In this document: in pieces, positions 1 to 64,000 of the stretch
Numbering within the stretch: the stretch's first letter is position 1
Layout of the letters: every line of letters begins with the position of its first letter
Source of the DNA: Microlunatus sp. Gsoil 973
GTDB lineage: Bacteria > Actinomycetota > Actinomycetes > Propionibacteriales > Propionibacteriaceae
Length of the DNA stretch: 64,000 nt
Direction: 5' to 3'
Assembly: GCF_009707365.1 (NCBI RefSeq)
Contig: NZ_CP046122.1
Coordinates: 2,356,001-2,420,000, forward strand
Position numbers and translations under genes: made by a program
Notes under the pieces: model-generated
The model's database searches: none
What the model was told of the DNA's origin: nothing
Seen by the model: the letters and a program-made list of their open reading frames with translations, nothing else

Positions 1-1
1 C

Positions 2-184
2 CTGCGCAAGTGGGTCCGTCGGGCCGAGATCGATGCCGGTCAGCGGCCCGGGGTGACTAGCGAGGAGTCGGCCCAGCTCAAGGCGTTGAAGAAGGAGAAC
101 GCCGAGCTGCGCCGGGCGAATGAGATCTTGAAGGCCGCGTCGGCTTTCTTCGCGGCGGAGCTCGACCGCCCACACCGGTCCTAG
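2..184 (+). CDS. IS3 transposase OrfA, 3' part
   Basis: Sixty codons of the C-terminal part of OrfA are visible, truncated by the window edge. The peptide has the lysine, glutamate and leucine-rich stretch [19 protein letters not shown], the leucine-zipper-like coiled coil that follows the helix-turn-helix of IS3 OrfA proteins and mediates multimerisation. It ends at TAG 182-184, overlapping the beginning of the orfB frame. The N-terminal DNA-binding domain is not in the window. Confidence 0.85.
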
Positions 185-1098
185 TCGATTTCATCGCCGA
201 GTACAGGGACCGGTTCGGGGTCGAGCCGATCTGTGCCGTGCTGACCGAGCACGGCTGCCCGATCGCCCCGTCCACCTATTACGACGCTCGCAATCGTCAA
301 CCCAGTAAGAGAAACCTACGAGATCAGGAGTTGATCAACTTGATCCAGGCCGAGCGGAACGGCAAGTTCGCCCGGCTGCTCGGTGCCCGCAAGATGTGGC
401 TGCGGCTACGCGGCAAGGGTCACGATGTCGCCCGCTGCACGGTGGAGCGGCTGTTCCGCCAGCTCGGCATCAGCGGCATCACCCGGGCCAAGGCGCCGCG
501 GACCACGGTCCCAGACCAGAAGGCCGAGCGGCCGACCGACCTGGTCGACCGGGCCTTCGTGGCCAGTCGGCCCAACCAGCTGTGGTGTGCCGACTTCACC
601 TACGTCCCGACCTGGGAAGGAATGGTCTATGTGGCGTTCGTCTTCGATGTGTTCTCCCGCCGGATCCTCGGCTGGCGGGCGGCCACCTCGATGACCACCG
701 ACCTGGTGCTGGACACCCTGGAGATGGCGATCTGGATCCGCCGCAAGGACGGGATCACCGACCTGTCCGGGCTGGTGCACCACACCGATGCCGGCAGTCA
801 GTACACCTCGATCGCCTTCACCCAGCGGCTGGTCGATGCCGGCGTCGATGCCTCCGTCGGCACCGTCGGGGACGCCTACGATAACGCCCTGGCCGAGTCC
901 CAGATCGGCCTCTACAAGAGCGAACTGATCTGGCCGGGCGGGCCTTGGCGGGGCCGTGATCATGTCGAGATCCAGACCCTGGACTGGGTGCACTGGTTCA
1001 ACACCGAACGCACCCACGAGTCGATCGATGACTTCACCCCGGTCCAAGCCGAACAGTTCCACTACACCCACCAAGCCCGGCTCAGCCAAACCGGCTGA
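181..1098 (+). CDS. IS3 transposase OrfB (DDE integrase catalytic subunit)
   Basis: This is the catalytic half of the IS3-family transposase, with an integrase core (rve). The DDE triad can be read directly: Asp in [12 protein letters not shown], Asp in [11 protein letters not shown], and Glu in [14 protein letters not shown], followed by the conserved Lys. The frame is open upstream of the first possible start (GTG 238) into the orfA overlap, which fits production as an OrfAB fusion by -1 frameshifting rather than independent initiation, so the 5' boundary is nominal. The stop TGA at 1096-1098 sits just inside the right terminal repeat. The full catalytic domain is intact. Confidence 0.9.
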
Positions 1099-1110
1099 AC
1101 CACAAAATCC

Positions 1111-1137
1111 GGTCTCCGGAAACTCCGGGGCGGGTCA
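1111..1137 (+). repeat. Right terminal inverted repeat of the IS3 element
   Basis: A 27-bp stretch starting GGTCTCCGGAAACTCC and ending GGGGCGGGTCA lies 12 bp after the orfB stop. IS3 elements commonly end in TCA at the right (TGA at the left), which supports the boundary. The matching left repeat is outside the window, so pairing and the target-site duplication cannot be checked. Confidence 0.6.
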
Positions 1138-1394
1138 ACCGGATCGCTCCAGATCGCCGTGGCCAGCCAACCCGCGAGCAGCGGCGACCCGATTGCAACG
1201 GGCGGCCACACTCGGAACGCGACCGTACTCGAACGCTGTCCCACCTCGTCATTGTCGCGCAACCAAGCGGCGCGAAAGCGGAGTGCGTCCAGCTCGACCG
1301 GGTCGGATTGGTGGAGCGGATCCCGAAGGCATCAGTGGATATCAGTGGGGTGTACGGTCACACGGGATTGTGATTGCGATCGCAAGGGAGATCC

Positions 1395-2186
1395 ATGGCT
1401 GGCATCGAAGTCATCGATCCGCGGTATCGACCGCTGCTGGAGCGGACCCACGAGGTACTGGGTGCGGACGCTCGCGTCCGATCCGTCGCGCTCGGCGGAT
1501 CAGTCGGCGCCGGTACGGCCGATCGTTGGAGTGACCTCGACTTCGCGATCGCCACCGATCCCGAGCAACACGATGACTTCCTCAGGGATTGGCCGGACTG
1601 GTTGGGCCGCATCACGCCCACCGTCTTCGCCCGCACACCGATCGCTCCGTTCATCATCAATGCCGTGACCCAGGACGGGCTGACGGTCGACTTCGTCGTG
1701 TGGTCCGGAGAGGTCCCTGAGTTTCGGCCACCGGCCGGGTTGGCTCTGGGACTGTCGACGAGCAGATTCGACAACATCGGAGATGCCCTCGATTACGCGG
1801 TGGCTGAGCAACTCCGTGGGCTCGCCGGCCCGTTCATCAGCCTGCTGCAGCGCGGAGAACACCTCAAACACCTCAGCGGTGTTCCCCACGTACTCGGCCT
1901 GCTGACCACCGTTTTCCTGGCTGAGACCGGCCACCCAGCACCCTCCAAGCGTTGGAATCCCAGCTACACCGACGAACAACTCCGTGCGGTGGCTACGCTG
2001 CCACCCGTTCGAGCGACCGCCGAAGATCTGAAGACTTTCGGACTCGGCGTCGCCCGGCTGATCGTTGAACGAGGCAGGCCGCTGTTCCCCCGATATGATC
2101 TTGTCTGGCCGGCCGCGCTGGCGAAGGTCGCAGCGATCCGCCTCGAAGAGAATCTTGGCATCAATACGTCCGGATGGCTGGGCTAG
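1395..2186 (+). CDS. Nucleotidyltransferase-fold protein (aminoglycoside adenylyltransferase-like)
   Basis: This 263-residue protein belongs to the DNA polymerase beta-like nucleotidyltransferase superfamily. The signature is at residues 34-50: GGS followed by SDLDFAI, where Asp47 and Asp49 would bind Mg-NTP. Downstream is an all-alpha region like that of small-molecule adenylyltransferases. I start at ATG 1395 because AAGGGAG lies 5 bases upstream; an in-frame start at 1374 lacks a ribosome site. A perfect 12-bp palindrome (TTGCGATCGCAA, 1374-1385) lies directly before the ribosome site. It is a distant paralogue of the gene at 16024-16857. The substrate cannot be told from sequence; resistance is a family possibility, not shown. 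Confidence 0.75.
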   Translation: MAGIEVIDPRYRPLLERTHEVLGADARVRSVALGGSVGAGTADRWSDLDFAIATDPEQHDDFLRDWPDWLGRITPTVFARTPIAPFIINAVTQDGLTVDFVVWSGEVPEFRPPAGLALGLSTSRFDNIGDALDYAVAEQLRGLAGPFISLLQRGEHLKHLSGVPHVLGLLTTVFLAETGHPAPSKRWNPSYTDEQLRAVATLPPVRATAEDLKTFGLGVARLIVERGRPLFPRYDLVWPAALAKVAAIRLEENLGINTSGWLG

Positions 2187-2198
2187 CGGCAGCGCTCG

Positions 2199-2543
2199 GT
2201 GCATCACCGCCTGGCCGGCCCGGACATGCTGCTGGCTGCCGAGCCCGACATCGACGTGGTCGCCGAGGCCACCAACAGAATCCAGGTGATCGCCCAGGCC
2301 GATCGATATCGGCCGGACATCGTGTTGATGGACATTCGGATACCCGTGCTGGACGGCCTTGAGGCGACCCGCAGGATTCGCGACCGCGACGGTCTCTCCA
2401 ACGCGGAAATCGGCCGGCAGTTGTGCATCAGCGACACCACCGCCAAGACCCACGTCACGCGGCTCCTTCAGAAGCTTCAGCTTCGTGATCGGGCACAGGC
2501 CATCGTGCTGGCCTATCAATCCGACCTGTTCGACGGTTGGTGA
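2199..2543 (+). pseudogene. Internally deleted response regulator (REC remnant joined to LuxR HTH)
   Basis: The 114-codon frame starts like the middle of a NarL/FixJ receiver domain, with phospho-acceptor Asp in DIVLMDIRIPVLDGLEATRR, and then jumps directly into a LuxR-type helix-turn-helix (LSNAEIGRQLCISDTTAKTH). A normal regulator has about 210 residues, with the rest of the receiver and a linker in between. Here roughly 80-100 residues are missing and the N-terminal strand with its acidic pair is also lost. The join is in frame. No partner histidine kinase is nearby. It is almost certainly a decayed gene close to an IS element, though the short protein could still be made from GTG 2199. 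Confidence 0.75.
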
Positions 2544-2766
2544 CGATCCTCGGAACGAGCACCCCACGCGGGGGCGGTTCCCTGCCACGATCCCGCCGAC
2601 CAAGATCAACATTGCTGCGACCCGCTCACCGATGATCAAACTGAGACCTAACTCAGACTTCCCCGCCAGGAACGGCCCCCTGCCGACCTGGTGTCTTCGA
2701 AGTGACGACCGGGTGACGGAGCCGGCGGTCCGATTGTCCCGAATCCGTACCGGGAAGGAACTGCAG

Positions 2767-4326
2767 ATGCCGCACGAAGACTACGTCGACCTTCAGGGCA
2801 GCGAACGACACCCGGTGCCGGAAGCCCGCGATGTCGGGCCCGCCGATCCGGACGAAGACGTCGAGGTCTCGATCGTTCTCAGCAGGCGCGCCGGCCGACC
2901 GACACCGTCGCCGACGCCGATATCTCGGCAGGAATTCGCGCGACAACACGGTGCCCGTGAGGAAGACATCCACGCGGTCGAAACGTTTGCGGCGCAGAAC
3001 GGCCTGCAGGTCGTGCGGGTCGACGTGGCGGCGCGGACGGTGGTGTTGGCGGGCAGCGTTGCCGACATGCAGTCGGCCTTCGACGTGCCTTTGAGACGCT
3101 TCGAGCACCACGGCACCAGCTATCGTGGCCGTACCGGCACGGTGCGGCTGCCGGCATCGTTGTCGGGAATCGTGACCGCCGTACTCGGGCTGGACGACAG
3201 AGCTCAGGCGCGCGCCCACTCCCGGATCCACCGGGAGGTCGATGCCGGGGAGAAGGTCGGCGGCCTGGGCGCAACTGCGGCGGGCGCCCAGCCCTTCTGG
3301 CCCACCGACCTGGCCACCCTGTACGACTTCCCCGATCGTCAGGGCGACGGTCAGTGCATCGGGATGATCGAGCTCGGCGGCGGATTCCGCAGATCCGATC
3401 TCAAGGCCTATTTCGCCGAGCTCGGGCTTCCGGCCCCTGAGGTGCACAGCCACTCCGTTGATCACGCCCGCAACCGCCCGTCGACTCCGCAGAGCGCAGA
3501 CGGCGAGGTCATGCTGGATATCGAGGTTGCCGGAGCCGTCGCGCCGAACGTGAAGATCATCGTCTACTTTGCACCGAACACCGATCGCGGCTTCCTCGAC
3601 GCCATCAACGCCGCGATCCACGACCACACCAACCAGCCGTCGGTGGTGTCGATCAGCTGGGGCGGCCCGGAGAGTTCGTGGGCTTCCCAGGCACTTGATG
3701 CTTTCGACGAGGCGTTCCAGGATGCCGGTGCGCTCGGTGTCTCGATATTCTGTGCGGCCGGTGACAGCGGGTCGACCGATGGTGTCGGTGACGGAAAACA
3801 GCACACCGACTTTCCCGCGTCCAGCCCGCACGTTGTCGGCTGCGGTGGAACGCGACTGACGATCTCCGATCAACAGGCGTCCGAGGTCGTCTGGTCGACC
3901 AACGGTGCGACCGGTGGTGGGATCAGCGACCACTTCGATCCACCGGACTATCAGGCTGTGGCCGACGTACCGTCCTCTGCCAATCCACCCGGGACTCGAC
4001 GGGGTCGTGGCGTCCCCGACGTCGCCGGGGACGCCGACCCGGCAACCGGATACATCGTTCGTGTTGACGGCAGGATGTTCGTCATCGGCGGGACGAGCGC
4101 CGTCGCACCGCTGTGGGCGGGGTTGACCGCCTTGCTGAACCAAGGACAGGACGCACCCGTCGGCTTCCTCAACCCGGCACTGTACGCAATCGCCGGGTCG
4201 GCGCCCGACGCGTTCCACGACGTGACGCAAGGAAGCAACGGCGCATACCACGCCGTGACCGGCTGGGACCCCTGCACAGGTTGGGGCTCACCGAACGCCG
4301 GCGATCTAGCGGCGGCGCTTGACTGA
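2767..4326 (+). CDS. Sedolisin (S53) serine-carboxyl peptidase, kumamolisin-like
   Basis: A 519-residue proenzyme: an N-terminal pro-kumamolisin activation domain (about residues 30-155) followed by the S53 catalytic domain. The catalytic residues are visible: Glu247 and Asp251 in GEVMLDIEVAGA, the oxyanion Asp333 in CAAGDSGSTDG and the nucleophile Ser444 in GGTSAVAPLWAG. The C-terminal DVTQGSNGAYHAVTGWDPCTGWG region matches the calcium-binding end of the family. Family members are secreted proteases active at acid pH after removal of the propeptide. The chosen ATG 2767 has GGAAGGA upstream. No classical signal peptide follows this start, so the export route is unclear. It stands alone, with no inhibitor or transporter gene beside it. 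Confidence 0.93.
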   Translation: MPHEDYVDLQGSERHPVPEARDVGPADPDEDVEVSIVLSRRAGRPTPSPTPISRQEFARQHGAREEDIHAVETFAAQNGLQVVRVDVAARTVVLAGSVADMQSAFDVPLRRFEHHGTSYRGRTGTVRLPASLSGIVTAVLGLDDRAQARAHSRIHREVDAGEKVGGLGATAAGAQPFWPTDLATLYDFPDRQGDGQCIGMIELGGGFRRSDLKAYFAELGLPAPEVHSHSVDHARNRPSTPQSADGEVMLDIEVAGAVAPNVKIIVYFAPNTDRGFLDAINAAIHDHTNQPSVVSISWGGPESSWASQALDAFDEAFQDAGALGVSIFCAAGDSGSTDGVGDGKQHTDFPASSPHVVGCGGTRLTISDQQASEVVWSTNGATGGGISDHFDPPDYQAVADVPSSANPPGTRRGRGVPDVAGDADPATGYIVRVDGRMFVIGGTSAVAPLWAGLTALLNQGQDAPVGFLNPALYAIAGSAPDAFHDVTQGSNGAYHAVTGWDPCTGWGSPNAGDLAAALD

Positions 4327-5322
4327 TTCGGCCGTGCCGCGGACGCGACGAGCGGGTTCGCCGCACCTTCGACATCGCGCGCCAACGGTCACCGTCACCA
4401 CTGCGACCATTAACCGGGGGCCGGTGCATTCGACCCTGGCCCCCTTTGGCCGAGTTTGAAACGACCCCATACAGCAGATTGGGCAATCACGCAGAATGTC
4501 GCGTCGGCGGCCATCTTGAGAGGGTGGCGCACATCACGTGACATCGGTCCGGCCGACGAAATTCTCGAAGTGCGGGAATTTGCTCCGGAGAATCGGTAAT
4601 CTATTTCCCGGGCCAGGAGCCCGAGTTGATGAGACACCTGAGGACCTTCCCCCCTTGAAAGTTTGACGTGTCTCGTCCCTGTCGACCCGTCCGGCCCGGT
4701 TTCGTGGACCCCCGACCACGGACCGGCCGGGCGGGGAGCGACCCGTCCGGATCCCACGGGGCATGCGAGATGCCCGGCCGTGGCTGCAGGGCCCGTCCAA
4801 CTCCGTCCGGAGATGGTTACGGATACACCCGCCACGCGTGCGTTGCTGGGCATCGGGGCGACTCGGATCGTCCCCGTTCACCGCACCCGCGAACTCGCGA
4901 TCCAGCGACGCTCGGGACCAACGTCCTGTTTCCTAATTAGGTCATGTCCATTTCGGACATGATCTGTTAGATTTCAACTGTTGAACCGTTCGGCGGTGTC
5001 GGGTCCGTCGAACGGAACACACGAGGATCGGCGGATCGTCTCGTCGGATGGGGTTCCGACGAGACGGCTGCGCCACCGCATTCGAGCAGGTCTCCCGATG
5101 GGCAATTCGGGGGATGGCCGCGGGCGACCTGCTCGATGTGGTTTGGTTGCCGACCGAAATCCAACTCAGTGTATTGCCTCGGATCCCCTGACTGGTAATC
5201 GCGCGTCCGTCTCTTCTGATCCAGCCATCGTCGATGCATTCACGCACCAAGTCTGAGCCGGCCGGGCAATTGGTCACAAAGCCTGTTGAGGTACGCCGGG
5301 ACACTCACTACGGTCGACCTCC
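4327..5322 (+). other. Gene-poor region of about 1 kb with inverted repeats
   Basis: I see no convincing coding sequence here; the short open frames have no recognisable content. Three structures stand out. A 10-bp inverted repeat with one mismatch lies at 4628-4637 and 4668-4677 (GATGAGACAC/GTGTCTCGTC) with a 30-nt loop. A perfect palindrome CCTAATTAGG is at 4932-4941, and immediately after it TCATGTCC/GGACATGA at 4942-4962. The last two sit in an AT-rich patch that contrasts with the surroundings and could hold an operator or promoter, but the next gene starts 360 bp away. Confidence 0.5.
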
Positions 5323-6054
5323 GTGATCCCTCCGGGCTTGGATTCCTATTTGATCTGCGCGACGCCGCGTACCGGGAGCACCCTGCTGTGCGGTCTGCTC
5401 CGTTCGTCGGGAGTTGCCGGGCATCCGGCCTCCTACTTCAACCGGCGTGGCCTGCATTCCTACGCCGAGCGGTGGCAGATGGTTCGGCCTCACCAGGAGC
5501 GGATCGATGAAGCGTATCTTCGTGCTGCGCTGGACGCCGGGACAACGCCCAATGGTGTTTTCGGCGGACGAATCATGGCCGAGTCGCTGCCCGAACTGCT
5601 TGCCGACCTTTCCGCGCTTTCCCAGTCGAGCGCGAACGATCTGGAGCTGTTGAGCTCCCGGTTCGGTCGGGTCGAGTTTGTGCACCTGCGACGGCGCGAC
5701 GTCGTGGCCCAGGCGGTGTCGTGGGCGAAGGCGCTGCAGACCCACTACTGGCACCCGGATGAGGAGGTGCTGCCCGGTGGGCGACCTCCGGAGTATGACG
5801 AGGCTCTCATCGGTCGGCTGGCTGGAGCCATCCAGGACTTCGAATCGGCCTGGAACCGATGGTTCTCCGATCAGCGGATCGTGCCGTACGAGGTTGTCTA
5901 TGAGCAGCTGGCCGCAGATCCCGTGGGCACCGCACACCGGGTGCTTGATCATCTCGGTCTCGAGGTTCCGGCCGGCCGGGAGTTGGTGGTCACGCATCAT
6001 CGACAGGCCGACGAGATCAACGCCGACTGGGCCGGACGATTCAGGGATCGCTGA
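5323..6054 (+). CDS. Stf0-family sulfotransferase
   Basis: A 243-residue PAPS-dependent sulfotransferase of the Stf0 type (the mycobacterial trehalose 2-sulfotransferase family). The 5'-phosphosulfate loop is the N-terminal ATPRTGSTLLCGLL with Arg16, Thr17, Gly18 and Ser19. The 3'-phosphate-binding strand is likely VEFVHLRRRDVVAQAVSWAK, and a C-terminal RVLDHLGLEVP stretch is also family-typical. Such enzymes transfer sulfate to a carbohydrate or similar hydroxyl acceptor in the cytoplasm. Start GTG 5323 is the only one that includes the PAPS loop. The gene is monocistronic; sulfate activation genes cysDN lie 20 kb away, but an APS kinase to make PAPS is not seen in the window. Confidence 0.85.
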   Translation: MIPPGLDSYLICATPRTGSTLLCGLLRSSGVAGHPASYFNRRGLHSYAERWQMVRPHQERIDEAYLRAALDAGTTPNGVFGGRIMAESLPELLADLSALSQSSANDLELLSSRFGRVEFVHLRRRDVVAQAVSWAKALQTHYWHPDEEVLPGGRPPEYDEALIGRLAGAIQDFESAWNRWFSDQRIVPYEVVYEQLAADPVGTAHRVLDHLGLEVPAGRELVVTHHRQADEINADWAGRFRDR

Positions 6055-6115
6055 ATCAGCGCGGCGCAAGCCACCGCTTGTCCGACCAGACCGGAACCCG
6101 GGCACTACGGCGAAG

Positions 6116-6772
6116 TCAGGCGGCGGAGAACCGGCGCAGGTTGGCGATCGCTGCATCGATGGCCGTTGCCAGCGGCTCAGTGGTGCGACGGACCTTGCAG
6201 AGCAGGAGGCCTCCCTGCAGGGTCGCCAGCGTGGCCGTGGCCAGCCTTGCAGGGTCGGCGTCAGCGGTGAGCAGACCACGGGTACGCATCTGATCGATCG
6301 CGGAGGTGAAAACCCGTTCCCACCGCTCGAGTGACGCCGCCAGGACCGCACGGGCGTGTTCGCTGGTCTCGGACAGCTCGTTCGCCAAGGATCCCAGAGG
6401 GCACCCGCCGACGCACCCGCCGCGGCTCTGGTGCGCCACGATCTGTTCACGCCACCGCTGCCAGCCATCCCAGCTGTCCAAGGGCGCGAGGTGCGGACCG
6501 TCGGCGCGAAGGATTCGGTCGGTCTGGTGTTCGATCACCGCTTCGACCAGGTCGTCCTTGTCCTTGAAGTAGTGGTACAGCTGGGATTTTCCGACACCGG
6601 CCGCAACGCCGACCTCGTCAAGCGTCGTCCGGCCGGCGCCGTTGATCAGCATCAGCCTGGCGGCCCGCTCGACGATCCGCTCCCGCGTTCGCCGCCCCTT
6701 GGCGCTGGGCGGCTGCGGTTTGCCCGCGGTTCTGCGGTTTGCTGAGAGCAACTCCTCTGTCGATTCGGTCAC
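6116..6772 (-). CDS. TetR-family transcriptional regulator
   Basis: A 218-residue TetR regulator. The helix-turn-helix spans about residues 49-69 (TTLDEVGVAAGVGKSQLYHY), and the C-terminal two thirds is an all-helical ligand domain resembling the TetR_C_6 group, with a CVGGCPLG cysteine motif typical of that subgroup. I start at GTG 6772; longer frames would run through the intergenic operator region. It is transcribed divergently from a peroxiredoxin gene 117 bp away and very probably represses that gene and itself. The two cysteines in CVGGC might respond to redox state, which would fit the neighbour, but this is inference. Confidence 0.88.
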   Translation of the reverse strand: MTESTEELLSANRRTAGKPQPPSAKGRRTRERIVERAARLMLINGAGRTTLDEVGVAAGVGKSQLYHYFKDKDDLVEAVIEHQTDRILRADGPHLAPLDSWDGWQRWREQIVAHQSRGGCVGGCPLGSLANELSETSEHARAVLAASLERWERVFTSAIDQMRTRGLLTADADPARLATATLATLQGGLLLCKVRRTTEPLATAIDAAIANLRRFSAA

Positions 6773-6779
6773 ACCGAGA

Positions 6780-6797
6780 ATGTACTTGATAGTCCAT
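6780..6797. promoter_or_regulatory. Candidate TetR operator
   Basis: The 18-bp sequence ATGTAC-TTGATA-GTCCAT is an imperfect palindrome (arms match at 5 of 6 positions) located 8 bp upstream of the TetR start and between it and the divergent peroxiredoxin gene. It is in an AT-rich patch in an otherwise GC-rich intergenic region, as expected for overlapping promoters and operator. No binding data; the assignment rests on symmetry and position. Confidence 0.4.
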
Positions 6798-6888
6798 TTT
6801 GCGGCCAGTACAACCGGTATCCGACAGTGACGACGCGCCCGAACGGTCAGCCGGAGGGCGCCCGAGCGGTTTGGACCAGGAGCAGCAG

Positions 6889-7527
6889 ATGGCAGGAACA
6901 CCGATCGCCGACGAGGTCTCCGACTCGTTCGGGAACCGTGACAGCGATGGCCCGTTCGCGCAGGAGCAGGCCGCTCTGGCCAAGCGGGAACCGACCCTCG
7001 CGGCAGTCGGAACTGCGTTTCCCGACGCCAAGTTGCTGTCCGCGACCGGCGAACCGGTCACCCTCGTCGACACCTTGGCCGGTCGGCCGGGCGTGATCAT
7101 CTTCTATCGTGGCGCCTGGTGTCCGTACTGCAACGTTGCGCTGAACCGCTACCGCGCGGATCTTGCCGAACCGCTGCATGCCCGCGGGATCAGTCTGGTC
7201 GCGATCAGTCCGCAGCGGCCGGACGGCTCCATGACGATGCAGGAGAAGCACAACCTGAAGTTCCCGGTGTTGTCCGATCCGGGCAATCAGCTCGCCCGTC
7301 TGCTGGGCATCCTGACCGAGCCCTCGGCAGAGAGTCGTCAGGCCCAACTCGACCACGGCCTGGACCTGACCGAGGTCAACGCCGATGGCACAACTACGCT
7401 GCCGATGCCGACGACGGCGATCGTGGACAGCGAGTACCTGCTGCGCTGGATCGATGTCCATCCGGACTACGCGACGCGGACCGAGCCCGGACAGATCCTG
7501 AACGCACTGGCCGAGCTCGGTCTGTGA
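6889..7527 (+). CDS. Peroxiredoxin-like protein (AhpC/TSA, thioredoxin fold)
   Basis: A 212-residue thioredoxin-fold peroxiredoxin. The active site is FYRGAWCPYCN with Cys78 and Cys81 in a CxxC arrangement, typical of the PrxQ-like or Prx-like2 subgroup rather than of classical two-cysteine AhpC. It should reduce peroxides in the cytoplasm using a thiol donor. ATG 6889 is chosen because AGGAG lies just upstream; the frame is open further but without family sequence. The SDR gene begins 67 bp downstream in the same direction, so the two may form an operon controlled by the divergent TetR protein. Confidence 0.88.
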   Translation: MAGTPIADEVSDSFGNRDSDGPFAQEQAALAKREPTLAAVGTAFPDAKLLSATGEPVTLVDTLAGRPGVIIFYRGAWCPYCNVALNRYRADLAEPLHARGISLVAISPQRPDGSMTMQEKHNLKFPVLSDPGNQLARLLGILTEPSAESRQAQLDHGLDLTEVNADGTTTLPMPTTAIVDSEYLLRWIDVHPDYATRTEPGQILNALAELGL

Positions 7528-7594
7528 CACCCGGCACCCATCCCGCGCCGTACGGACACACGAACCTGATACGCAAGATCGGAAAGGCATCGAA

Positions 7595-8368
7595 GTGAAT
7601 GCACTGAAGGGGAAGACGGCCGTCGTGACCGGCGGCGGTCGGGGCATCGGCCGTGCGATCGCAGTCGGACTCGCCGAACAGGGGGTGGACAGGATCGGAC
7701 TCATCGCACGGAGCGCGGATCAGCTCTCCGCCGCCGCGCGTGCGGTCGAGAACGCCGGGGCTCGGACCAAGATCATCGCGGCTGATCTGAGCCGTCTGGA
7801 CGGACTGCCGACCATCGTCGATGACCTGACAGCCGAGTTGGGCGGCGTGGACGTGTTGATCAACAACGCCGCAGTCGTTGCTCCGCTCGGGCCGACAACG
7901 ACTGTCTCCCTGCAGTCCTACCTCGATGCACTGGCCCTGAACGTCGTCGCCGTCGCCGGTCTCAGCGCACTGCTCATCCCCGGAATGCGCGAGCGGGCCT
8001 GGGGACGCATTGTCAACGTCTCCAGTGGCGTCGCCGGTCACCCGACAGGGATGATCGGCGGCAATGCGTACGCGGCGAGCAAGGCAGCACTGGAAGCGCA
8101 CAGCCTCAACCTCTCCGCCGAACTGAGCGGCAGCGGCGTCACCGTCAACATCTACCGTCCCGGGATCGTGGACACCGCGATGCAGGGTTGGATCCGCGAC
8201 CAGGATCCTGCCGTGATCGGTGAGCAGATGCATGGTCGCTTCCACAGCTACCACGAAAGCGGCTTGTTGATCAGCCCTGAAGCCTCTGCTGCCAAGCTGA
8301 TCGCCCGGGTTGCCGGCGAGGAGTCGGGACAGATCTGGGATGTCAACGACGATGTGGACGCGGGCTGA
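7595..8368 (+). CDS. Short-chain dehydrogenase/reductase
   Basis: A 257-residue classical SDR. The Rossmann nucleotide-binding glycine motif TGGGRGIG is at residues 12-19, the structural NNAA motif is present (VLINNAAVV), and the catalytic Ser-Tyr-Lys set is seen as NVSSG followed by YAASK. The C-terminus with YRPGIVDTAMQ is typical. It oxidises or reduces an alcohol/ketone with NAD(P); the substrate is unknown. GTG 7595 is preceded by GGAAAGG. It follows the peroxiredoxin gene by 67 bp in the same orientation and is probably co-transcribed. Confidence 0.9.
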   Translation: MNALKGKTAVVTGGGRGIGRAIAVGLAEQGVDRIGLIARSADQLSAAARAVENAGARTKIIAADLSRLDGLPTIVDDLTAELGGVDVLINNAAVVAPLGPTTTVSLQSYLDALALNVVAVAGLSALLIPGMRERAWGRIVNVSSGVAGHPTGMIGGNAYAASKAALEAHSLNLSAELSGSGVTVNIYRPGIVDTAMQGWIRDQDPAVIGEQMHGRFHSYHESGLLISPEASAAKLIARVAGEESGQIWDVNDDVDAG

Positions 8369-8443
8369 ACGCTGCCCACCACCGCTCGGGAAGGCGCGCT
8401 CCTGTGATGATCACCACCAGTCCGTGAACGCGCTCGCGGCTGG

Positions 8444-9379
8444 TCAGCGATAGCGACCCACGGCGCGCCGCATCCGGTCCAACGCGGAACGCTCGTACTC
8501 AGCGGCCCGCACGCTGATGCAGGCCAGGTCGACGAAGAGGCACCAGAGGTCGCGGCGGTCGGCAAAGCTCGCGTCGATGGGTGCAATTTCGCGATATGCG
8601 TCGAACACCTCACGTGGGACCGGCTGGAAGTAGTCCAGCAGCATCAGGTCGATCTCCGGATGCCCGTAGTACGGCGCGGCGTCGGTCACCACGGCACCGG
8701 ATTCTGTGCTGATGAAGTTGTGTTGCTGCGCGTCACCGTGAAGAAGTGTCGGTCGCAACTCCGGCCCGCACAGCGACGGCAGCCGGTGGGTGAGACGTTC
8801 GATGTCACGACCAAGATCATCGGGAAGCAGTCCGGTGTCGATCGCGGACCTGAGGTGCGGAAGAACACGGCGTTCGACGTAGAACTCCGCCCAGGTGTCG
8901 GACGGGACCGGCTTGTTGTCCTGCGGCAGGGCGCCGAAGAAGCCGTCGAAGTCCTCGAGCCCGAAGTGCTCGCCATGCACCCGATGCACTGTTGCGAGGG
9001 TGCGGCCGATCGCCCGCCAGTCACCGCTGGTTCGCTCCTTCGGTGGCCGTTCGGACAGCGCCTCGGTCAGCAGAACGAATCCGCCGTCCACCTGCAGAGG
9101 GCCGGTTCCGATCCGCGTCGGAACCGTGATCCGGGCACGGTCCCGCAAGAGTGTCAGGCCGTTGATCTCCGCTTGGAGCGTCTGTGTCGCGTTGTCGCTG
9201 GTGTCGAGCTTGGCGAAGACCGAGATGGGTCGGCCCTGCAGGACGCCGCACGGGTGTGATGCACGGCTGTTCAGGTCGGTGAATCCCTGTGTCACCCACC
9301 GTTGTCCCAGATGATCAGACATCGCACGCTCGATGGCGCCCTTGACGCCCGGCTGCAACAACGGGTGTCCGGTGATCAT
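8444..9379 (-). CDS. Fructosamine kinase family protein
   Basis: A 311-residue protein kinase-fold small-molecule kinase. The catalytic loop is TLLHGDAQQHNF (His214-Gly-Asp216), and the metal-binding motif is VVTDAAPYYGHPEIDL; the YYGHPEIDL part is characteristic of the fructosamine-3-kinase family rather than of aminoglycoside kinases, although the DP of the family is DA here. It would phosphorylate glycated amines or a related sugar-amine. ATG 9379 is preceded by GGAAGGCAGG; GTG one codon earlier is possible. It follows the kinase at 9414-10337 in the same orientation with a 34-bp gap, so they are likely co-transcribed. Confidence 0.82.
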   Translation of the reverse strand: MITGHPLLQPGVKGAIERAMSDHLGQRWVTQGFTDLNSRASHPCGVLQGRPISVFAKLDTSDNATQTLQAEINGLTLLRDRARITVPTRIGTGPLQVDGGFVLLTEALSERPPKERTSGDWRAIGRTLATVHRVHGEHFGLEDFDGFFGALPQDNKPVPSDTWAEFYVERRVLPHLRSAIDTGLLPDDLGRDIERLTHRLPSLCGPELRPTLLHGDAQQHNFISTESGAVVTDAAPYYGHPEIDLMLLDYFQPVPREVFDAYREIAPIDASFADRRDLWCLFVDLACISVRAAEYERSALDRMRRAVGRYR

Positions 9380-9413
9380 CACGCCCTGCCTTCCGACATC
9401 GGAACGATCATGG

Positions 9414-10337
9414 TCACCCGGCCAGCGCCTCCAACTCCGGTAGCCGATCGTACATCTCGGGAAGTCCACGTACACCGGCCCACACGGCCTCGTGCGACAG
9501 GGCCAAGCCGGGCCCGGTGTTCGGCTCGACACCGGCAAGGCAGCGAAGGACGTTCCACCGGGTATGTCCCAGCCAGCCGCCGATCATGAAAGCGAACCAG
9601 CTCGGGCCGGGCGGCGGCAATTCACGGCCGCCGGCGACATAGCCGTCGAGAACCGACCGGAAGATGCCCGGCTCGATCGCGTCGAATCCCGGCCCTTTCG
9701 CCAGAGCCAGTGCCGTCGAGCCCAGTTCGCCGGACAGATCGAGCGGCCCGGAGAGTTCCCAGTCGAGCAGCACCGGTCTGCCGTCTCGTGCCAACAGATT
9801 CCAGGGCTGGATGTCCCGGTGGGTCAGCACGACCGGTCCCGGGGGTTGGCAGGTTTCGACGAAGTCGGCGATCGCCAGCAAGGTCTGGACGTTGCAGACC
9901 AACTCAGCGGCCCACGGCTGCCCGGTCGCCGATGCCCGGGCGGCGAGGTCGGGCCAGTCCCGTGGCATCGGTTCGTCGTCCGGAGGGTGGGGCCACTGCA
10001 CGTCGAGCGCATGAATTCTGGCAAGGATGGTGCCGATCTCGAACGCGTACGACTCCGAAACCGGCGCCTCAGGCATCGTGTCGGCTTCGACCCAGCGGTG
10101 GACGAGCGTCTCGGCGCTTGCCGAGATGGGTTCCGGCATCGGTATACCGGCGGCGAAGGCCGCCTGCTCGAACCGGAACACATCCGCGGCGTGATACGGC
10201 CACCGGCGGTCGGCGAGATTCAGCTCCTTCACCGCGAACGAGCCCTGATCGGTGTCGAGCCGGTACATCCGGTTGCCGAAGCCACCATGGACGCGGACCG
10301 GCGGCCCGACCGGGGTGCCGAGATGCGAGAGGTCCAC
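9414..10337 (-). CDS. Aminoglycoside phosphotransferase (APH) family protein
   Basis: A 307-residue APH-fold kinase. The catalytic loop THRDIQPWNLL is at residues 172-182 with Asp175 as the likely base, and the metal-binding DWE motif follows at 192 (LLDWELSGPLDL). The N-lobe lysine is in FAVKELN. The family includes resistance kinases, choline kinase-like and homoserine kinase-like enzymes, so the substrate is not determined. GTG 10337 begins the protein with no strong ribosome site visible. Upstream in the same orientation of transcription is the PPOX-family gene, 89 bp away. Confidence 0.82.
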   Translation of the reverse strand: MDLSHLGTPVGPPVRVHGGFGNRMYRLDTDQGSFAVKELNLADRRWPYHAADVFRFEQAAFAAGIPMPEPISASAETLVHRWVEADTMPEAPVSESYAFEIGTILARIHALDVQWPHPPDDEPMPRDWPDLAARASATGQPWAAELVCNVQTLLAIADFVETCQPPGPVVLTHRDIQPWNLLARDGRPVLLDWELSGPLDLSGELGSTALALAKGPGFDAIEPGIFRSVLDGYVAGGRELPPPGPSWFAFMIGGWLGHTRWNVLRCLAGVEPNTGPGLALSHEAVWAGVRGLPEMYDRLPELEALAG

Positions 10338-10426
10338 ATCCGCAATCTAGGGGTCCGCCGTTCACCCGAGCACCGTATTTTCGCCACAGGTGCGCGCCCC
10401 GGACCTTCCTGCGGCAAGGGCGTGGG

Positions 10427-10942
10427 TCACATCTCGACTCTTGTGGCATCCCCGACGTCGGGCTGCGTTCCGGTGACAGCCGCCTTCAGGTACTTCACTG
10501 CGGCGATGGGCCGCGGCGTGTCGATGGCTTGCAGTTCGGCGGACTCGGCGTGCACCTTCAGCAATGCTACGGCCGGGTCGTCACGGCCGCTTTCGAACCA
10601 CGCTTCGGCGGCGGTGTTCCAGAGCTCGTCGATCAGTGCCGGATCCTTGGTGATCGATGCCGAGCCGGCGATCGACAAGTAGTTGCCGCGGCTCTCGATG
10701 GCGACGTTGGTCGCCGGGTTGTTGCGTACCTGCTCGGTCTTGTCCGTCGGATCGGGTGTGAAGAAGTAGAGATCTCCGTCGAATCGGCGTTGTTGCAGGG
10801 CCAAGGGCCGACTGACGAGTGAACCGTCCGCTTCGATTGTGGTCACCACAGCGATCCGGGCATTCTCGATCACTTCGGCGACCGCTTGCCGATCCGCCTC
10901 GGCCCGCTCGTCGGGAGTGAGGTTCTCGTTCTGATCAGACAT
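10427..10942 (-). CDS. Pyridoxamine 5'-phosphate oxidase-family (general stress protein 26-like) protein
   Basis: A 171-residue split beta-barrel flavin-binding protein. The central part (ARIAVVTTIEADGSLVSRPL and GDLYFFTPDPTDKTEQVRNN) matches the GSP26/PNPOx-like group, which binds FMN or F420 and is associated with general stress, often with no known substrate. ATG 10942 is chosen because the upstream in-frame codons lie in the next intergenic region; the ribosome site is weak. It precedes the APH gene in the same orientation. Confidence 0.82.
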   Translation of the reverse strand: MSDQNENLTPDERAEADRQAVAEVIENARIAVVTTIEADGSLVSRPLALQQRRFDGDLYFFTPDPTDKTEQVRNNPATNVAIESRGNYLSIAGSASITKDPALIDELWNTAAEAWFESGRDDPAVALLKVHAESAELQAIDTPRPIAAVKYLKAAVTGTQPDVGDATRVEM

Positions 10943-11659
10943 GCCCGGGAGGTACCCGCTCCGACCCGAGCCACTCGGGTGTGATGTTCCGGAGGCGGAG
11001 CACCGACTTGGCGTGCCCCCACCGATCACCGCCCCTCCGACTCAACCGCGCTGGGAGATCGGCTCCCGGGCCCGGGGCACGGTGAGGCCGCGTACGAACG
11101 CTGTCGACCGCCGGACGCGACACTCCGACATCGACGGCGAGCGCCGGTCGGTTGTTCAGTCGTCGCAGCGCCGCCGCAGTCGCCGGAGTTCCGGACCGTC
11201 CAGACGCCACGGAACAAGATCATCTTCCGGGTCGGTTGCAGGGTGTTCGCCGGGACTCCAGGATCGCGAAGCCCGGCGGGAAGCCCATCGACAAGCCGAA
11301 GGTGATCATCAGCCGCTGTCGCCGTCTGCCCTGGCCGGCGGCGTGCCTGCGGATCGTTCGGTTCTCTCCGGGTCGCCGACTTCGGCGCGGAGATGGCATG
11401 AGCATGGCAGGGTGCTCCTCGATGAGATGATCTGCGGTTCATGACTGATGTGCGGGGTGCGTCATCGCGAAGGTCGGCCAACGACGTCATCGCGTGCGGC
11501 GTGGAAGGGCGAGACATTGCCGCCCTTGATCATCCCGGTGTGTTATCGACGGTAGATCGTCGATCCCCACCCAGCAACCGAATATCGGCGGTCCCGTTGC
11601 CCTGGCAGAGGGGATTCCGCGCGTCGAGCAATCGCGGTTGGTGTGGCACTGTGCTGGAC
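10943..11659. other. 717-bp region without an assigned gene
   Basis: Between the start of the PPOX-family gene and the AAC(3)-like gene I find no frame with recognisable content. Open frames exist on both strands but have arginine and serine-rich low-complexity translations typical of non-coding high-GC DNA, and the frame leading into the AAC(3)-like gene contains no conserved sequence before ATG 11660. It must hold the promoters of both divergent neighbours. It could be decayed coding sequence. Confidence 0.45.
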
Positions 11660-12502
11660 ATGATCGTGCCAAAGGACCTGTTGGATCGACCCGGGTACGT
11701 CCCGGTGACCCGTTCGCGACTTGCCGACACGCTGGTCGACCTCGGCGTCCGTCGGGATGGCGTGCTCATGGTGCACGTCCGGATGTCGGCGCTGGGTTGG
11801 ATGGTCGGCGGCATGGATGCGATCGTCTGGGCACTGCGCGACGTGGTCGGCCCCGACGGCACGCTGCTCGCCTTGACGGGTTGGGAGGACAGCCCGTACC
11901 ACGTTCCGGGCTGGCCGCCCGATTGGCAGCAGGCGTACCGGGACCAACCACCCTTCGACCCCGGCGTGTCGGCCGCGCGACGCGAGTTCGGCCGTTTCCC
12001 CGAGCGGCTTCGCACCTGGCCACGGGCCCGGCGGAGCAACCATCCCGAAGTGAGTTTCGCAGCCGTCGGACCGGCGGCAGCGGACCTGTTGGCGGAGCCG
12101 GGCGACGATGATCCGTGGGGACCCGACGGGCCGCTCGGGAGACTGGTGGCTGCCGACGGACAAGTCCTGCTGATCGGCCCGATCAAGACCCTGACCCTCT
12201 GTCATCACGCGGAGGCCATCGCCCGGGTGGAAGGCAAGCGCTACCACGACTACACCGCGCCGATCCGAGTCGACGGCGCCGTCGAGTGGCGTCACTACCG
12301 CACGCTCGACACCTTCTACGGCACCCTCCCCTATTGGGAACGGGACGATCTGGCCATCGACGGTTGGGTTGCCACGCTGACTGATCAAGCGATCGCCGCC
12401 GGGGCAACGAAACACGGCACCATCGACGAGTGCCGGCTGATGCTGGTCGACGCACCCCGGGCAACCGCGGCGATCAAGGACTGGATCGAAGCGAACTTCT
12501 AA
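11660..12502 (+). CDS. Aminoglycoside N(3)-acetyltransferase family protein
   Basis: A 280-residue member of the AAC(3)/YokD family, close to the usual 260-290 length. Family landmarks are the N-terminal GVRRDGVLMVHVRMSALGWM block, the SNHPEVSFAAVG stretch with the conserved His-Pro, and DPWGPDGPLGRL followed by VLLIG. These enzymes transfer acetyl from acetyl-CoA to an amino group; AAC(3) members give aminoglycoside resistance, but chromosomal homologues often have unknown substrates. Starting at ATG 11660 gives the standard N-terminus. The 3' end overlaps the convergent Nudix gene by 4 bp. Confidence 0.88.
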   Translation: MIVPKDLLDRPGYVPVTRSRLADTLVDLGVRRDGVLMVHVRMSALGWMVGGMDAIVWALRDVVGPDGTLLALTGWEDSPYHVPGWPPDWQQAYRDQPPFDPGVSAARREFGRFPERLRTWPRARRSNHPEVSFAAVGPAAADLLAEPGDDDPWGPDGPLGRLVAADGQVLLIGPIKTLTLCHHAEAIARVEGKRYHDYTAPIRVDGAVEWRHYRTLDTFYGTLPYWERDDLAIDGWVATLTDQAIAAGATKHGTIDECRLMLVDAPRATAAIKDWIEANF

Positions 12503-13035
12503 CCAGGTAAGCGAACCAGCGGCCCGTCGGTGCGCCGGTTCAGGTCCCACAGCGAGAACGTCGGCGGGCTGCAGGGCGGCTGGCGTAGAAAGTCGGCCGT
12601 GGATTGCGAGCCGGGGAACACACCGGCACCCAGGACCAGGTCGATCGCCTCCGGCACGGCCACGAACCGTGCCTCGATGATCAAGCCGTCGGGATCGTCC
12701 GGGGTGAACCGGTCACCGGGGACGTCCACGAGGTCGACATGGAAGGCCAGGAACAGCAGCGGCTGATCCCGCCCGGGCGCATAGTGCTGCGTCGCGAACG
12801 CCAAGGAGCCGACCGACTGCACCACCAGCCCGGTCTCCTCCCCGACTTCCCGCTTGACTGCGGCATCAAGCAGTTCACCCCGCTCGAGACGACCCCCGGG
12901 AATCGTCCACTGATCGGGACCTTCCCCGCCGAGAGTGTGCTCGTGCACCAACAAGATCGCGTCGTCGCGACGGGCCACCCCGCCGACGACCATCGCGGCA
13001 GAGGTCCAGCCGTCCCTCACAGAATTGATCATCAT
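12499..13035 (-). CDS. Nudix hydrolase
   Basis: A 178-residue protein with a complete Nudix box, GGRLERGELLDAAVKREVGE followed by ETGL, which fits GX5EX7REUXEEXGU and coordinates the metal used to cleave nucleoside diphosphates linked to another moiety. Substrate not predictable. Two adjacent ATG codons (13035 and 13032) are possible; the ribosome site GGAGG is 3 or 6 bases away, so 13032 may be the true start. The gene converges on, and slightly overlaps, the AAC(3)-like gene, and diverges from the Gfo/Idh/MocA gene. Confidence 0.9.
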   Translation of the reverse strand: MMINSVRDGWTSAAMVVGGVARRDDAILLVHEHTLGGEGPDQWTIPGGRLERGELLDAAVKREVGEETGLVVQSVGSLAFATQHYAPGRDQPLLFLAFHVDLVDVPGDRFTPDDPDGLIIEARFVAVPEAIDLVLGAGVFPGSQSTADFLRQPPCSPPTFSLWDLNRRTDGPLVRLPG

Positions 13036-13131
13036 CAACCTCCAACCCGCACGATAGGCCCGCACGACATGTGAACGGGCGAACCTCCGCCAACACCTGC
13101 CACACGCCACCCGATCTCATAGAGTCGGCCC

Positions 13132-14136
13132 GTGGATCGAAATCGAGTCATTCGCTGGGGTATCGCCGGACCAGGACGGATCGCCGACTCCGAGGCGGCC
13201 GACTTCGGGCTGGTGCCCGATGCCGCCCTCCTCGCCGTCGGGTCGCGTTCCGTTGACCGCGCACGGGTGTTCGCTCTGCGGCACGACATCCCGCGGGCGT
13301 ACGGCAGCTACCGGGAACTGGTCAACGACCCCGACCTGGACGTCGTCTACATCACCACTCCCCACCCCCAGCACCTGGCTATCGCCCGTGCGGCGATCAA
13401 GAACGGCAAGGCGGTGTTGGTGGAGAAGACGTTCGCCGCGACCGTCGCTGGCGCCGAAGAACTCCGTGGGCTGGCCCGGGCGGAGAACGTCTTCGCCATG
13501 GAGGCGATGTGGACCCGGTTCCTGCCCGCCTATGTCACCATCCGCGAGCTGATCAAGGACGGTGCGATCGGCGAAGTGCGGCAGGTCCAGGCCGATCTCG
13601 GAGTGGATCGTCGGTATGATCCCAAGGATCGGCTGTACGACCCGGCCCAGGGTGGCGGCGCGATGCTCGACCTTGGCGTCTACCTGGTCTCGTTCGCCCA
13701 GCACTTCCTCGGCGTGCCCGACCGGATCATGATCAACGGGTCGCTGGCAGAGACCGGCGTTGATCGTGAGTTCGGTCTGTTGCTCGGCTACGACGACGGG
13801 CGGTCTGCCGCGCTGCTCGGGTCGATCCGCAACGCCTCGGCCGGCTCGGCCCGGATCGTCGGTACGCAGGGCTGGATCGATCTGCCTCCGCGGTTCCATC
13901 ATCCGAGCGGAATCGTGCTGCACCAGAAGGGGAAGGACCCGCAGACCTTCGACCTGCAGCCGCTGGGTCACGGCTATCCGCACCAGTTCATCGAGGTGGG
14001 CGACCGGATCCGGGACGGACAGACCGAGAGCCCGATCATGCCGCTGGACGACACGGTCGCGGTGCAGCGGATCCTGAACGCCGGGTGCGAGCAACTCGGT
14101 GTCTTCCATCACGAGGACGAGACGGTCGACGTCTGA
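13132..14136 (+). CDS. Gfo/Idh/MocA-family oxidoreductase
   Basis: A 334-residue NAD(P)-dependent dehydrogenase. The N-terminal Rossmann fold starts IRWGIAGPGRIA, followed by the family motif VLVEKTFA, where the usual EKP is EKT, as in the trans-1,2-dihydrobenzenediol dehydrogenase-like subgroup. The second half (GGGAMLDLGVYLVSFAQHFLG) is the C-terminal alpha/beta domain with the conserved aspartate and Gly-rich turn. It probably acts on a sugar, inositol or related polyol. GTG 13132 fits the family N-terminus. Monocistronic, divergent from the Nudix gene 96 bp away. Confidence 0.9.
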   Translation: MDRNRVIRWGIAGPGRIADSEAADFGLVPDAALLAVGSRSVDRARVFALRHDIPRAYGSYRELVNDPDLDVVYITTPHPQHLAIARAAIKNGKAVLVEKTFAATVAGAEELRGLARAENVFAMEAMWTRFLPAYVTIRELIKDGAIGEVRQVQADLGVDRRYDPKDRLYDPAQGGGAMLDLGVYLVSFAQHFLGVPDRIMINGSLAETGVDREFGLLLGYDDGRSAALLGSIRNASAGSARIVGTQGWIDLPPRFHHPSGIVLHQKGKDPQTFDLQPLGHGYPHQFIEVGDRIRDGQTESPIMPLDDTVAVQRILNAGCEQLGVFHHEDETVDV

Positions 14137-14221
14137 CCCGGTTAACCGAAGCTGTGAGCGACTCGGTGCCGGGCGTGCGGAGGATCAAAGTGGGAGGGAC
14201 GAATCCGCTGAGAGGTTGATC

Positions 14222-14776
14222 ATGCCTACCCCACCCACCGTCCGTGTCGTCGCCGAGGAACTCAGGAACCGGCCGGCGCCGACTCCACCCGAGGGCATGG
14301 TGCGGCTCGGTGCTGCGGCCGGCGCAGGGGCGGGCTTCGGCGGCACCCTGTTCTACATCCTGTGCTCGGTGCTGCTCGGCGTGAGCGTGGGGAGTTCCGG
14401 TACGGCGGACCAGTCGCTGATCCCGCAGACCGCCCGCTGGGTGAGTTACCTGCTGGCCTTCGCCGTCTACGGTACGGTGACGTCGGTGGTCTTCGGGGCC
14501 CTGCTCGGCGCCTTCAACGGTCTTATCCAGCGCCGGCTCTGGGCCAGCCGCTCGCCGCTGTTGTCCTGGGTGGTCGGAACGGTGATCAACTTCGTCCTGG
14601 TCTTCCTGGTGCACCTACTGCTGGACTCCCGCGGGTTCAGCACTCAGCTGGCGGTCCAGCTCCGCTTCGTCACCATTCCGAGCATGCTGTTCGTCCTCGA
14701 GGGCGGCGTGGTCGGCGTGTGGATCGCCAACCAGGCGCAACGTTCCGCCGCGGCGGACGCCAGGACCGGCCGCTAA
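14222..14776 (+). CDS. Four-helix integral membrane protein of unknown function
   Basis: A 184-residue protein with a short cytoplasmic proline-rich N-terminus and about four hydrophobic segments: near residues 26-55 (GAAAGAGAGFGGTLFYILCS), 70-100, 120-142 and 150-170. No catalytic motif or known domain is recognised. ATG 14222 is preceded by GAGAGG. The stop codon overlaps by 4 bp the 3' end of the converging kinase remnant. I cannot assign a function. Confidence 0.7.
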   Translation: MPTPPTVRVVAEELRNRPAPTPPEGMVRLGAAAGAGAGFGGTLFYILCSVLLGVSVGSSGTADQSLIPQTARWVSYLLAFAVYGTVTSVVFGALLGAFNGLIQRRLWASRSPLLSWVVGTVINFVLVFLVHLLLDSRGFSTQLAVQLRFVTIPSMLFVLEGGVVGVWIANQAQRSAAADARTGR

Positions 14777-15643
14777 CCGCCACGCAGCAGGCGGTTGATC
14801 TCCGCCGACCCGACCAGCCGGTCCAGCGCATCCTGGTCCTCCCGCCAGGACTGCGCGGACTGGTGTACCGCCCAGATCGCTGCCCACGCGCGGGCGCGTT
14901 CCGGCTCGACCCCGGTCCGGACAGCCAGCGTTTCAGCAGCCGGCAAGATCGACTCCGCAGCCAGGTAGGCGGCGAACGCGCCCACCTCGCAGGCGGGGTC
15001 GCCGATCATCGGCAGCGGGTCGAGGCTGCGCCAACCCACTGGGGCGGTCCGGTCGCGTACCAGATTCTTGGTGAGGAAATCCCCGTGCAGCAGGACGGGT
15101 CCGCCGGTAGTGGCGATCAGTTCAGCGGCTGCGCTGCGGGCAACGGCAAGCCGATCCAGACCGGTCGAGCCGCGGTCGGGCCGGCCGCGCACCGCCCGTT
15201 CGTACGCCGCATCCTCCTGTGCGACGGCTTCCTCTCTCGGGTAGACCTCGGCCAGTCCCGGAAAGTCGTAGTCGCTCGGCTCGGCCCGCCAGAGCCTGCG
15301 CAGCAACTCGGCAGCGATTTCGACGAGGCCGTCCGGCGCCAGTCGCGGGGTCCGGGAGGCGTTTGTTCCCGGCCGGGTCACGGACCAACAACAGCGCGTG
15401 CGGTGTTGCGTCGACCAGCAGAACCGCTGCCCCGGTGTCCCGCCACACGGTCAACGCAGCAGCCTCCGCGGCCGTCGCCTCGACCGCGTCGGCGCGCGCC
15501 TGCGGCACCTTGACCACCAGATCACGACCGAGACGATCTGTGGCTGCGTACACAGCGGACCGCGTTCCACCGGCGAGTCGCTCGCCGAGGGTGAGCTTCC
15601 AGTATCGTGCAGCGTTCGTGAGCTGTTGGTCCGGTGCGTCCAT
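14773..15643 (-). pseudogene. APH(6)/streptomycin 6-kinase-like gene with a frameshift
   Basis: Two overlapping frames together give one aminoglycoside/hydroxyurea kinase of about 280 residues. The first (from ATG 15643) carries the N-lobe: WKLTLGERLAGGTRSAVYAA, the Lys in LVVKVPQ and ALLLVRD. The second carries the C-lobe: VLLHGDFLTKNLV catalytic loop and the LDPLPMIGDPACEVG metal-binding motif of the APH(6) family. The switch falls near 15368-15385 in a run rich in C and G (ACCCGGCCGGG), consistent with one extra base. Either the gene is inactive or the base is a sequencing error; the remainder of both halves is well conserved, which favours a recent event or an error. Confidence 0.8.
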
Positions 15644-15650
15644 GGCGAGC

Positions 15651-16007
15651 TCAGTAGTACTGGACGAGGCAGAACTCGTTGCCCTCCGGATCGCGCATGA
15701 TCACCACGACGCCCTCGTCGTAGTCATGGCGCTCGCCGGTCGGCGATCCACCCAGTTCGATCACCCGGGCGATTCCGCGATCGATGTCGTCCACCGAGAC
15801 GTCGAGATGCAACCGCACTTTGCCCTTCCTGGGTTCGGAAACCGGTTGGAAGCTGATCTCCGGCAGCGCATCCTGGCGACCGATCCGTGCCCACCCGGGC
15901 AGCGGATCCTCATCGGTGGCGAGCCCGAGGAGCGTACCCCAGAAGGAAGCCAGTCGGTGCGGATCGGTGCAGTCGATGGTCACCCCGACCCAACGGTTGG
16001 CTGCCAT
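15651..16007 (-). CDS. VOC-superfamily (glyoxalase/bleomycin-resistance-like) protein
   Basis: A 118-residue single VOC domain with the paired beta-alpha-beta-beta-beta layout: GVTIDCTDPHRLASFWGTLLG at the N-terminus and VVIMRDPEGNEFCLVQYY at the C-terminus, the latter containing the metal-ligand-type Glu. Such proteins are lyases, isomerases or drug-binding proteins; no specific role can be assigned. ATG 16007 has AAGGTG 8 bases upstream; an in-frame ATG at 16013 is too close to that site. It lies immediately upstream of the frameshifted kinase on the same strand (7-bp gap). Confidence 0.85.
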   Translation of the reverse strand: MAANRWVGVTIDCTDPHRLASFWGTLLGLATDEDPLPGWARIGRQDALPEISFQPVSEPRKGKVRLHLDVSVDDIDRGIARVIELGGSPTGERHDYDEGVVVIMRDPEGNEFCLVQYY

Positions 16008-16023
16008 GATCATCGCACCTTGA

Positions 16024-16857
16024 TCATGAGCGGCCGATGGTGCGGGCCAGATGGTCCTGTACCGCGGCCGCCAGCTCCTCCGGATACTGGGCTCCGACGC
16101 GTTCGACAGCGGCCCGGCCGTGGGTCGCCATCGCATCGCAGAGCCACAGCCCTGCTGCCACCAGACTTTCCGGGTCCGCCCGGTATGCAGGCACGGCCTG
16201 CAGGATCCTGCGCTGCTCCTCGGTCAGTTGGCTGTTGAACCTTTTCGCGCCCATCGGCGGCAGTGGCTGATTGCTTTCGATGAGAAGGTCGAGCAGCAGC
16301 CGTGCGGCCAGGTCGACCCCGGATCGAGCCACTAGGAAGTCCTTACGGTCGTTGATCATGGCCGGGGAGATCGACTGGACCCGCCAGAACTCCGAGACCA
16401 GGTTGTTGATCTTGTCCCGATCCGGACCGGGACCGTCCACCTGGTCCGGGATGCCGGCGTTCAGACCGTCGCGGTCGAAGACCGCGACCCTCGTTCGGAA
16501 CGGGGAATCTGCCAGCGCACCCACCCGCTCGGCGACCACATCGAGTCGACACATCTGTGGAGTGAGCGAGGTGACGATCAGAACCGCGGCCGCCGGGATC
16601 CGCTTGGCGAGCAAGGTCGGGGTTGCCGTCGCCAGCCACTCCTGCCACTCGGCGGCGAACGTTTCGTAGGCGTCGTCGTCGACCGCGAGCAGCAGATCGA
16701 GGTCGGAACCGCCGTCTGCGTTGCCGCGGGCGAGCGATCCGGACAGCCAGAGCCCTCGGATCCGTTCATCGGGCTCGCAGACGGCGAGCACCTGTCGGTA
16801 CAGCTGGTGATAGGTCTCGGGCAACGGAGCCAGGGCGTCCTCGACAGTCAGCGTCAC
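16024..16857 (-). CDS. Nucleotidyltransferase-fold protein, paralogue of the 1.4-kb gene
   Basis: A 277-residue member of the same nucleotidyltransferase group as the protein at 1395-2186. The signature is LWLSGSLARG followed by GGSDLDLLL, with Asp52 and Asp54 as likely metal ligands. The helical C-terminal half with NDRKDFLVARSGVDLAARLL and MGAKRFNSQLT resembles that paralogue in layout. GTG 16857 lies 11 bp after the stop of the LacI-type regulator gene, so the two are probably translated from one mRNA. The substrate is unknown; small-molecule adenylylation is a family-level guess. Confidence 0.78.
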   Translation of the reverse strand: MTLTVEDALAPLPETYHQLYRQVLAVCEPDERIRGLWLSGSLARGNADGGSDLDLLLAVDDDAYETFAAEWQEWLATATPTLLAKRIPAAAVLIVTSLTPQMCRLDVVAERVGALADSPFRTRVAVFDRDGLNAGIPDQVDGPGPDRDKINNLVSEFWRVQSISPAMINDRKDFLVARSGVDLAARLLLDLLIESNQPLPPMGAKRFNSQLTEEQRRILQAVPAYRADPESLVAAGLWLCDAMATHGRAAVERVGAQYPEELAAAVQDHLARTIGRS

Positions 16858-16867
16858 CGAACCGAGG

Positions 16868-17962
16868 TTAGTGCAGCGATGAACGCGGCCGCGCCAGGGT
16901 TTTGCCCTCCTGCAGGCCGCACGGCAGGGTGACCCGGATCGGCGTGCGGGCACCGGGCTGCAACAACTCCAGCAGGATCGAGACGGCCTGCCGGCCCATC
17001 TCCCGTCGCGGGATCTCCAACTGGGCAAGGCCGGTCTGCTCGCTGGGCAACGGCGGGACGGCGAGCGACACCAGCGACAGATCCCGGGGGACCTCAAGTC
17101 CGGCGTTGACCGCTGCATCCCGGATGAGGCTCGCGTCGGCGCTTCGTTCGGCGACCACCGCAGTGCATCCCGTCCGCTGCAGTTCGGTGATCAATTCCGT
17201 GGGACCGTCGACCGGCTGCGCCCTGTCGGTGTCGCCGCGGTGTCCGCCGAGCGAGTATCGCGGACGGTGGTCCTCGGCTATTCCCAGTTCTCGACATGCG
17301 TCCAGGAAGCCCGGACGTCGCGCCGGGACGGGCTCGGCCTCGCCGGCGACCTGGACCAACGCGATCCGCCGGTGTCCGAGAGCGTGCAGCCGACGGACGA
17401 TGGCGCTGGTGCCACCTCGGTAGTCGGCTGCGACGAAGGACAGATCCACGCCGGCCGGGCGTCGCTGTCCGATGTAGACGAACGGGTAGCCCTCCTGCGT
17501 CATCCGGGTGAGCTCGTCGACGTCCTCACCGGCCCCGACCAGCACCGCGCCGTCGGCCAGCTGCAGGTTGTTGACGCCGCCGGCGTAGACCGACCTGTGT
17601 CCTTGATCGTTCCGGGCGCCGGTGATCATCAGCAGGTTGTAGCCCAGTTGCTCGGCCGCCTCCTCGACACCGGTCAGGAAGTCGTGGTAGAAATCCCTGC
17701 TCTCGTAGGGAAAGACCGGCTGATAGGTGAAGACCCCGATCAGCCGATTGGTGCCCCGGGCCAGGTTGCGTGCCGCCAGATTGGGCACGTAGCCGAGTTC
17801 CCGGACGGCGGCCCAGACCCGCTGTCGGGTTGCCTCACTGACCCGGATGGAACCGTAGTCCCGGCCGTTGATCACCGATGACACGATCCCGGTCGACACA
17901 TCCGCACGGCGCGCGACATCGGCCTGCGATACCCGCCGGGGCTCACGGCGCGGTCTTGCCAA
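16868..17962 (-). CDS. LacI-family transcriptional regulator
   Basis: A 364-residue LacI/GalR regulator. The N-terminal helix-turn-helix (VSQADVARRADVSTGIVSSV) and hinge helix (LGYVPNLAARNLARG) precede a periplasmic-binding-protein-like effector domain. Translation starts at TTG 17962, with AAAGGA upstream. It is divergent from the FAD oxidoreductase/binding protein unit and a perfect LacI-type palindrome lies in between, so it most likely represses that unit in the absence of its sugar ligand. The nucleotidyltransferase gene follows it closely in the same transcript. Confidence 0.92.
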   Translation of the reverse strand: MARPRREPRRVSQADVARRADVSTGIVSSVINGRDYGSIRVSEATRQRVWAAVRELGYVPNLAARNLARGTNRLIGVFTYQPVFPYESRDFYHDFLTGVEEAAEQLGYNLLMITGARNDQGHRSVYAGGVNNLQLADGAVLVGAGEDVDELTRMTQEGYPFVYIGQRRPAGVDLSFVAADYRGGTSAIVRRLHALGHRRIALVQVAGEAEPVPARRPGFLDACRELGIAEDHRPRYSLGGHRGDTDRAQPVDGPTELITELQRTGCTAVVAERSADASLIRDAAVNAGLEVPRDLSLVSLAVPPLPSEQTGLAQLEIPRREMGRQAVSILLELLQPGARTPIRVTLPCGLQEGKTLARPRSSLH

Positions 17963-18063
17963 CGGGGGTCCTTTCGCGGGATCCGACGCGTGTGCCGCGC
18001 TCGGATCCCCTCTGGCGGGGTCTTGACGCAGCCTACCTCCCTGGCTAGTTTGAGCGCATTACG

Positions 18064-18075
18064 TAAAACGTTTTA
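18064..18075. promoter_or_regulatory. LacI-type operator
   Basis: TAAAACGTTTTA is a perfect 12-bp palindrome with the central CG typical of LacI/GalR operators. It lies 102 bp upstream of the LacI start and 20 bp upstream of the FAD oxidoreductase start, in the only intergenic space between them. Repression of the rightward promoter and probably autoregulation are expected. Confidence 0.75.
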
Positions 18076-18095
18076 TCACGGAGGACACGAGCTGC

Positions 18096-19741
18096 ATGGC
18101 GAACCAACCGCAGGAACGACGGACCGACGTGCTGGTGGTCGGCGGTGGACTCGGTGGTGTCGCCGCCGCGCTGGCCGCTCTCCGGACCGACTGCCGAGTG
18201 GTGCTGACCGAGGACTCGGAATGGCTTGGCGGGCAGCTCACCTCACAGGCCGTCCCCCCCGGATGAGCATCCGTGGATCGCCGAACAGGGAGCGACTGCC
18301 AGCTATCACGACCTCCGGAACCGGATCCGCAGCTACTACGTCCGCAACTATCCGCTCACCGAGGAAGCGGCGGCCGATCCGCTGCTCAACCCCGGGGGTG
18401 GCGGTGTCAGCCGGCTCTGCCACGAGCCGCGGGTGGCGGTCGCCGTGATCGACGAACTTCTGGCCCCCTACCGGTCCGATGCCCGGCTCACTGTGCTGAC
18501 CCGGCATCGGCCGGTCGCCGCCTCGGCCGATGGAGACCGGGTCAGCGCAGTCACGCTCCGCGATCACCGATCGGGACTCGAAACCACGATCACCGCGGCG
18601 TACGTGATCGACGCCACCGAGCTCGGTGACCTGCTCCCGTTGGCCGGGGTGGAACATGTCATCGGTTCGGAGAGCCGCACCGAGACGGGCGAGCTGCACG
18701 CCGTCGAAGGACCGGCGCAACCTCTCGATCAACAGTCATTCACCTGGTGCTTCGCTCTGGATTACCAGCCGGACGGCGACTTCACCATCGACCGACCGGA
18801 GACGTACGACTACTGGCGCAGCTACCAGCCCGACTTCTGGCCCCGCCCGTTGCTCGGCTGGGACGACGTCGACCCGATCTCCCTGGAACCGCGCCACCGC
18901 GAGATCTTCGCTCGCCCGGACTCCTACTGCGGCGCGGTGTCGAACGATTTCTGGCACTACCGCCGGATCTTCACCGTGCGGCATCACCGCCCCGGCCGGT
19001 ACGCCAGCGACGTCACCCTGGTGAACTGGCCGCAGATCGACTACATGGACGGCCCCATCCTCGGCGTCGATGAGGCCGTCCGTGATCGTCACCTCGAAGC
19101 CTCCCGGCAGCAGAGCCTGTCCTTCCTGCACTGGATGCAGACCGAGGCGCCCCGGCTCGACGGTGGCGCCGGATACCCCGGATTGCGTCCCCGCGGGGAT
19201 CTGCTGGGCAGCAGTGATGATCTCGCGCTCCGGCCCTACATCCGGGAGTCCCGGCGCATCCTGGCCGAGTTCACGGTCCTGGAGGAACATGTCGGAGTCG
19301 AGGCGAGGCAGGCATCCGGGCTACCTGACGGCTCGGTGATCTTCAACGACTCGGTCGGCGTCGGCTCCTACCGGATCGACCTGCATCCCAGCAGCAGCGC
19401 CACCGGATCCGGACCGGGTCGGACCTATATCGACGTGTCGAACTATCCGTTCCAGATCCCCCCTCGGTGCGCTGATTCCTCGACGCATGGAGAACCTGCT
19501 GGCCGGGAACAAGAACATCGGCACCACGCATATCACCAACGGCTGCTACCGGCTGCACCCGGTCGAGTGGAACATCGGCGAAGCCGCCGGGGCACTGGCC
19601 GGGTACGCCATCCGCACCGGCGATCCACCGCGGGCTGTCCGCAACGATGCCAAGCTGCTGGCCGACTTCCAGCAGCTGCTCATCGACACCCTCGGCTTCC
19701 AGCTGGGGTGGCCGGACGACATCCGCACCACCAGGCGCTGA
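18096..19741 (+). pseudogene. FAD-dependent oxidoreductase with two +1 frameshifts
   Basis: Read through two single-base insertions, this is a complete FAD-dependent oxidoreductase of about 548 residues (FAD_oxidored family found in sugar and glycoside utilisation loci). The dinucleotide motif [18 protein letters not shown] is at the N-terminus, [11 protein letters not shown] follows, then the long middle segment with YVIDATELGDLLPLAG, and the C-terminal NKNIGTTHITNGCYRLHP with WNIGEAAGALA. The first shift is at the C7G2 run 18254-18262, giving TGA at once; the second is in the C6 run 19458-19463. Both are fixed by removing one base, so sequencing error is as likely as inactivation. ATG 18096 has GGAGG upstream. 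It heads the LacI-regulated unit. Confidence 0.82.
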
Positions 19742-19779
19742 CCCCACGCGGCGCCAGCGACACAAGGAAGTGCCCGCCC

Positions 19780-21447
19780 ATGACGTCCCCCGTGATCACC
19801 ACCTCTCCCGTCTCCCACCAAGAATTCTCCCGGCGCCGGTTCCTGGGATCCGCCGGCGCCCTCGCGACCGCAGCGATCGCCGGCGGCGGCCTGGCCGGCT
19901 GCACGGATCCGACCACCAAGACCAACACCGCCGCCCGCAACGTCGTGGCGACACTGCCGACGTACGCGCCGGTCGACCTGGTCGAGCCCGACCTGCGGGG
20001 CGACCAGGTACTGATGCCCGGCTACTACACCTATCCCAGAGACCCTCGACCGGCCTTCGACAAGTCACCGGCCGAAGGGCTGGACTCGATCTCGATCATG
20101 TACACGACATTCCTGCCCACGCCGCCCGGTCCGAGCCGGAACGCCTTCTACGCCAGGTTGCAGCAGCGCATCGGCTGTCAGCTCAAGATCAGCTTCATAC
20201 CGGCGTCGGACTACGGCACCAAGTTCCAGACCATGATCGCCGGAAATGATCTTCCGGACGTCTGCAACTTTCCGCTGCCGACCCCTGACCAGCCCCGGGT
20301 CATGGACAAGCTGTTCGCCGATCTCGGCCCCTACCTGGCCGGAGACAAGGCCATGGACTTCCCCTACCTGGCCAATCTGCCCACGGCGTCCTGGAAACCG
20401 ACCGTGGCCAACGGCACCGTGTACGCCGTGCCGCAGCCCCGCGCCCTGTCCGGAACGGCCATGTACGCCCGGTTGGATTTGATCACGCAGGTCGGCGCCA
20501 ACCCCCAGCCGGGCAGCTACGACGACTTCCTCGAACTGCTCACGGCGGTGACCGACGCCAAGGCCCAGCGCTGGGCCTTCGGCAACCCGACCAACATGGT
20601 GACCCATCTGCAGATGATGTTGGGAGCACCGAACAACTGGAGCGAGGAAGGTGGAAAGTTCGTCAGCTCGTTCGGTGACGAACGCAGTACCGAAGCCGTG
20701 GCCCGGACTGCGGAGATGGTCAGGAAGGGCCTGTTCCATCCGGACTCATCGTCATTGGAGTACACGCGGATCCGGGAGCTGTTCTTCGCCGGCCGACTGG
20801 CATTGACCAGTGACGGATACGCCGGCTGGGATCTCTTCGTACGAGAGTTGGGTGGCGGACCCGAGGCGACAGCGAAACTCGGACTGGTCGTCGAACCGAA
20901 GGCCGAAGGCGGCGGCGACGCCAGGCACTTCTCCGGTACCGGCTTCCAGGGTTTGACGGTGATCAAAAAGGGTCTGGGCGAAGAGCGGACCCGGAAGGTG
21001 CTCGATGTCCTCAACTACCTGGCCACGCCGATCGGCTCCCGTGAGCACTTGGAGCGCAAGTACGGCGTCAAGGGGATCGACTACACCATCCAGGACGGGC
21101 TGCCGACGCTGACCGATCGCGGAAACCGCGAGTTCATGGATGTGCAGTACGTCGCGGACTCCCAGACGATCATCGGCCCCGGGGTGAAGGAAGGCGTGGA
21201 CTACCAGTACACGTGGCATCAGCGCGTCACGAAGGACCTGGTCCCCGATCCGAGCATCGGCCTCTATTCCGACACCTACAGCCGCAAGGGCGCTGCGCTC
21301 AACAAGATGCTCGGCGACGCCCGCCTGGACGTCATCTTCGCCCGGAAGCCGCTGACACACCTGCAGGAGACGTACGCCGCCTGGCGCGAGAAGGGCGGCG
21401 ACGCCATCGCCGCCGAGTACGCCGAGTCGAAGACGGCGGGACGCTGA
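19780..21447 (+). CDS. Extracellular solute-binding lipoprotein (sugar ABC importer type)
   Basis: A 555-residue binding protein, large for the family and like the LipO/YtcQ group. The N-terminus carries a twin-arginine motif SRRRFLGSAG, a hydrophobic stretch and the lipobox LAGC, so it is exported folded by Tat and lipid-anchored. The mature part has the alternating domain structure of family 1 binding proteins (for example DFLELLTAVTDAKAQ and GKFVSSFGDERS). It is 38 bp after the oxidoreductase gene and presumably in the same LacI-controlled transcript. No permease genes follow; the next gene is sqdB, so the transporter is incomplete here. Confidence 0.88.
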   Translation: MTSPVITTSPVSHQEFSRRRFLGSAGALATAAIAGGGLAGCTDPTTKTNTAARNVVATLPTYAPVDLVEPDLRGDQVLMPGYYTYPRDPRPAFDKSPAEGLDSISIMYTTFLPTPPGPSRNAFYARLQQRIGCQLKISFIPASDYGTKFQTMIAGNDLPDVCNFPLPTPDQPRVMDKLFADLGPYLAGDKAMDFPYLANLPTASWKPTVANGTVYAVPQPRALSGTAMYARLDLITQVGANPQPGSYDDFLELLTAVTDAKAQRWAFGNPTNMVTHLQMMLGAPNNWSEEGGKFVSSFGDERSTEAVARTAEMVRKGLFHPDSSSLEYTRIRELFFAGRLALTSDGYAGWDLFVRELGGGPEATAKLGLVVEPKAEGGGDARHFSGTGFQGLTVIKKGLGEERTRKVLDVLNYLATPIGSREHLERKYGVKGIDYTIQDGLPTLTDRGNREFMDVQYVADSQTIIGPGVKEGVDYQYTWHQRVTKDLVPDPSIGLYSDTYSRKGAALNKMLGDARLDVIFARKPLTHLQETYAAWREKGGDAIAAEYAESKTAGR

Positions 21448-21496
21448 AGGAACCCCCAAGAGTTGCCACAGACCCTGCCTCGGCGCCGGGGTGGCT

Positions 21497-21527
21497 TTGC
21501 GTTGTGGGCGCGCTCCGCGGGTATGCT
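21497..21527 (+). promoter_or_regulatory. Possible sigma-70-type promoter upstream of sqdB
   Basis: TTGCGT (21497-21502) and GGTATGCT (extended -10 hexamer TATGCT at 21522-21527) are separated by 19 bp, which is longer than ideal. They lie about 115 bp upstream of the sqdB start, in the only non-coding space between the binding protein gene and sqdB. Weak assignment, made because no other -10-like element is evident. Confidence 0.3.
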
Positions 21528-21640
21528 CCCACGGTGTCGTGACGGCGGCGCGAGTTCTTCCTGCGCCTTGTTGGGGTCGTACCAGGTGACAGCGCCGACA
21601 CACGTGGCAACGAGAGTCGGAAACGAAAGTTGGGTACGGC

Positions 21641-22831
21641 GTGCGCGTATTGATCCTGGGGGGCGACGGCTTCTGTGGCTGGCCGACGGCCCTGCACCTG
21701 TCCGACCGCGGACACGATGTCGTGATCGTCGACAATCTGTCCCGGCGGAACATCGACAACGAGCTCGAAGTCAGCTCCCTGACTCCGATCGAGCCGCTGG
21801 GCCGGCGTTTGCAGGCCTGGAAGGATGTCAGCGGCACGACGATCCCGTTCTACCGCTTCGATGTCGCCCAGCACTACCACCGGCTGCTGTCCCTGCTGGA
21901 GGAGTTCACGCCCGACGCGGTGGTCCACTTCGCCGAACAGCGGGCGGCGCCGTACTCGATGAAGAGCTCCTGGCACAAGCGCTACACCGTCAACAACAAC
22001 CTCAACGCCACCAACAACCTGCTGGCCGCGGTGGTCGAGGCCGACCTGGACACCCACATCGTGCACCTGGGCACGATGGGCGTCTACGGCTACGGCACCG
22101 CCGGAATGAAGATCCCCGAGGGCTACCTGCGGGTCAAGCTGGAGACCCCCGAAGGTCTGGTCGACCAGGAGATCCTCTACCCGCCGAACCCGGGCAGCAT
22201 CTACCACATGACCAAGACCCAGGATCAGCTGCTGTTCGCCTATTACGCCAAGAACGACAAGCTGCGGATCACCGACCTGCACCAGGGCATCGTCTGGGGC
22301 ACCCAGACCGCCCAGACCAAACTGGACGACCGGCTGATCAACCGGTTCGACTACGACGGCGACTACGGCACCGTGCTCAACCGGTTCCTGATGCAGGCCG
22401 CCCTGGAATACCCGTTGACCGTGCACGGCACCGGCGGCCAGACCCGGGCCTTCATCAACATTCAAGACACCGTGCGCTGTATCGAACTGGCCGTGGACAA
22501 CCCGCCGCAACGCGGCGAACGGGTACAGATCCTGAACCAGATGACCGAAACCCACCGGGTCAGCGACCTGGCCAAACTGGTCTCGGTGCTCACCGGCGCC
22601 GAGATCGAATACGTGCCCAACCCGCGCAACGAGGACCAGGAGAACGAGCTCTACGTCGAGAACCGGCAACTGCTCAACCTCGGCCTTGACCCGATCACCC
22701 TGGCCGACGGCCTGCTCCAGGAAGTCACCGAGATCGCCCGCAAATACCGCGACCGCTGCGACCTGGACAAGATCCCCGCCCGATCCACCTGGACCCACCA
22801 CCAAAAGCCCGGAGAGCCGAACGCCAAGTGA
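21641..22831 (+). CDS. sqdB: UDP-sulfoquinovose synthase
   Basis: A 396-residue extended SDR that closely follows the SqdB/SQD1 family: the NAD motif GGDGFCGWPTALHLSDRG at the N-terminus, the family-specific NIDNELEVSSLTPI, HFAEQRAAPYSMKS, the catalytic LGTMGVYGYGT and YHMTK (Tyr and Lys of the SDR triad), and VWGTQT. It joins sulfite to UDP-glucose to make UDP-sulfoquinovose, the head-group donor of sulfolipid and of sulfoquinovose in some glycans. GTG 21641 fits the family N-terminus. The next gene overlaps by 4 bp (GTGA). No SqdX or SqdD-type glycosyltransferase is in the window, so the acceptor is unknown. The cysDNH operon downstream would supply sulfite. Confidence 0.93.
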   Translation: MRVLILGGDGFCGWPTALHLSDRGHDVVIVDNLSRRNIDNELEVSSLTPIEPLGRRLQAWKDVSGTTIPFYRFDVAQHYHRLLSLLEEFTPDAVVHFAEQRAAPYSMKSSWHKRYTVNNNLNATNNLLAAVVEADLDTHIVHLGTMGVYGYGTAGMKIPEGYLRVKLETPEGLVDQEILYPPNPGSIYHMTKTQDQLLFAYYAKNDKLRITDLHQGIVWGTQTAQTKLDDRLINRFDYDGDYGTVLNRFLMQAALEYPLTVHGTGGQTRAFINIQDTVRCIELAVDNPPQRGERVQILNQMTETHRVSDLAKLVSVLTGAEIEYVPNPRNEDQENELYVENRQLLNLGLDPITLADGLLQEVTEIARKYRDRCDLDKIPARSTWTHHQKPGEPNAK

Positions 22832-23781
22832 CCGACAACAGCGGGGTGGGCGCCGGCCGCCGGATCCTGGTCACCGGCGGTGCCGGATTCATCGGAGCCA
22901 ACCTGGTACGCCGGCTCCTGGGCGACGGCTGGAGCGTACGGGTCGTCGATCTCCTCGTCACCGGGCGCAAGGAGTATCTCGACGGCCTCGACGTGGAGTT
23001 CGTCGCCGGTGACATCCGAACACCGGAGGTGGTGGCCGACGCGTTGACCGGCATCGACGCGGTCGCCCACCTGGCCGCCTCCGGTTCGGTCGTCCAGTCG
23101 GTGGCCGATCCGGCAGCGAACTTCTCCACCAACGCCATCGGCACCTTCACCGTGCTGGATCAGGCCCGACGGGCGGGTGTCGGAAGGCTGGTCTTCTCCT
23201 CCACCGGCGGTGCGTTGATCGGCGACGCCACGCCGCCGGTCGACGAGCGGTCGGTGCCCCGTCCGATCTCCCCGTACGGCGCCAGCAAGATGGTCGGCGA
23301 GGCCTACGGCCACGCCTTCGCCAAGTCCTACGGGCTGCACACCGTCTCGACCCGCTTCGCCAACGTCTACGGTCCCTACAGCGGGCACAAGGGCGGCGCG
23401 ATCACCGTCTTCTTCAAGGCCCTGCACTCCGGGGAACCACTGGTCATCTACGGCGACGGCAAGGCGTCTCGCGACTACCTGTACGTCGACGACATCTGCG
23501 CCGGCATCCAACTCGGCCTGACCGCCGACGTACCGGCGGGCAGCGTCTACCACCTGGCCAGCGGTGTGGAGACCACCGTGACCCAGCTGGCCGATGCCTG
23601 CCGCCGGGTGGTCGGCAAGCCCGATCATCCGATCGAGTTCCGGCCGCCCCGTCCCGGCGAGGTGAACCGCAACTTCGCCAGTTACGACCTGGCCAAGGCC
23701 GAACTGGGCTTCAGTCCGACGGTCGAACTCGACGAGGGCCTGGCCCGCACCTGGGACTGGTACCTGGCGCACGTCCTCTAG
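22828..23781 (+). CDS. NAD-dependent epimerase/dehydratase (GalE/WcaG-like) coupled to sqdB
   Basis: A 317-residue extended SDR. It has ILVTGGAGFIGANLVRRLL for NAD, the AHLAASGSV segment, a VFSSTGG serine/threonine segment and the catalytic SPYGASKMVGE (Tyr and Lys). DYLYVDDICAG and the C-terminal LGFSPTVELDEGL are typical of nucleotide-sugar 4-epimerases and dehydratases. The start GTG overlaps the sqdB stop, so translation is coupled and the two enzymes probably act on the same nucleotide sugar pool, either providing UDP-glucose or modifying UDP-sulfoquinovose. The latter would be unusual and is only an inference. Confidence 0.88.
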   Translation: MTDNSGVGAGRRILVTGGAGFIGANLVRRLLGDGWSVRVVDLLVTGRKEYLDGLDVEFVAGDIRTPEVVADALTGIDAVAHLAASGSVVQSVADPAANFSTNAIGTFTVLDQARRAGVGRLVFSSTGGALIGDATPPVDERSVPRPISPYGASKMVGEAYGHAFAKSYGLHTVSTRFANVYGPYSGHKGGAITVFFKALHSGEPLVIYGDGKASRDYLYVDDICAGIQLGLTADVPAGSVYHLASGVETTVTQLADACRRVVGKPDHPIEFRPPRPGEVNRNFASYDLAKAELGFSPTVELDEGLARTWDWYLAHVL

Positions 23782-23783
23782 CG

Positions 23784-23980
23784 TCAGCCACGCTTCATCG
23801 GCGGGACGTTCTGGTTGCGCCGGAACACATTGTCGGGGTCGTATCGCGCCTTCAGCTCGGCCAACCGGTCGGCGTTGGCGCCATAGCAGGCTCGCGCGGC
23901 TTCCGGCCCTTCATCCATCAGGAAGTTGGCATAACAACCGGACAGTGCGTAGCGCTGCAGGGCGTCACGGAATCCTGTTG
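23784..23980 (-). pseudogene. 3' remnant of an FAD-linked (berberine bridge-type) oxidase gene
   Basis: The last 50-60 codons before the stop at 23784 read YALSGCYANFLMDEGPEAAR, then YDPDNVFRRNQNV, which is the characteristic C-terminal end (the BBE domain) of FAD-linked oxidoreductases of the berberine bridge enzyme type. Upstream of this the frame degenerates into unrelated sequence. The FAD-binding domain of about 400 residues is missing. It lies directly against the 5' remnant of a TPR gene in the same orientation, which indicates a deletion joining the two. Confidence 0.72.
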
Positions 23981-23989
23981 ACCCTGTAC

Positions 23990-24223
23990 CGGGACCTTCC
24001 GGATGCGGCGACGGCGCAGTTCGAGCCGGTAGGCCCGCTCCAGGTTGCGGATCGCATTCGCCGTCTCGCCGAGCCACCACAACGTGTCTCCCAGCCCCAG
24101 CAGCGCCTCCGCGGTCGCGTCCCGCTCGACCAGCGATTCGAAGGCGCGGCGGGCTCGCGTCCAGTCGCCCGCTTCGACTGCAGCACGGGCGACGTCGGCG
24201 AGCCGATCCCGCTCAGCCCCCAT
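23990..24223 (-). pseudogene. 5' remnant of a TPR-containing regulatory gene
   Basis: From ATG 24223 the frame encodes about 75 residues: RLADVARAAVEAGDWTRARR, LVERDATAEALLGLGDTLWW and LGETANAIRNLERAYR, a tetratricopeptide-like helical repeat seen at the start of actinobacterial LuxR-type regulators with TPRs. The sequence then stops making sense at about 23990 and the expected helix-turn-helix is absent. In many actinomycetes such a regulator sits beside an FAD-linked oxidase, which is exactly what the adjacent fragment is; a deletion has apparently removed the middle of both genes. Confidence 0.68.
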
Positions 24224-24320
24224 ACCGACACGGTACGGCGACAGACCGCTCCTGCACAGCGGCCGGGGTTGCGATTCCGAGGTCAGCAGACCGGCGACTT
24301 CGGCCGCCGGCCAGGAGCTG

Positions 24321-25109
24321 CTACTGGTCCTTCGGCAGGCTGATGAAGCTGCCGCCGGTCAGATTCAGCGAGGTGCTGCCGACGCCGGGTCCGGTCGACG
24401 GCTCGTCCAGGTGGAGGCCGCATTCGTCCTTGCCGGATCCGGCCCAGCGGCCGGCCCGCGGCGACTCCCCCGGCCGCACCTTCCGAGTGCACGGGGCACA
24501 ACCGATCGACGGATACCCCTGGGCAAGCAACGGATGGGTGATCACGTCGTGCTCGGCGACATACCGGTCGACCTGCTCCTGGGTCCAGGCCGCCAGCGGG
24601 TTGATCTTGACCATGCCCCGGTTGTCGTCCCAATCGACGACCCCGATCGTCCGCCGGCTCAGCGTCTCGTCACGCCGGATCCCGGACGCCCAGGCGACGT
24701 AGGGCTGCAACGCCCGCCGCAACGGCTCGACCTTCCGCAGCGTGCAGCAGGCATCCGGGTCGCGGTCGTGCAGCCGGGCACCGAAGAGTACGTCCTGCTC
24801 GGCCACCGACTGCCGCGGTTCGATCACCCGGACATTGACCGGGTAACGCTCCCGGACCCGGTCCAACGTCGCCACCGTCTCGGCAAAGTGATAGCCCGTA
24901 TCCAGGAACACCACATCCGTCCCGGGCCGGATCCGGGCCGCCATGTCGATCAGCACCGCGCTCTCCATCGAGGACGTCAGACACATCCGATCCTCGAAGG
25001 TGCCCAGCGCCCAGGCCAGGATCTCCTCCGGCTGAGCGGCCTCCAGATCAACCCGCGCATCCGCGGCCAGTGCCGCGTACTTGCCCCGAAGCTCCGGTTC
25101 GACCGCCAC
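24321..25109 (-). CDS. cysH: Adenylyl-sulfate (APS) reductase
   Basis: A 262-residue CysH-type reductase. The cysteine pairs DACCTLRKVEP and YPSIGCAPCTRKV form the [4Fe-4S] ligand set that marks APS reductases rather than PAPS reductases, and the catalytic cysteine is in the C-terminal KDECGLHL. The PP-loop-type CLTSSMESAVL and SGIRRDET (substrate-binding) are present. It reduces APS to sulfite and AMP with thioredoxin as donor. GTG 25109 gives the family N-terminus. It is the third gene of a cysDNH operon, 76 bp after cysN. No sulfite reductase is visible nearby, so sulfite may be shared between cysteine synthesis and SqdB. Confidence 0.93.
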   Translation of the reverse strand: MAVEPELRGKYAALAADARVDLEAAQPEEILAWALGTFEDRMCLTSSMESAVLIDMAARIRPGTDVVFLDTGYHFAETVATLDRVRERYPVNVRVIEPRQSVAEQDVLFGARLHDRDPDACCTLRKVEPLRRALQPYVAWASGIRRDETLSRRTIGVVDWDDNRGMVKINPLAAWTQEQVDRYVAEHDVITHPLLAQGYPSIGCAPCTRKVRPGESPRAGRWAGSGKDECGLHLDEPSTGPGVGSTSLNLTGGSFISLPKDQ

Positions 25110-25185
25110 ACCGCCTCCTCGCGCCGTACGTCTGGTCCAGCTCCTGATGCAGTACCCCGGCCGACCGCCGACAAAAGGAAGGGGG

Positions 25186-26472
25186 TCAGCCGTTGATCAT
25201 GCCCGCGCCGACGGTAACACCGGTCGCCTCGTCGATCAGGATGAACGAGCCGGTGGTGCGGTTACGTTCGTAGGGGTCGACCATCAGCGGCTGGGTGACC
25301 CGCAGCTGCACCCGGCCGATCTCGTTCAGTCCCAGCTCCCCGATCGTCTGGTCCCGATGCAGGGTGTTGACGTCCAACCGGTACTGGACGTTCTTCACCA
25401 GCGCCCGCGCCGTCCTGGTGGTGTGCTTGATCGCCAGTTTCGCCCTGGGACGCAACGGAGCGGTGGTCATCCAGCACACCATCGCGTCGACGTCCTGGGT
25501 CTGCTCCGGCATGTTCTTGGTGCGGCAGATCATGTCGCCGCGCGACACGTCGATGTCGTCGGACAGCCGCACCACCACCGACATCGGCGCGAACGCCTCG
25601 TCGATCTGCTGGTCGAACATGTCGATCGCCTCGATCGTCGAAGTCATGCCGCTGGGCAGCACCATCACCTCGTCACCCGGCTTCAGGACGCCGCCGGCCA
25701 CCTGGCCCGCGTAACCCCTGTAGTCGTGGAACTGGTCGGACTTGGGCCGGATCACGTACTGCACCGGGAACCGGACGTCGCGCAGTTCCCGGTCCGAGGC
25801 GATGTGCAGATGCTCCAGGTGGTGGATCAGCGACGGGCCCTCGTACCACGGCATCTTGTCCGAACGGGTCACCACGTTGTCGCCCTGCAGCGCCGAGATC
25901 GGGATGACCTGCAGGTCGGGGATGTTCAGCCGGCTGGCGAAGGTGGTGAACTCCTCATCGATCTTCTCGAAGGTCTTCTGGTCGTAGTCGACCAGGTCCA
26001 TCTTGTTGACCGCCAGCACCAGGTGCGGCACCCGGAGCAGCGACAGCAGGACCGCGTGCCGCCGGGACTGCTCGGTCAGGCCCTGCCGGGCGTCGACCAG
26101 GACCAGGCCGAGATCGGCGGTGGATGCGCCGGTGACCATGTTCCGGGTGTACTGAACGTGACCGGGCGTGTCGGCGATGATGAACTTGCGTCGCGGTGTC
26201 GCGAAGTAGCGGTAGGCGACGTCGATGGTGATGCCCTGCTCCCGCTCCGACCGCAGCCCGTCGGTGAGCAGCGCCAGGTCGGTGTAGTCGTAGCCGCGGG
26301 ACTGACTGGTCGCCTCGACGGCCTCCAGCTGATCCTCGAAGATCGCCTTGGAGTCCAGCAGCAGGCGACCGATCAGCGTCGACTTGCCGTCATCGACCGA
26401 TCCGGCGGTGGCGAACCGCAGCAGGTCCGCATCACGCTGGACAACCGGCGTGTTCTGGTTGGCGCTGGTCAT
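25186..26472 (-). CDS. cysN: Sulfate adenylyltransferase large subunit (GTPase)
   Basis: A 428-residue translation-factor-like GTPase. The G1 motif GSVDDGKSTLIGRLLLD, the effector-loop REQGITIDVAYR, G3 DTPGH and G4 NKMD can be read. Two beta-barrel domains follow. With CysD it makes APS from ATP and sulfate, with GTP hydrolysis driving the unfavourable reaction. The length matches CysN alone; the CysC (APS kinase) domain found fused in mycobacteria is absent. ATG 26472 shares one base with the cysD stop (TGATG), giving coupled translation. Confidence 0.95.
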   Translation of the reverse strand: MTSANQNTPVVQRDADLLRFATAGSVDDGKSTLIGRLLLDSKAIFEDQLEAVEATSQSRGYDYTDLALLTDGLRSEREQGITIDVAYRYFATPRRKFIIADTPGHVQYTRNMVTGASTADLGLVLVDARQGLTEQSRRHAVLLSLLRVPHLVLAVNKMDLVDYDQKTFEKIDEEFTTFASRLNIPDLQVIPISALQGDNVVTRSDKMPWYEGPSLIHHLEHLHIASDRELRDVRFPVQYVIRPKSDQFHDYRGYAGQVAGGVLKPGDEVMVLPSGMTSTIEAIDMFDQQIDEAFAPMSVVVRLSDDIDVSRGDMICRTKNMPEQTQDVDAMVCWMTTAPLRPRAKLAIKHTTRTARALVKNVQYRLDVNTLHRDQTIGELGLNEIGRVQLRVTQPLMVDPYERNRTTGSFILIDEATGVTVGAGMING

Positions 26473-27395
26473 CAGAAGTAGCCTTCCTTCTTCCGGTCCT
26501 CCATCGCAGCCTCGGAGAATCGATCGTCGCCGCGGGTGGCGCCGCGTTCGGTCACCCGGGCGATGGCGATCTCGGCGATGATCTTCTCGAGCGTGTCGGC
26601 ATCGGACTCGACGCAACCGGTCAGCGTCATGTCGCCGACGGTGCGGAAGCGGACCAGCCGTTCCTCGACGGTCTCGCCTTCCCGCGGCTGCACGTGGTCG
26701 GATTCGGAGAGCAGCATGCCATCGCGCGGAATGACCCGGCGGCGGTGGGCGAAGTAGATCGCCGGGATCTCGATCTGTTCCCTCGCGATGTAGTTCCAGA
26801 TGTCGAGTTCGGTCCAGTTGGACAGCGGGAAGACGCGCATGTGCTCGCCCTCGTGCAACCGGCCGTTGTAGAGCGCCCAGAGTTCCGGACGCTGGTTCTT
26901 CGGATCCCACTGGCCGAACTCGTCGCGGTGGGAGTAGATGCGCTCCTTGGCGCGAGCCTTCTCCTCGTCGCGCCGGCCACCGCCGAAGGCCGCCGTGAAG
27001 CCCTCCTCCTCGATGACGTTGAGCAGGGTTCCGATCTGCAGCCGGTTGCGGCTGGTCCTGCCGTCGTCGACCACGATGCCATTCTTGATCGCGTCTTCGA
27101 CAGAAGCGATGACAAGTCGCACGCCCAGCCGGTTGACCCAGTTGTCACGGGTTGCCAGCACCTCGGGGAAGTCATAGCCGGTGTCGACCTGAAGCACCGG
27201 AAAGGGCAGCTTCGCCGGGAAGAACGCCTTCTCGGCCAGCCGCATCATGACGATGGAGTCCTTGCCGCCGGAGAACATCAGCACCGGCTTCTCGAACTCC
27301 GCCGCAGCCTCCCGGAAGATGTGGATGGACTCAGCCTCGAGCTGGTCGAGTTGGCTGACCCGATAGTCCGCATGGGTGGACGACGGTGTTGACAT
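26472..27395 (-). CDS. cysD: Sulfate adenylyltransferase small subunit
   Basis: A 307-residue PP-loop ATP pyrophosphatase. The ATP-binding loop MFSGGKDSIVMMRLAEKAF is near residue 42, followed by LQVDTGYDFPE, the AFGGGRRDEEKARAKERI block and the C-terminal MEDRKKEGYF, all typical of CysD. It catalyses adenylylation of sulfate together with CysN. ATG 27395 is preceded by AGGGAG. It is the first gene of cysDNH; its promoter must be in 27,396-27,800, where it is divergent from the sugar ABC importer. I looked for a cysteine-rich leader peptide and did not find a convincing one. Confidence 0.95.
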   Translation of the reverse strand: MSTPSSTHADYRVSQLDQLEAESIHIFREAAAEFEKPVLMFSGGKDSIVMMRLAEKAFFPAKLPFPVLQVDTGYDFPEVLATRDNWVNRLGVRLVIASVEDAIKNGIVVDDGRTSRNRLQIGTLLNVIEEEGFTAAFGGGRRDEEKARAKERIYSHRDEFGQWDPKNQRPELWALYNGRLHEGEHMRVFPLSNWTELDIWNYIAREQIEIPAIYFAHRRRVIPRDGMLLSESDHVQPREGETVEERLVRFRTVGDMTLTGCVESDADTLEKIIAEIAIARVTERGATRGDDRFSEAAMEDRKKEGYF

Positions 27396-27642
27396 CGGTA
27401 TAGCTAGCTCCCTGGTCAGTCCCGATCTTCGAATGGCGACGGCTGCGACGCTCGCACGTGAGCGTACCTGACAGACCCCGGACGCACGGTGTTGTCCGCC
27501 GGCCGGGACCGACCCTACGGCCGGAGCGCCACATCCCACTCAGCGTGCCAGATACCTCCCCCAAAGACCTATCCGCCGCTCCGGAGAGCCGGGCCGCAGT
27601 CCAGCGACCAGCCGGGTGACCGCGCGCGAGGTCAAAAAGTTT

Positions 27643-27665
27643 CTTCTGATTCAGAATTTCAGAAG
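27643..27665. promoter_or_regulatory. AT-rich palindrome, candidate operator of the sugar ABC importer
   Basis: CTTCTGA and TCAGAAG form a 7-bp inverted repeat around a 9-bp centre, and a second perfect palindrome TTCTGATTCAGAA (27644-27656) is nested in it. The site is in a short AT-rich island about 140 bp upstream of the first permease gene and 250 bp from cysD. No regulator gene is next to it, so it could bind a regulator encoded elsewhere. Confidence 0.5.
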
Positions 27666-27802
27666 AATTTCACTAGACGGGATGCTTGACCGGAGCTGTA
27701 CCGAACCGACACCGACCGGCATCGGGGTCCGCGGCGTTCAGGTTCGGATCGGGTTAGATATTCCTGCCACCCGACCACGAACGAGACGGGAACCAACCAG
27801 GG

Positions 27803-28690
27803 ATGACCAGCCGGAGCCGTACGCTGCGACGGGCAGCCGTCAGTTACGGGTTGCTGGCTCCCAGCCTGATCGGGATCGGGCTCTTCCTCATCGTGCCGGT
27901 CCTGGTTGCGGTCGCGGTCAGCTTCGAGTCCTGGAACATCATCTCCCCGCCGAAGTGGCTGGGCCCGCAGAACTATCTGTCGGTCCTCACCGATCCCGAC
28001 GTCTGGCACTCGTTCCTGGTGACTGCCCAGTACACGCTGCTGGTCATCCCCGCCCAGACACTGCTCGGCCTCGGGCTGGCGGTGCTGTTGTCCAAGCGGC
28101 TGCCCGGGACGCCGGTGTTCCGAGTGATCTTCGCGCTGCCCTGGATCTGCGCGCCGCTCACGCTGGGCGTGGTGTGGAAATGGGTCTTCGCACCCACCGG
28201 CGGCCTGCTGAACGCCATCATCGGTACCCGGATCGAGTGGTTGACGAGCTTCACCCTGGCGCTGCCCGCGGTCTCCTTCGTCAGCGTCTGGACCCAGACG
28301 GGCTATGTCGCGCTGTTCTATCTCGCCGGGCTCAGCGGGGTACCCGCCGACATCCAGGACGCGGCCCGCGTGGACGGCGCCGGAGAGATCGGGGTCTTCT
28401 GGCGGATCACCATGCCGCTGCTGCGTCCGACGACCTTCTTCGTGCTGGCCACCAGCATCATCTCCTCCTTCCAGGTCTTCGACACGGTGTACGCGATGAC
28501 CGGCGGCGGCCCGGGTGCGCCAGGTCGGACCGACGTGATCGCCCACCGGATCTACTCGCTGGCCTTCGAGGACCTGGATCTGGGCAAGGCGTCGGCGCTG
28601 TCGGTGCTGCTGATGATCGGGCTGATCGTGGTCACCGTGCTGCAGCAGGTCTACTTCCGCCGTCGGATCACCTACGAGGTGGCGAGCTGA
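27803..28690 (+). CDS. Sugar ABC transporter permease (MalF-type)
   Basis: A 295-residue permease with six predicted membrane segments, the first at about residues 15-40 (YGLLAPSLIGIGLFLIVPVL). The cytoplasmic EAA loop that contacts the ATPase reads QDAARVDGAGEIGVFWRITM, as in CUT1 carbohydrate importers. It forms a heterodimer with the next protein. Starts at ATG 27803. The gene is the first of a permease-permease-binding protein operon; the ATPase is missing and is probably supplied by a shared MsiK-type protein, which is usual in actinomycetes. Confidence 0.93.
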   Translation: MTSRSRTLRRAAVSYGLLAPSLIGIGLFLIVPVLVAVAVSFESWNIISPPKWLGPQNYLSVLTDPDVWHSFLVTAQYTLLVIPAQTLLGLGLAVLLSKRLPGTPVFRVIFALPWICAPLTLGVVWKWVFAPTGGLLNAIIGTRIEWLTSFTLALPAVSFVSVWTQTGYVALFYLAGLSGVPADIQDAARVDGAGEIGVFWRITMPLLRPTTFFVLATSIISSFQVFDTVYAMTGGGPGAPGRTDVIAHRIYSLAFEDLDLGKASALSVLLMIGLIVVTVLQQVYFRRRITYEVAS

Positions 28691-29553
28691 TGGCGACCGC
28701 CCGGACGCTGACCCGATCGCGCAACCCGTTCCGACGGACGGGCTCGGCTCTGATCATCTACGCACTGCTGATCTTCGGTGCGCTGATCATCGTGACGCCG
28801 TTCTTGTTGAGCTTCGTCACGGCACTCAAGACGCCGGAACAGTTCTCCAACACCTCGACGCTGAGTCTGCCCGCACCACTGTCCTGGCAGAACTTCGGGG
28901 AACTGTTCGGCGCCCAGCACAACTTCATCTCACCGATCGCCGTCACGGTGCAGATGACCGTTGTGATCCTGGTCGTCCAGCTGAGCTGTTCCATCCTGGC
29001 CGCGTACGCGTTCGCCCGGGTCAGCTTCCCGGGTCGGGACATCATCTTCTGGGCCTATCTGGCAACGATGATGATCCCGGCGGTGACCACCATCGTCCCG
29101 CTGTACGGGATGTTCACCGCCGCCGGGCTGCGGAACACCTTCTGGGCCCTGGTGCTGCCCACACTGTTCGGCTCGCCGTACGCGATCTTCCTGCTCCGTG
29201 AATACTTCCGGGGCGTCCCCGATGATCTGGAGGCGGCCGCCCTAATCGACGGTTGCGGCACGCTGCGGGTGCTCTGGTACGTGGTCATCCCTTATTCGCG
29301 ACCGATAATCGCAACCCTGACTGTGATCACCGTCGTCAGTCACTGGAACAACTTCCTGTGGCCGCGGGTGATCACCTCCGGACCGGACTGGGCCGTGCTG
29401 ACGGTCGCGACGGCCGGCCTGCAGAGCCAGTACAACGGCAACTGGACGTTGGTGATGGCCGCCACCAGCGTCGCCCTGCTCCCGCTGATCGTGATCTATT
29501 TGATCTTCCAACGCCAGATCGTCAACTCGATCTCGATCGGCGGATTCAAGTGA
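28690..29553 (+). CDS. Sugar ABC transporter permease (MalG-type)
   Basis: A 287-residue CUT1 permease with six membrane segments. The EAA loop is LEAAALIDGCGTLRVLWYVV, and the C-terminus ends SISIGGFK, a MalG-type ending (the family usually ends GxKG or similar). ATG 28690 shares its A with the stop of the preceding permease gene (TGATG), so the two are translated together. It should pair with the upstream permease to form the membrane channel. Confidence 0.93.
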   Translation: MATARTLTRSRNPFRRTGSALIIYALLIFGALIIVTPFLLSFVTALKTPEQFSNTSTLSLPAPLSWQNFGELFGAQHNFISPIAVTVQMTVVILVVQLSCSILAAYAFARVSFPGRDIIFWAYLATMMIPAVTTIVPLYGMFTAAGLRNTFWALVLPTLFGSPYAIFLLREYFRGVPDDLEAAALIDGCGTLRVLWYVVIPYSRPIIATLTVITVVSHWNNFLWPRVITSGPDWAVLTVATAGLQSQYNGNWTLVMAATSVALLPLIVIYLIFQRQIVNSISIGGFK

Positions 29554-29664
29554 AGCGTCGGATGGGCCCCATGCGACACTCGGGGCACTCCCCGGCACCA
29601 CGGCCCGTCCGGGCACCACGTCCCCATCCCTGGCAAGCACTTCTGGTCACAAAGGTAGGAAACG

Positions 29665-31044
29665 ATGACTGATTCCACGTCCTTCAGCCGACGGAAGGCC
29701 CTGGCACTGCTCGGTGCCGGCGCGGGCGGCGCAGTGCTCGCGGCCTGCTCACCCAATCAGCAACGGGAGCAGAACACGAGCGGCGGCGGGAGCACCGGAG
29801 CGGCCAAGACGACCATCGGCTTCCGGCTCTGGGACGATCAGGTCGCCAAGGCGTACGAGACGTCCTTCGCCGAGTTCACCAAGCAGAACCCGGACATCAC
29901 GGTCAAGATCAATCTCGTTCCGTGGCAGAACTACTGGGACCAACTGCCGGTCGATGTCGGGAGCGGCACCATCGACGACCTGTTCTGGACCAACTCGCTG
30001 AACTACCAGCAGTACGCCGACGCCGGCAAGATCAGCGACGTCGGCACTCTGCTGGGCGCTGTGGACGACGCCTGGCAGAAGTCGGTCGTCCAGCAGTACA
30101 CCTACCAGGACAAGCTCTGGGGTGTGCCGCAGATCGCCGATGCCAACGGCATCTTCTACAACAAGTCGATCCTGTCCGACAGCAACCCGCGGCTGCTGTC
30201 CGGGATCGGCAAGCTGCGGTGGCGGCCGGGCGGCGGTTCCGGTGACACGCTGCTGCCGGCGCTCCGGCAACTGACCGTTGACAGCAACGGCAAGACTGCG
30301 GCCGATCCGGGCTTCGATCCGAAGAAGATCAAGACCTACGGCTACAACGCCGCCTACGACCTACAGGCGATCTACTTCCCATTCATCGGGTCCAACGGCG
30401 GACGGTGGCAGGCCGACGGATCGAACAAGTTCGTCTTCGGCAGCGACCCGAAGACCGTCGAGGCGTTCAGCTACATCGTCGACCTGATCAACAAGCACCA
30501 CGTCGCGCCGTCCGCGGCCGACACGAACGACAACGGCGACTTCAGCCGCGACCAGTTCCTGCAGGGTCACATGGCGATCTTCCAGTCCGGCACCTACAAC
30601 CTGGCCAACGTCGCCGACGGTGCCAAGTTCGACTGGGCCATCGCGCGGAACCCGGCCGGGGCGGCGGGCAGCTTCGGGGTTGCCAGCGGAGTGATCGTGG
30701 CCGCGAGTGCCGCCACCAAGAGCGCCGACGCGGTGAAGAAGCTGCTGACCTGGCTCGGGTCTGCCGACGGCAACAAGTTCATCGGCGAGTCCGGCTCGGC
30801 GCTGCCGGCGGTGACCACGGCCCAGTCGTCCTGGGTGGACTTCTGGAAGGCCAAGAACGTCGACGTTCAGCCGTTCGTCGACGCCGCCGCGGGCAAAACG
30901 ATCCAGGCACCACGCGGCACCGGGGGCAGCGGATCCTCCGACGCGTACGATCCGATCCTCAAGGAGATCTTCCTGGGCCGTACCCCGGTCAAATCCGGTC
31001 TGGCCGAGGCCGAACAGAAGGCGAACGCCGCGATCGGCAAGTAG
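29665..31044 (+). CDS. Sugar-binding lipoprotein of the ABC importer
   Basis: A 459-residue family 1 binding protein. The signal has SRRKALALLG, a near-Tat motif with two arginines, a hydrophobic stretch and a lipobox LAAC with Cys28. The mature protein has the fold markers WDDQVAKAYETSFAEFTKQN, YYNK-like FYNKSIL and the QDKLWGVPQIADANG hinge typical of maltose-type binding proteins. ATG 29665 has AGGAAACG upstream. It is 111 bp after the second permease gene and completes the operon. The stop is followed within a few bases by the 19-bp repeat array. Confidence 0.93.
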   Translation: MTDSTSFSRRKALALLGAGAGGAVLAACSPNQQREQNTSGGGSTGAAKTTIGFRLWDDQVAKAYETSFAEFTKQNPDITVKINLVPWQNYWDQLPVDVGSGTIDDLFWTNSLNYQQYADAGKISDVGTLLGAVDDAWQKSVVQQYTYQDKLWGVPQIADANGIFYNKSILSDSNPRLLSGIGKLRWRPGGGSGDTLLPALRQLTVDSNGKTAADPGFDPKKIKTYGYNAAYDLQAIYFPFIGSNGGRWQADGSNKFVFGSDPKTVEAFSYIVDLINKHHVAPSAADTNDNGDFSRDQFLQGHMAIFQSGTYNLANVADGAKFDWAIARNPAGAAGSFGVASGVIVAASAATKSADAVKKLLTWLGSADGNKFIGESGSALPAVTTAQSSWVDFWKAKNVDVQPFVDAAAGKTIQAPRGTGGSGSSDAYDPILKEIFLGRTPVKSGLAEAEQKANAAIGK

Positions 31045-31046
31045 TC

Positions 31047-31828
31047 CCCGCACCAGTTGCCCGTCCCCTCCCTGCGCCAGTTCCCCGCCCGCACCACTTC
31101 CTCGGCCCCGCACCAGTTCGCCGGCCCCGCACCAGTTCGCCCGCCCCCGCACCAGTTCGCCCGCCCCCGCACCAGTTGGTCGGCCCCGCACCAGTTCGCC
31201 AGGCGCCGCACCAGTTGGTCGGCCCCGCACCAGCTGCAACGGGTGCGCCGCCGAGTAGGTGGTGCGGGATCGGGCAAGGGGCGCGTCGTCGAGCAAGCGG
31301 TGCGAAGCCACGGCCGTACGCGGAGCCGCCGACGCCGGTTCCCCGCACCAGTTGGTCGGCGCCGCACCAGTTCGCCGGCGCCGCACCAGTTCGCCGGCGC
31401 CGCACCGGCTGCAACGGGTGCGCCGCCGAGCAGGTGGTGCGGGATCGAGCAAGGGGCGCGTCGTCGAGCAGGCGGTGCGAAGCCACGGCCGTACGCGGAA
31501 GCCGCTGACGCCAGTGCCGCAGCAGTTGGTCGGCCCCGCACCAGTTGGTCGGCCACGCACCAGTTGGTCGGCCCCGCACCAGTTGGTCGGCCCCGCACCA
31601 GCTGCAACGGGTGCGCCGTCGAGCAAGCGGTGCGCCGTCGAGCAAGCGGTGCGCCGTCGAGCAAGCGGTGCGGCGTCAAGCAAGCGGTGCGGCGTCAAGC
31701 AAGCGGTGCGCCGTCGAGCAAGCGGTGCGCCGTCGAGCAAGCGGTGCGCCGTCGAGCAAGCGGTGCGCCGTCGAGCAAGCGGTGCGCCGTCGAGCAAGCG
31801 GTGCGCCGTCGAGCAAGCGGTGCGAAGC
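31047..31828. repeat. Three-module array of 19-bp repeats in both orientations
   Basis: The whole space between the binding protein stop and the phosphoesterase gene is filled by 19-bp units. F units have the form CACCAGTTGGTCGGCCCCG or CACCAGTTCGCCGGCGCCG; R units have the form GTGCGCCGTCGAGCAAGCG. The reverse complement of an R unit aligns with an F unit at about 13-14 of 19 positions, so R units are diverged inverted copies. Each of three modules runs F units, then a GCTGCAACGG link (31233, 31408, 31601), then R units (3, 3 and 11 copies), then GTGCGAAGC (31300, 31475, 31820). Units have no spacers. The region has no stop codons in most frames, which creates spurious long frames on both strands. 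Confidence 0.92.
31611..31819 (+). repeat. Tandem run of eleven 19-bp R units
   Basis: Eleven head-to-tail copies of a 19-bp unit start at 31611, 31630, 31649 and so on to 31801. Nine read GTGCGCCGTCGAGCAAGCG; the copies at 31668 and 31687 share the variant GTGCGGCGTCAAGCAAGCG. The near identity points to recent expansion by slippage or unequal exchange, whereas the F units and the older R units in modules 1 and 2 are more diverged. Confidence 0.95.
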
Positions 31829-31937
31829 TGCCGGCGCCCGCGCCGGTGCGTTCGGCCTCGGTGTTCATCGACAACTTTCTCCAACCGCCTCGTGTCAACC
31901 CTTGCCCGGATCGGTCGATCTCCGTGAGACTCGGACG

Positions 31938-32789
31938 GTGACCGATCCGATCTTCAGCTTCGGCCTGTTGGCCGACGTCCAGTACGCCGACGACGACACC
32001 CACGAGGGGCTCGATCGTCATTTCCGGGCGTCGATCAGCAAGTTGCAGAAGGCCGTCGCGGAGTTCAACCGACATGATCTTGCCTTCGTCGTCCATCTGG
32101 GCGACCTGGTCGATCACGATCTGGAGAACGCGACACCGGTGCTGGAGATCATGGCGGGTTCGGTCGCACCCGTCCACCAGGTGCTCGGCAACCATGACTT
32201 CGCCTCGTCGTGGTCACCGACAGGGCGGAGCGATTCGGCTGCGTTGATCAAGGCGTACGGAATGCAGGCTGCCTACTACGCGATCGCTCAGCCGGGATGG
32301 CGGTTCCTGGTCCTGGACACCAATGAGGTCGGCGTCATCGCGCACCCGCCCGGCAGCACCGAGGCGTCCGAGGGTGAGGAACTGCTGGCGCGCGTGAAGA
32401 GCCAGGGACGGCGCAACGCCAACCCCTGGAACGGCACGATCGGCCGGGCGCAGCGAAGCTGGCTGGCCGACCAGCTGGAACAGGCGGCAGCCGACGGCCT
32501 GCGCGCCGCGATCTTCGCCCACCATCCGGTCTTCCCCGATCATCACGACAACCTGCTCGATGATCATGAACTCCTGGATTGGCTGGCCGGCTTCGATGCA
32601 CTGAAAGTCTGGTTCGGCGGCCACCAGCATGCCGGTGGGTACGGCCTCTACCGCGACGTCCATGTCCTGACCCTCAATGCGGTGGTGCAGTCGACGACCA
32701 ACGCCTTTGCGGTTGCCAACGTCCACCAGGACCGGATCGTCATCACCGGGCACGGCAGGCAACCGTCCTACGAACTGGTGATCAACTGA
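31938..32789 (+). CDS. Calcineurin-like metallophosphoesterase (ADPRibase-Mn-like)
   Basis: A 283-residue phosphoesterase with all metal-binding motifs: DVQY in LLADVQYAD, GDLVDHD, GNHD in VLGNHDFA, AHHP in IFAHHPVFP and the C-terminal GGHQHAGGYG. The combination resembles Mn-dependent ADP-ribose/CDP-alcohol diphosphatases. It is cytoplasmic, having no signal peptide. GTG 31938 is chosen as the first start after the repeat array that gives the family N-terminus; the frame remains open into the repeats, but that part is repeat sequence. It is followed 90 bp later by a secreted endonuclease/phosphatase-fold protein. Confidence 0.88.
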   Translation: MTDPIFSFGLLADVQYADDDTHEGLDRHFRASISKLQKAVAEFNRHDLAFVVHLGDLVDHDLENATPVLEIMAGSVAPVHQVLGNHDFASSWSPTGRSDSAALIKAYGMQAAYYAIAQPGWRFLVLDTNEVGVIAHPPGSTEASEGEELLARVKSQGRRNANPWNGTIGRAQRSWLADQLEQAAADGLRAAIFAHHPVFPDHHDNLLDDHELLDWLAGFDALKVWFGGHQHAGGYGLYRDVHVLTLNAVVQSTTNAFAVANVHQDRIVITGHGRQPSYELVIN

Positions 32790-32878
32790 TCATCCGACTG
32801 ACCATCCGACGGCCCAATCCGTCCCCCGGACCCCATCCCCTGATTCGATCCCGAGTCCATTCCCCGGAAGGAACGCAG

Positions 32879-33712
32879 ATGTTTCGCAGATTGTTCTCGG
32901 CACTCGCCCTCACCACTGCCATGCTGACGGTGATGACCACAGCGACCATGACTGGCACAGCGAACGCCGCAGCGTCGTCGACACGAGTCTTCGACGTGAT
33001 GAGCTTCAACATCCACCACGCCGAAGGAACCGACGGCGTTCTGGACGTCGCCCGGATCGCCGACGTGATCCGGAACAGCGGCGCCGACGTGGTCGGATTG
33101 CAGGAGGTCGATCGTCACTACTCCGACCGCAGCGAGTGGGCTGACCAGCCCGCGGAACTGGCCGCGCTGTTGGGCTGGCACGTGGTCTTCGGCGCGAACA
33201 TCGACCAGGACCCTCCGGTCGGCAGCACCGACCGGATCCAGTACGGCACCGCGATCCTCTCCCGGTACGCCATCACGTCCTGGGACAACACCTACCTCTA
33301 CAACACGCCCGGCCAGGAGCAGCGAGGGCTCCTTCATGCCCGACTCGACGTCCGCGGTGCCTCGGTGGACTTCTACTGCACACATCTGGCGGCCAGTTCA
33401 CAGACCGACCGCCTGCAACAGGCATCCCAGATCGTCGATCTGATCGGCGACCAGGATCCCGCAATCCTCGTCGGGGATATGAACGCCACCCCGGATGCAC
33501 CGGAGATCAAGACCCTCTCCACGGCGTTCGACGACGCCTGGATCGCGGCGGGACAGGGACCGGACAGCACCTACCCGTCGGAAGCCCCGGCCAAGCGCAT
33601 CGACATGATCTTCGAAACCCCGAGCGTCAGGTCGACCCAGACCCGGGGCTGGCGCAACCAACCGGTCGCTTCCGATCATCTGCCGGTGCTCACTCGAGTC
33701 GTCGTCGGCTGA
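32879..33712 (+). CDS. Secreted endonuclease/exonuclease/phosphatase-family protein
   Basis: A 277-residue EEP-fold hydrolase. A Sec signal peptide with a positively charged start, hydrophobic core LFSALALTTAMLTVM and AxA-type end (TANAAA) is present. The EEP motifs are MSFNIHHAEG, VVGLQEVDRHY (metal-binding Glu), GDMNATPDAPE and the C-terminal ASDHLPVLTRVVV (catalytic His). It is an extracellular phosphodiesterase or nuclease, substrate unknown. ATG 32879 is preceded by GGAAGGAA. It lies 89 bp after the metallophosphoesterase gene in the same direction and may be co-transcribed. Confidence 0.9.
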   Translation: MFRRLFSALALTTAMLTVMTTATMTGTANAAASSTRVFDVMSFNIHHAEGTDGVLDVARIADVIRNSGADVVGLQEVDRHYSDRSEWADQPAELAALLGWHVVFGANIDQDPPVGSTDRIQYGTAILSRYAITSWDNTYLYNTPGQEQRGLLHARLDVRGASVDFYCTHLAASSQTDRLQQASQIVDLIGDQDPAILVGDMNATPDAPEIKTLSTAFDDAWIAAGQGPDSTYPSEAPAKRIDMIFETPSVRSTQTRGWRNQPVASDHLPVLTRVVVG

Positions 33713-33730
33713 CCCTGGACGCTGTTGGGT

Positions 33731-34219
33731 TCAGACAAGATCGTCAACCGACAACACGCGCACCGAGTTCGCCGTCGCCAGATGGATCGGCCACACCCTC
33801 AGGTCGAACGCCTTCTGCCGGCGCGCCCGGTCCACGGCCGCCAGTATGGCGTTGGCACGCTGCCGGTCGGCCGCGGTGACGCTCCCCGGGCCGGGCCGGC
33901 TCAACGCCAGGGCGACACTCGCCGCACCCATCGATGCCGGTTCAGCCAGGATGATCATCAGGTTCTGCAGCGCCGCCGGCTCGAGTGCCTGCGGAAGATC
34001 ATCGATCGGCACGACAACCGGGAGTTGGCGGCCGTCGGCGTCGTACCAGACGATCCACAGTGTTGTCCGCTGGAACCCGCCGTCGCCCAGCAGGGAACGC
34101 CACCGACGCCGGACGTCCTCGTCGTTGCGGACAGGCGGCGCCTCCTCAGGACGTTGCAGGGGTGGGACGGGATCGGGGTCGGGCCGGCGACGGGGACCAG
34201 GCCGAGCAGAATGCGTCAT
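33731..34219 (-). CDS. Conserved hypothetical protein of actinobacterial type
   Basis: A 162-residue protein with an arginine and proline-rich N-terminal tail and a folded part with TTLWIVWYDADGRQLPVVVP, followed by two helices. No catalytic motif or membrane segment is visible; it looks like a cytoplasmic globular protein. The composition and the regular alternation of hydrophobic positions support it being a real gene, as does the position, converging on the nuclease gene. ATG 34219 is taken as start. I do not recognise a function. Confidence 0.65.
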   Translation of the reverse strand: MTHSARPGPRRRPDPDPVPPLQRPEEAPPVRNDEDVRRRWRSLLGDGGFQRTTLWIVWYDADGRQLPVVVPIDDLPQALEPAALQNLMIILAEPASMGAASVALALSRPGPGSVTAADRQRANAILAAVDRARRQKAFDLRVWPIHLATANSVRVLSVDDLV

Positions 34220-34344
34220 AACGGGTGATCATGACTGATCTCGGTCGTCCGCTGGGCCGGCCGGGTCGCTCCCTGTGGACAACGAATCGGTCGGCGGCAG
34301 CGACGAATGTGACCCGCCAGGCTTGCTGCCGCTGCAGCGCAACG

Positions 34345-35241
34345 TCAGCGGACAGCCGCGATCAGCCGAGCACAGCGGACCGGATCCTCGGTCAGCCCGT
34401 TGCGCAGCCCCCACAACCAGTAGTCGACGGTCCGGAAGATCACTGCCGTCCTGGCATGGTCACGCGACAGGCCGGCGGCGTCGCCGATGATGACAAGCTG
34501 GGCGATGATCGTGCGGTCATCGGGCATCTCGTCCAGCCGCCACCACAGGCTGCGCGCCAGGTCGTAACCGATGTCACCGCGGAGCAGCATCGGGTCGACG
34601 ACCAGCCACGGCTCGCGGGTCCCGGCAAGGACCTGATCATGATGGAGATCGCCGTTGACCGCGACATCGTCACCGACGCCGGTCAGTGACCGCCCCGCCA
34701 TGACGGCGTCGGTCAGCACCGCCCGGTCGAAGGGTCTGCCGGTTTCGGTCCAATCGCGTTCCAGCTCGTCCAGTCGTCGGCTGATGATCAGGTTCGTGCT
34801 CGGTACGTCATGATCATCGACCGGTACCGCAAGCCTGCCCATGATCTGGCCGAGAATCTCTGCCGCCGGTTCGAGATCAACCTGGCGAAGTGTCCGGTCG
34901 CCGTCCAACCGTTCCAACAATGACGCGCCGGCCTCCGGGTCTGCCGCGTACTGCCGCACGGTTCCGCGGCCGTTCCAGAAGTCCAGTGCGGCCAACTCGT
35001 CGCGGGTACGCTCGTCCGGCGGCGCGAGCCGGAGCACGTACGGCTCACCCTGGCGACGGACCGGTAGTGCCAGGGCATTGCTTCCGTGCCACGGCGTCCC
35101 GTCCGGGGTCAGGTCCCACATCTCACACTGCCGACGGATCCGTTGTGGCAGCGAGTCCAACCACGCCGTGCCCTCGGTCCACCAGCGAGGCTGGTCCCGA
35201 AACGTCTGCGGAACGATCGAACCGGTCATCCGGCGTGTCAC
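34345..35241 (-). CDS. APH(6)/hydroxyurea kinase-like phosphotransferase
   Basis: A 298-residue kinase of the aminoglycoside/hydroxyurea antibiotic resistance kinase family. The catalytic loop is VNGDLHHDQVL, where the usual HGD is NGD, and the metal-binding site is WLVVDPMLLRGDIGYDLARSL. The N-lobe has NALALPVRRQGEPYVLRLA. The His to Asn change in the catalytic loop is a deviation shared with some family members and does not by itself imply inactivity. GTG 35241 overlaps the stop of the upstream acyl-CoA synthetase gene by 4 bp (GTGA); ATG 35229 is an alternative. Together with the frameshifted gene at 14773-15643 it is one of two APH(6) homologues here. Confidence 0.8.
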   Translation of the reverse strand: MTRRMTGSIVPQTFRDQPRWWTEGTAWLDSLPQRIRRQCEMWDLTPDGTPWHGSNALALPVRRQGEPYVLRLAPPDERTRDELAALDFWNGRGTVRQYAADPEAGASLLERLDGDRTLRQVDLEPAAEILGQIMGRLAVPVDDHDVPSTNLIISRRLDELERDWTETGRPFDRAVLTDAVMAGRSLTGVGDDVAVNGDLHHDQVLAGTREPWLVVDPMLLRGDIGYDLARSLWWRLDEMPDDRTIIAQLVIIGDAAGLSRDHARTAVIFRTVDYWLWGLRNGLTEDPVRCARLIAAVR

Positions 35242-36653
35242 TGCAGCAGGGTCTTCTGGATCTTGCCCATGGCGTTGCGCGGCAGCTGCTCGGTCCGGCG
35301 GATCTCCCGCGGACGCTTGTGCACCGACAGTTGCGTGGCCACCCAGTTGATCACGTCGTTCTCGTCGACCCGATCACCGACCACGTAGGCGACGATCCGC
35401 TGGCCGAGATCGGGATCCGGTACGCCGACCACCGCGGCCTCGTCGATGCCCGGGTAGTCCAGCAGCACCGCCTCGATCTCACCGGCGCCGACCCGGTAAC
35501 CGCCGGACTTGATCAGATCCATCGTCGCCCGGCCGACGATCCGATGCTGGTTCTGACCATCCTTGGCCGCGACGTCGCCGGTCCGGAACCACCCGTCGTC
35601 GGTGAAGGATGCGGCGGTCGCCTCCGGCCGGTTGAGATAGCCGTCGAAGATCGTTGCGCCACGGACCTGCAGGTCGCCGATGGTCTCGCCGTCGCCGGGC
35701 ACCGGGTTTCCTTGCTCGTCGAGGATCCGGGCCTGGACGCCGGAGATCGGTTCGCCCACCCAGCCGGCCCGCCGTTCATGATCGACTCGAGCGGCCAGGG
35801 TGATCAGCGTCTCCGTCATTCCGTAACGTTCGACCGGCCCCTGGCCGGCGAGTTGTCGCACATCCCGGAAGACGGTCGGCGGCAGACCGGAGCTGCCGGA
35901 GACCAGTAGCCGGGCGGCGGAGAGCGCACGACAGGCGTCCGGCGCGGCCGCGATCCGGCTCCACACGGTCGGGACTCCGAAGAACATCGATCCGCCGGCT
36001 GCCGCTGCGGCGGCGTACAGCTCGGGCCGGGGACGCCCGGTGTGGATCAGCGAACCGCCGATCCGGAGCGGGGCGACCAGGCCGAGCACCAACCCGTGTA
36101 CGTGAAACAGCGGCAGTCCCTGCACCAGCACGTCCTCCGGCGTCCACTGCCACGCCCGGGCCAGGCCGTCGACCTGTGCGGCCAGCGCACGTCGCGGGAT
36201 CAACGCTCCCTTGGGTGCCCCGGTGGTGCCCGAGGTGTACATGATCAACGCCGTACTGTCCGGGTCCGGCTCGTGCGGAGGCGTTCCGGTTGCCGTCGGA
36301 TCGACGACCAGCGTCGGCAAGCTGTCGGACAGATCATCGAGACGGTCACCAAGCCAGAGTCGGGCGCCGGAATCGGTCAGGATGTGCTGCCGCTCCCGCG
36401 GCCCGGCGTCCGGCGGCACGGGCACTGCCGGGACTCCGGCCTGCAGACAGCCCAGGAACCCGATGACCGTACGGATGGATGGTGTGGCGTGGATCGCGAC
36501 CGGGCTCGTGCGGTCGACCCGTTCGGCAACCTGCGCGGCGACGGCCGCGGACGCTGCGTACAGCTGGTCGCGGCCGATCGACTCACCGTCGATGGTGATG
36601 GCCGGGCGGGCGGCATCGCCGGTCCGGTCGGTCGTGGTCGGGAACAGCAGCAT
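35238..36653 (-). CDS. AMP-forming acyl-CoA synthetase (MatB/malonyl-CoA synthetase-like)
   Basis: A 471-residue adenylate-forming enzyme. The AMP-binding P-loop is IMYTSGTTGAPKGALIP, followed by LPLFHVHGLVLGL, VERYGMTETLI, WFRTGDVAAKD and the C-terminal Lys in LPRNAMGKIQK. The short length (about 470-500) and the HVHGL motif fit the malonyl-CoA synthetase branch, which makes malonyl-CoA or methylmalonyl-CoA from the free acid. ATG 36653. Translationally coupled to the downstream APH-like kinase, although I can name no common pathway. Confidence 0.85.
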   Translation of the reverse strand: MLLFPTTTDRTGDAARPAITIDGESIGRDQLYAASAAVAAQVAERVDRTSPVAIHATPSIRTVIGFLGCLQAGVPAVPVPPDAGPRERQHILTDSGARLWLGDRLDDLSDSLPTLVVDPTATGTPPHEPDPDSTALIMYTSGTTGAPKGALIPRRALAAQVDGLARAWQWTPEDVLVQGLPLFHVHGLVLGLVAPLRIGGSLIHTGRPRPELYAAAAAAGGSMFFGVPTVWSRIAAAPDACRALSAARLLVSGSSGLPPTVFRDVRQLAGQGPVERYGMTETLITLAARVDHERRAGWVGEPISGVQARILDEQGNPVPGDGETIGDLQVRGATIFDGYLNRPEATAASFTDDGWFRTGDVAAKDGQNQHRIVGRATMDLIKSGGYRVGAGEIEAVLLDYPGIDEAAVVGVPDPDLGQRIVAYVVGDRVDENDVINWVATQLSVHKRPREIRRTEQLPRNAMGKIQKTLLQ

Positions 36654-36681
36654 GCCGCCATCCTGCCCGACCGCCGGCGGT

Positions 36682-37881
36682 TCAGTTCACCGGGCTGGAT
36701 CCCAGCGTGACCGTGGCCGACTGCTGCAGACCGTCTTCGTCGACCCAGCCGACCGTGATCCGGTCGCCCGGCTGGTGGCCGGACAACGCCTCGGTGAGAT
36801 CGGCGGCGGAGCCGATCGAGGTCGTTCCGAGCCGGGTGATCACGTCGCCCTGCTCCAGCCCGGCCCGCTCGGCCGCCGTGCCGCTCCCGACGCCGGCAAT
36901 CGCGGCGCCGGCGGGACTGCCGAAGGATTCCTGGAACGGATCAGGGTTTCCCCAGCCGCCGTTTCCGCCCCACGCATCGCCACCGGACGTGGCAGCTCCG
37001 CCGGACGTCGCGTCGGTGACCTGGACGCCGAGGTAGGCGCGCGGACCGATCCGCACCCCGGCCGTCTCGTGGCCGGCTTGGATCTGCCCGACGATGCCCA
37101 AGGCGGTGCTGATCGGGATCGCATAGCTCTGCGTCGGCCCGCCGCTGGAGGCCGCCGCATCGATGCCGGTGACCTCGTTCTCGGAGTCGAACAACGGGCC
37201 CCCGGAGTCGCCGGGCTGTACCTCGGCGTCGGTCTGGATCAGGCCGGTCAACGTCTCCCCGGACACCGTGTCCTCAGCCTGCGTCGTGATCTGCTGGTTC
37301 AGGGCAGTGACCTCGCCGGCCGCTCGGGTCAGGACGCCGGTACCGCCGGCATTGCCGACCGCCGTCACGTCATCGCCGACGCGCAGCGCGTCGTCGTCGA
37401 TCGCCGCGGTCGCCAGTCCCGAGGCACCGTTGAGTTGCAGCAGTGCGACGTCGGCGGTCTTGTCGGCTCCCAGGACGGTCGCAGTGTACGTCCTACCGGT
37501 CGTCGGCGAGCTGACCTCGATGGCGGTCGATCCTTCGACTACGTGGTAGTTGGTGACCACCTTTCCTGACGCGCTGAGCACGATGCCGGTACCGGCGGCG
37601 CCGGAACCGGTGTAGAGCTCGGTGTTGATCAGCACGACGCCGCGGGACTGTGCCGCTGTCGCCGGAACGCCGGTGCGGCTGCTGGTGGCGGTGTCGCTGT
37701 CGTACCACTGGCCCGGGTCGCCGTGTCCGGACCAGTCGACAAGATCAGCTGCTCGCGCCGCCTGAGCCGGTCCGAGGACCAGGCCGATCGCGAGTACGCC
37801 GGCACCGATTCCGGCACCGACACGGCGAAGCCGACCGCTGCCGCTCCGTCGGTCCCGTTGTGTTGATCGCTGTCCGGGCAT
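36682..37881 (-). CDS. Secreted trypsin-like serine protease with PDZ domain (HtrA-like)
   Basis: A 399-residue protease. A charged N-terminus and hydrophobic VGAGIGAGVLAIGLVLG form a signal peptide or anchor ending near AQAARAA. The catalytic triad is His in VVTNYHVVEG, Asp in KTADVALLQL and Ser in VQPGDSGGPLF. A glycine-rich linker (SGGDAWGGNGGWGN) leads to a C-terminal PDZ domain (AGLEQGDVITRLGTTSIGSA). It is a quality-control or signalling protease acting outside the membrane. ATG 37881 has the strong ribosome site GGAGGCGAA. Confidence 0.92.
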   Translation of the reverse strand: MPGQRSTQRDRRSGSGRLRRVGAGIGAGVLAIGLVLGPAQAARAADLVDWSGHGDPGQWYDSDTATSSRTGVPATAAQSRGVVLINTELYTGSGAAGTGIVLSASGKVVTNYHVVEGSTAIEVSSPTTGRTYTATVLGADKTADVALLQLNGASGLATAAIDDDALRVGDDVTAVGNAGGTGVLTRAAGEVTALNQQITTQAEDTVSGETLTGLIQTDAEVQPGDSGGPLFDSENEVTGIDAAASSGGPTQSYAIPISTALGIVGQIQAGHETAGVRIGPRAYLGVQVTDATSGGAATSGGDAWGGNGGWGNPDPFQESFGSPAGAAIAGVGSGTAAERAGLEQGDVITRLGTTSIGSAADLTEALSGHQPGDRITVGWVDEDGLQQSATVTLGSSPVN

Positions 37882-38007
37882 TTCGCCTCCTGGTTCGACG
37901 TTGCAGTGTCACCCAGGAAAGCCTGTCCGGTTGAGGAGCGACCCTGTTCGGGCTGTGAGGTCTCTGTGAATCCCGTCGGCCATACGGTGCGGATCCGGTG
38001 TCGATGA

Positions 38008-38628
38008 TCAGGGAGTGATCCCGCTGATCATCTTCTCGGCATCGGCGACGTACTTCTTCGGATCGAAGTCCGGGAACAGTGCACGCTGGATCACATAGCC
38101 GCTGGCCATGGCGATCAGGATCTGGCTGATCTCCTCCGACCACCGTGCGGCCCGCGCGGCGCTCAGACCGTGCTCTTCCCGCGCCCACCGCTTGATCGGC
38201 CGGATGAAGCTCGCCCGGATCGACCGGATCTGCTCCTGCATCAGCGCCAGCAGCTTCTCGTCGACCACCGCCTCGGCCCAGAGCTGGATGACCAGTCGGT
38301 GCAGCGGCAGTCCGTCGGTGACCGAGGTCTGGTTGAGTTCCTCCAGCGCACGGCCGATCAGCCGGCCGGGCCCGACTGTTCCGCCCTCGGCCTCGAGCTG
38401 CTCGACCGCACCCAGCAGCCGGCCCTTGATCACCGTGGCGGCGACAGAGACCGTTATCTCCTGTTTGCTCCGGAAGTGGTTGTAGATCGCACCGGCGGAC
38501 AGACCCGACTCGTTGATGATGTCGGACATCGACGTCCGGTGCACACCCCGGGTTGCGAAGCATCGGGCCGCCGCTGCGGTGATCTCGGCGCGGCGGTCGT
38601 TGCGGTACTGCTCGGTGACTTTGGGCAC
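38008..38628 (-). CDS. TetR-family transcriptional regulator
   Basis: A 206-residue TetR regulator. The helix-turn-helix is about residues 32-52 (TSMSDIINESGLSAGAIYNH), preceded by the usual RRAEITAAAARCFATRG helix. The C-terminal domain resembles the TetR_C_6 or AefR group. GTG 38628. It diverges from a membrane protein gene 101 bp away and a partial palindrome sits 13 bp upstream, so it probably represses that gene and itself. Confidence 0.9.
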   Translation of the reverse strand: MPKVTEQYRNDRRAEITAAAARCFATRGVHRTSMSDIINESGLSAGAIYNHFRSKQEITVSVAATVIKGRLLGAVEQLEAEGGTVGPGRLIGRALEELNQTSVTDGLPLHRLVIQLWAEAVVDEKLLALMQEQIRSIRASFIRPIKRWAREEHGLSAARAARWSEEISQILIAMASGYVIQRALFPDFDPKKYVADAEKMISGITP

Positions 38629-38641
38629 ACCCGAGGATAAA

Positions 38642-38655
38642 AACGAATGACCGTT
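38642..38655. promoter_or_regulatory. Candidate TetR operator
   Basis: AACG-AATGAC-CGTT is a short inverted repeat inside AATGACCGTTCTT, close to a motif seen at many TetR-family operators (AATGACCGTTCATT). A second one, AAGAA/TTCTT at 38695-38710, is just before the divergent membrane protein gene. Both lie in the AT-rich part of the 101-bp intergenic region. Confidence 0.45.
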
Positions 38656-38729
38656 CTTGACAACTCGGCTCAGCGGTGACTCAATGGATCAAAGAAGAAC
38701 GAGCATTCTTTTTCGATGAGGAGTTTGTC

Positions 38730-39782
38730 ATGCCCACCCGATCCGTGTCGGGAACCGCGGCGGTCATCGCCGCCCCGATCGTCGCGGCGGCAGCGGTCGG
38801 CCTGGTGCTCCTGGCACTGAGTTGGCCGACGCTGGTCGCCAAGCCACGCGGCGTGCCGGTGGCGATCACCGGTCAGCCTCAACTCGTCCAACAGGCCACG
38901 GCGGCCGTTTCGGCCAGGTCGGCAGATGCGATCGACCTGATACCGGTGACCGACCGGGCGGCTGCGGTGGCCGACATCCGGCAACGCGACGTCGTGGGTG
39001 CGATCGTCCTTGATCCGGCACGTCCCGAGGTCCTCACCGCCTCGGCTGCCGGCAGTGCCGGGCAACAGGTGATGTCCCAACTGACCACGGCGCTGCAGCA
39101 GTTCATGGCGCAGGGCCAACAGCCGCCGGGCGGGCAGACCCCTGCGCTCACCGTGACCGATGTCGTGCCGCTCTCCTCCGACGATCCGAGCGGCGCCAGG
39201 TTCGCCATCGCCGGACTGCCGTTGGCTCTCGGCGGTGTCCTGGGTGGTGTGCTGCTGTCGGTTGCGTTGACGGGCGTACGACGCCGGCTGATCGGACTGC
39301 TGGGTTACGGCGTCGCCGCGGGTCTCGGCCTGGCAGCGATCCTCGGCCCGTGGTACGGCGCGCTACCGGGTGCGTATCTGGCCAGTGCGGCCGGGATCGG
39401 AGCGATCGTGACATCGGTCGCGATCGTGGTCGTCGGACTGCGCCACCTGATCGGTCCGGCGGGATTCGGTGTCGGCGCCCTGCTGTTCATCCTCGGCGCA
39501 ACGCCGATCTCGGGGGCGACCGTGCCGCGCGAACTGTTGCCGTCGGTGTGGAGTGACCTCGGACAGTGGTTCCCGCAGGGAGCCGGAAACACTCTGCTGC
39601 GCAATCTGAACTACTTCCCCGACGCGCCGACACTCGCCGGCTGGCTGGTCGCGGCGGCGTGGTCGGCGATCGGTGTGCTGTTGATCCTGTTGCCCACCCG
39701 GCGACGTCATGCGGCCCCGGCGGTCGAGACCCGTCCGGTGGCCGAGCGCCAGGTCGGCGATCGACCGGTGATCAGGTGCTGA
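38730..39782 (+). CDS. Pip/YhgE-like (ABC-2-type) membrane protein
   Basis: A 350-residue protein with one N-terminal membrane segment (APIVAAAAVGLVLLALSW), an extracytoplasmic region of about 130 residues and then five or six closely spaced membrane segments (from FAIAGLPLALGGVLGGVLLS onwards). This layout matches ABC-2/Pip-like permease-type proteins (DUF3533-like). The periplasmic part is annotated in such families as export-related, but no ATPase gene is next to it. ATG 38730 is preceded by GAGGAG. Divergent from its likely TetR regulator. Confidence 0.75.
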   Translation: MPTRSVSGTAAVIAAPIVAAAAVGLVLLALSWPTLVAKPRGVPVAITGQPQLVQQATAAVSARSADAIDLIPVTDRAAAVADIRQRDVVGAIVLDPARPEVLTASAAGSAGQQVMSQLTTALQQFMAQGQQPPGGQTPALTVTDVVPLSSDDPSGARFAIAGLPLALGGVLGGVLLSVALTGVRRRLIGLLGYGVAAGLGLAAILGPWYGALPGAYLASAAGIGAIVTSVAIVVVGLRHLIGPAGFGVGALLFILGATPISGATVPRELLPSVWSDLGQWFPQGAGNTLLRNLNYFPDAPTLAGWLVAAAWSAIGVLLILLPTRRRHAAPAVETRPVAERQVGDRPVIRC

Positions 39783-39838
39783 CCGACCGGTGATCTGCGC
39801 CGTGGTGATCGATGATCGACGCTGTGATCACCGGGTGA

Positions 39839-40615
39839 TCACCGGATGTTGCCGGAAATGGTGACGCCGACGGCGATCGCACCGGCGAGGCCGTAGCCGA
39901 GGATCACCAGCCAGTCGCGCCGCCGCCAGGTCGACACCCGCGCGATCGTCCGTGGAACACCCGAATCGAATCCTCGTGAGTCCATGGCCGCTGACAGTCG
40001 GGTCGCCCGCCGGACCGTGGTGACCAGCAGGGTGCCGAGGGTGCCGATGATCATCGGCATCATGACAACCGGGTTCCGGCTGACCAGCCCGCGGGTCCTG
40101 CGGGCGGCGTACGACTGGCGCAGGTCTGCGGCGACCAGCGGCGCCATTCGGAGCGCGGCAAGCGATCCGACCGCGATCCGCGGATTGGCGTGCCAGTGGG
40201 CGATCAATGCATCCGCCAGCGCCGTCGGATCCATCCGCGCGAAGAAGACGATGCCGGGGATAGCCAGGACCAGAACCCTCAACACCACAACGGCCGCAGC
40301 GCCGAGACTGCCCGTGGTGATCACCAACGGACCTGCGGACAGCAACTCCGAACCGGTGCGGATGTCGGTGAAGAGCAGGTTGGCGATCATGATCCCGGCC
40401 AGTCCCGTGGCCAGTGGCCAGGTCCGGAACAGCCAGCCCCGCACGCCGATCCGGGCCAGCGGCAGCAGCGGCAGCTCGACGGCCAGGATGATCAGCACAG
40501 CAATCGGATCGAAGCTGACGATGGTGATCACCGTGACGATCGCGATCACCGCCAGGCCGACCAACGGATTGAGTGTGGTCAGCGGGGTGCGGGCGTACCG
40601 AACGGGCGGGAACAT
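39839..40615 (-). CDS. ykoC: ECF transporter T component (YkoC-like)
   Basis: A 258-residue energy-coupling protein of the CbiQ/EcfT family. Membrane segments begin at about residues 17-60, and the cytoplasmic ATPase-contact motif is in SLAALRMAPLVAADLRQSYAARRTRG, with Ala-Arg-Arg-Thr-Arg-Gly as the conserved coupling box. ATG 40615 shares its A with the stop of the ATPase gene (TGATG). It works with the duplicated ATPase and the substrate-binding YkoE protein, all three under the TPP riboswitch. Confidence 0.88.
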   Translation of the reverse strand: MFPPVRYARTPLTTLNPLVGLAVIAIVTVITIVSFDPIAVLIILAVELPLLPLARIGVRGWLFRTWPLATGLAGIMIANLLFTDIRTGSELLSAGPLVITTGSLGAAAVVVLRVLVLAIPGIVFFARMDPTALADALIAHWHANPRIAVGSLAALRMAPLVAADLRQSYAARRTRGLVSRNPVVMMPMIIGTLGTLLVTTVRRATRLSAAMDSRGFDSGVPRTIARVSTWRRRDWLVILGYGLAGAIAVGVTISGNIR

Positions 40616-42117
40616 CAGGAGACTCCCGCGGCGGCGCCGATCACCGGTGAGATCCGGCGTAACGTGATCACCTGATCGGCCAGCGCGTCGCACAGCATCC
40701 GATCATGGGAAACAACCACAAGGGCGGTCCCGGCATCGGCGATCTCGGCGAACAGCCTGACCAGTTCGATCCAGGTCCGGCGATCCTGACCGAAGGTCGG
40801 CTCGTCCAACACCAGAACCCGAGGGCGACCGGCCAATGCGGTGGCTACCGACAGCCGCCGCTTCTCTCCCCCGGAGAGGGTGAACGGATTCGCCTGTGCC
40901 AACTGCGCAAGACCCAGTCGCTCCAGCAGCTCGCCGGCACGCTGCGCGTAGGCTGCCCGGATGTGCCGCGGACCAAGGGCGACCTCGTCGGCCACGCGGC
41001 TGGTCAGGAACTGGTGTTCGGGATTCTGGAAGACCGTGCCGATCCGCGTCGCCAGCCGCTCCGACGGCCAACGATGCGGCGGTCGACCGACGATCCGGGC
41101 CGGCAATCCTGCCGTCAACTCAGCGGCCGGCCGAACGGCTCCGACCGCGGGAGCAGCGAGACCGGACAGCATGCCGGCCAGGGTCGACTTGCCGGCCCCG
41201 TTCGGTCCGACGAGGGCGGTGACCGAGCCTGCGGTGATCGTCGCCTCGACCGGTTGGGGTAGCAACGGCCCGTCACCGTAGCGTCGCTGCGGCCCGTCGA
41301 GGGTGATCAAGGTCGGCCCTGCAGATCTTCGGCGCTCCGGCGCCCAGGGAAGCTGATCATCGACCCAGACGCCCCCCGCGGCCAGTCGGTCGTGGTTGTC
41401 GCGCAACACCCGTTGTGGCGGCCCGTCGGCGATCACCCCATCGGCGGGGTCGATGACGACGACCCGGTCGACCAGCGGCAGCACGGGACCGATCCGGTGT
41501 TCGATCATGATCATCGTCGCGGACCGGTCGGCGACCTGGTCGGCGAGGACCGCCAACACCTGGGCGGCACCGTCCGGATCGAGATTGGCCGTCGGCTCGT
41601 CGAGCAGCAACAGTTGGGGGCGCAGAGCCAGCACACCGGCAAGCACCAGCCGCTGCCGCTCTCCGCCGGACAGCTCATGGGTCGGCCGGTCCGGCTCGTA
41701 ACCGAAACCGACCGCCTGTAGGGCTCTTCTGACCCGTGGCCAAATCTGCTCGGCGGGGACACCGGCGTTCTCCAGTCCGAATGCGACGTCGTCGCCGGCG
41801 CGGCTCATCACCAACTGGCTGTCGGGGTCCTGGAAGACGATCCCGGTCCGTGAACCGCCGTGGCCACCCGACGCCGGGATCGGCGGCCGACCGTCGACCA
41901 ACAGCCGACCCTCGATGTCACCGGTGTCCTCGTCCAGCAGCCCGGCGATCGCCTGCAGCAGGGTGGATTTCCCGGCACCCGACGGCCCCAGTAGAAGCAC
42001 CCGCTCGCCGGGTTCGACCACCAGGTCGACGCCCCGGACGGCCCATCGGTCCCGGATCAAATGCCGGTAGCCGTACCCGGTCAGTTCTACGCGAGCGGGC
42101 CGGTGATCACCAGGCAT
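40615..42117 (-). CDS. ykoD: Duplicated ABC ATPase of a thiamine/HMP ECF transporter (YkoD-like)
   Basis: A 500-residue protein of two fused ABC ATPase domains. N-domain: Walker A GPSGAGKST, signature LSGGERQRL, Walker B LLLLDEPTANLD. C-domain: Walker A GPNGAGKST, signature LSGGEKRRL, Walker B VLVLDEPTFGQD. It powers uptake in the cytoplasmic face of the ECF complex and corresponds to YkoD of Bacillus. ATG 42117 follows the ykoE stop (42127) by 9 bp. The three genes ykoE, ykoD and ykoC make one operon, controlled by the riboswitch upstream. Confidence 0.93.
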   Translation of the reverse strand: MPGDHRPARVELTGYGYRHLIRDRWAVRGVDLVVEPGERVLLLGPSGAGKSTLLQAIAGLLDEDTGDIEGRLLVDGRPPIPASGGHGGSRTGIVFQDPDSQLVMSRAGDDVAFGLENAGVPAEQIWPRVRRALQAVGFGYEPDRPTHELSGGERQRLVLAGVLALRPQLLLLDEPTANLDPDGAAQVLAVLADQVADRSATMIMIEHRIGPVLPLVDRVVVIDPADGVIADGPPQRVLRDNHDRLAAGGVWVDDQLPWAPERRRSAGPTLITLDGPQRRYGDGPLLPQPVEATITAGSVTALVGPNGAGKSTLAGMLSGLAAPAVGAVRPAAELTAGLPARIVGRPPHRWPSERLATRIGTVFQNPEHQFLTSRVADEVALGPRHIRAAYAQRAGELLERLGLAQLAQANPFTLSGGEKRRLSVATALAGRPRVLVLDEPTFGQDRRTWIELVRLFAEIADAGTALVVVSHDRMLCDALADQVITLRRISPVIGAAAGVS

Positions 42118-42126
42118 GGCGCGGCG

Positions 42127-42747
42127 TCAGCCCCGACGGGCCGGTAGCGCACCCGAGGAGCGCAGCGCGGCATGCAGTACCAGGCTCAGTACACCGCCGA
42201 CGACGGCGGTTGAGACGATCGCGGCGATGCCGTAGCTGACCTGCCAGCCGAATGGCCAGGTGGAGTAGTAGAGCACGTTGTCCAGGACGGCCGGCGCGAC
42301 ACCCGCAGTGGCTCCGGCGATGAACGGGTTGATCCTGCGCCACATCCGGTAGCCGAAGATCGCATACCCGACCTCGGCCGCCACGCCCTGGGCCAGGCCG
42401 TACAGCAGCAGGACGCCGCCACCGCCGAGACCTGCCGGCAACTCCACCAGCGAGCCGATCAGTTCCGCCAGCACCCCCGCCCCGGCCTTCCTGGTCAGAT
42501 ACGGCGCCAGGACACTCGGAACCAGCCAGAGCCCGTAGATCAGCGCCTGCGCCGGCGGGAACCAGGTGAACAGCGGCTTGGTCAGATCCCACAGGCCGTC
42601 GGCGACGATGAAGACGACTCCGAAGACGACCCCGATCGCCGCGGTGATCAGGATGTCGCTGGTCCGCCATCGCCCGAACGGGCCGTCCTTGCGCGTACGC
42701 GGCCGCCCGGTCGCTCCCCGTGAGGTCCGTTGATCTTGCTCGGTCAT
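42127..42747 (-). CDS. ykoE: ECF transporter substrate-binding (S) component, YkoE family
   Basis: A 206-residue membrane protein with about five hydrophobic segments, beginning DILITAAIGVVFGVVFIVADG after a basic N-terminal tail. WDLTKPLFTWFPP and the WRRINPFIAGATAGV stretch are typical of YkoE, the S component thought to bind a thiamine precursor such as hydroxymethylpyrimidine. ATG 42747 is preceded by GGCAGGA, which lies within a possible hairpin (42748-42767, GTCC/GGAC) that may hide the ribosome site. The start is preferred over longer frames because the TPP riboswitch lies upstream. Confidence 0.9.
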   Translation of the reverse strand: MTEQDQRTSRGATGRPRTRKDGPFGRWRTSDILITAAIGVVFGVVFIVADGLWDLTKPLFTWFPPAQALIYGLWLVPSVLAPYLTRKAGAGVLAELIGSLVELPAGLGGGGVLLLYGLAQGVAAEVGYAIFGYRMWRRINPFIAGATAGVAPAVLDNVLYYSTWPFGWQVSYGIAAIVSTAVVGGVLSLVLHAALRSSGALPARRG

Positions 42748-42811
42748 GTCCTGCCTCTCGCGAGGACAGGTAGCGTTGCGCTCCCGGCGCCCGGTCCTGC
42801 GACGCCGGTCG

Positions 42812-42887
42812 ACTTCCTTCGCTGGCATTACCCAGATCAGGTGTGAGGGTCTGCGGTCTCCCGCACTCTCAGCGCTGCGCGCTCCCC
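42812..42887 (-). promoter_or_regulatory. TPP (THI-box) riboswitch
   Basis: On the minus strand the aptamer reads GGGGAGC, then CTGAGA (42867-42872), ACCCTC, ACCTGATCTGGGTAATGCC and AGCGAAGGAAG, the complete thi-box order with the P1 closing stem GGGGA/CTTCC-like at the ends. It precedes ykoE by about 65 nt. The leader between aptamer and start contains a hairpin covering the ribosome site, so control is probably at translation initiation: TPP bound means OFF. This supports a thiamine or HMP substrate for the transporter. Confidence 0.95.
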
Positions 42888-43041
42888 TGTCGTTCCTTGA
42901 TATTCGGTGTGTGTTCGGTTGTTCAGCGTCCGAACCTACCACTGCGCCGACAGCATCCGGGCGCGCGGACATACCGGTAGTGGCACCTCGGGCCCTCCTG
43001 GAGCGCGAGCGCACGTCTGCGGTGCGCGGCCGGCCAGGTTT

Positions 43042-43250
43042 CCAGCCGTACGATCAGAGTTTGAGGTAGCGACCGGCGCGATCCTCCAAGGTCAAAGTTT
43101 GATCCAGCGGTCACGACACGCCGGTGGCGACAACCCCCGGGTCAAACTTTGATCGTCGGAACGGGCACCACCGCCGCCGGTGGGTCAAGGTTTGATCCGG
43201 CGGCAGCGACGGCCCTGAAATTCAGGACCGGCTTGCCAGCCGTACGATCA
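43042..43250. repeat. Cluster of TCAAANTTTGA palindromes flanked by a 15-bp direct repeat
   Basis: Three 15-bp elements, GGTCAAAGTTTGATC, GGTCAAACTTTGATC and GGTCAAGGTTTGATC, begin at 43090, 43140 and 43183 (spacing 50 and 43). Each is a short inverted repeat (TCAAA/TTTGA, the third with one mismatch). A fourth palindrome CCTGAAATTCAGG is at 43214-43226. The cluster is bracketed by exact 15-bp direct repeats CCAGCCGTACGATCA at 43042-43056 and 43236-43250. It lies in the intergenic region between the TPP riboswitch operon and the divergent DedA gene, which has no other content. Confidence 0.75.
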
Positions 43251-43315
43251 ACGAGCGCAGGAACTTTCCCGCCTTCGATCCGCCCGACGCACCGACGGCC
43301 AGGTACCGTGGCTGG

Positions 43316-44086
43316 GTGTCAACCGCCGAGCAGCCGATCGACCCGCCGGAGTCCGAGCGGGTCACCGACGCCGGGACCCCTGGCCAACGACCGGCCACCA
43401 CCGAGTGGTGGGAGGATCCGCGGATGCCCTGGAAGGGCAAGCCGGGACGCGCCGACATCCTCTGCTGGGTGGGCTTCTCGATCAGCGGCCTGATCGGGCT
43501 GATCATGATCCCGCTGCGACCGGTGCTGCTCGGTCACAGCCCGCTGGCGTTGGTCGCCATCACCGGTTCGCGGTCCGGTCTGGTCACCAGCGGAGCGCTC
43601 GGCGCGGTCGGCAGGGCCGACTGGTGGCCGCTCGCGCTGGTGATCGGCATCATCAGCAGCATGAAATGGGACCCGCTGTTCTGGTGGGCCGGCAAGTTGT
43701 GGGGCCGGGGACTGATCGACGTCGTCGCCGGCCGCTCCCGCTGGGCGGGACGCACCGCGAAGAAGGCCGAGTGGCTGGGTCGCCGGTACGGCATCCCGGC
43801 CGTCCTGCTCTGCTACGTCCTGCCGCTGCCGGCGGCCGTGGTGTACGCCACCGTCGGCATGGCCGGGATGCGGCTGCGTACCTTCATCCTGGTGGACCTG
43901 GTCGGCTCGGCGATCGTCTGTTCCTTCTACGTCTGGCTCGGCTTCCGGCTCGGCCAGAACGCGGTCAACATCGTCGATCTGATCGCGAAGTACTCCGGCT
44001 ACATCTCGGTCGCGCTGCTCGCTGCCATCGTGATCAACGGAATCATCCAGTCCAACCGCAGGAAGAGCACCGCCGCTGGGAAGTGA
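43316..44086 (+). CDS. DedA/VTT-domain membrane protein
   Basis: A 256-residue membrane protein with a disordered polar N-terminus (about 45 residues) and a VTT (SNARE-associated Golgi-type) domain of four or five segments. The reentrant-type motif RRYGIPAVLLCYVLPLPAAVV and GMAGMRLRTFILVDLVGS are the recognisable DedA elements, with the GRxxR glycine-proline pattern altered. DedA proteins transport or flip lipid carriers such as undecaprenyl phosphate. GTG 43316. Convergent with murQ, whose substrate pathway is cell-wall recycling; a link is possible but unproven. Confidence 0.85.
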   Translation: MSTAEQPIDPPESERVTDAGTPGQRPATTEWWEDPRMPWKGKPGRADILCWVGFSISGLIGLIMIPLRPVLLGHSPLALVAITGSRSGLVTSGALGAVGRADWWPLALVIGIISSMKWDPLFWWAGKLWGRGLIDVVAGRSRWAGRTAKKAEWLGRRYGIPAVLLCYVLPLPAAVVYATVGMAGMRLRTFILVDLVGSAIVCSFYVWLGFRLGQNAVNIVDLIAKYSGYISVALLAAIVINGIIQSNRRKSTAAGK

Positions 44087-44123
44087 CCGCCCGGCACCCG
44101 AATCTGCCCGCGCGGGTTGTCGG

Positions 44124-45047
44124 CTAGACCGCGAGAGCCGGATGTCGGGAGCTCGGCACCCCGATCGCGCCGGCGAGCCGTCCGCCCGCAGCAGCGACCC
44201 GTTCCCGTGCCTCCTCGACGGTAGCGCCGGAGCGGACCATGACGACAGCCGTCTTCACCTCGTAGGAACACGCCTGCAGCGCGGCGACCGCGGTCTGCTC
44301 GTCGACCTCGCCGATCAGACTGACCAGTCGGGCGGCACGCGTACGCAGCTTGTCGTTGGTGGCCTGGACGTCGACCATGAGATTGCCGTAGGTCCGGCCG
44401 GACCGCACCATCAGCGCGGTCGAGATCATGTTCACCACCTGCTTCTGGGCGCTGCCCGCCTTCAGCCGGGTGGAACCGGTGAGCACCTCGGGGCCGGTCT
44501 CGATCTCGATCGGATAGGTGGCGTGGTCCGATGCCTCGGCTCCGATGTTGCAGGACAGCGCGATGGTCACCGCTCCGACTTCGCGAGCACGATCCAGTGC
44601 CCCGATGACGTACGGCGTGCGCCCGCTGGCGGCCAGGCCGACGACGATGTCGCCTGCTCCCACGGCAATACCGTCGAGATCCTTGGCACCCCCGGCACTG
44701 TCGTCCTCGGCGCCCTCGACCGCGGTCACCAGGGCTATCGGACCCCCGGCGATCAACCCGACCACCCGTCCGGGATCGGTGTGAAAGGTCGGTGGGCACT
44801 CGGAGGCGTCGAGCACTCCGAGCCGCCCCGACGTACCGGCACCGACGTAGATCAACCGGCCGCCGGCGCTGAACAGCGGTTCGGCGGCCGAGATCGCCGC
44901 GGCGATCTGTGGCAGGGAATCGCGGATCGCCTCCGGGACGGTGAAGTCGGCGTTGTTCATCGTCGCCACGATGCCGTCGACGGACATCTCGTCCAGGGCC
45001 CCCGAGGTCGGGTTCTGCCGCTCGGTCCCGATCAACTCGGTTACCAC
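44124..45047 (-). CDS. murQ: N-acetylmuramic acid 6-phosphate etherase
   Basis: A 307-residue SIS-domain lyase. The family block YVGAGTSGRLGVLDASECPP is complete, followed by IAGG and EDD, the second signature SGRTPYVIGAL, and LKAGSAQKQVVNMISTALM; the catalytic Glu residues lie in ASECPPTF and EGAEDD. It converts MurNAc-6-phosphate to GlcNAc-6-phosphate and D-lactate in cell-wall recycling. GTG 45047. The RpiR-type regulator lies just upstream on the same strand, separated by 109 bp with an AT-rich promoter region. The PTS or kinase that would make MurNAc-6-phosphate is not in the window. Confidence 0.95.
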   Translation of the reverse strand: MVTELIGTERQNPTSGALDEMSVDGIVATMNNADFTVPEAIRDSLPQIAAAISAAEPLFSAGGRLIYVGAGTSGRLGVLDASECPPTFHTDPGRVVGLIAGGPIALVTAVEGAEDDSAGGAKDLDGIAVGAGDIVVGLAASGRTPYVIGALDRAREVGAVTIALSCNIGAEASDHATYPIEIETGPEVLTGSTRLKAGSAQKQVVNMISTALMVRSGRTYGNLMVDVQATNDKLRTRAARLVSLIGEVDEQTAVAALQACSYEVKTAVVMVRSGATVEEARERVAAAGGRLAGAIGVPSSRHPALAV

Positions 45048-45156
45048 GAGACCGCTATCAGGCGCAGACGATTTACCAACCGCGGGCGGCGAGCGAAATT
45101 TCTCACCAGTCCATTAAACACGCAACTGCGCCACGATCCCGCCATTCGGCGCGAAG

Positions 45157-46113
45157 TCAGTGGATCCGCCGGGTGTCGTGCCGGCTCTCCACCGCGCTGC
45201 GGGTGCTCTCCAACGCCGCCATGGCCTGCTCGTAGGAGCGCTGTGCCACCCCGGCGAAGATGCAGTCGACCACGGCCAGTTGGGCCATCCGGCTGGACAT
45301 CGCCCCGGAGCGGAAGCTCGACTCGTGGGCTGCCGTCACGAGCACCAGGTCGGAGACCTCGGCGATCGGTGATCGGTCGTAGTTGGTGACCGAGATCGTC
45401 GTCGCACCACGCTTGCGGGCTACCCGGAGAACGTCGACGGTGTCCACGGTGTTGCCGGTGTGGGAGATGCCCAACGCGACATCCCCGGCGTCGAGCACGG
45501 CAGACGACGTCAGGGCCAGGTGCACGTCGGCCCAGGTGTGGCACAGAAGACCGATCCGGTGCAGCTTGAGTTGCAGGTCCTCGGCAACCAATCCGCTCGC
45601 GCCGACGCCGTAGATGTCCAGCCGGCGGGCGTTGGCGATGGCGTCCACCACCTTCTCCAGCACCGCAAGGTCCAGCGCACGAGCCGTGTCGGAGATGGCC
45701 CGGGCGTCGGCGTAAGCGATCTTGCTCACCACATCCGCCAGGGTGTCCGCGGCGTTGATCGGACCGGTCTGCTGGGCGCCGTTGCTCTGGTCGGTCTCCT
45801 CCCACTGGGCGGCGCGGGCCAGCGCGATCCGCAGTTCCGGATAGCCCGCCAACCCGATCGCACGACAGAAGCGCAACACCGTCGTCTCCGACGTATCGCA
45901 GAGCTTCGCCACGCTGGTGATCGAACTCTCCGAGATACCCGCCGGATCGTGCAGCACGGCCTGCGCGACCCGTTGCTCGGCGGGACGCAGATTGGGCATC
46001 GCCCGGCGAACCCTGATCAGGACCGACAACCGGGGACTCCCCGGCTCCGTACGCTGCTGCGCGTCAATCGCTGTTCCTAGCCCCTGGGTCGAATCACCCG
46101 ACGTCTCACCCAT
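45157..46113 (-). CDS. RpiR/MurR-family transcriptional regulator
   Basis: A 318-residue regulator with an N-terminal RpiR helix-turn-helix (SSITSVAKLCDTSETTVLRF) and a C-terminal SIS sugar-phosphate-binding domain (DIYGVGASGLVAEDL and GISHTGNTVDTVDVL). RpiR proteins sense phosphosugars; with murQ directly downstream, MurNAc-6-phosphate is the likely ligand, as for MurR. ATG 46113 has AAGGAGCC upstream. A shared GTTGGTAAA sequence occurs upstream of both this gene and murQ and may be its box. Confidence 0.92.
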   Translation of the reverse strand: MGETSGDSTQGLGTAIDAQQRTEPGSPRLSVLIRVRRAMPNLRPAEQRVAQAVLHDPAGISESSITSVAKLCDTSETTVLRFCRAIGLAGYPELRIALARAAQWEETDQSNGAQQTGPINAADTLADVVSKIAYADARAISDTARALDLAVLEKVVDAIANARRLDIYGVGASGLVAEDLQLKLHRIGLLCHTWADVHLALTSSAVLDAGDVALGISHTGNTVDTVDVLRVARKRGATTISVTNYDRSPIAEVSDLVLVTAAHESSFRSGAMSSRMAQLAVVDCIFAGVAQRSYEQAMAALESTRSAVESRHDTRRIH

Positions 46114-46314
46114 ACAAGGCTCCTTCTTCGCCCCCGATGCATCGGATGTACTCCGACGTTTCCCCTAGTAAAAAGGGTACGTCGGCGGCTGACACCGCGT
46201 GGGGATCTACATCGTTTACCAACGCTGGATTCGGCCGTCATCCGGTCGTGAAACGCCGACGAACCGATTAGCCAGGCGAGTCCGGGACCCGCTTCGGTCC
46301 AATCGCCGCTGCGT

Positions 46315-46872
46315 TCAGTTCGACTCGACGTCTTCGGTCCAGGTCGAGAAGTAGGCCAGTTCGCTGCGTTGGCGACGAAGCACCGTGCGCCACAGCTCCA
46401 ACGGCTGATCGGAGAAGACGTCGCTGTAGACGGCCGGGACGATGTGCCACATGCCCTCGGCGATCTCCTCCTCGAGCTGGCCCGCCGACCAGCCGGCGTA
46501 CCCCGCGAAGATCCGCAGATCCCGGTACGCGCCCCGGACGATCTCGATCGGGGTGTCCAGATGCAGCAGTCCGATGGTGGAGAACATCCGACGCCAGCCC
46601 GGCGGCTCCTCCGCCGGGTCGGCGACACTGGCCAGGCAGATCGCACCGTTGGGCGACACCGGACCACCGTGGAACAGATACGCCGGCCCGGACACCACCG
46701 GCACCCAGTCCGCCAGCACCGCATCCAATGGCGTCTGGGAGATCTCGTTCAAGATCACGCCGAGGGCGCCGTCGGCATCGGAGTCCAAGATCAACACGAC
46801 CGACTGGTTGAAGATGCCGTCGGTCAGCGCCACGCTCGCGATCAGCAGCGATCCAGCCTTCGGAGCGGTCAT
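46315..46872 (-). CDS. YqgE/AlgH-family protein
   Basis: A 185-residue protein of the UPF0301 (YqgE/AlgH) family. The motif blocks are GSLLIASVALTDGIFNQSVV, LGVILNE, VSGPAYLFHGGPVSPN and RIFAGYAGWSAGQLEEEI, with a C-terminal DVFSDQPLELWRTVLRRQ. The biochemical role of the family is unknown; it is a cytoplasmic globular protein sometimes called a transcriptional regulator. ATG 46872 was chosen; GTG and TTG codons one and two positions earlier are also possible. It follows the malic enzyme gene by 25 bp on the same strand and is probably in its transcript. Confidence 0.9.
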   Translation of the reverse strand: MTAPKAGSLLIASVALTDGIFNQSVVLILDSDADGALGVILNEISQTPLDAVLADWVPVVSGPAYLFHGGPVSPNGAICLASVADPAEEPPGWRRMFSTIGLLHLDTPIEIVRGAYRDLRIFAGYAGWSAGQLEEEIAEGMWHIVPAVYSDVFSDQPLELWRTVLRRQRSELAYFSTWTEDVESN

Positions 46873-46897
46873 CACCAATCTGCGCCCGTTGGGTCGG

Positions 46898-48316
46898 TCA
46901 TTCCACTTCGGTGTCTTTGGGCAGCTCGGCCGGTCCGCCGGCAGCGGTGCGGACGGCGGCCGCCACCGTGGTGTGCAGGTCGGAATGGAAGACGCTCGGG
47001 GTGATGTAGGCAGCGTTGAGTTCCTCGTCCTTGACCACCCCGGCCAGCGCGTGTGCGGCCGCGACCATCATCGACGTGGTGACGTTCTTCGACTGGGCGT
47101 CGAGCAGACCGCGGAAGACGCCGGGGAAGGCCAGTACATTGTTGATCTGGTTGGGGAAATCGGAGCGTCCGGTGGCCACCACCGCGGCATGGCGGGCGGC
47201 TTCCGCCGGGTCGACCTCGGGATCGGGGTTGGCCAACGCGAAGACGATCGACCGGTCGGCCATCTTGGCGACGTCCTCACCGGTGAGCACGTCCGGTGCC
47301 GATACCCCGATGAACACATCGGCCCCAACGATCGCTTCCTTCAGCGTCCCGTGGAACCCCACCTCGTTGGTGTGCGCGGCGATCCAGGCCAGCTCTCCGA
47401 CGATGCCCGGACGACCGGCGTGCACCACGCCGTCGATGTCGGCTGCGACAAGGTTGCGTGCACCGGCCGCCAGCAGCAGCTTGATGATGGCCGTGCCGGC
47501 AGCACCGGCGCCCGACATCACGATCCGCACATCGGCAAGAGGCTTCTCCACCACCCGCAACGCATTGAACAGCGCCGCGAGTACGACGATCGCCGTGCCG
47601 TGTTGATCATCGTGGAAGACGGGGATGTCCAGCTCCTTGCGGAGCCTCGCCTCGATCTCGAAGCACCTCGGCGCGGAGATGTCCTCGAGGTTGATCCCGG
47701 CGAACCCTGGTGCAACTGCCTTCACCACGGCGACGATCTCGTCCGTGTCCTGGGTGTCCAAGCACAACGGCCAGGCGTCGATGTCCCCGAACCGCTTGAA
47801 CAGGGCCGCCTTGCCCTCCATCACCGGCAGGGCCGCGTACGGGCCGACGTTGCCCAGGCCGAGTACCGCGGAGCCGTCGGTGATCACCGCGACGGAGTTG
47901 CGTTTGATCGTCAACCGTCGTGCATCGTCTGGATTGCGTGCCAGCGCCATCGACACCCGTGCGACTCCCGGTGTATAGACCAGGGAGAGATCATCACGGT
48001 TGCGGATCGGGCGCTTGCTGTTCATCGCGATCTTGCCGCCGATGTGTGCCAGGAACACTCGATCGGACACCTTGCCGATCACCACACCGGGGACCCGTCG
48101 CATGACTTCGACCAGTTCCTCGGCGTGGGCGGTGTCCCGCGCTGCGCAGGTCACGTCGATCCGCAACCGTTCGTGCCCCGACGCCGTCACATCGAGCGCG
48201 GTGATGCTTCCACCGGCCTGCTCGACGGCAGTCGTCAACCCACTGACTGACGATCCACCAGCCGGAACCTCCAACCGAACCGTGATCGAATTCGAAACAG
48301 ACGGAACAGCGCTCAC
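46898..48316 (-). CDS. NAD(P)-dependent malic enzyme with an N-terminal ACT-type domain
   Basis: A 472-residue malic enzyme that converts malate to pyruvate with release of CO2. Residues about 8-80 (SITVRLEVPAGGSSVSGLTT and GVVIGKVSDRVFLAHIGGK) form an ACT-like regulatory domain, followed by the catalytic domain: VYTPGVARVSMALARNP, KRNSVAVITDGSAVLGLGNV, the metal-binding DDQHGTAIV and the NAD-binding VRIVMSGAGAAGTAI. The prototype enzyme lacks the ACT part. GTG 48316 is chosen for the GGGAGG ribosome site 8 bp upstream; the frame extends a little further. Divergent from the LacI gene. Confidence 0.92.
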   Translation of the reverse strand: MSAVPSVSNSITVRLEVPAGGSSVSGLTTAVEQAGGSITALDVTASGHERLRIDVTCAARDTAHAEELVEVMRRVPGVVIGKVSDRVFLAHIGGKIAMNSKRPIRNRDDLSLVYTPGVARVSMALARNPDDARRLTIKRNSVAVITDGSAVLGLGNVGPYAALPVMEGKAALFKRFGDIDAWPLCLDTQDTDEIVAVVKAVAPGFAGINLEDISAPRCFEIEARLRKELDIPVFHDDQHGTAIVVLAALFNALRVVEKPLADVRIVMSGAGAAGTAIIKLLLAAGARNLVAADIDGVVHAGRPGIVGELAWIAAHTNEVGFHGTLKEAIVGADVFIGVSAPDVLTGEDVAKMADRSIVFALANPDPEVDPAEAARHAAVVATGRSDFPNQINNVLAFPGVFRGLLDAQSKNVTTSMMVAAAHALAGVVKDEELNAAYITPSVFHSDLHTTVAAAVRTAAGGPAELPKDTEVE

Positions 48317-48482
48317 GCGGCGATCCTCCCACAACCTTCGGGGCGACGCCGGGCAGGATCGCTCCGCTTGTCGTCGCCGATCAGCGGAGCAATCGCCGAT
48401 GGAGGTCGCTGCCGACCTTGCGCCGTGCCCTGGATCCCGGCCGCGTCACGCATCGTCGAGGTTCCCACCGATCCCACTACCT

Positions 48483-48490
48483 AAGCGCTT
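48483..48490. promoter_or_regulatory. Possible LacI-type operator
   Basis: AAGCGCTT is a perfect 8-bp palindrome with the central CG used by LacI/GalR proteins, 80 bp upstream of a LacI-family gene and about 165 bp from the divergent malic enzyme. The symmetry does not extend beyond 8 bp, so the assignment is tentative. Confidence 0.35.
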
Positions 48491-48569
48491 CAGGAAAGTT
48501 CCTCGAATCGGGGCTTCAGGCAGCTAAGGTGACTCCATTTCCAGCACTGACGACGGGAGGATCGCCGCA

Positions 48570-49571
48570 ATGGAGCGGGTGACGATCGACGATCTCGCCG
48601 CACGGCTCGGGCTGTCCCGGGCCTCGGTTTCGTACGCGCTCAACGGTCGGCCGGGGGTGGCCGAGGAGACCAGGATCCGGGTCCTGGAGCTTGCCCGGGA
48701 GCTGGGCTGGCAGCCCAGCGTCAGTGCCCGATCGCTGTCCCGGTCACGTGCCGACGCCATCGGCATCGTGCTGAACCGGCGCCCCGAGGACCTCGGGTCG
48801 GAGCCGTTCTACATGGGTCTGCTGTCCGGCATCGAGGCGGCGCTGTCCGATGCCGGGACCAGTCTGATGGTCCGGTTCGTGCCCGACGGGGACAGTGAAG
48901 CGGCTGTCTATCGCCGGTGGACGGCGGAGCGTCGGGTGGACGGGGTGATCCTGACCGATCTCCGGTTGGACGATCCCCGCCCGTCGTTGTTGGACGACCT
49001 GTCGTTGCCGTACCTGGTGCACAGCGGCCATCTGACCGAACGTGGTTGGCGTTTCGACAATGACCAGGAGGCGACCATCCTGGTCGATCATCTGGCCGCG
49101 TTGGGTCACGCGCGGATCGCTCACATCAGCGGCCCGACCGATCTGTTGCATGAGGTGGAACGCCGCGAGGCGGTGGTCTCCGGCGCCGAGCAGCACGGCA
49201 TGCGCGCGTCCACTTTCGCCGGCGACTACTCGCTGGAGGGCGGCCACGAACTGACCGCCCGCCTGCTCGGCCGGCGGGACGCCCCGACCGCGATCATCTA
49301 CTCCAACGATCTGATGGCGGTCGGCGGTCTGACCGCGCTGCGTGAGGCGGGGCGGACCGACATCGCGGTCGTCTCCTGGGACGACTCCCTGCTCTGCCGG
49401 ACTGCCTGGCCCGGCATCAGTGCGCTGCAGCGTGATCCCTACCATGCCGGGCGGTCGACGGCGACCCAGCTGCTGGCCCGGGTCCGCAGGCCCGGTGACC
49501 CACCCGTCGGTGTGGTGCCGCCCAAGCCCAGCGAACTGGTGGTCAGGGACTCGAGTCACCCGCCGCGGTGA
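48570..49571 (+). CDS. LacI-family transcriptional regulator
   Basis: A 333-residue LacI/GalR repressor. The N-terminal helix-turn-helix VTIDDLAARLGLSRASVSYA and hinge WQPSVSARSLSRS are complete, followed by a PBP1-like effector domain (SEPFYMGLLSGIEAALSDAG, AIIYSNDLMAVGGL and VVSWDDSLLCR). Its target is unknown; there is no transporter operon adjacent, and the nearby malic enzyme gene is a candidate only by position. ATG 48570 has GGGAGGATCG upstream. Confidence 0.92.
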   Translation: MERVTIDDLAARLGLSRASVSYALNGRPGVAEETRIRVLELARELGWQPSVSARSLSRSRADAIGIVLNRRPEDLGSEPFYMGLLSGIEAALSDAGTSLMVRFVPDGDSEAAVYRRWTAERRVDGVILTDLRLDDPRPSLLDDLSLPYLVHSGHLTERGWRFDNDQEATILVDHLAALGHARIAHISGPTDLLHEVERREAVVSGAEQHGMRASTFAGDYSLEGGHELTARLLGRRDAPTAIIYSNDLMAVGGLTALREAGRTDIAVVSWDDSLLCRTAWPGISALQRDPYHAGRSTATQLLARVRRPGDPPVGVVPPKPSELVVRDSSHPPR

Positions 49572-49601
49572 GGTCCGTGGCGGCGTCCGGCGCCGGGCCG
49601 G

Positions 49602-50507
49602 TCATCCGAGTCCTGAGACGCCGTCGGCGCGATTGATCGTGACCTTGTCGAGACGCTCCGGATCGGAGATCAACTCGATGCCGGTGATCAGATCGTCGAC
49701 GCAGGTGAACGCCAGTGCCCCGATGATCCTGCCCTTCGGAACGATGGCCAGTCCCTGGCCTCCATCCACCACCGCAGGTTCGACGGATCGCGCCCGGCCG
49801 GTGAACCGCGCGGCGTACTCCGCAACCGGGCCGGCACCGACAAGTCGGGCGGGAGTCGGACCCGGCAACGAGTCGGCGTCGCCGGTCAGCACCACATCGG
49901 GGTCGAGCACGGCGACGAGCCCGACGAGATTCCCGTCACGGACCGCGGCCAGGAAGGCGTCGACGATCCGGCGTTGGCGGACGGGATCGGCCGGCGCCGA
50001 CCGTCCGACATCGCGGACCCTGCGCCGTGCCCGACTGGCCAGCTGCCGGCAGGCGACGGGCGTCCGACCGAGGATCCCGGCGATCTCCTCGTGCGGCACC
50101 GCGAAGATGTCGTGCAGCACGAAGGCCAGCCGGGCATCGGGCGCCAGGCTGTCCAGGATCAGCAGCAATGCCGGACCGACGGCGTCGGCGACCAGGGCTT
50201 CCGCCTCGGGATCGGGAGTGTTGCCGGGCGACGGCGCGGTCGCGGTGCCGGGTTCTCTGTCGGCCAGCGGGGTCTCCCGGCGGGTCCGGCGGGCGCGCAA
50301 CAGGTGCAGGCACTCCCGGCTGACCACCGCGGTCAGCCAGCCGGCGAGGTTCTCGATACCCCCCGGGTCGCTCCGCTGCAGCCGGATCCAGGCGTTCTGC
50401 ACGGCATCATCCGCATCGGCCTGTGAGCTCAGCATCCGGTAGGCGATCGCCGTCAGTCGGGCGCGTTCGGCCTCGAAGAGTTCTGCCCGTCGCTCGATCT
50501 CCCTCAC
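49602..50507 (-). CDS. ECF sigma factor with C-terminal SnoaL-like domain (ECF41/SigJ type)
   Basis: A 301-residue sigma-70 family protein. Region 2 (ARLTAIAYRMLSSQADADDA and VQNAWIRL), region 4 (DARLAFVLHDIFAVPHEEIA with ILGRTPVACRQLASRARRRV) and a C-terminal SnoaL-like extension of about 120 residues (FLAAVRDGNLVGLVAVLDPD) are present. In ECF41 sigma factors the extension replaces a separate anti-sigma protein. Start GTG 50507. The usual ECF41 partner is a small carboxymuconolactone decarboxylase or oxidoreductase gene; here the neighbour on the opposite strand is a DoxX-like gene, with TGTCACA repeats in between. Confidence 0.9.
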   Translation of the reverse strand: MREIERRAELFEAERARLTAIAYRMLSSQADADDAVQNAWIRLQRSDPGGIENLAGWLTAVVSRECLHLLRARRTRRETPLADREPGTATAPSPGNTPDPEAEALVADAVGPALLLILDSLAPDARLAFVLHDIFAVPHEEIAGILGRTPVACRQLASRARRRVRDVGRSAPADPVRQRRIVDAFLAAVRDGNLVGLVAVLDPDVVLTGDADSLPGPTPARLVGAGPVAEYAARFTGRARSVEPAVVDGGQGLAIVPKGRIIGALAFTCVDDLITGIELISDPERLDKVTINRADGVSGLG

Positions 50508-50572
50508 CTGTCACATCCTCCCGTGTCTGTGGTTCTCACCTGTCGAGCCGACAGAACGGCCGGATGTGACAG
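50508..50572. promoter_or_regulatory. Divergent promoter region with TGTCACA inverted repeat
   Basis: CTGTCACATCC (50508-50518) and GGATGTGACAG (50562-50572) are perfect 11-bp inverted copies. ECF41-type promoters are reported to have TGTCACA as -35 element, and the copies point inward, one towards each of the divergent genes, so each could serve as a -35 for one gene. I found no convincing CGTC -10 at the usual distance, so self-activation by the adjacent sigma factor is suggested but not established. Confidence 0.5.
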
Positions 50573-50591
50573 ACCCGAACGAGGAGGACAC

Positions 50592-50981
50592 ATGCGCAGA
50601 CTCATGTACTGGATCAGCACGGCGGCGATCACCGCAGAACTCGGTGTCGGCGGCATCTGGGACATCGCCCGCACCGCCTACGTCCGCGACGTGGTGACCC
50701 ACCTGGGCTACCCGTCCTATTTCCTTGTCCTGTTGGGCAGTTGGAAGATCGCCGGAGCCGTCGCGCTGTTGATCCCCCGCCGACCGCTGCTGAAGGAATG
50801 GGCGTACGCCGGGTCGTTCTTCACCTACAGCGGCGCGATGGTGTCGCACCTGGCCAGCGGGTACGCCCGCGGCGAGGTGTTACTGCTGGCGGGCTTCACG
50901 GCGTTGACCGTGATGTCCTGGGCGTTGCGTCCGGCCGGTCGCCGGATCGCGAGGCGACAGACCGAATTGATCATTCGATGA
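50592..50981 (+). CDS. DoxX-like membrane protein
   Basis: A 129-residue protein with four membrane segments in the DoxX/DoxD-like layout: YWISTAAITAELGVGGIWDI, then YFLVLLGSWKIAGAVALLIP, YAGSFFTYSGAMVSHLASGY and VLLLAGFTALTVMSWAL. The function of this subgroup is unclear; some relatives are redox-linked. ATG 50592 has the strong site GAGGAGG. It is divergent from the ECF41 sigma gene and a plausible target of that sigma factor. The 3' end overlaps the converging GNAT gene by 11 bp. Confidence 0.87.
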   Translation: MRRLMYWISTAAITAELGVGGIWDIARTAYVRDVVTHLGYPSYFLVLLGSWKIAGAVALLIPRRPLLKEWAYAGSFFTYSGAMVSHLASGYARGEVLLLAGFTALTVMSWALRPAGRRIARRQTELIIR

Positions 50982-51855
50982 TCAGCTGCTCCATGTCGGC
51001 CACGGGCCGGTAACCGATCCGCTGGTAGATCCGGTTGGAGACCGGATTGGCCTGATCGGTGAACAGGCATACCCGAGCCCGCTGGTCGACCAGCAGCTGT
51101 GACACGGCGGCAACCGCAGCCATGGCGTACCCGTTGCCTCGGAACGGCTTGGGCGTGTACACCGGGGCGATCCGGGCGACGCCGGAGCTTGGCGGGCTCG
51201 CTCCGGTCAGGTGCACCACTTGGCCGGCGTCCTCCCACAGCCAGAACTGATGATCACGGATCCGGCGTCGGGTTTCCTCGGGATCGGTTGCCACATAGGA
51301 AGTCACCGGTCGACCGGCCTGTTCCTCGGCCTCCGCGAGGAACACGTCGCGCCAGCGGTGGACAAGATCAAGATCATCCTGGGTCGCCGGCCGGATGTTG
51401 CCACTGACCCCGGTGGGTGGGACGAGTTCGCCGAGTTCGAACAACCGGGTCCGCTGCCGGATCGAGACCCGTCCGGCAATCGCATCGGCCATGCGGTCGG
51501 CGAGGACTCGAGCCGGCGGTTGCGATCCGGTGATCACGCTGATGGCTTCGCCCCGATCGATCAACTGATCGGCCAGGGCATCGGCTGCATCGGCGGGCAG
51601 GCCACCGACCCAGACCGCGTACTCGGGTGCCGGTGCCGTTCGCATCGCGACTCCGGCGATCTGCCCTTCGCCGTCGCGGATGACGCAGAACCACCACGGC
51701 CGGTCCGGAGGGCGGATCACACCCTCGGCGTCCTCGCGGATGGCACGCTGGGCGGTCGTGGCAACAACGTTCTCCACGACCGGATGCTCGGCGAGATATC
51801 CATGTGCCTGCGCGGAGAAGTGCTCTGCCGACGGGGTGAACTGCAGGTCGTACAT
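50971..51855 (-). CDS. GNAT-family N-acetyltransferase
   Basis: A 294-residue protein with a C-terminal GNAT domain: APVYTPKPFRGNGYAMAAV is the acetyl-CoA-binding A motif (R/Q-x-x-G-x-A type), followed by VCLFTDQANPVSNRIYQRIG, the B-motif. The N-terminal half (about residues 1-130) is a second, degenerate GNAT-like half, as in the FR47-like group. The substrate is unknown. ATG 51855 is used; GTG 51879 is a possible upstream start. Confidence 0.85.
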   Translation of the reverse strand: MYDLQFTPSAEHFSAQAHGYLAEHPVVENVVATTAQRAIREDAEGVIRPPDRPWWFCVIRDGEGQIAGVAMRTAPAPEYAVWVGGLPADAADALADQLIDRGEAISVITGSQPPARVLADRMADAIAGRVSIRQRTRLFELGELVPPTGVSGNIRPATQDDLDLVHRWRDVFLAEAEEQAGRPVTSYVATDPEETRRRIRDHQFWLWEDAGQVVHLTGASPPSSGVARIAPVYTPKPFRGNGYAMAAVAAVSQLLVDQRARVCLFTDQANPVSNRIYQRIGYRPVADMEQLIIE

Positions 51856-52004
51856 GTCCGAAGATTTCCCGATCTTCACAAGTCTGGCAACCGGTTTGCG
51901 GGCACACCCCTAGGCTCAAGATCATGGACTGGTCACTCCTCGGTTACCATCGGCGAGCCGCAACAGTCCGCCGACACCAACGCTGAAGAACGAGGTCCCT
52001 GCGC

Positions 52005-52763
52005 ATGCCGTTGCCCGCCCGTCTGCTCGCCTTCGATCTGGACGACACGCTCGCCCCCTCGAAGTCTCCGCTGCCGGCACAGGTGTCCGACGTGCTCATC
52101 AGACTGCTGCAGCACGTTGCGGTGGCGATCATCTCCGGCGGCCAGATCGAGCAGTTCCGCAAGCAGGTCGTTGCGCACCTGACCGGTGCCGGAGACGAGG
52201 CACTGTCCCGGCTGCATCTGATGCCGGTGACCGGCACCCAGTACTACCGCTACCTCGACGGCCACTGGCAGCAGCTGTACGCCGACAACCTCAGCGCGGA
52301 CGAGAAGAAGCAGGCCCTGACGGTCCTGGAGGACAAGGCTCGGGAGTTCGGTTTGTGGGGGTCGGAGACCTGGGGGCCGATCCTGGAGGATCGCGGGTCG
52401 CAGATCACCTTCTCCGCACTGGGCCAGACGGCTCCGGTGGCCGCCAAGAAGGCCTGGGATCCGACCGGAGCGAAGAAGAATATGCTGGCCGCAGCCGTGC
52501 AGCAGCTGTTGCCGGGATTGTCGGTGCGATCGGGCGGATCGACCTCGGTCGACATCACTCGTCAGGGCATCGACAAGGGGTACGCGCTGGGTCGGCTGGC
52601 CGAGGTCAGCGGCGTCCCGATCAGTGAAATGATCTTCGTCGGTGATCGGCTGGATCCCGACGGCAACGACTATCCCGTGGTCAGGACCGGCGTCGCCACC
52701 CACGCGGTCACCGGCTGGGAGGATACCGTCGGCTACCTGGAGACCCTGCTGGTTGACGTCTGA
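52005..52763 (+). CDS. HAD-superfamily (IIB) hydrolase
   Basis: A 252-residue HAD phosphatase of the phosphomannomutase-like class IIB. Motif 1 is AFDLDDTLAPSK (catalytic Asp), motif 2 is AIISGGQ, and motifs 3 and 4 are the GIDKGYALGRL Lys with the C-terminal FVGDRLDPDGND. A cap domain lies between motifs 2 and 3. The HAD-IIB group includes eukaryotic-type phosphomannomutases and sucrose or trehalose phosphatases; the substrate here is unknown. ATG 52005. Confidence 0.88.
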   Translation: MPLPARLLAFDLDDTLAPSKSPLPAQVSDVLIRLLQHVAVAIISGGQIEQFRKQVVAHLTGAGDEALSRLHLMPVTGTQYYRYLDGHWQQLYADNLSADEKKQALTVLEDKAREFGLWGSETWGPILEDRGSQITFSALGQTAPVAAKKAWDPTGAKKNMLAAAVQQLLPGLSVRSGGSTSVDITRQGIDKGYALGRLAEVSGVPISEMIFVGDRLDPDGNDYPVVRTGVATHAVTGWEDTVGYLETLLVDV

Positions 52764-52852
52764 CCGGCGAGTCGGCCCCCTTATATGTTGCGACCGATGC
52801 GGCGTGGGTAGGGCTCCAGTGCTGTCGCCGCCGTCGAGGAAGGAACCCGGTC

Positions 52853-53560
52853 GTGCTCGCTGCTGCTGCTTGGGGGGCGCTCGCTGCGTCGTCGTTGATC
52901 CTCGGCGCCCTGTTCGGCGTGGCGCGGGATTGGCGAGATGGGCTGGTCGGTGGTGTCCTCGCGTTCGGCGCAGGTGCGCTGGTCTCCGGCGTATCGTTCG
53001 AGCTCGCCGCTGAGGGCTTCCGAGTAGGTGGGCCGTGGTGGGTCGCTGCGGGGATCGCGGTCGGCGCTCTGGCGTTCTTCTCGGCGGACCGGGGAGTCCA
53101 GCGTCTCGGCGGCCGGCAGGGCGGCGGTTCTGCCGGTCTGCCGCTGGCCCTGGGTGCCCTGCTCGACGGCATCCCCGAGCAGGCGGTGTTGGGCATCGGT
53201 CTGGCCTCGGGCGAAGGGATCAGCCTTGCGCTGCTGGTGGCGATCTTCGTGTCCAACCTGCCGGAGGGAATCGGGTCGGCTTCGGAGATGCGCGCCGCCG
53301 GTAGGTCACGGTCGGCGGTGGTGCGGATGTGGATCGGTGTGGCGGTGTTCGCCGCGCTGTCGACGGTCGGCGGCTACCTGCTTGCCGACGTCCTCGGCCC
53401 GGCCTGGCGGGCCGCGATCGACGGTTTCGCTGCGGGCGCGCTTCTGGTGATGCTCGTCGACTCGATGGTGCCCGAGGCGCATCGCAAGGCGCGGGACAGG
53501 GCCGGCCTGGTGACGGTGCTCGGCTTCGCCGTCGCGGCGGCACTTTCAGCGTTCTCCTGA
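52853..53560 (+). CDS. ZIP-type metal transporter-like membrane protein
   Basis: A 235-residue protein with about seven or eight membrane segments. The paired motifs ALGALLDGIPEQAVLGIGL and VAIFVSNLPEGIGSASEMRA (Asp, Glu and Asn in helices) resemble the HNxxEG and HNxPEG metal-binding helices of ZIP zinc transporters, with His replaced by Asp and Ser, so the ion may differ from Zn. GTG 52853. Monocistronic, 90 bp after the HAD gene. Confidence 0.8.
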   Translation: MLAAAAWGALAASSLILGALFGVARDWRDGLVGGVLAFGAGALVSGVSFELAAEGFRVGGPWWVAAGIAVGALAFFSADRGVQRLGGRQGGGSAGLPLALGALLDGIPEQAVLGIGLASGEGISLALLVAIFVSNLPEGIGSASEMRAAGRSRSAVVRMWIGVAVFAALSTVGGYLLADVLGPAWRAAIDGFAAGALLVMLVDSMVPEAHRKARDRAGLVTVLGFAVAAALSAFS

Positions 53561-54274
53561 CCCGACACGCCTCGGGCGGCCGTTCGCCCGCGAGATCGCT
53601 CGCCTGCGGCTGTGCCGTCAATGATCATCCCGCCGGAATTGCGTTCTGGAGCGGGTCGTAGCTCCTGCCCGTTCCGGCAGACTGATCGCAGACTGATCAT
53701 GGAGCATGACAACACCCGGTGGATCAACGAGCGATTCGCTGACCTCGGTCTGACGCTGACGTTCGGTGATCATAATGCTGACCGCTGCCGAGGAGCGGGA
53801 TGCCATTTCCGTCACCCGTGACGTGGTGGCTGAACGACGCGAAAACGATGTCGATCGTGCCGAGTGCTGGACGCGACCAGTGATTACGGCGCCCACTGGT
53901 CGGAGCGGCGGAGCGCTCAGGCTGACCGGGCGCACGTCAGGTGCGACCGTTCCGCGTCGCACCTGGATCGGCTCGCGCTGGCCGAAGGCCTGCGAGATAC
54001 CTGGGCCATCAACAGGGTCGGGAATCCTGGCTCCTGCTGACGCCGTGGTCGGCCCCGGGAGGGCCGGGCCGGTCGTGGTTACCCATCGCCAGCGAGGGTT
54101 GAATCGGACGCGTGGCGGACCAGAAGCAGGTCGGACGCCAGTCTTCGGACGCCCGACCCTCGGAATTGTCCGCGGCCGGCCGCCAGGATCACCGTGATCG
54201 CCAATATTGCACGCCACGGTTGGTTGTCTCCTGTGTCCGGGGCCCACTCTGAAAGTGGTCAGCCCCGCAACTGC
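53561..54274. other. Gene-poor region, possible decayed sequence
   Basis: No gene can be assigned in these 714 bp. One short frame at 53699-53821 begins MEHDNTRWINERFADLGLTL and looks protein-like for about 25 codons before losing coherence, which may be a remnant of a small gene shifted out of frame. Other open frames are low-complexity. Confidence 0.45.
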
Positions 54275-54469
54275 CTATCCGTCCGAGGGACGAGGGGGTA
54301 GTTCAGCCTCGACAGACAGCCAGCTACCCGGCCCGAAGGTGGTTTGTCGATGGTTGTGTGGATCGAAGACCTTCAGGATCCCGTTGCCTTCTACCTGGAA
54401 CGACGCATTCGGACCGAACTCGTACTCCCGCCCATTCACGAGCTTGAGTTGGAACGGTCCCTTGGGCAT
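54275..54469 (-). CDS. Small hypothetical protein (64 residues)
   Basis: The frame from ATG 54469 encodes a compact, charged peptide with KGPFQLKLVNGREYEFGPNA, GNGILKVFDP and TTFGPGSWLSVEAE, an alternating hydrophobic pattern that suggests an all-beta fold. It has no cysteine, signal or membrane segment. No good ribosome site is seen. The composition is unlike the low-complexity shadow frames of the region, which is my reason for calling it, but I cannot assign a function. Confidence 0.5.
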   Translation of the reverse strand: MPKGPFQLKLVNGREYEFGPNASFQVEGNGILKVFDPHNHRQTTFGPGSWLSVEAELPPRPSDG

Positions 54470-54909
54470 AGCGCAGTGTCTCACACCATTGTGCCCGGCC
54501 GCCCTAGGTACGAGCGGTCTCGGTGCCGCCCCGGGCGTATTGTCGGTTGCCATACGACGACGTCAATCGCCCAACCAAGATCAGACCGACGAGGTGGTCG
54601 CAGAGTATCGACGACCCCGGTCTGACCGTGCGTTGCGCCCGGTCGTGGGCCCATCCGACACATCGATGAAGCCTGCGAGCCGTTATCAGATCTCGCGGCT
54701 CGGTTTAGGTCGGGTGGTCCTGTCGTGGTGATGAGGAGGTCGTCTGGGTACCGGAGTCCGGCTCGTAGACGTAGCGGCCGGCCGGTGCTCGTATAGGTCG
54801 TTCGTGTCGAGTTCGACGACGGCTGTGCCGATGAGTTGGACCCCTGTCCGTGGTCGACGGCGGAGTGAGGCCGGGAAGTCAATGCATATTGCCGTCTGCA
54901 ATTGCACGT
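54470..54909. other. 440-bp region without an assigned gene
   Basis: Between the small protein gene and the terminator-like hairpin of tmRNA I see no convincing coding sequence. A frame on the minus strand includes VQLIGTAVVELDTNDLYEHR, which has some protein-like character but no recognisable extension, so it may be an old remnant. Confidence 0.4.
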
Positions 54910-54952
54910 CTGGCCTGGTCGGAGCGACTCAATGTCGCTCTGACCAGGCCAG
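54910..54952 (-). terminator. Strong hairpin downstream of tmRNA, probable terminator
   Basis: CTGGCCTGGTCGGAGCGAC and GTCGCTCTGACCAGGCCAG form a 19-bp stem with one mismatch around a 5-nt loop (TCAAT). It begins 8 bp after the tmRNA 3' end. No U-tract follows on the minus strand, as is common for actinobacterial terminators. Confidence 0.75.
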
Positions 54953-54960
54953 ATGATTCG

Positions 54961-55328
54961 TGGAGGTGGCGGGAATCGAACCCGCGTCCTCGAGCAGCGA
55001 ACCAGGTCTTCTCCGGGCGCAGCTGATGTTATCGGTCTACTCGGCCCCTACGCTTGCACCAGCACGTCGTAGCCAGGCCCAGTCCCGGTTGATGTCCCCG
55101 CTCAGCCCCGAGACACAACTCGAGCGGGTAAGTCCCCTTAACGAGGCCAGGTTCCGGGTCGGAGACGTCCCCGGTCTGACCCTTCGATCACTGCTCAGGC
55201 AGCGAGAGCGAAGTTCGTGCGCTTAGAATTGGCACTTATTTGTTCCCAAGGGTCGTTTACGAGATGTCCTTGGATCCTCGGCCCGCTTCTCCTGGGACTA
55301 CCGTCCCGAGTCGAAACCGATCACCCCC
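54961..55328 (-). ncRNA. ssrA: tmRNA
   Basis: A 368-nt transfer-messenger RNA. The 3' end has the tRNA-like T arm with GGTTCGATTCCC and the acceptor strand CACCTCC, which pairs with the 5' GGGGGTG at 55328 (one G-U pair). CCA is not encoded. The tag reading frame (55195-55233, minus strand) encodes ANSKRTNFALAA and ends in TGA; the final ALAA is the protease-recognition signal. It rescues stalled ribosomes and marks incomplete proteins for degradation. Confidence 0.97.
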
Positions 55329-55363
55329 GTGATTCGTCGCGCTCTTCAGTTGTCCGGCTGTCC

Positions 55364-55393
55364 AGTGTAGCCGCAGGTGGAACGTGTCGTCAG
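55364..55393 (-). promoter_or_regulatory. Likely tmRNA promoter
   Basis: On the minus strand TACACT (55369-55364) has CTGACG (55393-55388) 18 bp upstream, matching the -10 and -35 spacing of a sigma-70-type promoter. Transcription would begin about 28 bp upstream of the mature tmRNA 5' end, which is consistent with processing by RNase P. Confidence 0.45.
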
Positions 55394-55455
55394 CCGGTTT
55401 GATTCCGGTCGTTCGACTCCGACTGTCCGATGCCGGAGAAGCGACAACCGTACGG

Positions 55456-56100
55456 CTACTTCTCCGGCAGCACGCGCAGTTTGACAGCCTTGGTCACTGG
55501 GTTGGTCCAGTCCTCGCCCTGGGCAGCCTTCACGCCGCCGACGATGCTCAGCACGACCCAGGCGACCCAGCCGAGTCCGACCAGGAATCCGATGAGACCG
55601 GAGTGGGTGATGCCCTGCAGCGTGCCGCCGATGACCAGTCCGATCAGCGCGACGAGCTGGAAGTTGAACGCCTTGGCCGACTCCCGGCGAGCCAGGCTGC
55701 CGGGGCTGGAGACGGCGTATCCGATGCCCGGGCCGAGGACGGACGTGAACAGCCCGCTGAAGTGCGCCAGCGCGCCGCCAGGGCTGCCCTCGTGGCGTAC
55801 CGGGAGGCCGGAGGAGGTCGGCGACAGGTAACCGTAGCCGGCCTGGCTCCGAAATGAGCCGGAGGCGTACGGATTCGGGCCGCCGGGGGCGTCGACCGGC
55901 GGGACGTCGACCAGGCCGAAGAAGGCCTCGTTCAGGTCCTTACGGGTGACCGCACCCAGCACGAGACCGATCCGGCGGTCGAACTCGGCTTCACTGATCC
56001 GACCCTCGGCGTAGGCGGCCTTCAGGTAGTCGGCGGCCCGGTCCCGCTGCTCGGTGCTGACGTGGGTGCTGAGGCTTGGATGTTCAAAGCTGGCAGGCAT
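55456..56100 (-). CDS. DUF1707/DUF4870-type protein
   Basis: A 214-residue protein. The N-terminal 50 residues (RDRAADYLKAAYAEGRISEAEFDRRIGLVL) are a DUF1707/SHOCT-like helix pair common in actinobacteria. A polar glycine and proline-rich linker follows, then a three-segment membrane domain resembling DUF4870 (FQLVALIGLVIGGTLQG, IGFLVGLGWVAWVVLSIVGG). Function unknown, probably a membrane-associated scaffold protein. ATG 56100. Divergent from the FKBP gene 84 bp away. Confidence 0.83.
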   Translation of the reverse strand: MPASFEHPSLSTHVSTEQRDRAADYLKAAYAEGRISEAEFDRRIGLVLGAVTRKDLNEAFFGLVDVPPVDAPGGPNPYASGSFRSQAGYGYLSPTSSGLPVRHEGSPGGALAHFSGLFTSVLGPGIGYAVSSPGSLARRESAKAFNFQLVALIGLVIGGTLQGITHSGLIGFLVGLGWVAWVVLSIVGGVKAAQGEDWTNPVTKAVKLRVLPEK

Positions 56101-56184
56101 GGTTCCAGCATGCGCGACGACGCGGCGCGAGCGTATCCGGCGCGACCCCGGTCCCTCCCGGATACCGGGATACGGTTGGGCCCC

Positions 56185-56556
56185 ATGACCGAGAAACCCG
56201 AAGTTGAGTTCCCGGGCGGCGAGCCGCCCACCGACCTGCAGATCACCGATATCACCGTCGGAGACGGCACCGAAGCGACGCCGGGCACCACCGTCCAGGT
56301 GCATTATGTCGGCGTCGCCTACAGCACCGGCGACGAGTTCGACGCGAGCTACAACCGCGGTGCGCCGCTGGAGTTCCCGCTCGGCGCCGGATATGTGATC
56401 CAGGGCTGGGACCAGGGCGTGTCCGGCATGAAGGTCGGCGGTCGGCGTCAGCTCGTCATTCCGCCGCACCTCGCCTATGGCGACCGAGGGGCCGGCGGAG
56501 CGATCGGCCCGGGTGAGACGTTGATCTTCGTCGTCGACCTGGTCGGCGTGCGCTGA
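56185..56556 (+). CDS. FKBP-type peptidyl-prolyl cis-trans isomerase
   Basis: A 123-residue single FKBP domain. The sequence VQVHYVGVAYSTGDEFDASY, FPLGAGYVIQGWDQGVSGMK, GGRRQLVIPPHLAYGDRG and ETLIFVVDLVGV contains the usual active-site Tyr, Asp, Val, Ile, Trp and Tyr residues. Cytoplasmic, with no signal peptide. It speeds protein folding at X-Pro bonds. ATG 56185. Converges with the DUF2207 gene, the stops 28 bp apart. Confidence 0.95.
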   Translation: MTEKPEVEFPGGEPPTDLQITDITVGDGTEATPGTTVQVHYVGVAYSTGDEFDASYNRGAPLEFPLGAGYVIQGWDQGVSGMKVGGRRQLVIPPHLAYGDRGAGGAIGPGETLIFVVDLVGVR

Positions 56557-56583
56557 CCGACCCACTGCCGGGGCGGCGGCACG

Positions 56584-58482
56584 TCACCAGCTCGACGAGC
56601 CGCCGCCTCCGCCACCTCCGCCGGAGAAGCCGCCGCCTCCGCCGAACGAGCTTCCGCCACTGCCGAATCCGGACCCGCCGAAGCCGCTGCCGCTGCTCGA
56701 GGGAGCCGGCGTCGCCGCGGTCGCCAACGAACCGGTCAGATAACCGATGTTGAACGCGTTGAAGCCGCTGTAGGGGCCGGAATACCAGTACGGCGACTGA
56801 TCGGGCAGCCGCCCCATGTCGACCAACTGCTGGCAGATCCGCTGCCACCGATCCGCAAGATCAAATGCGATCGCCCAGGGCAGGTACCGGGAGAAGATGT
56901 CCTGTCCCTCTTCGAAACGCAGCTGATCGGTCTCGGCCGTGGCCAGGTACTGCTTGAAGCCTTCGACGTGGTCGCACACCGCGCGCCCTTCGGCCGTCCG
57001 CTGGCCACGGCGCATCACCCGGGAGACCAGGATGGTCGTGATCAACAACGAGGCCAGCGGGAAGATCAACAGGAACAGCCACGGTGAGATCGAGCCCGCC
57101 GCACCGTTCGAGCGCAGGATGAACCAACCGAAGATCACCACCGCGACGATCCACCCGCCACCCAGTGCCCGACCGGCGGCCTTGGGCACCTTGGTGAACC
57201 ACTGCTTCTCTTGAACCAGGCTGCGGGTCTGGTTGACCAGCGTCTTGTGGGCCTCGGTCATGCTGCCCCGGGTGGACAGGTCGGTCACCGCACCGGGCGG
57301 ACGGCCGTCGAAGATCGAGGTGAGCACCGCCGTCTCGTGCGGGCCGCTGGCCTTGCTCGGATCGAGCAGCCGCACCTGGTAGCCGGATCCGTCGACGTCC
57401 TCGATCTTGATCGCACCGTTGACCGCGAGCGAGACCAAGGTTGCTGCTGTGTCCCGGACGTCGACCTGGCCGTCGACCAGGATGCCGGCCTCCGCGACGG
57501 TGATCGGCGGCGGAGTGAACTGGACGGGAATCTCCATCCGTGGATCGGATTTCCCGATCTCGACCGGTGCTCCGGGCAGTGGCACCGTACCCGGTGCGAG
57601 GTTGGTGTAGCGGAGATCGGTCGTACGCTCCTTGGCTACCTTGCGTCCGACGACCGGAATCCCGACGGTGATCAACAGGCCGATCAGACCCGGAATGGCC
57701 ACAGCCGGTGTCAGGATCGCGCTGAGCAGACCGGCCTTGCGGACCAGGTGCGGCTTGTTGTCACTGATCAGACCGGGTTTGATCTTGACGCCGATGGTGA
57801 CGTTCTCCCCGGCCGGAAGATCATTCTGGCCGAACACTGCTTTGTCATCGCTGATCGTGCTGGAGGTACAGGCTGTGTTGGTCCCGATCGGGCCGGCGTA
57901 GCACTGTTTGTCCTGAGCGCCGCCGGGCACCTGCGCGGTGATCTCCAACGACCGGATCGCTGGGTTCCCACTGCCGGTCGCGTCCCAGTACAGCTCGTCG
58001 TAACTGCCGGAGGAGCGCATGGCGCCGCGTACCTCGTAGGACAGTTTGTAGGTCACGTCCTGCGAGGAGATGGAACTGCTCGAATCGCCGATCCGGAAGG
58101 TGGTCGACCGTTCGCGGGCAAATGCGCCACCGTTCTGAATCTTGCTCACATCGGCCGATTCTGTCGGGCTTGACGCGGTGAACTTGCTGATGTCGTAGAC
58201 GATGTCCTTGCCGGTGTCCGGATCGGGCTCGCGGGTGATCAACTCCCGTTGCATGCCATGGTGTTCGAGGGAATCGAAGTGCCACTGGAACGTTTCCGTG
58301 ACGTGCAGCACGCCGTCCCTGTCGACCTGGTAATTGATCTTGAGGCTGCGGACGTACTCACTGTCGGCGTGGGCCGGTGCGGCCGAGCCGACGGTCAGGA
58401 GCAGGGCCGCGCCGAGAGCCAACATCAGCGCGGCGGTCCAGCGTGCGAGGTTTCGTGCCTTGGATTCGAGCCCGACGATCAT
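56584..58482 (-). CDS. DUF2207-domain membrane protein
   Basis: A 632-residue protein with an N-terminal signal peptide (LMLALGAALLLTVGSAAPAHA), an extracellular DUF2207 region of about 200 residues, a membrane segment near residue 260 (LTPAVAIPGLIGLLITVG), a cytoplasmic part, two closely spaced membrane segments (GWIVAVVIFGWFIL and LFLLIFPLASLLITTIL), and a C-terminal Gly/Ser-rich tail (FGGGGGFSGGGGGGGG) ending SSSW. This architecture is standard for actinobacterial DUF2207 proteins, whose role is unknown. ATG 58482. Confidence 0.9.
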   Translation of the reverse strand: MIVGLESKARNLARWTAALMLALGAALLLTVGSAAPAHADSEYVRSLKINYQVDRDGVLHVTETFQWHFDSLEHHGMQRELITREPDPDTGKDIVYDISKFTASSPTESADVSKIQNGGAFARERSTTFRIGDSSSSISSQDVTYKLSYEVRGAMRSSGSYDELYWDATGSGNPAIRSLEITAQVPGGAQDKQCYAGPIGTNTACTSSTISDDKAVFGQNDLPAGENVTIGVKIKPGLISDNKPHLVRKAGLLSAILTPAVAIPGLIGLLITVGIPVVGRKVAKERTTDLRYTNLAPGTVPLPGAPVEIGKSDPRMEIPVQFTPPPITVAEAGILVDGQVDVRDTAATLVSLAVNGAIKIEDVDGSGYQVRLLDPSKASGPHETAVLTSIFDGRPPGAVTDLSTRGSMTEAHKTLVNQTRSLVQEKQWFTKVPKAAGRALGGGWIVAVVIFGWFILRSNGAAGSISPWLFLLIFPLASLLITTILVSRVMRRGQRTAEGRAVCDHVEGFKQYLATAETDQLRFEEGQDIFSRYLPWAIAFDLADRWQRICQQLVDMGRLPDQSPYWYSGPYSGFNAFNIGYLTGSLATAATPAPSSSGSGFGGSGFGSGGSSFGGGGGFSGGGGGGGGSSSW

Positions 58483-58541
58483 TCCTCAACCATACGGGGC
58501 GAAGGGTTGACCTTCGACCGGCTGCGGCCGCTGCAGCGGCC

Positions 58542-59156
58542 TCAGTGAGTAGGGGCCGGCAGCCCTCCGGCGACCTGGTCGAACGCTGCACCGATCAGCC
58601 CGGGTAGTTGCTCCAGGGGTGCGTCGTTGAGCAGCCACATCATCATTGCCGACTTCATCGCTGCGACCGCACTGGCCGCGACCAACCAGGGATACATGTC
58701 GGCCTCGAGATCGCTACCGGTCCGCGTCGCGACGGCAGTGCGAAGAATCGCCTCGAGGCGCGCATAGAGGGCGACCTGGAAGGCTTGCAGACCGGCGGTT
58801 CGCCGGGCCAGGTGCATGGTCTGGATCGCCCGCTGCAGTTCGACCGAGTCGGTGGCGCTGGTCGCCTCGACCAGCAGCGCACGCAGCGACGTCAGCGGGT
58901 GTTCGTCGGCCGGCCGGTCGGCCAACCTGTCGAGCACGTCGACCCAATACTGGTTGCCGGCGGACACGACCGCTTCTTCCTTGCAGGAGAAGTAGTTGGA
59001 GAAGGTGCGCGGTGACACGACTGCTCGACGGGCGATGTCGTCGATGGTCAGTTGGTCGAAGCCGTTCTCCAGGGTGAGCTCCAGCGCCGCGTTGGAGATG
59101 GACGTCCGCGTGAGCTGCTTCTTCAGCGCTCGCAGGCCCACCGTGGATTGCGTCAT
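58542..59156 (-). CDS. TetR-family transcriptional regulator
   Basis: A 204-residue TetR regulator. Helix-turn-helix at about residues 36-58 (TIDDIARRAVVSPRTFSNYF), typical of the group with FSNYF or TFFNYF. The C-terminal ligand domain has no special motif. ATG 59156. It diverges from the Tad pilus operon, with 349 bp between, and could regulate either the pilus or an unlinked target. Confidence 0.9.
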   Translation of the reverse strand: MTQSTVGLRALKKQLTRTSISNAALELTLENGFDQLTIDDIARRAVVSPRTFSNYFSCKEEAVVSAGNQYWVDVLDRLADRPADEHPLTSLRALLVEATSATDSVELQRAIQTMHLARRTAGLQAFQVALYARLEAILRTAVATRTGSDLEADMYPWLVAASAVAAMKSAMMMWLLNDAPLEQLPGLIGAAFDQVAGGLPAPTH

Positions 59157-59505
59157 GTAACGAGCCTACCGTGCCGATCCGGCGAACTTGCCAAGGCCGC
59201 AAAAGTCCCCCACGCGCCGGGCTGTACAGTTCCAGCCACCTCTGGGACCAAAGTCACCAATACTGAGCAATTTGCTGGAAACTTGCACTAAACCCAAAGT
59301 TGTCCCCTAATGTTCTGTTTCGGCGGAGCAATCCGCACAACCGGGGGCAAGATCCAAGGCAAGTCCCAAACCCTGTTCAGCACCAGGGAGCTGCACGTTC
59401 CACAAACTTTCTGTCTGAGCAATTTTGCGGTTGCGCTCTGTCATCGGTGGGTCCGGTCGGGTCGGACCCATCAAGTCAATCCCCATTCCTCTCAAGGAGC
59501 TTTCC
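59157..59505 (+). other. Upstream region of the pilus operon with a repeated motif
   Basis: These 349 bp contain no gene. CTGAGCAATTTGC (59263-59275) and CTGAGCAATTTTGC (59415-59428) are near-identical direct repeats 152 bp apart. TTGCAC at 59283 and TAATGT at 59308 could form a promoter with a long (19-bp) spacer. The region is notably AT-rich compared with surrounding coding sequence and has room for regulation of flp and the divergent TetR gene. Confidence 0.45.
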
Positions 59506-59712
59506 ATGTCCGAAGCCATGCTGCGCCTGTACGTCACCACCACCGCGTGGGTGCAGGACCGTTACACCGGCCGCAAGGATCGCGGCGCCACCGCCGTCGA
59601 GTACGGCCTCCTCGTCGGCCTGATGGCGGCCGTCGTGATTGCCGCCATCGCCATCCTCGGCCCGAAGATCAACGCACTGTTCGACGGAGTCAAGCTCCCT
59701 GCTTCCAGCTGA
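59506..59712 (+). CDS. flp: Flp/Fap-type major pilin
   Basis: A 68-residue type IVb pilin precursor. The conserved prepilin peptidase site lies at RGATAVEYGLLVGLMAAVVI, with cleavage after the Gly of RG and Glu at +5 of the mature protein, followed by the single hydrophobic helix. After processing it is about 40 residues long and polymerises into the Flp pilus. ATG 59506 has AAGGAG upstream. A strong hairpin follows the gene. Confidence 0.93.
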   Translation: MSEAMLRLYVTTTAWVQDRYTGRKDRGATAVEYGLLVGLMAAVVIAAIAILGPKINALFDGVKLPASS

Positions 59713-59745
59713 GGCCGCCCTACCGTTTCAACAACCGGTAGACAG

Positions 59746-59785
59746 CTCCGGCGCGACGAACCTTCCGCGGTCCGTCGCGCCGGAG
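59746..59785 (+). terminator. Intercistronic hairpin after flp (attenuator or mRNA stabiliser)
   Basis: CTCCGGCGCGACG (59746-59758) and CGTCGCGCCGGAG (59773-59785) are a perfect 13-bp stem with a 14-nt loop. A smaller 6-bp hairpin (CTACCG/CGGTAG, 59720-59741) precedes it. The stem is followed by ATTCACTC rather than a T-run. It probably causes partial termination or protects the short flp mRNA, so that the pilin is made in excess over the assembly proteins. Confidence 0.7.
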
Positions 59786-59829
59786 ATTCACTCAATTGGA
59801 ATGACGAGCCTGAAGTGCGGGAGGTACTC

Positions 59830-60237
59830 ATGACTCGACCGATTCGAGACCGCGGCGCCGTTGCAGTCGAATTCGCACTGGTTGTGCCGCTCCTGGTTCT
59901 CTTGATTCTCGGCATCGCCGAGTTCGGCCGTGCGTACTACCTCCAGACAACCATCAGCGGTGCTGCCCGGGAGGCCGCACGGGTCATGGCCCTGGCAAAC
60001 GATCCATCGGCGACGGCCAACGTCTCTCATGCACGCGCGGCAGCGAAAGTGGCCGCGTCAAATCTCGGGCTTACAGATGGACAGATCGCGATCACGCCAG
60101 CCACTTGCGTAACCAACGGCACCGCTCCGACGGCAACCGTGACGGTCAAAGTCAGCTATCCCCTGACGTTCATCACCAGCCAGTTCGGATCCCCCATCAC
60201 GCTGATCGGTACGGGAGTCATGCGATGCAACGGATGA
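59830..60237 (+). CDS. tadE: TadE-like pseudopilin
   Basis: A 135-residue TadE-family protein. RDRGAVAVEFALVVPLLVLLIL is the type IV prepilin-like segment with a cleavage site after Gly and Glu at position 5, followed by an extracellular domain with two cysteines. TadE is a minor pseudopilin of the Tad system. ATG 59830 is preceded by GGGAGG. The next gene overlaps the stop codon. Confidence 0.9.
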   Translation: MTRPIRDRGAVAVEFALVVPLLVLLILGIAEFGRAYYLQTTISGAAREAARVMALANDPSATANVSHARAAAKVAASNLGLTDGQIAITPATCVTNGTAPTATVTVKVSYPLTFITSQFGSPITLIGTGVMRCNG

Positions 60238-61235
60238 GTCGACGCGACACAGGCGCTGAACGCGGTGCCGTCGCGGTGATTGTCGCCTTGCTGATGGTCC
60301 CGTTGCTCGGATTCGCAGCGATTGCGATTGACGTCGCAGCCATGTGGTCCGCCCGGCAGCGGCTACAAACCAGCGCCGACTCATCCGCGCTTGCCATCGC
60401 GCAGGATTGTGCGCACAACAACTGTGCCGACCCAGCAACGACTGCCGCAGCAATGACCAACGCGAACTTCGGCACGGGCGCCACCGCGACAGTGCTGACA
60501 CCGTCGGTGGCGCCGTCAACGGGACAGGTGAAGGTCCGGACCGCTGCCGTGAGCCATCATTTGTTCGCACCAGTTATTGGATTCGACGCAGCCAACATAT
60601 CGGCTTCCGCTACAGCAACCTGGGGCGCACCAACCGGGGGACCAGCCGTGCTGCCACTGACAATCTCAATCTGCCAGTTCAAGAACGTCACCAGCGGCGA
60701 TGTGCCCGCTGGCGCACAGGCGATCCCGTTACCGAAATCTCGCGACTCCAACTGTCCCGGATGGAGCGCGCCGGGCGGCTTCGGCTGGGTCGACGTGGAC
60801 GAGGACGGGATCGGCGATGGCGGGGGTGACTGCACCTATGTCAGTGAGATCGGCCAGGAACTGTCGTCCGATCCCGGCAAATCAATCTCCAATGGCTGCT
60901 CGACAGCCGATTTCGACAAGGTCTTGGGCAAGACGGTGCTGTTACCGATCTTCGACAAGACCAACGGTGAGACCGGGACGAATGCTGCATATCACGTGTA
61001 CGGCTATGCCGCTTTTGTCCTTGCCGGCTACGACTTCAATGGCAACCACGACGGCGGTGACTACAGCCTATGCAGGGCATTCCAACCCCAGGACTGTCTT
61101 CAAGGTACTTTTGCCAAGCTTGTCGACCTTGATGATGCCTTCGACTACAAGCCCGCGTGTGCGCCCGGTGAGGACCCCGTCACCGATGACTGCGCCCCCA
61201 ATCTCGGCACTACGTTCGTCGGCCTTACCGGCTGA
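60225..61235 (+). CDS. TadG-like pilus assembly protein with cysteine-rich extension
   Basis: A 336-residue protein with an N-terminal prepilin-like segment (ERGAVAVIVALLMVPLLGFAAI) and a TadG-type region (DVAAMWSARQRLQTSADSSA). The distal two thirds are extracellular and contain about eleven cysteines and two acid-rich loops, DVDEDGIGDGGGD and DFNGNHDGGDYS, that resemble EF-hand-type calcium loops. It is much longer than a TadE protein. ATG 60225 has GGGAG 7 bases before it and overlaps the tadE stop by 13 bp. Confidence 0.82.
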   Translation: MQRMSRRDTGAERGAVAVIVALLMVPLLGFAAIAIDVAAMWSARQRLQTSADSSALAIAQDCAHNNCADPATTAAAMTNANFGTGATATVLTPSVAPSTGQVKVRTAAVSHHLFAPVIGFDAANISASATATWGAPTGGPAVLPLTISICQFKNVTSGDVPAGAQAIPLPKSRDSNCPGWSAPGGFGWVDVDEDGIGDGGGDCTYVSEIGQELSSDPGKSISNGCSTADFDKVLGKTVLLPIFDKTNGETGTNAAYHVYGYAAFVLAGYDFNGNHDGGDYSLCRAFQPQDCLQGTFAKLVDLDDAFDYKPACAPGEDPVTDDCAPNLGTTFVGLTG

Positions 61236-61274
61236 ACTCCTCCTCACCCAAGATCATCAAGTTAAGGGAAGCTC

Positions 61275-62033
61275 GTGAAACGTAGGATCATCGCTGCCTC
61301 GGTGGCTATCTTGGTCGCGGTCTGCAGCGGAATTCTGTTGCTCGGCTACGTCACGTCGGCCGACCAGAGGGCCATGGCTGGAATGCGTACACGAAAGGTG
61401 TTTGTCGTCGTCACGCCGGTGCCGCAGGGCACTGCCGGCGACAACCTCGGTGATTCGGTTGCCCTCAAGGAGCTGCCCGCCAAGGCGATCGTCCCAGGAG
61501 CGCTCGCCGACACTGCGGTAGTTAAAGGCAAGGTCAGTACAACCACCTTGCAGGTCGGCGAACAGCTGTTGGCGTCGCGGTTCGCGGCGCCCGCCGCTGC
61601 CAAAGCGGAGACTACCCAAGTGCCCACAGGATTCAGTGAGATTTCCATCCTCCTCGATCCCGAACGGGCGGTTGGCAGTGACCTCACCGCCGGCGATCGA
61701 GTGGATGTCTTCGTTTCGCTCGGCGACGATGCCGACAGCGGCCGTACCCACCTGACCCTCCACGAGATCCTGGTGACCAGGGTTCAGGGCGTCACCGCCG
61801 ACCAAGCTGCCCTGTCGACTGGGGACAGCGGCGACCAAACCGGGCAACCTAGCCGCAAGTCCAGCCAACCGGTTCCCCAAGGCAGCCTCATGGTCACCAT
61901 GGCGGTTTCAGCCAACGACGCCGAGCAGGTCGTGTTCGCTTCCGAATACGGGCACATCTGGTTGTCGCTTGATAACAAGAACTCCACCGACTCCAACGCC
62001 CGCGTCGTCACAGGGAAGAACGCTCAACAATGA
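61275..62033 (+). CDS. cpaB: Flp pilus assembly protein CpaB/RcpC
   Basis: A 252-residue membrane-anchored protein. It has an N-terminal segment (IIAASVAILVAVCSGILLLGY), a beta-clip/SAF domain (RKVFVVVTPVPQGTAGDNL, ALKELPAKAIVPGAL and LQVGEQLLASRF) and the RcpC-type C-terminal domain (VSILLDPERAVGSDLTAGDRV-like). CpaB supports the outer assembly platform in other bacteria; here there is no outer membrane, so it may act at the cell wall. GTG 61275 has AAGGGAAG upstream. The stop overlaps the start of the next gene (ATGA). Confidence 0.9.
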   Translation: MKRRIIAASVAILVAVCSGILLLGYVTSADQRAMAGMRTRKVFVVVTPVPQGTAGDNLGDSVALKELPAKAIVPGALADTAVVKGKVSTTTLQVGEQLLASRFAAPAAAKAETTQVPTGFSEISILLDPERAVGSDLTAGDRVDVFVSLGDDADSGRTHLTLHEILVTRVQGVTADQAALSTGDSGDQTGQPSRKSSQPVPQGSLMVTMAVSANDAEQVVFASEYGHIWLSLDNKNSTDSNARVVTGKNAQQ

Positions 62034-63394
62034 CCATTACATCCGGAACGATTCTGCTCGTCAGCGCGGCTCCCGACGTCGAAGAGTTGCTGACGGAAAC
62101 CGGTGTGACCTTCGTCCCGGTCCTCTTCGGCGGCCTACCCGATCATCCAGATCCCGTCCTCCTCCAGCTCGCAGACCGGCCTCGCCCTGCAGTCGTGGTT
62201 CTCGACGGGCTGAGCAATCCCATGATTTCGCTGCGTCTCATCGCCCGGCTCACCGCGGAGGATCCTTTGATCTCCGTGATCCTTGTCGTCGACCGAGATG
62301 ATCTCGTTCTGGATGCGGTCAGGTCGGGGGCCCGTGACGTTGTCGTCCGAGGGTCAGGACCTGAAGAACTTCGGGCGGCGATCGACCGCGCGTTCCGGTC
62401 GGCTCAGCACCTGCGTCCATCGATTGCCGAGCAGCAAGACATCGATGAACCCACTGGTTTCGGATCAACGAACGGGCGCATCGTTACGGTGGTTTCACCC
62501 AAGGGTGGCGTCGGCAAAACCACTGTCGCCACCAATATCGCGGTCGGGCTGGCGCAGCGGTTTCCCGTCAGAACGGTATTGGTTGACCTGGATATCCAGT
62601 TCGGCGACGTCGCCAGCGCGCTGGACCTCGACCCCGAGTACTTCCTCCCGGACACTGTGCAGGGTCAGGCCCGCCGGGATCCCATGGCACTGAAAACCAT
62701 CCTCACTCAGCACAGCACGGGCCTTTATGTGATCTGTGCGCCCGACTCGCCGATCGAAGCGGACACCATTTCTGGGGAGGACGTTGCCCACTTGCTGCAG
62801 ATGCTTGCCTCGGAGTTCATGTATGTCGTCGTCGACACGGCTCCGGGCCTCTCGGAACACACTTTGGCCGCGCTCGACCAAACCACGGACCTGATACTGC
62901 TGAGCAGCATGGAAGTGCCGGGTGTCCGGGGTCTCCGGAAGGAGCTCGACACCCTCGACCAGCTCGACCTGCTGTCCACGAGTCGCCACGTCGTGATCAA
63001 CTTCGCTGAGACGCACGGGTTGCTCGGCATCGCCGATATCGAAGCGACGATCAAAGCACCGGTCGATCTCCAACTCCCGCGTTCCAAGGCCGCGAGCGAC
63101 TCTGTCAACCAAGGAGTTCCGTTGTTGCAGAGCGGGGTACGTGATCCACTGACCAAGCAACTGCGAGTGTTGGTCGACCGGCTGTTGACCAACAGCGATC
63201 GTGACCCGTTGCCCGGCCCAAGTAATTCGACGGTAGATTCCTCTTCGCTACGATCCTTTCGGCGACGTCCACCGGGGTCCGACGCGTCACCGACCATAGT
63301 TTTGGACTCTACAGACGCCGGCCGGACTGCGAAGTCCCGGCCACGTCGGGCAGCGTCTCGGTGGTCAAGGACTAGGAAGCTCGTGGCGAAATGA
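62030..63394 (+). CDS. tadZ: TadZ/CpaE-type ATPase
   Basis: A 454-residue protein with an N-terminal atypical receiver domain (about 1-125, without a clear phospho-acceptor Asp) and a MinD/ParA-like ATPase domain. The deviant Walker A is VVSPKGGVGKTTVATNI, and VLVDLDIQFGDVASALDL is the second motif. The C-terminal 90 residues are basic and disordered (SRWSRTRKLVAK). TadZ positions the pilus machine at the pole. ATG 62030 overlaps the cpaB stop by 4 bp. Confidence 0.92.
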   Translation: MTITSGTILLVSAAPDVEELLTETGVTFVPVLFGGLPDHPDPVLLQLADRPRPAVVVLDGLSNPMISLRLIARLTAEDPLISVILVVDRDDLVLDAVRSGARDVVVRGSGPEELRAAIDRAFRSAQHLRPSIAEQQDIDEPTGFGSTNGRIVTVVSPKGGVGKTTVATNIAVGLAQRFPVRTVLVDLDIQFGDVASALDLDPEYFLPDTVQGQARRDPMALKTILTQHSTGLYVICAPDSPIEADTISGEDVAHLLQMLASEFMYVVVDTAPGLSEHTLAALDQTTDLILLSSMEVPGVRGLRKELDTLDQLDLLSTSRHVVINFAETHGLLGIADIEATIKAPVDLQLPRSKAASDSVNQGVPLLQSGVRDPLTKQLRVLVDRLLTNSDRDPLPGPSNSTVDSSSLRSFRRRPPGSDASPTIVLDSTDAGRTAKSRPRRAASRWSRTRKLVAK

Positions 63395-64000
63395 ACCTTT
63401 CCGAGCGGCTTGAGTTGGCGCGCAAGGCCAGCACGGTCACCGCGCCCCCACGTTCTGTTGCACCCGTCCGCGAAATGGTCGAACGCCCACCGTCGCCAAC
63501 GGCGCAATCCGAAGTACCAAGCGTCGTTCCAGCAAAGGCTACGGAGCACGTGCGTCTGCAGGGCAGCAGCTTGACGTCTGCTGCCGCTGGAAATGTGGCC
63601 GATCCACTGGACAAACTGAAGGACCGGGTCGCCGCCACATTGTTCAGTCGAATCGGGGGAAGGCTTAACGACGCCTCGCTCAGCGAGCGGCAACTGCACA
63701 CCTTGGTGCAGTCGGAACTCAACCAAGTCGTCGAGGACGAAAAGGCGCCGCTGAGTATCGAGCAGCGACAGAGGTTGACCCGCGACGTCGCTGACGACGT
63801 ATTGGGTCACGGCCCGCTGCAAAGGCTACTGGACGATCCGACGATCACCGAGATCATGGTAAACGGCCCCAACATGATCTACGTCGAACAGAACGGCAAG
63901 CTTGCGAGGGTGCAGGTGTCCTTCCGTTCCGAAGATCATCTCCGTCGGATCATCGAGCGGATCGTTTCGCGCGTCGGTCGGCGGATCGACGAATCGTCAC
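63391..64000 (+). CDS. cpaF: CpaF/TadA-type secretion ATPase, 5' part
   Basis: The first 203 codons of the Flp pilus motor ATPase; the gene continues beyond the window. After a variable N-terminal 85 residues the CpaF N-domain is clear: QLHTLVQSELNQVVEDEKAP, the VLGHGPLQRLLDDPTITEIM block and MVNGPNMIYVEQNGKLARVQ, then HLRRIIERIVSRVGRRID, which immediately precedes the ATPase core. ATG 63391 overlaps the tadZ stop (ATGA). Walker motifs should be in the following 600 bp. Confidence 0.95.
   Translation, partial: MNLSERLELARKASTVTAPPRSVAPVREMVERPPSPTAQSEVPSVVPAKATEHVRLQGSSLTSAAAGNVADPLDKLKDRVAATLFSRIGGRLNDASLSERQLHTLVQSELNQVVEDEKAPLSIEQRQRLTRDVADDVLGHGPLQRLLDDPTITEIMVNGPNMIYVEQNGKLARVQVSFRSEDHLRRIIERIVSRVGRRIDESS

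Follow-up and report, generated by a model that had tools for sequence, protein, structure and literature searches.

The closest described counterpart of the locus analysed here is the REPtron, in which a tnpA_REP (RAYT) gene is flanked by its cognate REP palindromes, as set out in sections of PMC6006769 and PMC8266576. Two related arrangements appear in parts of PMC3733652: CGTC REPs, dispersed palindromes for which no dedicated transposase is known, and TIRtrons, in which terminal inverted repeats enclose genes for Y1 enzymes; the main text of that paper nowhere uses the word Actinobacteria. Two protein families also bear on the comparison: the EDxHD homing endonuclease I-Bth0305I (PDB 3r3p), treated in a portion of PMC3943268, and the AbiEi antitoxin of type IV toxin–antitoxin systems (PDB 6y8q). 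We describe a repeat array in Microlunatus and a predicted nuclease gene that is bracketed in the same genome by palindromes of the same kind. Among open-licence PMC papers we found no description of such a nuclease–palindrome pairing, and our results suggest an undescribed kind of bacterial enzyme-and-repeat pair.

A 19-bp array that reverses at dyad centres

The window, a 64,000-nucleotide stretch of the Microlunatus sp. Gsoil 973 genome, contains at 31047–31824 three modules of 19-bp units in the order F(n), CGCACC-N10-GGTGCG, R(m), in which F and R units are a single 19-bp word in two orientations. A first-pass annotation made from the sequence had proposed such a three-module, forward-then-inverted array, and both the dyad centres and the tandem periods bear it out. 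TRF detected F arrays with a 19-bp period at 31046–31237, 31343–31406 and 31517–31601, R arrays with the same period at 31417–31479 and 31610–31824, and a higher-order period of 175 bp over 31158–31582. Degenerate leading F-type units (31047–31089) directly follow the stop codon of the upstream gene. Module 1 (31090–31304) consists of F units, a dyad centre CGCACC-AGCTGCAACG-GGTGCG at 31226–31247 and R units, and is separated from module 2 by a spacer (31305–31343) of which a near copy lies between modules 2 and 3, in keeping with the 175-bp period. Module 2 (31344–31479) repeats this plan around the centre CGCACC-GGCTGCAACG-GGTGCG at 31401–31422, and module 3 (31518–31824) comprises F units, the centre CGCACC-AGCTGCAACG-GGTGCG at 31594–31615 and then 11 more near-identical R units. 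The R units extend 3, 3 and 11 steps past the centre in modules 1, 2 and 3. These copy numbers agree with the annotation, as do the positions of its recurring link, GCTGCAACGG (31233, 31408 and 31601), and cap, GTGCGAAGC (31300, 31475 and 31820), neither of which occurs elsewhere on the + strand of the window; the link word is part of the dyad centre CGCACC-N10-GGTGCG. The R-unit run of module 3 looks like a recent tandem amplification, and the 175-bp module copies likewise look recent.

The array lies between a gene for a sugar ABC transporter binding protein (29665–31044, + strand; named by reading) and a gene on the same strand (31938–32789) whose motif suggests a metallophosphoesterase-like product. 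Among named relatives of the upstream protein, that of M. endophyticus is the closest (81%), and the upstream gene, used as a DNA query against its own genome, returned three short weak matches besides itself. M. endophyticus has orthologues of both neighbours, the downstream one 68% identical, about 3.4 kb apart with other genes between them; no element above chance was found in this 13.4-kb orthologous locus. Rfam gave nothing up to E 1 across 29000–34000 of the window. A coding function was rejected: open reading frames cross the array, but a codon-based gene caller predicts no gene there. A CRISPR array was rejected as well, since the units are contiguous at 19 bp and their orientation flips at the dyad, and the earlier view that the array is neither a CRISPR nor a plain minisatellite is upheld.

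Two palindrome classes dispersed in the genome

The pattern CGCACC-N10-GGTGCG occurs 102 times in the window's own genome (G000; one contig of 4,913,910 bases), compared with 1 occurrence for the control. TGCA occupies 75 of these centres, another T..A centre 25 (GTACAC in 24) and neither 2. A scan for the hexamers alone found 60 clusters with 73 F-to-R switches, which span 16 bp in 71 cases and 35 bp in 2. F units open 59 of the 60 clusters, and R units close 54. The modular order seen in the window, whose presence at other loci the annotation had named as support, recurs at many loci of this genome. We read 45 arrays with 71 exact centres, of which three are short elements and one is probably a chance centre; at 4 further centres the unit adjoining the centre on one side is too degenerate for the extension rule. 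None of the 45 arrays overlaps a gene predicted by the codon-based caller by more than 20 bp. Their gene context is tandem in 24 cases, convergent in 13 and divergent in 8, and their spacing along the chromosome is indistinguishable from uniform (gap CV 0.77, KS p 0.96). F units and reverse-complemented R units (232 and 230 units) share the consensus CGCACCAGTTGCTCGGC(G/C)C, in which CGCACC is most conserved.

Two classes can be told apart. The A class comprises arrays, mostly with CTGCAG centres, at no fewer than 41 intergenic loci, and includes the window array, which scores 79 with this class and 38 with the other. The S class consists of single palindromes of about 60–68 bp with GTACAC centres (25 read), sharing the A-class plan of nested CGCACC/GGTGCG pairs 19 bp apart. 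In a set of 26 S-class elements, one of them A-like, 12 lie between tandem, 11 between convergent and 2 between divergent genes, and 1 lies inside a predicted open reading frame.

Related palindromes occur elsewhere in the genus. Across 20 Microlunatus genomes, CGCACC-N10-GGTGCG is found, apart from G000, 48 times in G011, 35 times in G019, 29 times in M. elymi (G006), 13 times in G012, 12 times in G003 and 11 times in G002, with control counts of 0–3 in all seven; the other 13 genomes have 0–4 (controls 0–7). The TGCA-type centre was seen in 5 of 391 genomes of the order, four from this genus and one, with a single occurrence, from another. Relatives carry S-like palindromes of species-specific sequence, and G002 has, by reading, F(n)R(m) runs that are short and use a 20-bp unit of another sequence. 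Among 21 short forms in M. elymi, 10 lie in convergent, 8 in tandem and 2 in divergent context and 1 in an open reading frame. Only 7 of 103 element-flanking genes from five relatives match a gene beside a G000 element, most sites in relatives adjoining other genes. This placement beside different genes in different species fits mobility; no empty sites were seen.

A predicted nuclease gene between element copies

Cross-species comparison of genes adjoining elements brought up a partner gene, which in both G000 and M. elymi is located downstream of rpoC with an element on each side. It encodes a protein of about 300 amino acids with an AbiEi-like N-terminal part and a predicted C-terminal Vsr/EDxHD nuclease domain. 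G000 has two close relatives of it (at least 44% identity), and both are bracketed by elements. The top Foldseek match is the AbiEi antitoxin 6y8q; the best match of the nuclease domain is I-Bth0305I (3r3p), to which Foldseek alone gives only E 0.011. AbiEi_4 exceeds the Pfam cut-off in 1 of 10 members scanned, and DUF559 matches fall below it. NCBIfam yielded no match for five proteins, a sequence search of the PDB none either, and a profile search of PDB sequences two weak unrelated matches, neither to a nuclease. In 62 aligned sequences, E191, D223, E234, D236, E258, K259, R261 and E262 are invariant; the E, D and E-F-D-G residues are invariant and K240 and Y241 nearly or fully so, as positions in the alignment rather than residues superposed on the template.

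The AbiEi name rests on the N-terminal part only. Unlike the AbiEi antitoxin, the Microlunatus protein adds a C-terminal nuclease domain, and at the G000 rpoC locus, where its gene sits next to rpoC and a gene read as amidophosphoribosyltransferase-like, there is no adjacent gene for the AbiEii nucleotidyltransferase toxin. Plasmid or phage carriage was rejected, as 5 of 72,556 plasmid records matched, all below 60% identity, and no phage record did. Homologues were found in 260 of 394 Actinomycetes genomes, and those that have a name are for the most part labelled AbiEi antitoxin or hypothetical protein. A widespread, uncharacterised family would thus acquire a candidate substrate and an activity that can be tested, with the palindromes as long candidate target sites.

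Bracketing of paralogues by their own palindrome class

The two G000 paralogues are bracketed by different classes. Flanks of the gene at 3464726–3465604 score 66–70 with A modules and 26–32 with S elements; flanks of the gene at 4662282–4663187 score 83 with S elements and 24–26 with A modules, and shuffled flanks score 19 (65 A modules and 23 S elements compared, leaving out the bracketing copies and one A-like element). Among 223 genes of 500–1600 bp in the 45 array sequences of G000, the A-class nuclease gene alone has a centre within 350 bp on each side. In M. elymi, again leaving out the bracketing copies, one paralogue is bracketed by the TGCA class (61–70 versus 20–22) and a second by an AAATTT class (61–71 versus 23, with only 3 such elements compared), so that paralogue and palindrome class are paired one to one in two genomes. 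A third M. elymi paralogue fits neither class and has other repeats in its flanks. The second M. elymi class, centred on CGAAATTTCG, brackets its own paralogue (57% to the query) independently of the TGCA class, at G006:C1:2741686-2745561 (L214; also L119, L124 and L128).

Across the genus, CGCACC centres with at most one mismatch stand on both sides at 6 of the 30 best homologue loci (two in G000, and in G006, G011, G002 and G003) and on one side only at 1 of the 30. In species with few CGCACC elements, a homologue is bracketed by a different palindrome of similar layout: GGCACA-N10-TGTGCC in G014, CACACC-N10-GGTGTG in G010 (one side a variant) and CGCGCC-N10-GGCGCG in G018. A degenerate pattern that takes in all three matches 17 times in G014 (control 2), 15 in G010 (1) and 11 in G018 (4); among the matches listed, 12, 6 and 5, respectively, have these exact hexamers on both sides, the rest being variants or unrelated. 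In G017, 2 of 3 degenerate-pattern matches are the brackets themselves, and homologues in G003, G004 and G008 have yet other bracket palindromes. Own-class bracketing, the arrangement typical of REPtrons, was found for both G000 paralogues, two M. elymi paralogues and homologues in G010, G014 and G018; it was not found for G019 with its CGCACC class, where none of 6 homologues is bracketed by CGCACC elements despite the 35 CGCACC-N10-GGTGCG sites of that genome. Nor does the intact G012 homologue (L197) have a CGCACC bracket, only a decayed remnant there adjoining an element. We also observed that CGCACC centres (at most one mismatch) at positions 1385 and 2429 of G010:C1:810800-814700 (L286) bracket a further homologue (46%), which coexists with the G010 homologue bracketed by CACACC.

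The 3′ end of rpoC carries different states of this arrangement. Element, gene and element are retained in G000 and M. elymi; G012 has one element and a decayed nuclease remnant (L154, 2060–2480), and G019 has an element without a nuclease gene (L141, 1836–2110). These remnants fit gain and loss, and suggest an old locus undergoing loss.

Arm pairing and alternative readings

Within the three window modules, F and R units are complementary at 11.8, 12.0 and 12.7 of 19 positions, compared with 6.5, 6.3 and 5.8 for shuffled units, and each module exceeds the maximum of 2000 shuffles, so that the array withstands the comparison with shuffled sequence that the annotation had set as a refuting condition; the hand estimate of 13–14 of 19 in the first-pass annotation was slightly high. 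The annotation had further predicted three long hairpins. Module RNA folds are indeed stable relative to dinucleotide shuffles (z −3.6, −3.5 and −5.7), but long hairpins are not what the arrays conserve. Over 63 G000 modules (four short or chance centres left out), the pairing score is 12.05 of 19 positions for arms within one module and 12.61 (sd 0.096) for arms taken from different loci, indicating that unit sequence, not hairpin pairing, is kept in arrays. Array arms are also unequal in length, for example 13 and 4 or 3 and 13. Perfect long palindromes and pairing in arrays seem to be avoided, as if selected against; A-class modules in G000, such as that at 31518–31824 of the window, have arms less complementary to each other than to those of other loci. 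Short forms behave differently in some genomes. Arms covary in the S class (9.88 versus 9.03 of 13, p 0.0006) and in M. elymi with AAATTT-class elements left out (10.0 versus 8.06 of 13, n 18, p 0.0002). The covariation is weak in G011 (n 5) and G012 (n 9), and G019 (n 11) and G002 (n 7) show none.

This covariation and the stable RNA folds would be expected if the palindromes served as transcription terminators in both directions or as 3′ RNA-stabilising hairpins, had grown by slippage in G000, and were merely used by the nuclease gene at its ends. So would the position of short forms, of which 17 of 21 in M. elymi and 19 of 26 in the S class are no more than 50 bp from a predicted stop codon, and the enrichment of arrays in convergent over divergent gaps relative to other gaps of at least 60 bp (Fisher p 0.004). 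A terminator, however, needs neither a fixed hexamer at 19–20-bp steps nor a palindrome that belongs to a single nuclease paralogue and stands both 5′ and 3′ of it; 8 of the 45 arrays lie between divergent genes, and array arms pair worse than random ones. We consider this reading unlikely. Somewhat less likely still is that the protein is a transcription factor of the AbiEi-antitoxin type, with the palindromes as its operators and the nuclease domain incidental. The AbiEi_4 and 6y8q matches agree with such a role, and dyad symmetry and unit conservation resemble protein-binding sites, yet the nuclease-like residues are invariant throughout the alignment, many sites follow genes, and the nuclease gene itself has a copy on its downstream side. 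A neutral satellite, produced by replication slippage on a GC-rich palindrome without a partner protein, is very improbable: unequal arms and near-identical adjacent R units do indicate slippage for the tandem part, but the fixed F-to-R order, the 16-bp switch, the hexamers conserved across at least 41 loci and several species, and the bracketed nuclease gene all speak against it.

Comparison with described systems and a proposed mechanism

The array in the window probably arose by tandem over-amplification of one copy of a dispersed intergenic palindrome, itself one half of a nuclease–palindrome pair. The system is best read as REPtron-like with an unrelated nuclease, for which we infer binding, cleavage and mobility; two suggestions of the first-pass annotation, a mobile non-coding repeat and a protein-binding array, come close to this. 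The basic element of the genus is a palindrome of about 60–76 bp, with two nested hexamer pairs 19–20 bp apart around a central dyad that often reads NNNTGCANNN or GTACAC. The protein paired with it is the AbiEi-like one of about 300 residues with the predicted Vsr/EDxHD domain, from a gene bracketed by two copies of its own palindrome; for the window array, the candidate cognate nuclease is that encoded at 3464726–3465604 of G000. The N-terminal part may read the hexamer units, the protein binding as a dimer that would span the palindrome of about 60 bp, and the nuclease may cut near the dyad. Repair of the break would copy and homogenise palindromes between intergenic sites, as proposed for RAYTs and REPs, and unit slippage or unequal repair could generate the F(n)R(m) arrays of the G000 species.

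Relative to the REPtron as presented in the sections cited above, the shared features are a lone DNA-processing enzyme gene with palindromes on either side, further copies of which are scattered between genes, a separate palindrome class for each enzyme paralogue, and palindromes that often follow genes. Several features differ. The Microlunatus enzyme is no Y1/HuH tyrosine transposase and has a predicted Vsr/EDxHD fold; RAYT/IS200 mobilisation was rejected, with Y1_Tnp (PF01797) in 0 of 20 genus genomes and 5 of 14 control genomes. The Microlunatus palindromes are about 60–76 bp long with nested hexamers 19–20 bp apart, and those of G000 grow into F(n)R(m) arrays. By reading, the elements carry no GTAG (or GTGG) foot tag: S-class feet are mostly TTGC/GCAA, and A-class feet are 19-bp units. 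In its presumed workings the system resembles a REPtron, but the defining enzyme and the tag are both missing. CGTC REPs are likewise dispersed palindromes but carry the CGTC tag in the account in PMC3733652, and the TIRtrons there, with Y1 enzymes, resemble enzyme genes flanked by terminal inverted repeats in other genera of our set.

With I-Bth0305I the Microlunatus protein shares a predicted Vsr-like catalytic domain. In the known case I-Bth0305I is encoded within a phage intron; the Microlunatus genes differ in being free-standing and chromosomal, in their AbiEi-like N-terminal part and in the dispersed copies of their presumed site. With a second enzyme family, unrelated to the RAYTs, physically linked to palindromes of its own, ideas on the spread of such repeats would become testable outside RAYTs.

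Homologue loci in other genera

Exact words of at least 14 bp are shared between the two flanks at 59 of 77 homologue loci: 22 of 30 in the genus and 23 of 27 in other genera, both among best matches, and 14 of 20 further genus loci hand-picked from the remaining matches, 9 of those 14 being among 13 distant paralogues. No such word was found at 18 of the 77, including 8 of the 30 genus loci. Control genes shared one in 4 of 121 cases, in 10 of 412 in a larger set (excluding two nuclease loci and treating separately 48 genes that have an element in a flank) and in 7 of 87 with both flanks intergenic and at least 80 bp; none of those 48 genes did.

An internal direct repeat of at least 5 bases is present in 22 of 31 bracket palindromes of at least 44 bp, a count in which palindromes from one locus or from related species are not independent. 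In the genus it occurs in 19 of 20, always at 19 or 20 bp, and in other genera in 3 of 11, of which two, from a single locus, have a spacing of 19 bp and the third a spacing of 17; 33% of shuffles show such a repeat, 11% of those at 19 or 20 bp. In a sample of G483 (20 × 20 kb, 400 kb of 4.48 Mb), two bracketing copies and one further centre-like match were found, compared with 4 in the reversed control; this sample from outside the genus thus showed no amplified copies.

A broader proposal, which we hold tentatively and would put slightly below an even chance, is that there is a widespread class in Actinomycetes, selfish or domesticated, of homing-endonuclease-like proteins, currently annotated as AbiEi antitoxins or hypothetical proteins. 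Each would bind and cut a palindrome of its own, about 60 bp long, which would spread through the genome by way of the breaks made in it. Such a class would be a convergent counterpart of RAYT–REP pairs that relies on an unrelated nuclease, and F(n)R(m) arrays would be its runaway product.

A separate layout was observed in other Actinomycetes genera, in families f20 and f36 (L226, L230–L232, L237 and L242), where inverted repeats of some 50 bp or longer, starting near TGATCA(C/T)GTT, enclose the nuclease gene, an arrangement like that of a small single-gene transposon.
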